DNA of 38,066 nucleotides from Acidimicrobiaceae bacterium (GTDB lineage: Bacteria; Actinomycetota; Acidimicrobiia; Acidimicrobiales; UBA8190), in NCBI GenBank assembly GCA_003139255.1, contig PLIG01000103.1, positions 29,458-67,523 of the forward strand, read 5' to 3'. Position numbers and translations under genes: made by a program. Below are positions 1 to 38,066 of this stretch, piece after piece; the stretch's first letter is position 1, and every line of letters begins with the position of its first letter. The notes beneath the pieces are model-generated. The model saw only the letters and a list, made by a program, of their open reading frames with translations. It did not search any database and had not been told where the DNA came from.

Positions 1-777
1 CTCTGGTTGCGAAGAGCCCTGCGAGCCCCCCCACCTGTCCGAGGTGGGTCGCGCCAGCTCTTTGTGCCCCACCGCGTCGAGCACACGCAGCCTCTCGCCG
101 CGGAAGGTCGTCCACGCGCGGTCGAGACGAACGATTGTCTCGAGCTCTGCCACGGTGCGAGAGAAGTCGAGGCGCAGCTCCTCGGGATCGAACTTTGCCG
201 CGTACGTGGCCTCACCTACCTGGGACTTTCCGGGTCCCAACATGGCGACGCCTCCGCAGAGAACCTCCACGAGCAGCTCCCCCGCGACAACAGCGAGCCT
301 CTTCGTCAAAGCCGAAACATGCTCGCGCCGAGCGTTGTAGATGGGTTCGCGCCGCACCGCCAGAACCGGGCCCGTGTCGAGACTGGCCTCCAGGCGCATG
401 ATGCTCACGCCTGTGACCTGGTCCCCTGCCAAGATCGCCCGCTCCACCGGGGCAGCTCCACGCCACCGTGGCAGAAGCGAGAAATGGGCGTTCAGCATGG
501 GAGTCCTCTCGAGGAGGGCTGCGGGGACGATCCGTCCGTATGCGACCACGACACCGAGTTCTGCACCCGAGCCGGGCACGTCCTCGATCCGATCCGTCAC
601 CCTCAGCCCCGTATCGAGGGCGGCCTGCTTGACCGGGCTAGGCGCCAGCCCTGCTCCCCTACCCCGCCGCTTGTCGGGTTGGCTCACCACCACGACGACG
701 TCGTGCCTGGCCTCGATCAGCGCCCGAAGCGCCGGCACAGCGGCCTCTGGCGAACCTAGGAACGCGAGCCGGGCCAT
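1..777 (-). CDS. fmt: Methionyl-tRNA formyltransferase, 3' end cut by the window
   Basis: Formylates the amino group of initiator Met-tRNA using 10-formyltetrahydrofolate. The 259 visible residues begin MARLAFLGSPEAAVPALRAL, the usual nucleotide-binding N-terminus. The catalytic segment reads NAHFSLLPRWRGAAP and is followed by SLDTGPVL, so the expected Asn, His and Asp of the hydrolase-like formyltransferase core are present. The C-terminal domain begins near residue 178 (GEATYAAKFDPEELRLDF) and is open to base 1, so the stop lies outside. The ATG at 777 has no Shine-Dalgarno but has a TAGTTT box six bases upstream. Def, which removes the formyl group added here, lies 119 bp upstream. Identification is firm; only the end is missing. 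Confidence 0.95.
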   Translation of the reverse strand, partial: MARLAFLGSPEAAVPALRALIEARHDVVVVVSQPDKRRGRGAGLAPSPVKQAALDTGLRVTDRIEDVPGSGAELGVVVAYGRIVPAALLERTPMLNAHFSLLPRWRGAAPVERAILAGDQVTGVSIMRLEASLDTGPVLAVRREPIYNARREHVSALTKRLAVVAGELLVEVLCGGVAMLGPGKSQVGEATYAAKFDPEELRLDFSRTVAELETIVRLDRAWTTFRGERLRVLDAVGHKELARPTSDRWGGSQGSSQPE

Positions 778-783
778 GTCAGA

Positions 784-789
784 AAACTA
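784..789 (-). promoter_or_regulatory. Candidate -10 box for a leaderless fmt transcript
   Basis: On the minus strand TAGTTT sits six bases before the fmt ATG. It fits the actinobacterial TAnnnT -10 consensus at the distance that would start transcription at or next to the start codon. No -35 match and no Shine-Dalgarno are visible. The 119 bp between def and fmt leaves room for a separate promoter. Confidence 0.4.
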
Positions 790-896
790 CAGGTGGGCCC
801 ACGAGCCTCGCTCTAGGCGCGCCCTTCGCGCCCTCGACTCCCCCCGAGGCGCTCAGAGCTCATGGCAGTTCTCGCCTTGGCGGCCGGCACCCTGGC

Positions 897-1418
897 TCAC
901 AGACCGCCGTTGCTTTCGAACGCCAGAGGAAGCGAACGCGCGCGCAGCACCCGGAGCGCTTCCTTACGCTGGTCAAGGTCAAGCCGGTCAACGATGAGCA
1001 CGCCGTCTAGATGATCGAGCTCGTGCTGGTAGACGCGTGCCTCGAACTCGTCGGCCTCTATGGAGATCTCGTTGCCGTCGAGATCGAACCCCGTGAGGTG
1101 GACCTCCTTTGGCCGGACGATCGGCCAAGACAGCCCTGGTACCGACAGACAACCCTCTTCGTAGGTCCATTCGCCTCCTACCTCTGTCATCTTAGGGTTG
1201 ACGACGTGGCGAGGACCCTTCTCGTCGTGCAAGTCGTACACGAACAGCCGCTTCTGCACCCCGATCTGCGGAGCAGCCAAACCCACCCCCGGTGCCTCGT
1301 ACATCGTGGCCACCATGTCGTCGACCAGGATCTTGAGGCGCCCGTCAATCTCGGTGACCTCGGGCGCGCTCTGGCGGAGAACCGGGTCGCCGTAGGTGCG
1401 GATCGCGTACGTCGTCAC
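897..1418 (-). CDS. def: Peptide deformylase
   Basis: Removes the N-formyl group from nascent proteins with a metal centre. All three family motifs are present: GVGLAAPQIGV near residue 43, EEGCLSVPG with the metal-binding Cys, and HELDHLDG with the two metal-binding His and catalytic Glu. At 173 residues it has normal length. The start is GTG at 1418 (reads MTTYAIRTYGDPVLRQ); the frame stays open further upstream but that part is arginine-rich and runs into priA, so it was not used. A TACGAT box lies six bases before the GTG and no Shine-Dalgarno is seen. It begins 41 bp after the priA stop. Confidence 0.95.
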   Translation of the reverse strand: MTTYAIRTYGDPVLRQSAPEVTEIDGRLKILVDDMVATMYEAPGVGLAAPQIGVQKRLFVYDLHDEKGPRHVVNPKMTEVGGEWTYEEGCLSVPGLSWPIVRPKEVHLTGFDLDGNEISIEADEFEARVYQHELDHLDGVLIVDRLDLDQRKEALRVLRARSLPLAFESNGGL

Positions 1419-1424
1419 CGCGTC

Positions 1425-1430
1425 ATCGTA
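1425..1430 (-). promoter_or_regulatory. Candidate -10 box for a leaderless def transcript
   Basis: TACGAT on the minus strand, six bases before the GTG start of def, matches TAnnnT. The gene has no Shine-Dalgarno. No clear -35 element is seen. Confidence 0.4.
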
Positions 1431-1459
1431 CCGGTGGCCCCTGCACCTCAGGCGCAGTC

Positions 1460-3415
1460 TCACACCCGGACGGGATCGACCTCCACACGCAGCCGACCGG
1501 AGGGGCGCCTCACATCGGCGAGCAAAGCACACAGCTCTGAGCGCCGTTCGGCGCGCACCGACCATCTGCCGTCGACAGGTCCGCTCACCTCGACGCTGCG
1601 CGGCGCCGCCTCTCGCAACGCCTCACCGTAGGCGTCGGCGGCCGCGCCAGAAACCACCGCCAGCGCGCTGAACGGGGGGAGCCGCAGCGCCTGGCGCACC
1701 GGGCGCTCAGCCTCCGACACGCGCCCGGGATCGGCCGACACGGCTGCAGCGAGCACCTCGTGTCCAGGCATGCGAGTCTGTACGAGTACCTGGCCCGAGG
1801 CACGACCCGAGGGGCCCCGCGAACCCGTAGACCCCGCCACCACCCGAGAGGCGCGCGCCAGCAAGGTAAGCGCCTCCTCTGCAGCGCGCATCCTCGGCGC
1901 CAGCAGCTCGGCGTCGAAGTCCAAGAAGACCACCGCATCGGCCTCCTCCGCCCGGTGCAACACCGCCTCGGTCCCCACGACCACGGCGGCACCGAACTCG
2001 CCCCGGCTCCGGTGAGCATTCCAGGGGCCCGGCGCCGACACATCGGCACCATCGCTTGGTCGCTGTGCCCCAGAGGCCGCTCGCCGGCCAGCCGTACCCC
2101 ACACCTCGGCCACAGCTACTCCGGCGAGAGCTTCGAGTTCCTCGCGCGCTCGTGACACGCCTACGCGAAGCACACGCATACGCCCCGCGCCGCACCGCGC
2201 GCAGACCACGGGGCGCTGGGCGCCACAGCGCCGGCAACGCAACCGGGGCGCAGCAGCGTCTTCTGTGAGCTCCAGAGCCCCGCTGCAGCGCTCGCAGCGA
2301 GCAAGCTCGAAGCAAGAGGCGCACGCCAGCAGGCGCGCCCGTCCCGTGCGGTTCAACACGCACAACACCCGCCGCCCCGGTCGCTCTCCCGCCGAGCGAA
2401 CCAGCGATACCAGGCGCTCCGAGAACAACCCCGTGCGCGGGTCGTCGCCACGACGATCGACTATCTCTAGTGCCGGCCACCCCTCGCGCTCGGCACGTCG
2501 AGAGGATCTGACAAGCCTTCCTGCACCGAGCAGGTCCAGCGTCGGACACGACGACACGAGCGCGCAGGGCGCCGCGTCGCGTCTCGCCCGCTCCGCCACC
2601 AGCTCCCAGGCGCACCAAGTGGGAGCGCGCTGCTCGTGGTATCCCTCGTCGTGAGCGTCGAGGACGAGCGCACCTGCGAGACGCGGCAGCGGAGCGAGCG
2701 CAGCCGTGCGCGTGCCGACCACCACGCATCCGCCGGCGCGGGCGACCGACCAGTCCTCGGGTAGCAACGCCACCGGTCGTCCCGAGCCCGAGAGCCGGGC
2801 CGCGAGCCGCCCGGCCCGGTCGTGCTCTGGGACCAAGACGAGTACTCCGGCGCCCTGCGGGGCACCTTCTAGAAGTCCTGCACCGGCCATGACGAGGGGG
2901 TAGAGGTCCACTGCGGGCGCCAGGCGCACCACGACCGTACCGCCGGAGAACGCCTCATCGAACGTCTCGCCCAAGAGAATCCCCGTATCGGAGAGCGAGA
3001 AAGCCGATCGAACCAGCGGTGCTCCTCCTGATGCTTGCGCGCGGCGCCCGTCACCAGCAGCACGAGATGTAGCAGGAGTCGGCGGCAGGGCCGCGACCGA
3101 CCGCGGGGCCGAAGCCGCCTTCAAGAACGCGACGACCGGACCCGCCCACCACCAGGCGGCCCACTGGGCGAGCAACATCACCGAGGGCGGCGGACCCCAA
3201 CCCCGCACCGCCTCGATCGGACGCAGGGTAACCCCAGGCCGCGGGGCTACGTCCTCCTCCACCACCCAGGCGATCACGCGACGGCCGTGGAGCACCACAC
3301 GCACCTGCGTGCCGACCCGAACACGGTCGTCCAACGAAACCGGGACCGTGTAGTCGAACGTCTTTCGGACAGCTGCGACGTCGGGCAGCACGCGAACGAC
3401 TCGCTCTATCGGCAC
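1460..3415 (-). CDS. priA: Primosomal protein N' (PriA), helicase-degenerate actinobacterial form
   Basis: PriA loads the replisome at stalled forks. The N-terminus (RVVRVLPDVAAVRKTFDYTV, then GTQVRVVLHGRRVIAWV) is the typical DNA-binding domain. Around residue 158, where a working helicase has the GSGKT P-loop, this protein reads VVVRLAPAVDLYP, and the DEEHD box is replaced by LDAHDEGYHEQ near residue 252. The zinc-binding region with eight cysteines in CxxC-type pairs is intact at roughly residues 368-413. Loss of helicase motifs with retention of the zinc domain is known for actinobacterial PriA, so it is probably a structural primosome factor. GTG start at 3415, five bases after the metK stop. 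651 residues. Confidence 0.9.
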   Translation of the reverse strand: MPIERVVRVLPDVAAVRKTFDYTVPVSLDDRVRVGTQVRVVLHGRRVIAWVVEEDVAPRPGVTLRPIEAVRGWGPPPSVMLLAQWAAWWWAGPVVAFLKAASAPRSVAALPPTPATSRAAGDGRRAQASGGAPLVRSAFSLSDTGILLGETFDEAFSGGTVVVRLAPAVDLYPLVMAGAGLLEGAPQGAGVLVLVPEHDRAGRLAARLSGSGRPVALLPEDWSVARAGGCVVVGTRTAALAPLPRLAGALVLDAHDEGYHEQRAPTWCAWELVAERARRDAAPCALVSSCPTLDLLGAGRLVRSSRRAEREGWPALEIVDRRGDDPRTGLFSERLVSLVRSAGERPGRRVLCVLNRTGRARLLACASCFELARCERCSGALELTEDAAAPRLRCRRCGAQRPVVCARCGAGRMRVLRVGVSRAREELEALAGVAVAEVWGTAGRRAASGAQRPSDGADVSAPGPWNAHRSRGEFGAAVVVGTEAVLHRAEEADAVVFLDFDAELLAPRMRAAEEALTLLARASRVVAGSTGSRGPSGRASGQVLVQTRMPGHEVLAAAVSADPGRVSEAERPVRQALRLPPFSALAVVSGAAADAYGEALREAAPRSVEVSGPVDGRWSVRAERRSELCALLADVRRPSGRLRVEVDPVRV

Positions 3416-3420
3416 CGCCT

Positions 3421-4617
3421 CTATAGGCCGAGCGCGCTCTTCAAGTCGTCGACCCTAGGCGTTGCCTCCCAGGTGAACTCCTTGTCGCTGCGCCCGAAGT
3501 GGCCGTATGCGGCAGTGCGCCGGTAGATGGGTCGCAGCAGGTCGAGATCTCGAACGATTGCAGCGGGACGAAGGTCGAACAGCTCGCGCACCGCCTGCTC
3601 GATGTGCAAGGGGTCGACCACCTCGGTACCAAAGGTCTCCAGCATCAACGACACCGGGTGTGCGACTCCGATCGCGTAGGCGACTTGCAGCTCGCAACGT
3701 CGGGCAGCTCCGGCCGCCACCACGTGCTTGGCCACCCAGCGGGCTGCATAGGCAGCAGAACGGTCCACCTTCGAAGGGTCTTTACCCGAGAACGCCCCTC
3801 CACCATGACGGGCCATCCCGCCGTAGGTGTCCACGATGATCTTGCGACCGGTGAGCCCCGTATCCGCGTGCGGGCCTCCCAGCTCGAAGCGTCCCGTAGG
3901 GTTGGCGAGCACCCGGAGCCTCGAGGCGTCGAGATCGGGCGGGAGCAAGGGGTGGATGACGTGCTCGCGCAAATCGGGGAGCAAGAGGGTCTCGATGTCC
4001 ACCCCAGGTGCGTGCTGGGTCGAGACCAAGATCGTGTCCAAGGCGACGGGTCGGCCGTCGGAGTAGATGACGCTCACCTGTGTCTTGCCGTCGGGCCGCA
4101 GGTACGGAAGCACACCAACCCGGCGCACCTGTGCGAGACGCTGCGCGAGTCGGTGCGCTAACCAGATCGGCACCGGCATGAGGTCGGGAGTCTCGTCGCA
4201 GGCGTAACCGAACATCATCCCCTGGTCACCGGCTCCCTGAGCGTTCAGCTGGTCCTCGCCGTCCGAACCGCTGCGCACCTCGTGCGCGGCGTCCACTCCC
4301 TGCGCGATGTCGGGCGACTGCTCGTCGAGCGCGACCATCACTCCGCACGTTCGACCGTTGAAGCCGTTGCCCTCGTGGTCGTAGCCGATATCGCAGACCA
4401 CATCTCGGACCAGACGCGCGATGTCCACGTAGCAACTGGTAGTCACCTCACCTGCCACCACCACCAAGCCGGTGGTGAGCAAGGTCTCGCAAGCCACGCG
4501 GCCCCGCGGATCAGCGTCAACGACGGCGTCAACGACGGCGTCCGAGATCTGGTCAGCCATCTTGTCGGGATGGCCTTCGGTGACAGATTCGGACGTGAAG
4601 GTGTGGCGATCGGTCAC
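3421..4617 (-). CDS. metK: S-adenosylmethionine synthetase
   Basis: Makes S-adenosylmethionine from methionine and ATP. The 398-residue protein has normal length and all signatures: [18 protein letters not shown] at the N-terminus, [12 protein letters not shown] near residue 130 and [19 protein letters not shown] near residue 270. The GTG start at 4617 overlaps the coaBC stop as GTGA, so translation is probably coupled. SAM made here is the methyl donor and also the cofactor of the radical SAM enzyme encoded at 25464, although the two genes are far apart and on opposite strands. Confidence 0.98.
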
Positions 4618-5882
4618 AGGTCGCTCCTCGGATCCCGGTCCCCGCCCGCCGGGGCGTCGCGGTCGAGGAGCCGGTCCACCACAATATCCAAGATGGCGTC
4701 CGCCACCTCACGTTTCGACGCCAGAGGCACCTGCCTGCTGCTGCCGTCGACCGCCAGGATCGTCACGGCATTCGTGTCATGGTCGAAGCCGGCCTCCGGC
4801 ACGGATACGTCATTGGCCACGATCAGGTCTGCTCGCTTTGCGGAAAGCTTCGCCGCGGCCCGCTGTGCCACCTCGTGCGTCTCGGCCGCGAAGCCCACGA
4901 GCACCTGGCCCTCTCGCCGGCGCCGGCCCAGCTCGGCGAGTATGTCGGGCGTCGGCTCGAAGACGATCTCATGAAGGCCCTCGGACCTCGACAGCTTCCT
5001 GCCGGACGGTGCCTTCGGGCGAAAGTCTGCGACTGCGGCCGCCATCACCACCACGTCTGCGTCCGTCGCATGCTCCAAGAGCGCCTCCTGCATCTCTGCG
5101 GCAGTGTCCACCCGCACGACTGTCGCTCCCGGCGGTCCTGGCTTTGCTGTCGCGGTTACGAGGACCACCTGCGCGCCGCGCTCCGATGCAGCATCCGCGA
5201 TGGCATGCCCTTGCTTTCCCGAAGAGCGATTGCCGATGAAGCGCACGGGATCGATCGGCTCGCGCGTCCCCCCAGCGCTCACCAGGACCCGTCTTCCTAC
5301 AAGGTCCTTGTGTCGCCTCGCTACAGCGCGAGGGCCGACCTCGAGCATGCCGAGCACGGCGTCGACGATCTCGGCCGGTTCGGCCATGCGCCCCGCGCCG
5401 ACATCCCCCCCGGCCAGTCGCCCTTCGTCTGGCGGAACGACTTGCACACCTCGGCGCACCAGAATCGACAGGTTCTCCTGGACGGCTGGGTGCTCCCACA
5501 TCTCGGTGTGCATGGCAGGGCACACGACGACCGGAGCGCGCGTTGCGAGCACCGTGGCAAGAAGAAGCCCGTCTGCGATCCCACCCGCGTAGGAACCGAT
5601 GAACCTTGCGGTCGCCGGCACCACCACGATCAGCTCCGCGACCTGCCCCAAGCGAATATGGGGGATCGCCTCGGCGTCGTCCCAAAGGCTGTGACGGCAG
5701 CGCTCCGAGGCCAACGCAGAGAACGTGGCCTCGCCCACGAAACGCAGGGCGTCGTCGGTGAGCACCGGCATCACGTGCACCCCCGCATCGACAAGGCGCC
5801 GGCATACCTCCACCGCCTTGTACGCGGCAATGCCGCCCGTCACGCCGAGGACGACTCTCTTGCCCGCCGCCCGAGGTGCCAT
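4614..5882 (-). CDS. coaBC: Bifunctional phosphopantothenoylcysteine decarboxylase / phosphopantothenate-cysteine ligase
   Basis: Catalyses two consecutive steps of coenzyme A synthesis. The N-terminal CoaC half starts [18 protein letters not shown] (flavin site), carries the His of AIPHIRLG and ends near residue 180. The C-terminal CoaB half begins [20 protein letters not shown] and contains [19 protein letters not shown] and VANDV. Two positions differ from Escherichia coli: PAMN reads PAMH, and the mobile-flap Cys (ACGD) is Gly ([10 protein letters not shown]). I believe both changes are common in Actinobacteria. ATG at 5882 is preferred over GTG at 5888 because an AAAGG lies five bases upstream. 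It lies 41 bp after the rpoZ stop and overlaps metK. Confidence 0.95.
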
Positions 5883-5923
5883 CGCCACCTTTCTCGCGCG
5901 CAGCGCCAGGCGGGCGCCGCGTG

Positions 5924-6343
5924 CTATTCGACCGTCTGGGACTCGGGCACACCGCCACCCGCGTCCCCTGGCGCACCGCCAACCAGCTTGCCGCCCTCTT
6001 CGTGCTCGGTTTCACCTTCGGCAACCGCGCTCTGCGCAACGGAGCTCTCGCTCGTCACGTCGGATGCTTCGTCGCTCTCGGCCTCCTCGGCCCCCGGCTT
6101 GGAGTGGTGGTACGTCGCTTTTCCCACGGCGATCTCCTCGAAGGCGATCGTGAGTGGCTTGCCCGACACCGAGGCGACCTGGGGCGGGACCACCACTCCC
6201 ATTCCCTCTCCCAGCTGGTTGTAGTACGAGTTGATCTGGCGGGCCCGCTTGGCTGACAAGGAGACGAGTGTGAACTTCGAGTCCACCTTGTCCAAGAGGT
6301 CCTCGATCGGGGGGTCGATAAGCGTGCTGCGACGCTGGGCCAT
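5924..6343 (-). CDS. rpoZ: RNA polymerase omega subunit with acidic C-terminal tail
   Basis: Omega helps assemble RNA polymerase around beta-prime. The first 80 or so residues are the conserved domain (PIEDLLDKVDSKFTLVSLSAKR, then INSYYNQLGEG and KPLTIAFEEIAVGK). From about residue 85 to 139 the protein is a low-complexity tail rich in Glu, Ser, Ala and Gly; most omegas are 80-110 residues, so this tail is an extension. Long tails on actinobacterial omegas are known. ATG at 6343 is preceded by AGGAG at ideal spacing, one of the clearest Shine-Dalgarno sites in the window. Position between gmk and coaBC is the usual one. Confidence 0.95.
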   Translation of the reverse strand: MAQRRSTLIDPPIEDLLDKVDSKFTLVSLSAKRARQINSYYNQLGEGMGVVVPPQVASVSGKPLTIAFEEIAVGKATYHHSKPGAEEAESDEASDVTSESSVAQSAVAEGETEHEEGGKLVGGAPGDAGGGVPESQTVE

Positions 6344-6356
6344 CAGGCTCCTAAGG

Positions 6357-6384
6357 GTCGGTCGGAAACGGTCGGTCGGAAACG
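6357..6384. repeat. Two tandem copies of a 14-bp unit between gmk and rpoZ
   Basis: GTCGGTCGGAAACG occurs twice head to tail (6357-6370 and 6371-6384) and fills most of the 42-bp gap between the gmk stop and the rpoZ start. Inside each unit GTCG is itself doubled. It is upstream of the rpoZ Shine-Dalgarno, so it lies in the untranslated spacer of the mRNA. Function unknown; slippage is the simplest origin. Confidence 0.8.
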
Positions 6385-6385
6385 A

Positions 6386-6991
6386 TCAGTCGGAACAGTC
6401 ACCACTGCCGTCTCGGTGGTCCCCGTTCGAAGCAGTACGGGCCGGGAGGCCGCCGCGTGGTTTGCGGTGACGATCGAGTATATCGGCCACCTGGGCGACA
6501 GCCTTGTCCACGTCGTCGTTCACGACCACGTACGGGGTCAGGGCCCGGCCGATCCTCTCCTCCTCGGCTGCCTTGGTGACGCGCCGCGCAGCTGCTCCAG
6601 CGTCATCACCCCTGTAACGCAGACGCTCGGCCTGTTCCTCGACCGAGGGGGGCAACAGGAGCACGACGAGGGCATCGGGGTGCAGCGCCTTGACCTGTTG
6701 GGCACCCTGCAGGTCGATCTCCAAGAGCACGTCCTTCGATGCGGGAGGATCTGGGATCGGAGTCCCGTAGAGGTGGCCCAGGAATTCGGCCGACTCGAGG
6801 AAGCCTCCCGCGGCCCGGTGCTCCTCGAAAGTCTTGCGGTCCACAAAAGTGTACGCGTCCGGTGCCTCACCGCGACGTCGCGCGCGAGTCGTCCACGACC
6901 TGCTCAACCACAACGACGGGTCACGCTCGACGAGACGGCCTGCCACCGTCCCCTTCCCCGCCCCACCAGGGCCCGAGATGACGAGGATCAG
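6386..6991 (-). CDS. gmk: Guanylate kinase, apparently starting at CTG
   Basis: Phosphorylates GMP to GDP. The P-loop reads SGPGGAGKGT, followed by the GMP-binding region (SRSWTTRARRRGEAPDAYTF, then SAEFLGHLYGT and LLEIDLQGAQQV). The first ATG, GTG or TTG in this frame is GTG at 6946, which would delete the P-loop and leave a dead enzyme. Going upstream, no ATG, GTG or TTG was found as far as about 7045, deep inside mihF. CTG at 6991 overlaps the mihF stop as CTGA and gives MILVISGPGG, exactly the usual family start, and a normal length of 201 residues. I therefore call CTG as the start. Basic, polar C-terminal tail (last 20 residues) is unremarkable. Confidence 0.9.
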   Translation of the reverse strand: MILVISGPGGAGKGTVAGRLVERDPSLWLSRSWTTRARRRGEAPDAYTFVDRKTFEEHRAAGGFLESAEFLGHLYGTPIPDPPASKDVLLEIDLQGAQQVKALHPDALVVLLLPPSVEEQAERLRYRGDDAGAAARRVTKAAEEERIGRALTPYVVVNDDVDKAVAQVADILDRHRKPRGGLPARTASNGDHRDGSGDCSD

Positions 6992-7320
6992 GACTTCGAA
7001 ACGTGGGCGAGCAGCTGCTCGCGCTGGTTGACACCGAGGCCCTGCAACCGACGGCTCTCACTTATCCCCACGGTCTCCATGAGGCGGCGCGCTTTCACCT
7101 TGCCAAGACCCGGGAGTGACTCGAGGACCGACAGCACCTTCATCTTTCCGACGGTCTCGTCTCCATCAGCTCGCCGAAGCAGCTCGGACAGAGTGATGGA
7201 GCCCATCTTGAGCTTCTCTTTCACCTCGGCTCTTTCGCGGCGGACCTTGGCGGCCTTGTCCAGCGCAGCCTGGCGCTGCTCGGCAGTTAGTGCAGGAGGT
7301 TGCGGCATGTCAGCCACCAT
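6988..7320 (-). CDS. mihF: Actinobacterial integration host factor
   Basis: A small nucleoid-associated DNA-binding protein of the actinobacterial mIHF family, unrelated in sequence to proteobacterial IHF. The 110 residues contain the helix-two-turn-helix core LPGLGKVKARRLMETVGI and the conserved ending GLGVNQREQLLAHV. Gene order pyrF-mihF-gmk is typical of the phylum. ATG at 7320 is used; a second ATG at 7308 (MPQPPALTAEQR) is equally plausible. The stop overlaps the CTG start of gmk. It begins 21 bp after the pyrF stop. Confidence 0.95.
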   Translation of the reverse strand: MVADMPQPPALTAEQRQAALDKAAKVRRERAEVKEKLKMGSITLSELLRRADGDETVGKMKVLSVLESLPGLGKVKARRLMETVGISESRRLQGLGVNQREQLLAHVSKS

Positions 7321-7341
7321 AGCGCCCTGGCGAGCTGGGGG

Positions 7342-8058
7342 TCATACCCTCCGGTCGGCAGCCGATGCGGCGACTTCATCCATAAGGGCCGAGGCAACGC
7401 GCTCGGGGTCCGGCGCTGCGGTCACCGCGCGTCCGATGACGAGCACGTCAGCACCCGAGGCGAGTGCCACCGCTGGAGTGGAGGGGCGAGCCTGGTCGTC
7501 GGCTCCGCTACCTTCCGGACGAATGCCAGGGACCACGGTCAAGAGCCCCGGTGCCGCCTTGCGCACGACCGGGAGATCTGAAGCCGCGCACACCACCCCT
7601 GCGCAACCGGTCGTCGCCGCCAACGCAGCCCGGAACTCGAGCACCTCGCGCGTAGCACTGCGATCACTGGTGAGCACGGTCACTCCGAGGACCCCCGGGG
7701 ACGACACGCCTGCGCCGGCAGCAGCGGCACCCTCGGCCATGCCCTGTAACGACGCCCTGAGCATCTCCTCGCCACCCGTGGTGTGGACGGTGGTATACGT
7801 GGCCCCGAGACCACCGATGACTCGCGCGGCACGCCTCACCGTTGTCGGTATGTCGTGGAGCTTCAGATCCAAGAAGACTCGATAACCCTCGACCGTGAGC
7901 GCGCAGACGACCTCAGGACCTGCGGCGGCGAAAAGCTCGAAACCCACCTTCGCCAGGCCGAACCACGGCCGCAGCCGTCGTGCCATGCGTAAAGCCAGCA
8001 CCAAGTCGTCGACGTCCAGGGCCAGGGCCAACCGCTGGCGAGGGTCATCGATCGGCAT
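7342..8058 (-). CDS. pyrF: Orotidine 5'-phosphate decarboxylase
   Basis: Last step of UMP synthesis. The 238-residue protein shows FLDLKLHDIPTTV, which holds the catalytic Asp-Lys-Asp set, and the phosphate-binding end VVPGIRPEG followed by ADVLVIGRAVTAAPDP. ATG at 8058 gives the expected N-terminus ([17 protein letters not shown]) and has a GGGAGG Shine-Dalgarno; the frame is open further upstream but that part lies inside pyrD and does not resemble the family. It overlaps the end of pyrD by 14 bases. Confidence 0.95.
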   Translation of the reverse strand: MPIDDPRQRLALALDVDDLVLALRMARRLRPWFGLAKVGFELFAAAGPEVVCALTVEGYRVFLDLKLHDIPTTVRRAARVIGGLGATYTTVHTTGGEEMLRASLQGMAEGAAAAGAGVSSPGVLGVTVLTSDRSATREVLEFRAALAATTGCAGVVCAASDLPVVRKAAPGLLTVVPGIRPEGSGADDQARPSTPAVALASGADVLVIGRAVTAAPDPERVASALMDEVAASAADRRV

Positions 8059-9088
8059 CGCCGTCGCCTCCCGGCGAGCTCGGCGTTCGAGCAATCCGAT
8101 GTTCCTGGTCGCTCGTGAGCCGTCTATCGTCGGTGCCTCGCACGCAGCCTCCGTCGTGGACGGCACCCACAAGGGACCGAGCGCTTCCCACCCCCTGCCA
8201 CCGGCACCACCGCGCCAGACCCGCTAGCACCTTCGCAGGCGCTCGCGGATCTCGGAAGGTGGCCGTACCCACCTCCAACGCGTCTGCGCCGGCCATAAGC
8301 ATCGCGACCGCGTCCACGCCTCGCGCCACACCGCCCACGCCGACGATGCCCGCGCCCGGGAAGGCGGCCCGGCAGTCGTGCACCGCGCGCAGCGCGACGG
8401 GCCTGATGGCCGGACCCGACAACCCTCCGCCGCCCGGTCCGGAGCCGAGCGCGTACGCGCGTCTGCGGACGTCCACGGCCATGCCCAAGAGCGTGTTCAC
8501 GAGCACGAGCGTCTCGGCTCCCGCCTCTAGAGCGGCGCCGGCGACCTCCAACAAGTCAGAGACATTCGGGCTGAGCTTGGCCCACCGCGGCAGTCCGCAG
8601 GCTTCAGTTGCTGCCACAGCATCAGCTGTTGCCCGTGCCGAGTGCGCGAACATCCGGCTCCTGTCCTCGACGTTGGGGCAGCTGACATTCACCTCGACGG
8701 CGACCACCCCAGGTGCTCCTCCGATCAGCTCTGCCGCACGTGCATAGTCATCGACGTGCTGCCCCCAGATGCTCGCCACGACCCGGGCGCCGCGGTCGTT
8801 GAGCGCTGGAAGCTCGTCGCGCAGCCAGGCGGCGACACCCGGCCCTTGCAACCCCACCGAGTTGAGCATGCCGGCAGGTGTCTCGTGGATCCTGGGAGGG
8901 GGATTGCCAGGCCAAGGATCGGCACAAAGCGACTTCGCCACGACGGCGCCCAGGCTGGCGAGGTCGACGTAGGCGGCCAGTTCCGCGCCGTGACCCGCAG
9001 TGCCCGATGCGGTGAGCACGGGGTTCGGCAGGAGCACAGAGCCCACGTGCGTGCGCAGGTCCACCTGGGCGACGGGCCACGCCCTCAT
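8045..9088 (-). CDS. pyrD: Dihydroorotate dehydrogenase, class 1B catalytic subunit
   Basis: Oxidises dihydroorotate to orotate with FMN. Class 1B features are clear: [16 protein letters not shown], the [20 protein letters not shown] stretch, and NVSCPNVE with Cys as catalytic base (class 2 enzymes have Ser). Class 1B enzymes normally pass electrons to a PyrK Fe-S/FAD subunit, but no pyrK is in this window. The last 35 or so residues after SLVGAV ([11 protein letters not shown] onward) are a polar extension not expected in the family; they overlap pyrF by 14 bases. ATG at 9088 overlaps the carB stop as ATGA. 347 residues. Confidence 0.93.
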
Positions 9089-12000
9089 TCGCCGTGCACC
9101 TGGCTGTCCGGTCGGTGCCTCGCTGCGCCGTGCACCTCTTGCAAGCTGACGACCGATAGGCCGTATCTCTGCCAGTCGGCGATGCCCGTGGCCGCGGCGC
9201 GCGCCGCGGCCACGGTGGTCAGGCATGGCACCTGGTGGAGCAAAGCGGTGGAGCGGATGTGCAAACCGTCCGCGCGCGGTCCGCGACCACGCGGGGTGTT
9301 GACCACGAGCTGAACCTGTCCCGAGGAGATCAACCCGATCGCGTCCGCCGCGCTGATCTCGCCCACCTTCCCCACCACCGTCCTCACATGCACGCCGTTC
9401 GACTCCAAGAACGCCGCCGTCCCGGACGTACCGGCAAGCTCGAAGCCCAACGCGGCGAACACCCGCGCGGGCCCCAGCCCCGCCGCCTTGTCCCTGTCCG
9501 CCAGGGACAAAAAGACTGTGCCGGCCGAGGGAAGGCGGGTGCCAGCGGCGATCTGGCTCTTCGCAAACGCGAGCCCGAAGGTCCTCCCGACTCCCATGAC
9601 CTCGCCCGTCGAGCGCATTTCGGGGCCCAACAAGCTGTCAACTCCGGGAAACCGGCTGAACGGAAGAACGGCTTCCTTCACGCTCACCCAGCGGCCGTTG
9701 CTAGGTGGCTGGAGGAGCTTCTCCTCACGCAGCTGCGACAACGTCGCCCCCAGCATCACCCGAGCCGCCACCTTGGCCACAGGAACGCCCGTCGCCTTCG
9801 CCACGAACGGCACAGTGCGGCTGGCACGCGGGTTGGCCTCCAGGACGTGTCCTTTCCCGTCCTTCACGGCGAACTGCACGTTCAAGAGGCCGATCACGCC
9901 GAGCGACTCGGCGATCGCGCGCGTGTGGCCTTCGAGCTCTGCGACCACCTGCGGAGGCAGGGTCTGCGGCGGCAGCGCGCACGCCGAGTCGCCGGAATGG
10001 ACGCCCGCCTCCTCGACGTGCTCCATCACCCCTGCCACGAGCACCTCGCCCGATGCGTCGCGCACCGCGTCGACGTCCACCTCGATCGCGTCCTCGAGAA
10101 ACCGGTCGACGAGCACAGGGCGCTCGACCGAGACTGCGCCCTCGCTCCTCAAAGAACCCGAAAGGGCCGACACCGCTTGCTCGAGGCGCTCGTCGTCGTA
10201 GACGATCTCCATGGCTCGTCCTCCGAGCACATAGCTCGGTCTCACGAGCACCGGGTAGCCGACCTTCGCCGCGACCGCCAACGCCTCCGCGACCGTCGTG
10301 GCCGTGCCACCAGCGGGTTGGGGGATCCCGAGCCGCTCGCAAAGCGCGTTCCACCGCTCGCGGTCCTCTGCCAGGTCGATCGAGGAAGGCGAGGTGCCGA
10401 GCACGAGCCGCGAGTCGATCGCGTGCGCCAACTTGAGCGGCGTTTGGCCGCCCAGCGAGACGATCACGCCCGCGAAGCGCTCACCATCGGCCGCAGATCC
10501 GTTGCCTGCCTCTCCACTTTCTGCTTCGATCACGTTCGCCACGTCCTCGGCGGTGAGCGGTTCGAAGTAGAGACGGTCCGACGTGTCGTAGTCGGTCGAG
10601 ACGGTCTCGGGATTGCAGTTGACCATGATGGTCTCGTAGCCGGCCGCCCGCAGCGCCATCGACGCGTGCACGCAGCAATAGTCGAATTCGATCCCCTGGC
10701 CGATGCGGTTCGGCCCCGACCCGAGGATCACGACACGAGGCCGCTCCCCCAGGTGCACCTCGTCTTCGTCCTCGTACGTGGCGTAGTGATAGGGGGTGCG
10801 AGCCGCGAACTCGGCGCTGCAGGTGTCAACGGTCTTGAAAGTGGCCCGCACACCCACCTCGGTGCGCCGAGCACGCACTTGTCCCTCATTCAGCATCGAG
10901 TCCGTAGCGGCGGGGCTGTTGCCGTCTCGTGAGCCCTCGCCGAAGTGGGCACCCTGCGCGTCGGCAGCGGCACGCCCCGAGAACAGGCCCGAGAACAGGT
11001 AAGCGATCTGCGCATCGGAGAAACCGAGACGTTTCACGTCTCGCCAGGACCTGCGGTCGAGCCCCCCGACCCCTCCGCCGGCTCGCGCGAGCGCCTCGAG
11101 GCGTAGGCGCGCAGCTGTGATCCTCCCCAACTGATAGACGAACCACGGGTCGACGCCCGTCGACTCTGCCAGAGCGTCAGGGGTGACGCCGCGCCGCAGA
11201 GCAGCCTCCATATGGAAGACCCGCTCTGGAGTCGGCTCACGCGCCCGCGTCATCAGCTCCTCGTCGTCGAGCAGCTCGTAAGCAGCCTCGGCCGGGTCCG
11301 CGTTCAGGCCTGCCCGGTCCTGTTCGAGCGAGCGAATTGCCTTCTGCAGTGACTCGGGAAACGTACGGCCGATTGCCATCACCTCTCCTACTGACTGCAT
11401 ACGTGTTCCCAGGTGGTCGACGCTCCCGGGAAGCTTCTCGAACGCCCAGCGCGGAATCTTCGTCACCACGTAGTCGATGGTGGGCTCGAAGCACGCGGGC
11501 GTGACACCCGTGATGTCGTTGGCAATCTCATCGAGCGTGTAGCCGACCGCCAAGCGCGCAGCGATCTTGGCGATGGGAAAACCCGTCGCCTTCGACGCCA
11601 ACGCGGAAGAGCGCGAGACACGCGGGTTCATCTCGATCACCACGCGCCGGCCGTCAGTGGGGTCGACGGCAAATTGGATGTTGGACCCGCCCGTCTCTAC
11701 CCCGACGCGCCGGATACAGGCAAAAGCGTCGTCTCGCATGGCCTGGTACTCGACATCGGAAAGAGTCTGCGCGGGAGCCACCGTGATGGAATCACCTGTG
11801 TGAACTCCCATAGGGTCGAGGTTCTCGATCGAGCACACGACGACGCAGTTGTCCACACGATCGCGCATCACCTCGAGCTCGAACTCCTTCCACCCTCGTA
11901 TGGAACGCTCGATCAGGACACGTGACACGGGGCTGGCGGCGAGCCCTTCCGCCGCCACCCGGGCAAGGGTCTCACGGTCTTGCGCGGTACCGCTGCCCGC

Positions 12001-12528
12001 CCCCCCGAGGATGAAGCTCGGACGCACGATGAGCGGGAAGCCCACGGCCTGCCCCACGGCCATCGCCTCGTCCAAAGAGCTCGCGAAGCCTGACGCGGGA
12101 ACCTCCAGCCCGATCTCCCCCATGGCCTCCTTGAACCGGTCACGGTCCTCCGCGGTGGCGATCGCCTCGGCGTTCGCCCCGATGAGCTCCACCTCGAGCT
12201 GCGCGAGCAGCCCGCTACCCGCGAGCTCCATCGCCAGGTTCAGACCTGTCTGGCCCCCCAGGGTGGGAAGGATCGCCTCGGGCCTCTCGCGTTCGACTAT
12301 GGCGGCGAGAACGTCGGCGTCGAGAGGCTCCACGTAGGTGCGATCCGCCAGCTCCGGATCGGTCATGATCGTTGCAGGGTTCGAGTTGGCAAGCACGACG
12401 CGGTATCCCTCGGCGCTGAGCACTCGGCACGCCTGAGAACCCGAGTAGTCGAACTCACACGCCTGGCCGATCACGATCGGGCCGGAGCCGATCACGAGGA
12501 TCGTCTCGATGTCGGTTCGCCGGGGCAT
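9085..12528 (-). CDS. carB: Carbamoyl-phosphate synthase, large subunit
   Basis: Makes carbamoyl phosphate for pyrimidines and arginine from bicarbonate, ATP and ammonia passed from CarA. It holds the two homologous ATP-grasp halves: the first starts [20 protein letters not shown], the second [20 protein letters not shown], and the C-terminal allosteric MGS-like domain follows ([20 protein letters not shown]). At 1147 residues it is longer than the usual 1060-1110. The excess is mainly a low-complexity stretch at about residues 511-549 in the linker between the halves, beginning [16 protein letters not shown]. The ATG at 12528 shares one base with the carA stop (TGATG). Confidence 0.98.
10976..10999. 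repeat. 12-bp tandem duplication inside carB
   Basis: CCCGAGAACAGG is present twice in a row (10976-10987, 10988-10999) and encodes LFSG-LFSG at the edge of the extra linker segment of CarB. It looks like a replication-slippage duplication that kept the frame. Confidence 0.85.
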
Positions 12529-13709
12529 CAGACGTCGACCTCGACTTCTTTCCCCATCAGCTTGCGGAACTCCTCGAACAGGTAGCGCGCGTCGTGCGGG
12601 CCGGGACCTGCCTCGGGGTGGTACTGCACGCCGAAGGCTGCCAGGTCGGCACAGCGAAAGCCTTCGACCACACCGTCGTTCAGGTTGACGTGGGTGACCT
12701 CTGTCGCGCTGGCGCCACGTTGGGGCAAGGAAGCGGCTTCGACCGCGTAATTGTGGTTCTGGCTCGTGATCTCGACTCGGCCGGTGTCGAGCCGGCGAAC
12801 AGGGTGGTTGCCGCCGTGGTGCCCGAACGGAAGCTTGAAGGTGCGTGCGCCGAGGGCCGCGCCGAGCAATTGGTGACCGAGACAGATGCCGAATGTCGGC
12901 ACCTTTCCAAGGAGCTCGGAGATTATGCCGGCCTGGGTTCCGAGCGCGGCGGGGTCGCCGGGACCGTTCGACAGGAGCACGCCGTCGGGATCCATGTCCA
13001 GGGCATCCGCCGCCGGGAAAGAGGCCGGCACGACAGTGATCCTGGCAAGCCGACCCAGGTTGCGCAGCATGGTCTGCTTCACTCCGAAGTCGTAGGCCAC
13101 CACCCGCAGCGGTCCCGACCCGTGCTCATAGGGCGTTCGGGTGGTCACCTCGGAGACGAGGTCCTTCCCGGTCGTGCCCGGCTCTGCCGTTGCCGCTTCG
13201 CGCAGCTCGCAGTAGTCCGCGGTGCCGAACGCGCACCCCATCGCTCCGTCTTCGCGTAAATGCCTTGTGAGCCTGCGCGTGTCGACCCCGGAGATCCCCG
13301 GTATCCCGTTTCGGATAAGGAGCTCCTCGAGCGACCCTGCCGCGCGCCACGACGAGTGACGCGACGTGAGGTCGCGCACCACGATGCCGCGGCACCAAGG
13401 GTGGCGCGCCTCGTTGTCGGATGGGTTGACCCCGTAATTGCCGATGTGGGGGTAGGTGAAGGCGACGACCTGGCCCGCGTAGCTCGGATCGGTGAGGACC
13501 TCCTGGTATCCGCAGAGCACCGTGTTGAACACGAGCTCCCCATGAGCCAGGCCGTCCGGCGGCGCCGCTCCCACGGCCTCACCCTCGAACACCTCCCCGT
13601 CGGCGAGGACGAGGAGAGCGAGAGGACGTTCCTCCGAAGGATCTCCCCCTCCACCAGAGCCGGCGCCATCGGTGCCCCGTCGCGAGGCGCCGGAGGGCGC
13701 AGTAGTCAC
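12528..13709 (-). CDS. carA: Carbamoyl-phosphate synthase, small (glutaminase) subunit
   Basis: Releases ammonia from glutamine for CarB. The N-terminal domain has the usual [12 protein letters not shown] start and [20 protein letters not shown]. The class I glutaminase domain has SNGPGDP, the nucleophile in [11 protein letters not shown], and the catalytic His-Glu in [16 protein letters not shown] at 13709 overlaps the pyrC stop as GTGA and gives 393 residues; no other start was found before the conserved region, although the first 25 residues (Gly- and Ser-rich) are not typical. The frame is open upstream inside pyrC but without family similarity. Confidence 0.95.
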
Positions 13710-15133
13710 CTCTGAGCCTCGGCGCCGACCACCACCGGCTCGCCGGCGCATATCGTGTGACGGACACGACCAGTGAGCTTCCGACCCGCCCACGGTGTGT
13801 TTCGGCTGCGGCTGGCCATCCGGAGGGGATCGACCACCCAGCTTTCCGTCGGGTCGAACACACAGAGGTTCGCCGGAGCGCCGGGCGTGATCGGACCACC
13901 CTGGTCGCCGCCCTGGCACAGTGCCATCTGAGCGATGCGCGCAGGACGCCACGACATCAAGCCCACGACGTCACGTGTGGACAGTCGCGACAGCTGCTCG
14001 CCGCTCGCGCTGTACAGCGGCGACCCCTCACCACCGCACAGCGCGCCCAACACGACAGCGAGCGCCGTCTCGAGCCCGAGCATCCCCGGGGCGGCGTCCG
14101 CAAGAGGCACGTCCTTGGCCTCGGGCCGATGCGGCGCATGGTCGGTGGCGATCGCGTCGACGGTCCCGGCGACACACCCCTTGCGAAGTGCGGCGACATC
14201 TGCGGCCGTACGCAACGGCGGGTACACCTTGAACGCCGTGTCGTAGTCCGCGAGCTCGGCGTCGGTAAACGCGAGGTGATGGGGCGTCACCTCCCCCGTA
14301 ACAGCAAGTCCTTCCGCCTTGGCCGCGCCAAGTAGGACCACCGAGCCGGCAGAGGACAGATGCAACAGGTGCAGCCGTCCCTTCGTCAAGCGTACGAGCG
14401 CTATGTCGCGCGCCACCATGAGCTCCTCGGCCTCCGCCGGCACACCGGGAACACCCAAGCGGCTCGACCACTCACCCTCGTGCATTGCCGCGCCCGGCGC
14501 GAGAGCGCGGTCCTCGCAGTGCTCGGCCAGAGTGACCCCGAGCCCACGCGCGTACTCCAACGCGCGCCGCATGACACCGGAGTCCTGCACGCCTGCACCG
14601 TCGTCGGTGAAGAGCCGAACCCCGAGGTCCGCGAGCTCCCCCATCGGGGCGAGATGTTCGCCGGCGCGTCCAACCGTGATCGTCCCTGCCACCGCGATCT
14701 TGCAGACGGCGCCGGCTCCGAGCGCCAGCACTTCCGACGCGACCGCTGCATTGTCGAGAGGGGGATCCGTGTTCGGCATGGCCACGACCGCCGTGAACCC
14801 CCCGAGCGCCGCGGCACGCGCGCCGGTGTCGATGCACTCGGCGTCTTCGTTCCCCGGCTCGCGCAGGTGGACGTGCAAGTCGACCAGCCCTGGCACCACC
14901 AAGCAACCCCCGGCATCTAGGACGGTCGCACCGCTCGGAACCTCCAGGCCTTCGCCCACCGCGCTCACAGTGCCACCCGAGCACACAACGTCGGCCCGCC
15001 GTTGTCCACTCTCGTCGATGACGGTCCCGCCGCGGACCACCACGGTCGGAACCGTGCCGGGCACGCGCGCCGCGCCGCGATGTGTCACCGGTGGCGCTTC
15101 GGTGGGCTCAGGCACCGCTCGTCTCCCAGGCAT
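13706..15133 (-). CDS. pyrC: Dihydroorotase, type I
   Basis: Cyclises carbamoyl aspartate to dihydroorotate. The amidohydrolase metal site begins [16 protein letters not shown]; further landmarks are the HCED and HLSSA histidines, TPHHL and the Asp of ATDHAPH. This is the multidomain type I form normal for Actinobacteria and Firmicutes, not the short E. coli type. ATG at 15133 gives 475 residues and overlaps pyrB by 26 bases; a GTG at 15088 (residue 16) would shorten the overlap and also keep the whole domain, so the start is uncertain. The 3' end overlaps carA as GTGA. Confidence 0.95.
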
Positions 15134-16205
15134 CTTCTAGCCCTGCAACAGCTCCGGCGGGGCTCTTGCCCTGTGGCGTCCCGAGAAGCATGAACAACAC
15201 GGCCATGCGCACCGCTACACCGTTCGCGACCTGCCGCAATATCACCGAGCCGGGAAGGTCGGGAACCTCGTCAGCGATCTCCACACCGCGGTTCATCGGC
15301 CCGGGGTGCATCACGAGCGCCCCGTCGGCCAACGTCGCCGCGCGTCGGGCATTGAGCCCGTAGGCGGCCGCGTACTCGCGCACGGACGGCAGGAAACGGC
15401 CCGCGCCACGTTCGCCTTGCAGGCGCAGCAGATAGCACACGTCGGTCTGCGGAAGCACTTCGTCGAGGTCGTGCGACACACCGGCCACCGGCCAAGCTTC
15501 GACAGCAGGGGGCAGCAGTGTTCCAGGTGCAACGAGCGTCACCCGTGCCCCTAGGGCGCCGAACGCGAGCACGCTCGACCGCGCGACTCGGCTGTGGCGG
15601 ACGTCACCGACGATGGCGACACGCAGACCTTTGAAGCACTCCACTCCGGTCTCGGCAGGTGCGCGGCCGTCTCGCTCGGCGAGGACCTGGCGGATCGTGC
15701 AGCAGTCGAGCAGCGCCTGAGTGGGGTGCTCGTGCCATCCGTCGCCAGCGTTCAAGACGCAGGTGTCTACCCAACGGGCCACCGCCGCGGGAGCACCGGC
15801 AGCAGAGTGCCGGACCACGAACGCGTCTACCCCCATCGCGGCGACCGTCTCCACCGTGTCGCGCAACGACTCGCCTTTCTTCAGCGAAGATGAGCTCGCG
15901 TTGAACGACAGGACGTCAGCCGACAGCCGCTTTGCCGCCGTCTCGAACGACAGCTTCGTGCGCGTCGATTCTTCCACGAAAAGTGTCACCACCGTCTTGC
16001 CTCGGAGCGCGGGAACCTTGGGGATGTCCCGCTTGGAAACTTCGACGAACGCGTCGGCGACCCGCAACACCTCCTCGATGCCCTCGGCACCAAGGTCGGA
16101 CACCGACAGCAGGTGGCGCCGTGCACCAACGCTCGGGGCAGAATTCGTGTCAGTACCGGATTCGCCCCTGCGCTTCCCGGCGACCGCCTCCTGGTCAGAC
16201 GTCAT
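15108..16205 (-). CDS. pyrB: Aspartate carbamoyltransferase, catalytic chain
   Basis: Condenses carbamoyl phosphate with aspartate. The carbamoyl-phosphate loop reads FVEESTRTKLSFETAAKRL, followed by SSSLKKGESLRDTV, VVRHS and HEHPTQALLD; the C-terminal aspartate-binding domain has LLRLQGER and VMHPGPMNRGVEI. No pyrI regulatory subunit is present, as expected when PyrR controls the operon. The first 30 residues are a polar, low-conservation leader before HLLSVSDLG. ATG at 16205 overlaps the pyrR stop as ATGA. 365 residues, longer than the usual 305-320 because of this leader and a 3' tail (GTPQGKSPAGAVAG onward). Confidence 0.96.
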   Translation of the reverse strand: MTSDQEAVAGKRRGESGTDTNSAPSVGARRHLLSVSDLGAEGIEEVLRVADAFVEVSKRDIPKVPALRGKTVVTLFVEESTRTKLSFETAAKRLSADVLSFNASSSSLKKGESLRDTVETVAAMGVDAFVVRHSAAGAPAAVARWVDTCVLNAGDGWHEHPTQALLDCCTIRQVLAERDGRAPAETGVECFKGLRVAIVGDVRHSRVARSSVLAFGALGARVTLVAPGTLLPPAVEAWPVAGVSHDLDEVLPQTDVCYLLRLQGERGAGRFLPSVREYAAAYGLNARRAATLADGALVMHPGPMNRGVEIADEVPDLPGSVILRQVANGVAVRMAVLFMLLGTPQGKSPAGAVAGLEDAWETSGA

Positions 16206-16771
16206 CGGGCGAGCACGTCGCCGAGCACCACACCGTCGAGGCTGACGTCCACCTGCTCGTCGATGCGCGTCGGCATATTCTTCCCGACGTAATCGGGACG
16301 GATCGGGATCTCGCGATGGCCGCGGTCCACCATGACCGCGAGTTGCACAGCCCGCGCGCGGCCGTAGTCCGCCAATGCGTTGAGCGCCGCCCGCACGGTT
16401 CGGCCGGTGAACAGCACGTCGTCCACCAGCACCACCAGTCGCCCTGCGAGATCTTCTGGAATGTCGGTGACGGCCTCGGGGAGCACCGGACGGATGCCGA
16501 TGTCGTCGCGATAAAAGGCGACGTCCAAGGTGCCGGCGGAGACGGCAGTGCCCTCGATCTCCTCGAGCACCTGCGCCAAGCGCCTGGCCAGGGAAACGCC
16601 GCCCGTCTGCAACCCTATGACGACCACGTCGGAGAGACCGTGGTTGCGCTCGACGATCTCGTGGGCGATGCGGGTGATGGCCCGCGAGACATCCTCGGCA
16701 GACAACACCTGGACCCGAGGGACGAAGACCCCACCGCGAGGTGTGGTCAGTCTGCGCTCTCGCTCCGCCAC
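16202..16771 (-). CDS. pyrR: PyrR, pyrimidine operon RNA-binding regulator / uracil phosphoribosyltransferase
   Basis: PyrR binds pyr mRNA when UMP is abundant and shuts down expression; many also have uracil phosphoribosyltransferase activity. The PRPP-binding motif VVLVDDVLFTGRTVRAAL is intact and the family ending GDVLAR-like C-terminus is present. 189 residues. GTG at 16771 has a strong GGAGGAG Shine-Dalgarno at 16777-16783, and a PyrR-type hairpin lies immediately upstream at 16794-16811. It is the first gene of the pyr run, 93 bp after nusB. In Streptomyces a bldD gene is, as I recall, found between nusB and pyrR; none is here. Confidence 0.96.
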   Translation of the reverse strand: MAERERRLTTPRGGVFVPRVQVLSAEDVSRAITRIAHEIVERNHGLSDVVVIGLQTGGVSLARRLAQVLEEIEGTAVSAGTLDVAFYRDDIGIRPVLPEAVTDIPEDLAGRLVVLVDDVLFTGRTVRAALNALADYGRARAVQLAVMVDRGHREIPIRPDYVGKNMPTRIDEQVDVSLDGVVLGDVLAR

Positions 16772-16793
16772 TGGGGCTCCTCCGCGTTCCGTT

Positions 16794-16811
16794 CGGGCCT
16801 CACTGGACCCG
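16794..16811 (-). promoter_or_regulatory. PyrR-binding RNA hairpin in the pyrR leader
   Basis: The minus strand reads CGGGTCCAGTGAGGCCCG. CGGG pairs with CCCG, then after a bulged U, CC pairs with GG around an AGUGA loop. The core matches the published PyrR-binding pattern UCCNGNGAGGY at every fixed position. It ends ten bases before the pyrR Shine-Dalgarno, with no room for an antiterminator/terminator pair, which favours PyrR-dependent translational repression as reported in mycobacteria rather than the attenuation of Bacillus. Confidence 0.8.
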
Positions 16812-16829
16812 CTTCACGGTTGTCGGAAC

Positions 16830-16835
16830 ATGCTA
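16830..16835 (-). promoter_or_regulatory. Candidate -10 box of the pyr operon
   Basis: TAGCAT on the minus strand fits TAnnnT and would start RNA near 16823, giving a leader of about 50 bases that contains the PyrR hairpin and the ribosome-binding site. No -35 match is visible. The same hexamer occurs before the gene at 31891. Readthrough from nusB is also possible. Confidence 0.35.
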
Positions 16836-16864
16836 ACACGCCGCGTTCTCGAACCGCCTGGCAC

Positions 16865-17287
16865 TCAGGGGTGAAGCTGACGGGCGATGTGGGATAGGAC
16901 CCCGTTCACGAAGGCCCCGGATGCGTCTGTCGAATACTCCTTCGCCAACTCGACCGCCTCGTCGATCACCACCGCCACGGGAGTGCCCGGTTGGTCGAGC
17001 AGTTCGTAGGTGGCGAGCCGCAGGATCGTGCGGTCGACGATCGGCATGCGCCCGATCTCCCAACCCACCGCCGTACCGGCGACCAGGGAGTCGACTTGCG
17101 CGCGGCGACCGGCGACCCCTTTGACCAGCTTCACAGCGAACGGATCCGGCGTCGCCGGAAGCGCCTCCAGCAACATGGCGGGTTCCAAGGACTTGAGCTC
17201 GGCCTCGTAGAGCAGTGCCATTGCCTGCTCACGCGCCTCGTGGCGGGACCCTTCACCCTGCGCCGGTTGGCGGCGCCCAGCTGCCAC
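16865..17287 (-). CDS. nusB: Transcription antitermination factor NusB
   Basis: Binds boxA RNA with S10 to form the rRNA antitermination complex. The 140-residue protein has the family pattern HEAREQAMALLYEAEL at the start, then GRMPIVDRTILRLATYELLD and VVIDEAVELAKEYSTDASGAFVNGVL near the end. GTG at 17287, 22 bp after the efp stop. The efp-nusB pair is conserved widely in bacteria. Confidence 0.96.
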   Translation of the reverse strand: MAAGRRQPAQGEGSRHEAREQAMALLYEAELKSLEPAMLLEALPATPDPFAVKLVKGVAGRRAQVDSLVAGTAVGWEIGRMPIVDRTILRLATYELLDQPGTPVAVVIDEAVELAKEYSTDASGAFVNGVLSHIARQLHP

Positions 17288-17308
17288 GGTCGCCAGCCTC
17301 GCACCAGG

Positions 17309-17869
17309 TCAGGCGCGCGTGATGTACTGACCCGTGCGGGTGTCCACCTTGATGCGCTCACCAGGGTTGACGAACAGAGGAACCTGCAGGACCAACCCCG
17401 TTTCCAATGTGGCCGACTTTCGAGCCCCCGACACCCGGTCTCCCTGGAGCCCCGGCTCGGTATTTGTGACTTGGAGCTCGACCGCGGCCGGAAGGGCCAC
17501 GCCGACGATCTCGCTCTCGTAGAGCTCCAGCACGGCGTTGTCGCTTTCCTTCAAGAACTTCGCCGCGTCCCCAAGCGTCTCGCGCGCCACGTGAACCTGG
17601 TCGTAGGAGGTCGTGTCCATGAACACGTAACTGCTTCCGTCGTTGTAGAGGTACTGCATCTCGTGCTTTTGCACTATGGCCTGCTCGACACGCTCGTCGG
17701 CCCTGAATGTGCGGTCGAGCACGGCCCCGGTTCGGACGTTCTTCAGCTTCGTTCGCACGAAAGCGCCACCCTTGCCAGGCTTCACGTGCTGGAACTCGAC
17801 CACGGTGAAAAGACCCTCGTCCAGTGCGAGGGTCATCCCGTTTCGCAGGTCGTTGGTTGTGACAGCCAT
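17309..17869 (-). CDS. efp: Translation elongation factor P
   Basis: Relieves ribosome stalling at polyproline. The 186-residue protein starts MAVTTNDLRNGMTLALDEGLF and carries the acceptor loop HVKPGKGGAF with Lys33 at the tip, where other groups attach lysine, rhamnose or other modifications. No epmA/epmB or earP homologue is in the window; actinobacterial EF-P with this loop is thought to work unmodified. The three OB-like domains end at GERIKVDTRTGQYITRA. ATG at 17869, with AGGAG about 12 bases upstream, 41 bp after the peptidase stop. Confidence 0.97.
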   Translation of the reverse strand: MAVTTNDLRNGMTLALDEGLFTVVEFQHVKPGKGGAFVRTKLKNVRTGAVLDRTFRADERVEQAIVQKHEMQYLYNDGSSYVFMDTTSYDQVHVARETLGDAAKFLKESDNAVLELYESEIVGVALPAAVELQVTNTEPGLQGDRVSGARKSATLETGLVLQVPLFVNPGERIKVDTRTGQYITRA

Positions 17870-17910
17870 CGAGCAGCGGGCTCCTGTCTGGGCACGTGTG
17901 TGTGGTTGCG

Positions 17911-19062
17911 TTATGTCGTTGGGACCGCAGGGTCCTTGGTGAATCCGGTGAGCGCCCGGCAGCCGTCATCTGTCACTGCCACCGTGTCCTCGATGCGTAC
18001 TCCGCCGACTCCAGGCAGGTACACACCCGGCTCGACCGTGACGACGAAGCCCGTGGCGAGGATAGCAGTCGACCCCTCCGAGACCGTCGGGGCCTCGTGG
18101 ACGTCGAGACCGACACCGTGCCCCGTGCCATGTTCGAAAGCCTCGGACCAGCCCGCCTCGGCGATGAGCTCTCGGCAGGTGGAATCGACGTCACCTGCTT
18201 TGACGCCGGCCCTCACCCTCGCCACCCCCGAAGCTTGCGCCTCTGCGACCACAGCGAAGACCTTGTCCAGCTCGCCGGCCGGTCCCCCACCGACGCGGAA
18301 GGTGCGGCTCATGTCCGACCGGTATCCCTCACATGTAGCCCCGAAATCGATGACCACCCAGTCGCCGGGACCGATAGGACGCGCCGAGGGACGCGAATGA
18401 GGCTTGGCCGCGTTCGGGCCCGAGGCCACGATCGTGTCAAACGCTCGGTCCTCGGCACCGAGACGACGCATGGCGGTGTCGAGCGCCAGGGCCACCTCCT
18501 TCTCGCTGCGGTGCTCGCCGAGCATCCCGAGCACCTCCGCGAGGGCGCCGTCCGCGATGGCCGCCGCCGCCTTCATTCTGTCCAGCTCGCCGGCGTCCTT
18601 CACCTGGCGCAGCTGCTCCACCACCGCCTCGGTGGGCATCAGTTCCGCCGGGGAGAGAAACTCGCCCACGCGGCGCTTCGCCCCCCAGGTGACGCTCTGC
18701 GCCTCGAGGGCGACCCTGCGCGTCCCCATGCGTCCCACCGCCGCAGCCATCTGCTCGCGCTGGGCCTGCACCTTGCCCACGAAGGTCTGGACCGCGTCGG
18801 ACATGCCTGCCGCACTCAGCTGTTCTGCCGCCTGGGTGCGATAACGCCCGTCTGTCACCAATAGGGCTTCGTCGGCGCCCACGAGCAGCTCCCCCGCCGA
18901 ACCACTGAACCCCGTCAGGTAGCGAACGTTCACGAGGTTCGTGACCAGGAAGGCAGTTGCGCCGACCTCGTCGACCAGCGAGCGCAGGCGCGGCAGGCGC
19001 CCTGCCACTTCCATGGGCACGAGCTGTCTGGGCGCGCCAGCCCGAGACGAGCCGAAGCTCAT
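17911..19062 (-). CDS. M24 family metallopeptidase (Xaa-Pro aminopeptidase/dipeptidase type)
   Basis: Probably cleaves Xaa-Pro bonds in peptides. The N-terminal creatinase-like domain includes RYLTGFSGSAGELLVG and VTDGRY; the C-terminal pita-bread domain has the five metal ligands in VVIDFGATCEGYRSDMSRT (two Asp), HGTGHGVGLDVHE (His), VTVEPGVYLP (Glu) and VRIEDTVAV (Glu). 383 residues, normal for PepQ/PepP-like proteins next to efp. ATG at 19062 overlaps the aroQ stop as ATGA. Sequence alone does not separate aminopeptidase P from prolidase. Confidence 0.93.
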   Translation of the reverse strand: MSFGSSRAGAPRQLVPMEVAGRLPRLRSLVDEVGATAFLVTNLVNVRYLTGFSGSAGELLVGADEALLVTDGRYRTQAAEQLSAAGMSDAVQTFVGKVQAQREQMAAAVGRMGTRRVALEAQSVTWGAKRRVGEFLSPAELMPTEAVVEQLRQVKDAGELDRMKAAAAIADGALAEVLGMLGEHRSEKEVALALDTAMRRLGAEDRAFDTIVASGPNAAKPHSRPSARPIGPGDWVVIDFGATCEGYRSDMSRTFRVGGGPAGELDKVFAVVAEAQASGVARVRAGVKAGDVDSTCRELIAEAGWSEAFEHGTGHGVGLDVHEAPTVSEGSTAILATGFVVTVEPGVYLPGVGGVRIEDTVAVTDDGCRALTGFTKDPAVPTT

Positions 19063-19568
19063 TGCATGGCCCTCTTCGAGGGCGGCGCTACGACGAGCAG
19101 CTCTGCCACGGCGCGCACGGCAAGGCGGTAACCGAGCCCGCCAAACCCGGCCACCGTCCCGTCAGCCGCCGGGGCCACCACTGAGGTGTGCCGCCAGGGC
19201 TCTCGAGCATTGGGGTTCGACAGGTGCACCTCCACGACCACGCCGTCGAAGGCGCTGAGGGCGTCGTGCAAGGACCACGAGTAGTGAGTCAAGGCGCCCG
19301 CGTTGATCACGACCGCGTCGGCCCTGCCCGAGGCGCCGTGCACCAGCTCGACGAGCTCGCCCTCGTGATTCGTCTGGTGGTGCTCTAGGACCAGCCCATA
19401 GCGACTTGCCTCCTCGGTGGCCGCGGCCACGTGCTCGGCAAGGGTCTCACGCCCGTAGATCTCGGGCTCTCGATCCCCGAGAAGGTCGAGGTTCGGTCCG
19501 CAAAGAAACAGCACGAGCTTCCCTTCGCAGCTCAGGTCGGCGGCCCTCTCGCCTTTCACGGGGCACAT
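19059..19568 (-). CDS. aroQ: 3-dehydroquinate dehydratase, type II
   Basis: Third step of the shikimate pathway. The catalytic Arg and Tyr are in the loop GPNLDLLGDREPEIYG; other landmarks are TNHEGELVE, INAGALTHYSWSLHDAL, the catalytic His in VEVHLSNPNAREPWRH and VAGFGGLGY. ATG at 19568 gives 169 residues; GTG at 19559 overlaps the aroB stop as GTGA, matches the coupling style of the neighbours and loses only three residues, so either may be used. The usual TSVALRDAL segment reads YSWSLHDAL here, with His in place of Arg. Confidence 0.95.
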   Translation of the reverse strand: MCPVKGERAADLSCEGKLVLFLCGPNLDLLGDREPEIYGRETLAEHVAAATEEASRYGLVLEHHQTNHEGELVELVHGASGRADAVVINAGALTHYSWSLHDALSAFDGVVVEVHLSNPNAREPWRHTSVVAPAADGTVAGFGGLGYRLAVRAVAELLVVAPPSKRAMQ

Positions 19569-20626
19569 CCCATCTCGACAAGGGTACCGAGCATGTCCGT
19601 CTGCGGTACCCCAGGCACGACTTCGACTCCGTCGGGGCCGTCGAGGACCAAGGTGAGGTCATGGCGCGCCTTTTTGTCACGGGTCATGAATTTCACGAGC
19701 GTGCGGGCCGAAACACCCGGCGGCAGCTCGGTGGGGAGCTCGAAGCTGTCGAGCAGCTTGCGGTGCAGCGCAACACGGTCGTCGTCAATACGGCCCAGGC
19801 GGCGTGCCAGCAGGGCGGCGAACATGAGACCGACAGACAACGCTTCGCCATGACGCACGTCACAGTCGCCGCCCGCCCTCATGAGGGATCCTTCGAGCGC
19901 GTGAGCCATGGTGTGCCCGTAGTTGAGCAACATCCGGCGGTCGCCCTCGCGCTCGTCCACGCTGACCGCTGCTGCCTTTATCGCAACGCAGCGGGCGATC
20001 TGCTCCTCGAGGGGTAGCTCGTGCAACCACGATCCTTCGTCGCCGGACCAAGGGTGGTTCGAAGGACGGTCGAGGAGCTTCCCCAAGAAGGCGCACTTGG
20101 CCATCTCGCCACGCCCCGAGGTCCACTCACGCGCTGGCAGGCTCTCCAGGGCGTCGGTGTCGCAGAGCACGGCTACGGGCTGCCAGAACGCCCCGACGAG
20201 ATTCTTCCCCTCTTCGAGGTTCACACCTGTCTTTCCACCTATCGCGGCGTCCACCTGTGCAAGGAGGGTTGTGGCCACGTTCACGTGAGGCACGCCTCGC
20301 AGGTATACGGCGGCCGCGAAACCGGCGACGTCGCTCACGACTCCCCCTCCCACCGCCACCACCGCATCCGAGCGAGCCAGCCCGGCGCGGGCAAAGCCGC
20401 GGCACAGCTCCTCGACCGACGAGAGAGACTTTGCGCGCTCACCATCTGCGACTTCGAAGCGTCGTACCGGCACGCCTGGCTCCACATCGAAACCGATCCC
20501 CTCCTGGGTGACGACGGCCACCTGCTGCACAGCGCGGGGAAGTACCTGTGACAACAACCGCCTCGCCCCCGTACCGATCGCCACGTCGTAACGGCGCCCT
20601 CCAAGATCCACGGAGACCGAGATCAC
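19556..20626 (-). CDS. aroB: 3-dehydroquinate synthase
   Basis: Converts DAHP to 3-dehydroquinate using NAD and a metal. Motifs: AVGGGVVSDVAGFAAAVYLR, LAQVDAAIGGKTGVN, and the metal ligands in GRGEMAKCAFL (Glu), NYGHTMAHALE (His) and VRHGEALSVGL (His). 356 residues. GTG at 20626 overlaps the aroK stop as GTGA; the 3' end overlaps aroQ. The four aro genes and the peptidase gene form a tightly overlapping run. Confidence 0.97.
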   Translation of the reverse strand: MISVSVDLGGRRYDVAIGTGARRLLSQVLPRAVQQVAVVTQEGIGFDVEPGVPVRRFEVADGERAKSLSSVEELCRGFARAGLARSDAVVAVGGGVVSDVAGFAAAVYLRGVPHVNVATTLLAQVDAAIGGKTGVNLEEGKNLVGAFWQPVAVLCDTDALESLPAREWTSGRGEMAKCAFLGKLLDRPSNHPWSGDEGSWLHELPLEEQIARCVAIKAAAVSVDEREGDRRMLLNYGHTMAHALEGSLMRAGGDCDVRHGEALSVGLMFAALLARRLGRIDDDRVALHRKLLDSFELPTELPPGVSARTLVKFMTRDKKARHDLTLVLDGPDGVEVVPGVPQTDMLGTLVEMGCAP

Positions 20627-21267
20627 GTTGTCGGGCCCCCCTCGGACGGCGCTGACGGACCGCCCGCGCGCTGAGCCAGCTCTGCGACACGCTCGGCCAC
20701 ACGTTCTGCCGGCAACCCGTCCACGTCGACGATCGCGTCGGCTACCTCGCAGTACAGCGGGTTACGCTCGGCCTCTATACGGACCAGCGCATGCAGCGGG
20801 GCGTCGGAAACGCTCGCGTTCCGCTCGTGAGCTGAGCCTCTGCTGGAGTCGTCACGCGTGCGCGCGCCACGGTCGCAGCGTCGGCCGGCGCCCACACCCG
20901 CCAGCAATGGTCTGCCGGCCCCGTCTCCGACCCTCTCCGCCACGGTCTCGAGCCTGGCACGCAACCACACCACCAGCCCCGACCGACACAGGATCGACCG
21001 GTTCGACGGGTCCAAGACGGCCCCGCCGCCGACCGACACGACCACTGCGGAGCTCCCCGCCAGTGCGGCGACCAAGGCTCGCGACTCCTCATCACGAAAG
21101 AGCGCTTCGCCGCCTGACGTGAAGAGCTCCGAGACAGCCTGACCGGTGCTGTGCTCCACCTCCTCGTCGGTGTCAATGAAGGACCAGCCGAGACGACGAG
21201 CCACCAAGGGACCGACCGTGGACTTCCCTGCCCCCATCATCCCGACCAGCAGTAGGCGTTCAGCCAC
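20623..21267 (-). CDS. aroK: Shikimate kinase with an enlarged lid region
   Basis: Phosphorylates shikimate with ATP. P-loop GMMGAGKSTVG, shikimate-binding FIDTDEEVEHSTGQAVSELF, SVGGGAV and GRPLL are all present. Between RPLL and the RIEAERNPLY helix there are about 40 residues where about a dozen are usual; the extra part is polar and Arg-rich (residues about 119-159). Total 214 residues against the usual 165-180. GTG at 21267 lies inside the last codons of aroC (8-base overlap); the frame is open upstream within aroC but is not family-like. Function is probably retained, since all catalytic motifs are intact. Confidence 0.93.
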   Translation of the reverse strand: MAERLLLVGMMGAGKSTVGPLVARRLGWSFIDTDEEVEHSTGQAVSELFTSGGEALFRDEESRALVAALAGSSAVVVSVGGGAVLDPSNRSILCRSGLVVWLRARLETVAERVGDGAGRPLLAGVGAGRRCDRGARTRDDSSRGSAHERNASVSDAPLHALVRIEAERNPLYCEVADAIVDVDGLPAERVAERVAELAQRAGGPSAPSEGGPTT

Positions 21268-22540
21268 CGGACTTCGGTGCCTTGCGAGCACTTGCCCCCG
21301 GTGCCTTGCGAGCAGTGACTCTTCGCGCTTTTCGAACACCGACTGGCACGCTTGTGGTTCGCGATGACAGTGCCGATGAGGGTGTGGAACCCAAAGCGTC
21401 CACGTACCCGTCGCGATTGCGTACCAGCTCCGCGACCGAGTCCCCGCCGAACTTCCGGAGCGCTTCGGACGCCAGCACCAGGGACATCATCGCCTCCGCG
21501 ACCACTCCCATCGCCGGCACGGCCGTCACGTCGGTGCGTTCTTTGAACGACACCGTGGCCTGTTTGGTGACAACGTCGACGGTTTGCAAGACGGGTCTGC
21601 TCAAAGTGGCGAGCGGCTTCATACCGAGGCGTGCAGCCAGAGTCCCCCCAGTGGACATACCACCCTCGATACCTCCTGCGCGCAGCGTCTCGCGCCTGTA
21701 CTCGTACGCCTCGGAGTCCCATGAGATCGCGTCGTGCGCTTCGGACCCTCGCCTGGCGGTCACCTCGTACCCACCGCCGATCTCCACTTGCTTCACGGCG
21801 TTCACGCTCATGAACGCCTGGGCGAGCAACCCGTCGAGGCGACGGTCCCAGTGGACGTGGCTACCCAGCCCCACCGGGACGCCGTAGGCGAGAACCTCCA
21901 CAACCCCGCCAAGTGAGTCCCCGTCCTTGGCCGCGGCCCTGATCGCCTCCACCATCCGCGCTTGCGCGTCGGGATCGAAGCACCTCACAGCCGAACCGTC
22001 TATGAGAGCGAGGTCGGCCGGGCCCGGGCGAATGTCGCCCTGGACCTGCTCGCCACCTATGGCAACCACGTGGCTCAACACGGACACGCCGAGACGTCCG
22101 AGAAGGGCCTTGGCTAGGCAGCCGGCCGCGACGCGGGCCGCGGTCTCGCGCGCCGAGGCCCGCTCCAGCACGTCTCGTGCGTCGTCAAAACCGTACTTCT
22201 GCATACCTGCCAGGTCAGCGTGACCGGGACGAGGCCGGGTCAACACCTTCTGTGGCTTTCCGGGGTGAGGGGACATCTCCTCCTCCCACTTCGCCCACTC
22301 GGTGTTGGCTATCTCTATCGCCACTGGAGATCCGAGCGTCCTCCCGTGGCGCAAGCCGCCGAGCAACGTCACCTCGTCGGCCTCGAAACGCATCCGCGGG
22401 CCTCGGCCGAAGCCCAGACGGCGCCGGGCGAGCTCCTCGGCGACCTCGTCCACGGTCACGGACAGACCGGCAGGCAAACCCTCCACGATCACCACGAGGG
22501 CCTTCCCGTGCGACTCCCCCGCCGTCAAGAACCGGAGCAC
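21260..22540 (-). CDS. aroC: Chorismate synthase with basic C-terminal tail
   Basis: Last common step of the shikimate pathway, needing reduced FMN. Family motifs: TAGESHGKALVVIVEGLPAG, RRRLGFGRGPRM, RPGHADLAGMQKYG, ARETAARVAAG and KERTDVTAVPAMGVVAEAM. 426 residues; the last 35 or so after VPVGV are a Lys/Arg/Ala-rich tail with the unit ARKAP repeated, absent from most chorismate synthases. GTG at 22540 has no Shine-Dalgarno but a TAGATT box six bases upstream, so aroC may head its own leaderless transcript even though only 38 bp separate it from the prepilin peptidase gene. Confidence 0.96.
   Translation of the reverse strand: MLRFLTAGESHGKALVVIVEGLPAGLSVTVDEVAEELARRRLGFGRGPRMRFEADEVTLLGGLRHGRTLGSPVAIEIANTEWAKWEEEMSPHPGKPQKVLTRPRPGHADLAGMQKYGFDDARDVLERASARETAARVAAGCLAKALLGRLGVSVLSHVVAIGGEQVQGDIRPGPADLALIDGSAVRCFDPDAQARMVEAIRAAAKDGDSLGGVVEVLAYGVPVGLGSHVHWDRRLDGLLAQAFMSVNAVKQVEIGGGYEVTARRGSEAHDAISWDSEAYEYRRETLRAGGIEGGMSTGGTLAARLGMKPLATLSRPVLQTVDVVTKQATVSFKERTDVTAVPAMGVVAEAMMSLVLASEALRKFGGDSVAELVRNRDGYVDALGSTPSSALSSRTTSVPVGVRKARRVTARKAPGASARKAPKSGG
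21275..21314. repeat. 16-bp direct repeat encoding the AroC tail
   Basis: CGGTGCCTTGCGAGCA occurs at 21275-21290 and 21299-21314, a 24-base period. On the minus strand each copy encodes the Ala-Arg-Lys-Ala-Pro unit of the basic AroC tail. In-frame duplication is the simplest origin. Confidence 0.85.
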
Positions 22541-22546
22541 GCATCG

Positions 22547-22552
22547 AATCTA
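22547..22552 (-). promoter_or_regulatory. Candidate -10 box for a leaderless aroC transcript
   Basis: TAGATT on the minus strand, six bases before the GTG of aroC, which has no Shine-Dalgarno. Fits TAnnnT; no -35 match visible. Confidence 0.45.
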
Positions 22553-22578
22553 CCGCCGCGATCGCGAGCTCCTGTGGC

Positions 22579-23364
22579 TCAGCCGCCTCGGTGGAAGAGG
22601 GCCTGGGCGAGCGGTCCGCCCCACAGCACCGACAGGACCGCCCCTGCGGCGAGGAACGGGCCGAACGCAATCCTCGTCTTGCGCCCTCCGCCGGTCACGA
22701 TCATCACGACGATCCCGATCACAGCTCCCAGCACGAACGCCGCCAGGAACGCCACGAACGCGTGGCCCAGACCGAGCCATCCAGTGCAGAGCCCGACCAG
22801 ACCGGCCAGGCGAACGTCTCCATACCCCATTCCGCGGGGCACGGCCACGTGCACCGCGAGGAATCCGGCAAATGCCGCCGCCGCCGCGATCGCGGCACGT
22901 GCCAGCGAGCCCCAGCGGTGGTCGACGGCCGACGATACGACCAGCAGCGGTGCGACCAGTGCCATCGTCGGGTAGACGATTCGGTTCGGAATGAGAAACC
23001 GCTCGAAGTCCACCGCACTGATCGCCACCAACGCGATCCCCAGCAGGGCAAAGGGGGCGAGCGCCACGTCGTCTCCCAGGCGCGCGGCGAACGCGCCGAG
23101 GACACACGCGCACACCACTGCAAGCACGAGCGGGCGCCAGGGATGGGCTGCCGGCGAGCCACAGGCAGAGCACCTCTTGCTGAGCTGGATACAGCGCCAC
23201 ACCGGCACCAACCCCGCGCCCTGCGCTGCAGACCCGCAAGAGGCGCATCGCCACCATGGCCTGTCGAACTTGGTGCGCGACCCGAGGCGCTCGACCGCGA
23301 TCTCTGACGCGTCCCCGGCGACCAGACCTGTCGCGGCGAGAAAGCCGATGGCCAAGGCGTCCAT
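22579..23364 (-). CDS. Type IV prepilin peptidase (A24 family), PilD-like
   Basis: A membrane aspartic protease that cleaves, and often methylates, type IV pilin-like leader peptides. The 261-residue protein starts with a hydrophobic segment (MDALAIGFLAATGLVAGD), then a cytosolic zinc-type loop with CASCG and CSACG, then several more membrane segments. Catalytic aspartates are in SAVDFERFLIPNRIVYP and GMGYGDVRLAGLVG, the second being the GxGD signature. ATG at 23364 has AGGAG ten bases upstream; it starts 13 bp after the nfuA stop. No pilin, PilB, PilC or PilM gene is nearby, so its substrates are encoded elsewhere. Confidence 0.9.
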   Translation of the reverse strand: MDALAIGFLAATGLVAGDASEIAVERLGSRTKFDRPWWRCASCGSAAQGAGLVPVWRCIQLSKRCSACGSPAAHPWRPLVLAVVCACVLGAFAARLGDDVALAPFALLGIALVAISAVDFERFLIPNRIVYPTMALVAPLLVVSSAVDHRWGSLARAAIAAAAAFAGFLAVHVAVPRGMGYGDVRLAGLVGLCTGWLGLGHAFVAFLAAFVLGAVIGIVVMIVTGGGRKTRIAFGPFLAAGAVLSVLWGGPLAQALFHRGG

Positions 23365-23377
23365 CGAGCGGACGCTC

Positions 23378-24037
23378 CTATTTCTTGGCAGGCTCGTAGA
23401 AGGGATTCGCACCGCCTGCGTGGTCGGTCACGTCGACCACGGAGCTGATCTCGGGCACCGAGTCCCGCAGCGCGACCTCGATCCCCTGCGACAAGGTGAC
23501 CGTTGCCAGGCCGCAGCCCTGGCATCCTCCGCTCAGGCGAAGGTACGCGACCCCCTCTTCGACCGCCACGAGGTCGGCACGCCCTCCGTGCATGGCGATC
23601 GACGGATTCACCTGTTGCTCGAGCACCGTCAGCACGCGCTGGGCTAGGTCACTGGAGAGGTCGCCGTGCGCAATGGCACCTGTGTCGGCGATCGGAGGGG
23701 TGTTCGGGTTCAAGATGACCAGACCACCGTCGCCTTCGTCGGAGTAGTCAAGGCGCGCACCGATGAGACGAGCCGCGCTCGATTCCGGAACCACAACAGT
23801 GAGGCCGTCGGAGCTCGTTACGTGGTCGTTCGAACCCGCGTCGGTGGCCGCCTGGAAGTAGATGTCGTAGGTGTAAGAGCCCTGCCGTGCTCCGGTCACC
23901 TCGACCCACAGCGCCAAGCGCTCAGCATCCGTCTCCTGGGCCCGCGCATCGAGCACGACGGCGCGCGCCTCGGACGTGACCGAGACTGTCACGTCCGCCT
24001 TCGAGCCGTCGGTGCGCGAATCGTCGTCCTCGGCCAT
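23378..24037 (-). CDS. nfuA: NfuA-type Fe-S cluster carrier
   Basis: Delivers Fe-S clusters to target proteins. Residues about 20-120 resemble an A-type (IscA-like) domain that lacks its cluster cysteines, as in E. coli NfuA; the C-terminal NifU-like domain (VLEQQVNPSIAMHGGRADLV) contains the cluster-binding SGGCQGCGLATVTLSQGIE. 219 residues. ATG at 24037 is chosen because GGAAGG lies at good spacing; the frame continues upstream into the divergent intergenic region without family similarity. Divergent from the ATP-grasp/radical SAM genes, whose product would need a 4Fe-4S cluster; a functional link is only a guess. Confidence 0.9.
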   Translation of the reverse strand: MAEDDDSRTDGSKADVTVSVTSEARAVVLDARAQETDAERLALWVEVTGARQGSYTYDIYFQAATDAGSNDHVTSSDGLTVVVPESSAARLIGARLDYSDEGDGGLVILNPNTPPIADTGAIAHGDLSSDLAQRVLTVLEQQVNPSIAMHGGRADLVAVEEGVAYLRLSGGCQGCGLATVTLSQGIEVALRDSVPEISSVVDVTDHAGGANPFYEPAKK

Positions 24038-24099
24038 GGCACTCACCTTCCCGGCCGGCTCTTCGGCTCGCCTAATTCGATGTTCCGGCGATGCGAGCT

Positions 24100-24114
24100 G
24101 GCGCCTTCGGCGCC
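24100..24114. repeat. GC-rich inverted repeat in the divergent nfuA / ATP-grasp spacer
   Basis: GGCGCC-TTC-GGCGCC forms a perfect 6-bp inverted repeat about midway in the 135-bp spacer between the divergent genes. There is no T-tract, so it is unlikely to be an intrinsic terminator. An operator or a chance palindrome are both possible. Confidence 0.4.
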
Positions 24115-24160
24115 CCGCCCGGCAATTCCGTTCGCCTCGGGTGTGCTCACCTCCGCGCGC

Positions 24161-24166
24161 CATCAT
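24161..24166 (+). promoter_or_regulatory. Possible -10 box for the ATP-grasp gene
   Basis: CATCAT sits six bases before the GTG start at 24173; it is one base off TAnnnT in the first position. The gene has no convincing Shine-Dalgarno. Weaker than the other leaderless boxes in the window. Confidence 0.25.
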
Positions 24167-24172
24167 AGGTTC

Positions 24173-25402
24173 GTGCCCCGTGTCCTTCTTCTCATGCCCT
24201 CCGCCACTTACCGGGCCCCGGATTTCCTCGAAGCGGCGAGGGCCCTTGACGTCGAGGTCGTGGTGGGTTGCGAGGAGCCGCAGGCGCTGAGCGGGCTGAT
24301 GGGCACGAGAGCCCTCCGCCTGCCACTCGACGACCCCGACGCCGCGGCCAAGGCCATCGTCGAGCACGACTCGCTCACCCCCCTCGACGCGATCGTCGCA
24401 GTGGACGACCAGGGGGCCGTTGCTGCGGCCGCCGCGTCAGAGCTGCTCGGTTTGCACCACAACCCGCCTCGTGCCGTTGCTGCCACACGCGACAAGCTCG
24501 CCATGCGCGCCCTCCTGGCGCAGCACGAGGTCCCTCAGCCCGCCTACGGAACAATTCCAGCCGGGGCGCGACCCGCCGAGGTCGCTCTGGCCGTCAAGAC
24601 CGTCGGGCTGCCGTGCGTCGTGAAACCGACCACGCTCTCCGCCAGCCAGGGCGTGTTGCGTGCCGACTCGCTCGAAGGCGCCGCGGCCGTCGCGCAGCGC
24701 GTTCGGCGCATCGCAATCGGTGCCGGTGTCGACCCGGAGGCCCCACTGTTGGTGGAGCGGTTCGTCCCCGGGCAAGAGGTGGCTCTCGAAGGCCTCCTCG
24801 ATGACGGCGCTCTGGATGTGCTCGCCGTCTTCGACAAGCCGGACCCTCTCGACGGTCCCGCCTTCGAGGAGACGATCTACGTCACGCCCTCGAGGCTCAC
24901 GCACCGCGACATCGAAGCGGTGGTCGACGCCACACGGAAGGCTACGCGGGCGCTCGGTCTACGCGAAGGACCGCTGCACGCGGAGCTCCGCCTTAGAGAC
25001 GCAAGGGCCTGGGTGATCGAGGTAGCGGCACGCACGATCGGAGGGCTGTGCTCGCGCGCCCTCGCCTTCTCCACAGGCCGCACACTCGAGCAGCTCGTCC
25101 TCGCCCACGCCATCGGGTCACCAATGGGCCCACTTCAACGCGAGGACCGCGCATCAGGTGTGCTGATGCTCCCGATTCCACGCGCTGGGACCCTGTTGGG
25201 AGTGGAGGGTGTCTCTCGTGCTCTGGCCGTGCCCGGCGTGAGCGACGTCCAGATCACGATCGCGCCGGGTCGAGAAGTGGTGCCGGTGCCAGAGGGCAAC
25301 CGCTATCTGGGCTTCGTCTTCGCCCGCGCCAAGCGCCCGGCGGACGCAGAGACGGCGCTGCGTAGGGCTCTGTCTCTGCTCGAGGTGCGCATCGAAGGTT
25401 GA
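24173..25402 (+). CDS. ATP-grasp family ligase of unknown substrate
   Basis: Likely joins a carboxylate to an amine or thiol with ATP through an acyl-phosphate. The 409-residue protein has an N-terminal Rossmann-like pre-ATP-grasp domain (RVLLLMPSATYRAPDFLEAA), the ATP-binding strand LPCVVKPTTLSASQGV near residue 150, the LLVERFVPGQEVALEGLL strand, and the metal-binding end AWVIEVAARTIGG, where the more usual Asn of the E-x-N motif is Ala. The C-terminal region (GVLMLPIPRAGTLLGVEGV) resembles biotin-carboxylase-type ATP-grasp enzymes. GTG at 24173 is preferred; upstream the frame is antisense to nfuA. It is followed after 61 bp by the radical SAM gene, suggesting joint function. Substrate cannot be told from sequence. 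Confidence 0.85.
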   Translation: MPRVLLLMPSATYRAPDFLEAARALDVEVVVGCEEPQALSGLMGTRALRLPLDDPDAAAKAIVEHDSLTPLDAIVAVDDQGAVAAAAASELLGLHHNPPRAVAATRDKLAMRALLAQHEVPQPAYGTIPAGARPAEVALAVKTVGLPCVVKPTTLSASQGVLRADSLEGAAAVAQRVRRIAIGAGVDPEAPLLVERFVPGQEVALEGLLDDGALDVLAVFDKPDPLDGPAFEETIYVTPSRLTHRDIEAVVDATRKATRALGLREGPLHAELRLRDARAWVIEVAARTIGGLCSRALAFSTGRTLEQLVLAHAIGSPMGPLQREDRASGVLMLPIPRAGTLLGVEGVSRALAVPGVSDVQITIAPGREVVPVPEGNRYLGFVFARAKRPADAETALRRALSLLEVRIEG

Positions 25403-25451
25403 GACATCTACCAGCTCGTGCGCATTGCACGAGGCGCTGCGCTACGACCGC

Positions 25452-25457
25452 TACCGT
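25452..25457 (+). promoter_or_regulatory. Candidate -10 box for a leaderless radical SAM transcript
   Basis: TACCGT lies six bases before the GTG at 25464, which has no Shine-Dalgarno. Fits TAnnnT. A TTGCAC further upstream (25425-25430) is a poor -35 candidate because the 21-base spacing is too long. Confidence 0.4.
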
Positions 25458-25463
25458 GTTCAT

Positions 25464-27020
25464 GTGCGCATCCTGCTCGTTTCCACCTACGAGCTCGGTC
25501 ACCAGCCGCTTCACGTAGCATCCCCCGCTGGCGCGCTCACGCGAGCGGGCCATCAAGTGACATGTCTCGATCTCTCGGTCGAGCCTTTCGACGTCGAAGC
25601 CGTGCGCTGGGCCGACGCGGTGGCGTGCTCGGTTCCCATGCACACCGCATGTCGCCTTGCTCTGGCCGCGTGCGCTCAGATCCGTTCGCTCAATCCCCAC
25701 ATGCCCCTGTGCCTCTACGGCCTCTACGCTCGGCTAGCCGTCGCCGCGGCTACAGAGCCAGTGGTCGACCTGGCGGTGGCTGGCGAGTACGAACCTCGTC
25801 TCCTGCGTTGGGCCGACGAGCTCGAAGACCGCCCGCCGCGAACCCGCCCGCCCGGGGAGAATCCCCCGCCCCCTGGAACTCACTCGTCAGGTGGACCCGA
25901 TGACCGCGCGCACGCCGTCGTCGAACTGGGACGAGGACGCTTCGGGCTGCCAGCCCGTCACCTGTTGCCGCCCCTCGATCGTTACGCCCGCCTTGCCACT
26001 TCCGAAGAGGTCCGTCTGGCCGGCTACATCGAGGCCAGTCACGGGTGTGCCCATCGTTGTCGCCACTGTCCGGTCCCTGTCGTCTACGGCGGTCGAACAC
26101 GTCTGGTAGCGATCGATGCGGTTCTCGCGGACGTCGCGCAGCTCGTCGAGATGGGTGCCCGGCACATCACGTTCGGGGACCCGGACTTCCTGAACGGGCC
26201 TCACCACGCTCTTCGTGTCGTCTCTGCGATGCACGAGGCATTCGGAGATCTCACCTTCGACTTGACCGCAAAGGTCGAGCACGTGCTGGAGCACCGCGCC
26301 CTCTGGGCGCGCTTCGCCGCATCGGGCTGCCTGTTCGTGGTGTGCGCGTTCGAGTCGACGAACGACACGATCCTCGCTCACCTAGCCAAGGGGCACACGG
26401 CGGCGCAGGAGGTCGAAGCTGTCGCGGTGCTGCGCGGTGCCGGCATCGAGCCACGGCCCTCCTTCCTGCCGTTCACACCCTGGGTGAACGCTCAGGACGT
26501 TGTCGACCTCTTGGATCTCGTCTCGGCCTGCGACCTGGTCGGCAACGTCGACCCAGTGCAGTACTCGATCCGCCTGCTCGTCCCGCCGGGATCCCTGCTG
26601 CTCACGTCGGGCGCCTTGGACGGGCTTCTGGGCCCTTACGACGCCGAGCACCTCAGCTGGACCTGGTGCTCCGCCGACCCGCGTCTCGACCTCTTGGCGC
26701 AGAAGCTGGGCCACCTGGCCGAGCGCGCCGGTACCGAGAGCTGGTCGGCGGCCCAGGCGTACGAGGCGGTGCGTGGCGAGACGCTCGACACCCTTGGTCC
26801 GATCGCGCCCGAGCGTCCGCCGAAGAGCAGGTCCTGGCTGAGCTCGTCGATCCCTCCCGACGAGCGCCCACGCCTCACCGAAGCATGGTTCTGCTGCGCG
26901 GAACCGACCGAGACTCAACTCGGTGCCACATCGCTACTTGCCGACACGGCTCGAGCCGATGGCACATCGCTCGTTGGTCGCACATCGCTCGTGTCGTCTT
27001 TGGGTGCCCCGATCCCATGA
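25464..27020 (+). CDS. CCAEP-tail radical SAM protein with B12-binding-like N-terminal domain
   Basis: A radical SAM enzyme of unknown reaction. Residues about 1-120 form a B12-binding-like Rossmann domain (RILLVSTYELGHQPLHVASP) without the DxHxxG cobalamin-ligand motif. After a Pro-rich linker the SAM core has ASHGCAHRCRHCPVPVV, with the CxxxCxxC cysteines at about 195, 199 and 202. Near the C-terminus (residues about 477-481, bases 26892-26906) is FCCAEPTE, the Cys form of the motif that defines the family I know as CUAEP/CCAEP-tail radical SAM (seleno)proteins. The protein then runs 37 more residues, Thr/Ser/Leu-rich and internally repeated. GTG at 25464 is the best start (518 residues); a TTG at 25425 is also open. 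Its stop overlaps the next gene as ATGA. Confidence 0.88.
   Translation: MRILLVSTYELGHQPLHVASPAGALTRAGHQVTCLDLSVEPFDVEAVRWADAVACSVPMHTACRLALAACAQIRSLNPHMPLCLYGLYARLAVAAATEPVVDLAVAGEYEPRLLRWADELEDRPPRTRPPGENPPPPGTHSSGGPDDRAHAVVELGRGRFGLPARHLLPPLDRYARLATSEEVRLAGYIEASHGCAHRCRHCPVPVVYGGRTRLVAIDAVLADVAQLVEMGARHITFGDPDFLNGPHHALRVVSAMHEAFGDLTFDLTAKVEHVLEHRALWARFAASGCLFVVCAFESTNDTILAHLAKGHTAAQEVEAVAVLRGAGIEPRPSFLPFTPWVNAQDVVDLLDLVSACDLVGNVDPVQYSIRLLVPPGSLLLTSGALDGLLGPYDAEHLSWTWCSADPRLDLLAQKLGHLAERAGTESWSAAQAYEAVRGETLDTLGPIAPERPPKSRSWLSSSIPPDERPRLTEAWFCCAEPTETQLGATSLLADTARADGTSLVGRTSLVSSLGAPIP
26927..26989. repeat. Short repeats with 18-base period in the radical SAM tail
   Basis: CACATCGCT occurs at 26927, 26963 and 26981, that is at multiples of 18 bases. 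The encoded tail shows a matching six-residue period (GATSLL, then DGTSLV, GRTSLV). The repeats lie entirely downstream of the CCAEP codons. Confidence 0.75.
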
Positions 27021-27940
27021 ACACACCTGTGGCGGGGAATCGGGCTCCCAAGCCTCGCTCCCGAGCCCGTCCACCGGGGTCGTCGCTGCACAACATGTGG
27101 CGCGGCGTTCCAAAGGGGGCACACGAGTGGGTCAGCTTCCCCGACCCCGACTACGAACGAACCTGGCTATTCGATGTCACGTTCTTGGAAAGTCGCTGGA
27201 CCTGTATCTACGGGCGTGGGTGCCAGGGGGTGCTCACCGGTCCTGCGCCCGAGCTGGTACAGGGATGTTGTTCCTACGGGGCACACTTCACCGGGGCCAA
27301 GGACGCCCGCAGGGTACAGGCAGCGGCGGCAACTCTCACCCCCGAGCAGTGGCAATTCTACGAACGGGCCAGGCCCAATGGCACTAAGAAGCCCTCCGTG
27401 ATCGCGCGCAAGCGCTCGGGTGAGCTGACCACGCGGCTCGTGCACGACGCGTGCATATTCCTCAACCGCCCGGGTTTCCCCGGTGGTGCTGGCTGCGCGT
27501 TGCACCGCGCCGCCGTCGAGCGCGCGATACCGCATCTCGAGCTCAAGCCGGACGTGTGCTGGCAGCTACCACTGCGGCGCGACGACGAGGTCGGCGAAGG
27601 TGGGCATATTACGAGCGTGATCCGCCAGTGGGACCGGCGCGACTGGAACAAGGGAGGGCACGAGTTCCACTGGTGGTGCACCGAGGCACCAGATGCGTTT
27701 GTCGGTAGAAACCCGGTGTACCAGGAGCTCGAAGACGAGCTCGTGGCAATGGTGGGAAAGAAGATCTACAAGCGGGCCGTGGCGTACTTACGGGCACGCG
27801 CGCAAGTGACCGCTCAGGTGATCGCCAATGACGGCTCGCAGGCGACAGCACCACGGCCGGTAGTAAGTGGCGAGGCAGGACAGGGCTCCTCTGACCCCGT
27901 GCCCGTGGCGCTCCCCCACCCGGCGGTGCGTAGGCGCTGA
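27017..27940 (+). CDS. Cysteine-cluster protein, YkgJ/DUF3109-like
   Basis: Unknown function. The 307-residue protein has eight cysteines, at about 63, 69, 84, 85, 146, 160, 181 and 221, in the order WTCIYGRGCQGV, QGCCSYGAHF, DACIFLN, GAGCALHRAAVER, KPDVCWQLPLRR and HWWCTEAP. The CC pair, the C-x-L-H segment and the KP-x-x-C-x-x-x-P ending recall the zinc/iron-chelating YkgJ and DUF3109 families; this is a motif-level resemblance. The ATG at 27017 overlaps the radical SAM stop, so translation is coupled; the same frame is open far upstream but there it is a shadow of the radical SAM gene. Soluble by appearance, with a disordered Pro/Ser-rich C-terminus. Confidence 0.75.
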   Translation: MNTPVAGNRAPKPRSRARPPGSSLHNMWRGVPKGAHEWVSFPDPDYERTWLFDVTFLESRWTCIYGRGCQGVLTGPAPELVQGCCSYGAHFTGAKDARRVQAAAATLTPEQWQFYERARPNGTKKPSVIARKRSGELTTRLVHDACIFLNRPGFPGGAGCALHRAAVERAIPHLELKPDVCWQLPLRRDDEVGEGGHITSVIRQWDRRDWNKGGHEFHWWCTEAPDAFVGRNPVYQELEDELVAMVGKKIYKRAVAYLRARAQVTAQVIANDGSQATAPRPVVSGEAGQGSSDPVPVALPHPAVRRR

Positions 27941-27961
27941 GGCCTGGAGCCGAGGAACGGT

Positions 27962-28174
27962 CTAGTCCGCCAGCGGATCGTCTTCGTCGAACGAGCGATG
28001 TCCGTCGGCCACGGTCCCCAGGATCTCCTCCAGCTCGTCGGACTCAGCCAAGCACCACGAAGCGTGCTCGTCGTCGGGTCCGGCTCCACACTCAGCACAC
28101 CGCTTCTGCGCGGTCATGACCGAGCGCTTCAGACTACGTGCCTCCTCGAAACGGCGATGCCGTCCCTTTTTCAC
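27962..28174 (-). CDS. Small zinc-knuckle-like protein
   Basis: A 70-residue protein of unknown function, not assigned to a named family. It has a basic start (MKKGRHRRFEEARSLKRS), then CAECGAGPDDEHASWC, a CxxC-x7-H-x3-C arrangement that could hold one zinc ion, then an acidic end (ESDELEEIL, FDEDDP). The GTG at 28174 is preceded by GGAGG at good spacing, which is the main reason to believe it is a gene. Convergent with the Cys-cluster gene, 21 bp apart. Confidence 0.6.
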   Translation of the reverse strand: MKKGRHRRFEEARSLKRSVMTAQKRCAECGAGPDDEHASWCLAESDELEEILGTVADGHRSFDEDDPLAD

Positions 28175-28280
28175 GGGCGAACCCTCCGTCGGCTTGCTTG
28201 ATGACTCGCGTCGAGCGGTCCAATCAGTTTAGTGCCGGTGCGATAGATCCGACACACGCGCAGGGACCACGACCACCGGT

Positions 28281-28286
28281 TACTGT
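28281..28286 (+). promoter_or_regulatory. Candidate -10 box for the short hypothetical gene
   Basis: TACTGT seven bases before GTG at 28294; fits TAnnnT. No Shine-Dalgarno precedes that GTG. Confidence 0.35.
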
Positions 28287-28293
28287 GTATGCG

Positions 28294-28539
28294 GTGCCCG
28301 AGCAGTTCGACGCGCTGGGAATGGCCGAGCGCTTTCGGGTTCGGGCGGCTGCCGTGCGCGGCAGGAGCATCCCCCCGGTCGAGGGGCCCGAGCGGCGCAG
28401 GTTCGTCGAGCAGGCCCAGGTCGACTTCATGGACTTCGCCATGCTCGCAGATGCCGAGGTCACCCTCGAGGACGGCATCCTCACCCTGCGTATCGACCTA
28501 CGCCCCGAGGAGGGTGCAGGCGGCCCTCAGCCCCCGTAG
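28294..28539 (+). CDS. Hypothetical protein, 81 residues
   Basis: Not recognised. The protein is charged, soluble and has no Cys: it reads MPEQFDALGMAERFRVRAAA and later EQAQVDFMDFAMLADAEVTL, ending in a beta-strand-like LTLRIDLRPEE. Composition and codon use look coding. GTG at 28294 is preferred for its upstream TACTGT box; ATG at 28201 in the same frame would add 31 residues of unlikely composition, and ATG at 28321 would shorten it. Its 3' end overlaps the convergent flavin-reductase gene by 13 bases. Confidence 0.55.
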   Translation: MPEQFDALGMAERFRVRAAAVRGRSIPPVEGPERRRFVEQAQVDFMDFAMLADAEVTLEDGILTLRIDLRPEEGAGGPQPP

Positions 28540-29099
28540 CGCATCCGGGTGTCCTCCATGCGGAGGATCTCGACCGGTGCCGGCTCGGATCCTGAGCTGG
28601 CGCCACCCTTGGTTATGCCGCAGTCCACCACCTCTCCGACGAACCAAGTGTGACTACCGAGTGCCAGCGTGTGGCGTACCTCACAATCGAGCCAAGCGGC
28701 GGCGGCCTCCAGGATCGGCGCGCCCGTCGCCTCTGCGTGCACGGCCGCTCCCTCCATGGTGCCGGCACCGGTCTCTTCGTCGACCGTCTGGTTCTTCACG
28801 GGATTGGCGAACCGGCGCACCAGGGCACGCTCGGTTCGCGGGAGGACGCTCAACGCGTACGCCCCGCTCTCCGACAGCAGCCCGTGGGTCACCGATTCGC
28901 GCTCCACACCGACGCCGAGAAGCTTCGGTTGGATCGCCACCTGCGTGACCCAGCTGATGGTCATCAGGTTCCGCCGCGTCCGCACACGCGTCCCCAGCAC
29001 GTAGAGGCCGATGGGAAACATCCACAGCGCACGCCGGCGCAAGCGGTCGTACTCGTCGGGGTCGCGCCCGGCCGGCACAGGACCAACCACGGCGCTCAT
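28527..29099 (-). CDS. Flavin-reductase-like (FMN-binding split barrel) protein
   Basis: Likely binds FMN and reduces it or a small substrate. The 190-residue protein shows the family pattern ALWMFPIGLYVLGTRV, NLMTISWVTQVAIQPKLLGVGV, then YALSVLP and DCEVRHTLALGSHTWFVGEV, all typical of the flavin reductase-like domain. ATG at 29099 overlaps the lipoprotein stop as ATGA, so it is probably the last gene of a run from the SDR gene through tyrS. The exact substrate cannot be given. Confidence 0.85.
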   Translation of the reverse strand: MSAVVGPVPAGRDPDEYDRLRRRALWMFPIGLYVLGTRVRTRRNLMTISWVTQVAIQPKLLGVGVERESVTHGLLSESGAYALSVLPRTERALVRRFANPVKNQTVDEETGAGTMEGAAVHAEATGAPILEAAAAWLDCEVRHTLALGSHTWFVGEVVDCGITKGGASSGSEPAPVEILRMEDTRMRYGG

Positions 29100-29590
29100 C
29101 TCCGTCCACCCGATGCGACGGCCAGAACGTCCACGCGAGCTTCGGCCTTGATGAACCCGCGTTCGGCGGCCGTGCGCTCGCCGGCCGAGTGTCTTAAGAG
29201 GTTTGCCTTACCTGGCGAATCCGCTGTGCAAGTGTGGCCACCGGCTGCACACAAGCAGTCCCTTCCGGCGTTTGCGGCCGAGGCGTACGTTCGCGACAGC
29301 ACGTTGGTCAGCTGGGAGTCCGGGGTGGGGAGGTTCTGGTTGGCACTCAGCGCGTCGGTGACGAGCACGTCGCAGTCGGTCCGTAGGACGCCTTCGTCGT
29401 CAGAGGACTGAGCCCTGCCTATGCGTCGCATGTCTGCCTGCAATGTCGACACCGCTGTCGCGAACTTGGGATCAGGAGACGTCGTGGCCCAGCTTTCGAC
29501 CTGCTGGCCTACGGTGCTCCCGGTGTAAGGGTTGCCGCACGCGCCCAGCACGAGCATCAGACCGAGTACTGGCAGCACCCGACCAGTCAC
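29096..29590 (-). CDS. Putative lipoprotein
   Basis: A 164-residue protein with a lipoprotein signal: MTGRVLPVLGLMLVLGACGN, a short basic start, hydrophobic stretch and a lipobox ending LGAC. The acylated Cys would be about residue 18. The mature part is polar (TVGQQVESWATTSPDPKF, later LQADMRRIGRAQSSDDEGVL) and has a CLCAAGGHTC segment that may form disulfides outside the membrane. No named family recognised. GTG at 29590 overlaps the stop of the upstream microprotein as GTGA, and its own stop overlaps the flavin-reductase-like gene. Confidence 0.8.
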   Translation of the reverse strand: MTGRVLPVLGLMLVLGACGNPYTGSTVGQQVESWATTSPDPKFATAVSTLQADMRRIGRAQSSDDEGVLRTDCDVLVTDALSANQNLPTPDSQLTNVLSRTYASAANAGRDCLCAAGGHTCTADSPGKANLLRHSAGERTAAERGFIKAEARVDVLAVASGGRR

Positions 29591-29682
29591 TTGTTGCGCC
29601 TCCCGTCGCCTACGAAGAGACTCAGCCCACCCAGCACCAGCACGACCAAGGCGACCACGACGGAGAGGACGACCAGCAGCAT
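29587..29682 (-). CDS. 31-residue single-span membrane microprotein
   Basis: A short open frame in the gap between tyrS and the lipoprotein gene. ATG at 29682, 14 bases after the tyrS stop, with a purine-rich GAGACGGG just before it. The peptide is a single hydrophobic segment (MLLVVLSVVVALVVLVLGGL) followed by a short basic end (GDGRRNK), consistent with one membrane helix and positive side in the cytosol. Its TGA overlaps the GTG of the lipoprotein gene, the same coupling seen at real gene junctions here, which supports translation. No homologue recognised. Confidence 0.55.
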   Translation of the reverse strand: MLLVVLSVVVALVVLVLGGLSLFVGDGRRNK

Positions 29683-29696
29683 CCCGTCTCGTGACG

Positions 29697-30980
29697 CTAC
29701 TCGAAGCGAAGCAGGTGGTAGTCCTGCTTCCCCCGCCGCAACAGGACGTACCGGTCGAACAGCAGGTCCTCACGACAGACGCGCGCGTCCACGTCGGTGA
29801 CCCGGCGATTGTTCACATAGAGCCCTCCCTGCGTGACGAGCGTGCGCGCCGTGCCCTTGGAGGTCGCCAGCCCGCTACCCACCATCGCGTCGACGAGGAC
29901 AAGCCCTTCGTCATCGATCGCCGCGCGCCCGAGGATCGTCGTGGGTGCCTCGGCACACACCTCCAACAGCATCGTCTCGTCGAGGGACACGATCTTTCGG
30001 GAGTACAGCGCCGCGGCAGCTTCCTCCGCTCGTCGGGCCTCGGCTTCGCCGTGGACCAAGGTGCACACCTGGCGCGCCAGCTCCCGTTGAGCTGTCCGAC
30101 GTTTTGGGTTCGAGACCCACGACTGGTCGAGCGAGTTGATCGCGTCGTGGTCGAGGAACGTGAAGTACCGGAGGTAGTCAGGCACCACGACGTCCTCGGT
30201 GCGCAAGAAGAACTGGTAGAGCTGGTACGGGCTGGTGCGGCGAGGGTCGAGCCACACGGTCCCCGCCTCGGTCTTACCGAACTTGGTGCCGTCCGCCTTG
30301 AGCACCAACGGCGAAGTCAGCCCGTAGACCTCGGCACGCCGGACCTTGCGCACCAGCTCCACCCCCATGAGGATGTTCCCGTACTGGTCACTGCCGCCGA
30401 GCTGAAGCCGACAGTCGTACGCGTCGAAGAGGTGCAAGAAGTCGTAGGCCTGCAGCAGCATGTAACTGAACTCGGTGAAGGTGATGCCCTGCTCGAGCCG
30501 CTCGAGACGGGTCGTCACCGACTCGCGTTTGATCATCTCGTTCACGCTGAAGTGCTTGCCGACGTCGCGCAGGAACTCCACCAGGCCGATATGGCGCAAC
30601 CAGTCGGCATTGTCGACCAGCAGGGCGCCGGTGGACCGAGTACTCGAGAAGTCGAGGAACCGCTCGAGCTGCAGGCGGATCGACCCGAGGTTCGCTCGCA
30701 GCTGCTCCTCTTCGAGCAAAGGACGCTCTTCGCTCTTTCCTCCCGGATCCCCTATCAGACCCGTCCCCCCACCGGCCACGGCGATCGGACGGTGACCTGC
30801 AAGCTGTAGGCGGCGGAGCATGCACAGCTGGAGGAGGTGCCCCACGTGAAGGCTGTCGGCGGTGGGGTCGAATCCGATGTACCCGGTGATGGGCCCGCTT
30901 TCGAGCCTGTCGCGCAGGCTGGCACCGGTGGCCTGGTGCCAGAGCCTCCTGAACTGGAGGTCTTCGACGAACCCGGGCAC
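29697..30980 (-). CDS. tyrS: Tyrosyl-tRNA synthetase
   Basis: Charges tRNA-Tyr. Class I signatures: HVGH in TADSLHVGHLLQL (HIGH motif) and KFGKT in ADGTKFGKTEAGTVWLD (KMSKS motif, the KFGKS-type variant of bacterial TyrRS). Tyrosine-site segments YDFLHLF and GGSDQYGNI are present, and a C-terminal S4 RNA-binding domain (VTQGGLYVNNRRVTD) ends the 427-residue protein. GTG at 30980 begins 13 bases after the SDR stop; no good Shine-Dalgarno is visible. Confidence 0.97.
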   Translation of the reverse strand: MPGFVEDLQFRRLWHQATGASLRDRLESGPITGYIGFDPTADSLHVGHLLQLCMLRRLQLAGHRPIAVAGGGTGLIGDPGGKSEERPLLEEEQLRANLGSIRLQLERFLDFSSTRSTGALLVDNADWLRHIGLVEFLRDVGKHFSVNEMIKRESVTTRLERLEQGITFTEFSYMLLQAYDFLHLFDAYDCRLQLGGSDQYGNILMGVELVRKVRRAEVYGLTSPLVLKADGTKFGKTEAGTVWLDPRRTSPYQLYQFFLRTEDVVVPDYLRYFTFLDHDAINSLDQSWVSNPKRRTAQRELARQVCTLVHGEAEARRAEEAAAALYSRKIVSLDETMLLEVCAEAPTTILGRAAIDDEGLVLVDAMVGSGLATSKGTARTLVTQGGLYVNNRRVTDVDARVCREDLLFDRYVLLRRGKQDYHLLRFE

Positions 30981-30993
30981 GGTAGGTGGAGGC

Positions 30994-31758
30994 CTAGACG
31001 CCGCCGGAAGGCAGCACCGTGGCTCCCCCGTCCACTACGAGCAGGTGCCCGGTGATCCAATCAGCCGCGTCGGAGACGAGGAAGAGCGCCGCCTTGGCGA
31101 TGTCGTCGGGTTCTCCGATCCGGCGAAGGGGCAATCGTGCGGCGATCGCGTCCCCGGCGGGCTCCCACAACGCCCGGGCGAAGTCGGTCTTCACCAAGCC
31201 CGGAGCTAGAGCGTTCACCCTCACCGAGGGCCCGAGCTCGTATGCCATCTGCCGAGTGAGGTGAGCCACCGCGGCCTTGGTCACGTTGTACCAACCGATG
31301 CCCTGCTCGACCAAGAGACCTCCGACCGAAGACAGGTTCAGCACAGACCCACCTCGATCGGCCATGGAGGCCCGCCACGCGCACTGAGTCCAGGTGAGCA
31401 GGGCCCGCTGGTTCACTTGCACGGTCTTGTCAGCTCGGCCCAGGTCGAGGTCCATGAGAAGACCGAAGTAGGGGTTCGCCGCAGCATTGTTCACCAGGAT
31501 GTCGAGCGCGCCGAAGCGCTCCACCGTCGCAGCCACGCAGACCTCGGCCGCATCGGGATCGCCGGCGTTAGCCACGTGCCACGCCACGCTCCCGTCCGAA
31601 CCATCCATGGAGGCAGCCGCCTCTTCGAGGGCATCCGCCTTGCGCGACGAGATCATCACGTCAGCTCCCGCCTCGGCCAGCCGTGTGGCGATCGCTCGGC
31701 CTATGCCCCGCGACGCACCTGTGACCAGGGCGACCTTTCCGTCCAGACGCAGTTCCAC
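30994..31758 (-). CDS. Short-chain dehydrogenase/reductase
   Basis: An NAD(P)-dependent oxidoreductase of the classical SDR family. The cofactor site reads [20 protein letters not shown], then [10 protein letters not shown], the catalytic Ser in [10 protein letters not shown] and Tyr/Lys in [12 protein letters not shown]; the C-terminus ends [20 protein letters not shown]. It resembles 3-oxoacyl-ACP reductase and glucose dehydrogenase-type SDRs, but substrate cannot be assigned. 254 residues. GTG at 31758 has a TAGGGT box six bases upstream. It heads the run that continues into tyrS. Confidence 0.92.
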
Positions 31759-31764
31759 GGCAAG

Positions 31765-31770
31765 ACCCTA
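31765..31770 (-). promoter_or_regulatory. Candidate -10 box for a leaderless SDR-tyrS transcript
   Basis: TAGGGT on the minus strand, six bases before the GTG at 31758, in the 132-bp spacer that also serves the divergent gene at 31891. Fits TAnnnT; no -35 match seen. Confidence 0.4.
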
Positions 31771-31877
31771 CATACTGCGGTGCAGGCGCTTCGTCTTTCG
31801 TGCCCTGGCCCGACGACGATCGCACGACGGGCGCCCGTCGCGGGCTGGGAACCTGCCGCCGGGAGCCGCCGCCGCCG

Positions 31878-31883
31878 TAGCAT
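31878..31883 (+). promoter_or_regulatory. Candidate -10 box for a leaderless YyaL-like transcript
   Basis: TAGCAT seven bases before the GTG at 31891, in the divergent spacer. Same hexamer as the candidate pyr promoter. No Shine-Dalgarno precedes the gene apart from GAG directly next to the GTG. Confidence 0.45.
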
Positions 31884-31890
31884 CGCCGAG

Positions 31891-34053
31891 GTGAACAGAC
31901 TGGCCTCGGAGACGAGCCCCTATCTCCGCCAACACGCGGACAACCCGGTCGATTGGTACCCCTGGGGCGAGGAGGCGCTGGCGTCGGCGCGCGAGCTCGA
32001 TCGCCCGGTGATGCTCTCGGTGGGGTACTCCTCGTGCCACTGGTGCCACGTCATGGCGCACGAGTCCTTCGAGGACACCCAGATCGCCGAAGAGCTCAAC
32101 AGCCGCTTCGTGTCGGTGAAAGTCGACCGGGAGGAGCGCCCCGACGTCGACGCAATCTACATGGAGGCGGTGCAGGCCGTCTCGGGTCGTGGCGGGTGGC
32201 CCATGACCGTCTTCTTGACACCCGACGGCCGGCCGTTCTTCGCCGGCACCTACTTCCCGCCCCATGACCTGCCCGGGGTGCCCGGGTTTCGCCGCGTCCT
32301 CGACGCTGTGGACGACGCCTGGCGACACAGGCGCAGCGAGATCGAGCAACAGGCGAACGCCCTGTTGGAGGCGGTAGCGCAACGCACACGGCTGCCCGGC
32401 GACATGGTGGTCCCACCGGCTCGTGACCCAGCTCCGACCACGGCCAGGGCCGTGACCGCAGCCTGGCCCGGGACGGCCGACGAGGAAGGTGCCTCAGCCG
32501 CCGCCGGCGCAATGGACCGCGCCCAGGACAAGCGAGCTGTCCCCGAGCCGGCACAGCAGGCCACGCGGCTCATCGCTGCCGCCGCCTCGGAGCTCGGGGC
32601 TCGGTTCGACGCGCGTTGGGGTGGCTTCGGTTCTGCTCCGAAGTTCCCGCATCCCACGCTCATCGAGCTGTGCCTGCAGCACCACCGGTTGAGCGGCGAG
32701 GAGGCCTCGCTGGCCATGGCGAGCACGACGCTCGGCGCGATGGCGGCCGGGGGCATCTACGACCATCTGGGGGGCGGCTTCCACCGCTACGCCACCGAGA
32801 ACACCTGGACGGTCCCTCACTTCGAGAAGATGCTGTACGACCAAGCCGGACTGGTACGCGCCTACCTGCACGCGTGGCAAGTGACCCATGACGCCCGTTG
32901 GCTCGTAGTGGTGGAGGAGACGATCGACTACGTCCTGCGCGATCTGGCACTTCCATCGGGAGGTCTCTGCTCGGCAGAGGACGCTGACTCTGAAGGCGAA
33001 GAGGGGCGCTTCTACCTGTGGAAACCCTCTGAGATCTCGACAGTGCTCGGAGCGAAGACGGGAGCGGTCGTCTCGCGCTGGTACGGGGCGACCGATGTCG
33101 GCAATTTCGGGGGCCGGTGCATCTTGCGACGCCTCCCAGGTGAGCGGCTCGAACGGCCACGCGAGGTGGAAGACGCGCGCGTGCGCCTGCTCGCCGCCCG
33201 TGCAGAGCGCGTACGTCCCGAACGCGACGACAAGGTGCTCACTGAATGGAACGCCTCCTTCGGCGCCGCGCTCGCCGAGGCGGCAGGAGCCACAGGGCGC
33301 CACGACTGGGCGGAGGCGGCAGTCAGGCTCGCCCGGTTCCTGCTGTCCGAGCTACGCCGCCCGGGCGACGGGCGTTGGCTTAGGTCGTGGCAGGACGGAC
33401 ACGCCCGACATCTCGCCTACGCCGCCGACTACGCATGGGCGGTCCATCTCTTCACACGCCTGGCAGAGCTCACAGGCAAGGCCGAGTGGCTCGAACGCGC
33501 CCGAGAGACCGCTCACGACATGCTCACGCTGTTCGCCGAGCCCGGTGTCGTGCTCTACACCACAGGAGCCGATGCGCCGCGCCTCGTCGTGCGACCGATG
33601 GAGCTGACCGACGGGGACAGGCCGTCTGCGACCTCTGTGGGCGCAGCCGCTCTTCTGAGGCTGGGAGCGCTGTGCGGCGACGAGCAGCTCACTGCCAACG
33701 GCGAGCTGCTGTTGGACAGGCTCCTTACGGTGGCACTCCGCCAGCCGCTCGCGGTGGCAGGCGCCGTCGTCGCCAGCACCCTCGCCGGCAACGGGATTAC
33801 CGAGGTCGTCGTCGCCGGGGATCGGCCTGACCTCTTGGCCATCGCGCGGTCGCGATACGAGCCCGACCAGGTGCTCGCGTGGGGAGAGCGCACGAGCTCC
33901 CCCCTGTGGGAGGGCCGCGGCGATCCCGTCGCGTACGTGTGCCGCCGGTACGTCTGCCAAACCCCGTCCTCCACGGTGGAGGACCTCCAGGCACACCTGG
34001 ATGCCGAGCGCGACTTCGCGCGTCGTCGCTTCGCGTCGGTGCCCGCAACGTGA
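31891..34053 (+). CDS. YyaL/DUF255 thioredoxin-fold protein
   Basis: Family with an N-terminal thioredoxin-like domain and a C-terminal alpha/alpha barrel like N-acylglucosamine 2-epimerase; related to human SPATA20; biochemical role not established. It begins [19 protein letters not shown], has the redox-type [18 protein letters not shown] near residue 50, [57 protein letters not shown], and [18 protein letters not shown]. 720 residues, longer than usual because of an Ala/Pro/Glu-rich stretch at about residues 166-233 between the two domains. GTG at 31891 is chosen for the family N-terminus. Its stop overlaps the next gene as GTGA. Confidence 0.92.
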
Positions 34054-34793
34054 GCGATCCGGTGCCCATGGCCGAGAGAGAGCGCGCCGCCACGGCGCAG
34101 CGAAAACCGAGCCACGCGCTGTCGCGCCCACGTAGGTATCTGCGACGCCTTTCCCCCACGCCACGCGGCACCCGCCGTTGCATGGTGCTCGCCTGCAGCG
34201 AAGAAGACGTCGCCGCGGTCGACCTCGGCTCCGGGGCGCTCGTTCGTCTTCGAGTCGATCCCTCGCAGAGCTCCGCTCCCTCCTTCGCTCCGTTCGACGT
34301 GGTAGATGCAACCTGGGCCGCTGATCCCGAGCGAGACGACCTCGCTCAGCCCGAGGCCGTTTCGCTCGATGGTGCCCCGGAGGCCGTCGGAGCTCTGCGC
34401 GGGCGACGGGCGCGCAGGGTCCTACGCCGTCTCGTGGCCCCGGTCGAGCAGCACCTGCTCGGCTTCCCAGGCATGTCGGCCCCCTACTGGGAGTTCGGCG
34501 GGATGCGACCGTCTCTGGCCTTGGTGGTCCCGAGTCGCGGGCCACTGCTTTTCCGCCGCAGCGCAGACCACAGCGTGTGGGCTCGCTTCGGATGGCAACG
34601 CAGCGACAACTGGCTGCCTGTGGAGGACCGCCGGGCGGTCGCCTCCCTGTGGGCGTCACGCCGGGATCGCCTCTCGGGGAGGGAGCTCGCGCGCGAGCTC
34701 GGGTTCCGACCGCACTTCCTCGTGGTGACCCTGAGTCGCCCGCGCGACGGCCACTGTTACAAGATCGTCACCGCGATCCTGCCGCGCCCGTAG
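34050..34793 (+). CDS. Hypothetical protein coupled to the YyaL-like gene
   Basis: Not recognised. The 247-residue protein has a basic, disordered first 45 residues ([18 protein letters not shown]), then a compact region with [51 protein letters not shown] and [20 protein letters not shown]. No membrane segment or catalytic motif is obvious. GTG at 34050 overlaps the previous stop as GTGA; ATG at 34068 would also serve. Coupling suggests work alongside the YyaL-like protein. The gene ends 67 bp from a convergent gene; that gap shows no convincing terminator. Confidence 0.7.
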
Positions 34794-34860
34794 GGGTCGC
34801 TGTCAGCGGCGCTCTTGGCTTGGGCCCTCTCAGTGCTTGAAGCCCTCCGCTAGTCGAGCT

Positions 34861-35547
34861 TCAGCGCGACGCCTTGCCCGAAGGGAGCGCCCTCGAGGCA
34901 AGGTCTTCGGCCATCGCCCATCCGAAGACGACCAGCCGATCGCCGCGCTTCAGGTCGAGCCCGTTGAACAGGGGCTGGACTTCGTCGGACGGACGTACCT
35001 TCGGACCTCCGAGGTCCAGGGCACCGGTCGGCGAACCGTCGCCGACGAGTGTGAACGTGCGATCGTCGATACGCCCCTCTGCGCCGAAACGCTTGGCCAG
35101 GCGGCGACCCCAGGCTCGTTCCTCGCCGGAGGCTTTGTGGCCAGGCCGTGGAACCACGTCGACGAGGCCGGCGAAGGCCTGATACCCCTCTGGGGCGACG
35201 AGGCGGGTTCCCACTAGGACGTCTTCGTCCGGGAAGGCAAGAAGCGCCCGGCGGTACTGATCGCCGAGCAGAAGCCGAAGAGCCTGCTCGGCGCGCGCTG
35301 TGCGGTCCACCGTGGCCAGCCCGACCAACAGCGACGGGGTGCCGCCTATGCGCTCGAGCGTGGCAAAGGAGTATCCCCGTAGCTTGTCACCCTCGCGGGT
35401 GAGGGTGACAAGGACCCATTCCTCGCACTGCTTCGACAGGAAGCCGATGCCGAAACCGGGCTCCCGGTCGACACACAGGTCGGCCATCTCGGCCAGCTCG
35501 GCGTCGCTCAGCGCTGTGCAGTCCTTGGTCCCGACCTCAAACGACAT
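34861..35547 (-). CDS. Conserved-looking hypothetical protein, possible GNAT-like fold
   Basis: Function unknown. The 228-residue protein starts MSFEVGTKDCTALSDAELAE and has alternating strands and helices (EEWVLVTLTREGDKLRGYSF, LLVGLATVDRTARAEQALRL) that vaguely suggest an acetyltransferase-like fold, but no acetyl-CoA motif can be shown. The end (DRLVVFGWAMAEDLA) is hydrophobic. ATG at 35547 has GGAGG 11 bases upstream. It follows dnaE after 182 bp on the same strand. Confidence 0.65.
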   Translation of the reverse strand: MSFEVGTKDCTALSDAELAEMADLCVDREPGFGIGFLSKQCEEWVLVTLTREGDKLRGYSFATLERIGGTPSLLVGLATVDRTARAEQALRLLLGDQYRRALLAFPDEDVLVGTRLVAPEGYQAFAGLVDVVPRPGHKASGEERAWGRRLAKRFGAEGRIDDRTFTLVGDGSPTGALDLGGPKVRPSDEVQPLFNGLDLKRGDRLVVFGWAMAEDLASRALPSGKASR

Positions 35548-35622
35548 TGCCCTGTGTTCCTCCAGCTGATCCGCTCTCCGGCACCGAGGCGAGCAGGTCC
35601 GCCCCATGGAGGTGCTGGCTCC

Positions 35623-35628
35623 AGGATA
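35623..35628 (-). promoter_or_regulatory. Possible -10 box in the dnaE-hypothetical spacer
   Basis: TATCCT on the minus strand fits TAnnnT and would give a 5' untranslated region of about 68 bases before the gene starting at 35547. No -35 at proper spacing. The rest of the 182-bp gap (35548-35729) shows neither a terminator hairpin with T-tract nor a small gene. Confidence 0.3.
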
Positions 35629-35729
35629 CGGGACGCGGAGTCGCCCTCCCACTCGGGTCACATCGAACGGGATCGCAAGTGCTTCGCCTCAGCTCGTCCA
35701 CCAGCCCCAATGTCCTGCCCCGAGACGCG

Positions 35730-38066
35730 TCAAGTCACGATCGCGTTCGGCCCGAGCAGGGCCCGAAGCTCACCTACGAGCCCACGACGGCTGTCTACGT
35801 TGAACGTCGGCGGAAGCCGCAAGGTGGTCTGTCCCACCTCCAAGAAGACCGGCTCGGCTCCCTGGTGTTCGCTGAACAGCTGCTTCAGGCGGTCAACCAC
35901 TCCGTCGCTCAAGGCCGCGACTGGCAGCTTGACCCGAAGCCCGCCGGCACCCTCCAGTCCGAGCTCTGGGCGGAACGCTTCCATGCACACCAACTTGACC
36001 TGCTCGTCACGGACGTCGACGCGACCGCGAACCAAGCAGATCACGTCGTCGGCGAGCACCATCGCCACACTCGCCATGACCTTTGGAAAGACGAAGACCT
36101 CTATCGAGGCCTGGAGGTCCTCTAGGACAAAGGTCGCCATCAGCTCGCCTCGCTTCGTGTAACGGCGAGACAGCGCGGTCACCACCCCACCCACCGATCG
36201 CACCTGTCCGTCGCGACCCATAGCTCCGATCGCCGGACCGTCGTCCTCCTTCAGGTCCGCGATCGAGCAATCGGTCATGCGCGAGAGTGTGGACTCGAGG
36301 CCACGTAGCGGGTGGTCGCTCACGTACAACCCCAGCATCTCCTTCTCGAACGCGAGACGCTGGGGTTTCGTGAACTCGGTGTCCGGGATCGGCACACGCA
36401 CGTCGCCGTAACCCGTCGCCGAGCCGCTCTGCGCGTCAGAGAACCCGTCGATGGATGCGAACAGGGTCGAGATCCCGGCTTCCTCCTCACGTCGGCGTTC
36501 TAAGACACGGTCGCTGATCTCCTCGAACACCAGGCACAGGCCCTGGCGAGGATGCCCAAGGGAGTCGAAGGCGCCAGACTTCACCAGGGACTCGACCGTC
36601 CTCTTGTTCAACACCACGGGGTCGACACGACGGCAGAAATCGTAAAAGTCGGTAAACAGGCCAGCGGAGTCACGTTCGCTCACGATGCGCTCGACCAGGC
36701 TCTCGCCCACGTTGCGCACGGAAGCCAAGCCGAAGACGATTCGACGTTTTCCATCTGTGCCCACCATGGGTGTGAACTCGGCAGATGACGTGTTCACGTC
36801 GGGAACAAGCACCTCTATCCCCAGAATCCTGCACTCGCCCAGATAGACCGCTGTCTTGTCCTTATCGTCGCGCACCGAGGTGAGGAGGGCTGCGAGGTAT
36901 TCCACGGGATGGTGCGCCTTCAGCCACGCTGTCTGGTACGCGACCAGCCCGTAGCCGTACGCGTGCGACTTGTTGAACGCGTAGTCGGCAAACGGCTCGA
37001 TGATGTCGAAGAGCTTCGTACCGAGTTGCTCGGTGTACCCCTGAGCAACGCAGCCGGCGACGAACATCTCGCGCTCGGCCGCGATGAGCGCACGGTCCTT
37101 CTTGCCGCAGGCCTTTCGGAGGTTGTCGGCTTCCTCGAGCGTGTAGCCGGCAATCCGCTGTGCGACACGCATGACCGACTCCTGATAGATCATGAGGCCG
37201 TAGGTGTCGGCCAGTATCGGCTCGAGGTCCGGGTGGAGGTAGGTGACGGCCTGCCGGCCGTTCTTACGGTCGGCATAGTCACGATGCATGTTCGCTGCCA
37301 TGGGACCGGGGCGATAAAGAGCAACCAGTGCAGCGATATCGTCGAAGCCGGTGGGAGCCAATGCGCGCATGAGCGATCGCATGGGCCCACCCTCAAGCTG
37401 GAAAACGCCGATCGACTGGCCCGACCGAAGCATGGCGAAGGTCTCGGGATCGTCGAGCGCCAGCGCGTCGATTTCAGGCCTCTTACCGTCGGTCCGCTCC
37501 ACCAGGTCCAGTGCCCGTTCGATCACCGAAAGGTTCCGAAGACCCAAGAAGTCCATCTTCAGCAAGCCCAGCTGCTCGACCCCGTGCATCTCGTACTGCG
37601 TCACCACAGGGGCTTGCGCAGGGTCTTGGCCGTTCTCCGGCTTGCGCTGCACCGGTAGGTACTCGGTGAGCGGGTCCTTCGTGATCACGACGGCCGCAGC
37701 GTGGATTCCGTCCTGTCTGCGCAGGCCCTCCAACCCCTTGGCCACATCGATAACTCGCCGCGCCTCGTCGTCGGCTCCGTACATCTCACGCAGGCCCTGT
37801 CCTGCGGCAAAGCCGTCCTCGTAACCCTCCGAACGCTCGAGGCACGCCCACAGCGGAGTGTCGCGCCCCATGACCAGAGGGGGCATGGCCTTGGCGATCC
37901 GGTCACCCACCAGATAGGGGTAGCCGAGGACACGTGCCGCGTCGCGAACGGCCGCACGGGCCTTGATCGTGGAAAACGTCACGATCTGCGCCACGTGGTC
38001 AGCTCCGTAACGCTCGGTGGCATAGCGGATCATCTCGGCCCTGAACCGCTCGTCGAAGTCCATGTC
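35730..38066 (-). CDS. dnaE: DNA polymerase III alpha subunit, N-terminal part outside the window
   Basis: Replicative polymerase. The visible part starts at the palm active site: DMDFDERFRAEMIRYATERY, part of the PDIDxDF-type motif holding catalytic aspartates, so the PHP and early palm regions (about 400 residues) lie beyond base 38066. It continues with GIHAAAVVI, LKMDFLGLRNLSVIERAL, VALYRPGPM, YQESVMRVAQRIAGYTLEEAD and FNKSHAYGYGLVAYQTAWLK, then the helix-hairpin-helix region and an OB-fold (GGVVTALSRRYTKRGELMATF). The 778 codons to 38066 are open; the stop is TGA at 35730. The C-terminal pattern is that of DnaE1. Confidence 0.97.
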   Translation of the reverse strand, partial: DMDFDERFRAEMIRYATERYGADHVAQIVTFSTIKARAAVRDAARVLGYPYLVGDRIAKAMPPLVMGRDTPLWACLERSEGYEDGFAAGQGLREMYGADDEARRVIDVAKGLEGLRRQDGIHAAAVVITKDPLTEYLPVQRKPENGQDPAQAPVVTQYEMHGVEQLGLLKMDFLGLRNLSVIERALDLVERTDGKRPEIDALALDDPETFAMLRSGQSIGVFQLEGGPMRSLMRALAPTGFDDIAALVALYRPGPMAANMHRDYADRKNGRQAVTYLHPDLEPILADTYGLMIYQESVMRVAQRIAGYTLEEADNLRKACGKKDRALIAAEREMFVAGCVAQGYTEQLGTKLFDIIEPFADYAFNKSHAYGYGLVAYQTAWLKAHHPVEYLAALLTSVRDDKDKTAVYLGECRILGIEVLVPDVNTSSAEFTPMVGTDGKRRIVFGLASVRNVGESLVERIVSERDSAGLFTDFYDFCRRVDPVVLNKRTVESLVKSGAFDSLGHPRQGLCLVFEEISDRVLERRREEEAGISTLFASIDGFSDAQSGSATGYGDVRVPIPDTEFTKPQRLAFEKEMLGLYVSDHPLRGLESTLSRMTDCSIADLKEDDGPAIGAMGRDGQVRSVGGVVTALSRRYTKRGELMATFVLEDLQASIEVFVFPKVMASVAMVLADDVICLVRGRVDVRDEQVKLVCMEAFRPELGLEGAGGLRVKLPVAALSDGVVDRLKQLFSEHQGAEPVFLEVGQTTLRLPPTFNVDSRRGLVGELRALLGPNAIVT

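Follow-up and report, generated by a model that had tools for sequence, protein, structure and literature searches.

A PyrR-type hairpin with a variant lower stem before pyrR in an Acidimicrobiaceae bacterium, and its probable role in translational control

Here we analysed a 38,066-nt stretch of Acidimicrobiaceae DNA (the window) and found a PyrR-type RNA hairpin before pyrR. The presence of this hairpin is confirmed. It is very probably the PyrR-binding site of a pyrRBC-carAB-pyrDF operon, where PyrR-UMP would repress translation autogenously, with steric occlusion likelier than burial of the Shine-Dalgarno sequence. Covariation, co-occurrence with PyrR, an adjoining ribosome-binding site and the lack of a terminator support this translational reading, which the sequence-only reading of the same DNA had already proposed. 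Our verdict from the sequence comparisons is that the mechanism appears to be an ordinary, well-supported PyrR translational switch, while its RNA form has an altered lower stem and is missed by Rfam. Since the basic mechanism is already published, the surprise is modest.

The pyr leader and its hairpin

The pyr genes lie on the minus strand behind nusB and efp in the order pyrR-pyrB-pyrC-carA-carB-pyrD-pyrF, and all neighbours overlap, by 1 to 26 nt. The pyrR gene (16202-16771, GTG start) matches the NCBIfam PyrR equivalog NF003549 with 216.7 bits (cut-off 138). It shares an ATGA overlap with pyrB (15108-16205), which in turn overlaps pyrC (13706-15133) by 26 nt. The carA gene (12528-13709; Pfam CPSase_sm_chain and GATase) likely starts at GTG 13709, the likeliest among several candidates, in a GTGA overlap with pyrC, and has one base in common with carB (9085-12528). 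The ATG of pyrD at 9088 (8045-9088; Pfam DHO_dh) falls in an ATGA overlap with carB, and pyrF (7342-8058; Pfam OMPdecase) overlaps pyrD by 14 nt. Such overlaps are what translational coupling would need. The nusB-pyrR gap is 93 nt long and contains, in 5'-to-3' order on the minus strand, a predicted -10 element, a predicted transcription start, the hairpin and the pyrR Shine-Dalgarno sequence.

The complete predicted PyrR-binding hairpin spans 16789-16819 on the minus strand (covariance match 16787-16821; pairing checked) and has two parts, a CNGNGA hexaloop on a 6-bp upper stem and, beyond a purine internal loop, a lower stem. In the upper stem (16794-16811), which is paired in relatives, CGGGUC and GGCCCG pair with one U-G pair around the hexaloop CAGUGA (16800-16805), closed by UC/GG. 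The internal loop has GAAG (16812-16815) on its 5' side and a single A (16793) on its 3' side, and the lower stem joins CCGU (16816-16819) to ACGG (16789-16792). A pairing with a U bulge at the loop neck was dropped; the U-G pair and hexaloop agree with RNAalifold and with the Rfam PyrR model RF00515, and the hexaloop layout of the window hairpin is that of RF00515.

The sequence-only reading had noted an exact match to UCCNGNGAGGY with flanking CGGG/CCCG pairing. Both are present, the motif as TCCAGTGAGGC at 16797-16807 of the minus strand and the flanks at 16811-16808 and 16797-16794. That reading described the upper part of the hairpin correctly but overlooked the lower stem, the promoter and the M. 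smegmatis precedent in the literature; its range, 16772-16835, also included the -10 hexamer TAGCAT (16835-16830). The distance of ten bases that it gave between hairpin and GGAGGAG is right, but these bases are not a bare spacer, since they include the four bases ACGG (16792-16789), which pair with CCGU.

The pyrR Shine-Dalgarno sequence GGAGGAG (16777-16783) lies 12 to 6 nt before the GTG and is separated from the lower stem by 5 unpaired nt (16788-16784). In the leaders of the order, the distance from stem base to start codon has a median of 16 nt (IQR 13-17). Upstream of the hairpin we predict an extended -10 element, TGTTAGCAT, at 16830-16838 of the minus strand. A consensus promoter scan gave no -35/-10 pair at the window leader, so the promoter call rests on conservation: TANNNT stands 25-29 nt before the loop U in 115 of 123 order leaders, and at shifted positions in 0-4 of 122-124. 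Because this spacing is nearly fixed, the hairpin is predicted to form the 5' end of the transcript, which would start 2-4 nt before the stem in the order and at about 16823 in the window, seven bases downstream of the -10 element and 4 nt before the hairpin.

The earlier claim that there is no second hairpin with a T-tract holds, with no terminator-like site on either strand in 16500-17100. The antiterminator and intrinsic terminator that a PyrR transcription attenuator would have ahead of the first gene are absent from the window leader. It has instead the Mycobacterium smegmatis-type arrangement of a hairpin beside the first ribosome-binding site without a terminator.

Conservation of the hairpin and co-occurrence with PyrR

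The 11-base motif by itself is not significant: the window holds one match where 1.75 are expected, and the genome holds 97. The case for the hairpin beyond a chance motif comes from its position, its two stems and their conservation. The exact loop occurs shortly before pyrR in 117 of 124 distinct order leaders. Among 119 relatives, 98.9% of upper-stem cells are paired and three pairs have changed on both sides, while the compensatory changes of the lower stem comprise C-G to U-A in four sequences and G-C to A-U in one. In the internal loop, the A of alignment column 12 is invariant in all 119 sequences. Cells changed on both sides number 111, versus 37 in shuffles, and the covariation score is 0.238, versus 0.112. 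None of 500 shuffles scored as high, and slid controls reached at most 0.099. A check for covariation in relatives, the course advised in the sequence-only reading, thus found compensatory changes in both stems, above all shuffles and slid controls; a stricter set without the window's family agrees.

As the window was in the training set of covariance model R2, its match in its own genome was circular, and the window's family was left out of a further model, R3. With this family-excluded model the window site reaches 46.6 bits (E 1.9e-9) and the runner-up 22.2 bits, so that the genome has no second strong site. Weak second matches in genomes G007, G029, G040 and G186 were rejected as chance-like, with the loop missing. 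The isolated window leader has the folding energy of its shuffles (z 0.03), and when upstream sequence is included the minimum-energy fold is not the PyrR hairpin; on the predicted transcript, the upper stem forms with a probability of 0.91 and the lower stem with 0.64.

PyrR and the hairpin occur together in 57 of 60 relatives and are both absent from the same three, and the hairpin stands before pyrR in 57 of 57 order-level relatives having PyrR. No significant hairpin match was found in 14 genomes of the class that lack detectable PyrR, some of which are incomplete and several at least 94% complete. That the motif is there by chance and without function has a vanishingly small probability in our judgement: its expected frequency in the window would allow it, but covariation, conservation across the order and co-loss with PyrR refute it.

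The window hairpin lies in the pyr gene leader of a genome encoding PyrR. The protein matches solved PyrR structures, including 1A3C from B. subtilis and 1W30 from M. tuberculosis. It is identical at T18, R19, H22, R27, H140, R141, R146 and K152 (B. subtilis numbering), which we take from B. subtilis mutagenesis to be RNA-contact positions. Group-specific residues are found at positions 39 (L versus I) and 42 (G versus R) in Acidimicrobiales; none of these differences, which are inseparable from ancestry, is at a presumed RNA-contact position.

The lower stem and Shine-Dalgarno sequence across the phylum

The canonical lower stem CCUU(U)/AAGG is absent from the window hairpin, which has CCGU/ACGG, as does nearly the whole order. 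The canonical stem is typical for the family and unnecessary for the fold, and on account of its different lower stem we class the window site as a structural variant of the PyrR site. RF00515, which represents B. subtilis-type attenuators, has the same layout, in which a CNGNGA hexaloop on a 6-bp upper stem is joined through an internal loop of purines to a lower stem, but it covers 115 positions and includes an antiterminator, a terminator and a CCUU/AAGG lower stem. An RF00515 search of the window gave no match at E up to 10 and none at the gathering threshold, and tested Acidimicrobiales leaders reached at most 36 bits against a cut-off of 54. A covariance model is now given for this form.

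Most leaders outside the order, in other Actinomycetota, have the loop and upper-stem geometry of the window before pyrR but a CCUUUAA/AAGG lower stem; many of these leaders, in deeper lineages, are followed by a terminator and others are not. The Shine-Dalgarno sequence overlaps the stem in nine of the 11 CCUU-type leaders without a terminator and with a placeable pyrR start. Among the CCGU/ACGG leaders of sister orders there is overlap in 6/14, and in most of the others the sequence adjoins the stem; in Acidimicrobiales it overlaps in 3/112 (0/17 in the window's family). The median distance from stem end to start codon is 8, 10 and 16 nt in the CCUU-type leaders, the CCGU leaders of sister orders and Acidimicrobiales, respectively. 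This forms a natural series, from terminator to Shine-Dalgarno in the stem, overlapping or adjoining it, and outside it, which lets one ask how one RNA-protein contact serves attenuation, helix burial or steric block.

On the PyrR tree, each stem form takes one change, with SH-aLRT values of 81 for a single CCGU origin and 99 for Acidimicrobiales. One switch of the stem to CCGU would be the simplest reading, unproved since its support is only 81. We tentatively propose, at slightly less than even confidence, that within Acidimicrobiia CCUU/AAGG changed once to CCGU/ACGG and that the Shine-Dalgarno sequence then moved stepwise out of the stem (8, 10, 16 nt), from burial to a pure steric block.

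Several leaders depart from these forms. In deep-branching Actinomycetota (L216-L218, L229, L230, L248 and L258), the PyrR loop is followed by a terminator, with RF00515 scores of 41-61 bits. Four other leaders (L249, L268, L267 and L239) have a CCUUUAA-like 5' strand and a terminator, with the UCCNGNGAGG loop missing (e.g. GTACGAGATACC), and possibly contain a divergent PyrR site. In the CCUU-type leaders L283, L286, L296, L300 and L303, a start codon directly follows the hairpin, out of frame with pyrR in the scan, which suggests that short leader ORFs lie between the hairpin and pyrR, unless the assemblies are frameshifted. In another genome of the class (G075; L213, 406-550, plus strand), a CCGU/ACGG hairpin is followed after about 120 nt by a sequence resembling a terminator, which may fall within a longer reading frame of pyrR.

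Proposed mechanism and its rivals

From the computed structure, conservation and covariation, PyrR co-occurrence, lack of a terminator and spacing, we infer UMP-dependent PyrR binding, repression, coupled translation of the genes and the position of the transcription start. PyrR binding to RNA is enhanced by UMP and weakened by PRPP (PMC12369341). When UMP is high, PyrR-UMP would bind the hairpin at the extreme 5' end of the mRNA, and the protein and the stem it holds would cover a region from about 50 to 18 nt upstream of the GTG, directly next to the Shine-Dalgarno sequence. The 30S subunit would thereby be blocked from initiating on pyrR. The downstream pyr genes, taken to be translationally coupled because they overlap, would depend on this initiation and fall with pyrR. 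With PRPP high and UMP low, PyrR would release and the operon be translated.

In the window's species, constrained folding puts the accessibility of the Shine-Dalgarno sequence at 0.27 when free and 0.23 with the hairpin formed. Since this sequence lies outside the stem and its accessibility is hardly altered, a steric block by bound PyrR is more likely in these folding models than burial in a helix. That repression instead acts mainly by sequestration, with PyrR stabilising an extended stem in which the Shine-Dalgarno sequence is paired, we consider unlikely. It would fit the nine CCUU-type leaders with overlap, the lower Shine-Dalgarno accessibility with the hairpin formed in 29 of 113 leaders, and a further CUG/CAG helix (columns 3-5 with 39-41) that shows compensatory changes and extends towards the Shine-Dalgarno sequence in many Acidimicrobiales. 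However, overlap with the stem is confined to the three order leaders counted above, none from the window's family, and in the window's species accessibility is near constant and the CUG/CAG extension is unpaired. As a general mechanism, burial was rejected, being unsupported across the order by constrained folding; in some relatives the extended stem can reach the Shine-Dalgarno sequence, and there burial may contribute.

Transcription attenuation as in B. subtilis, in which the hairpin would serve as anti-antiterminator, is highly improbable here. Deeper lineages of the phylum carry the same loop and then a terminator, but there is none in the window, the anatomy contradicts it, and in most of the order only 9-20 nt separate the stem base from the start codon, too few to accommodate an antiterminator and a terminator. 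There is somewhat more, though still little, to be said for a hairpin that mainly affects mRNA stability or promoter escape: transcription is predicted to start 2-4 nt upstream of the stem, at a near-fixed spacing in the order. The fixed start-codon spacing and the recurrence of the hairpin beside carA ribosome-binding sites point to translation instead.

For the translational block by bound PyrR there is a precedent, as Fields and Switzer reportedly described PyrR-dependent translational repression of the M. smegmatis pyr operon in 2007 (J Bacteriol 189:6236). Like the window, that system has a loop for PyrR in its pyr leader and lacks a terminator, and the first ribosome-binding site is the proposed point of regulation. 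Set against CCUU-type leaders without terminators from elsewhere in the phylum, which usually hold the Shine-Dalgarno sequence in the lower stem, the window differs in having a CCGU/ACGG stem with the Shine-Dalgarno sequence outside it. A literature search for freely readable work on actinobacterial PyrR leaders returned reference-list mentions only. By analogy, our best reading is that the mechanism is the one already published for M. smegmatis, hence not new, with a different RNA form. With the window and its relatives, translational control by PyrR would reach an order that is known here mainly through genomes of uncultured bacteria.

Three relatives carry the hairpin a second time, before carA, and each of these copies is beside a ribosome-binding site. 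As the element recurs at the ribosome-binding sites of another pyr transcript, these copies argue for a putative PyrR regulon acting on translation. The second hairpin directly precedes carA in G234 (L211). In G145 (L209) and G018 (L203) it is followed by a short ORF, the stop codon of which overlaps the start of carA. The ORF of G145 (1923-2090, plus strand) has 35 codons and no clear likeness to pyrR. That of G018 (1974-2095, minus strand) has 24 codons (VSNTPDALCRPAGGAFVPGPGGPS) and resembles the start of pyrR at the protein and DNA level, a likeness matched by one of 300 shuffles; it looks as if a pyrR leader had been copied and reused to control carA.
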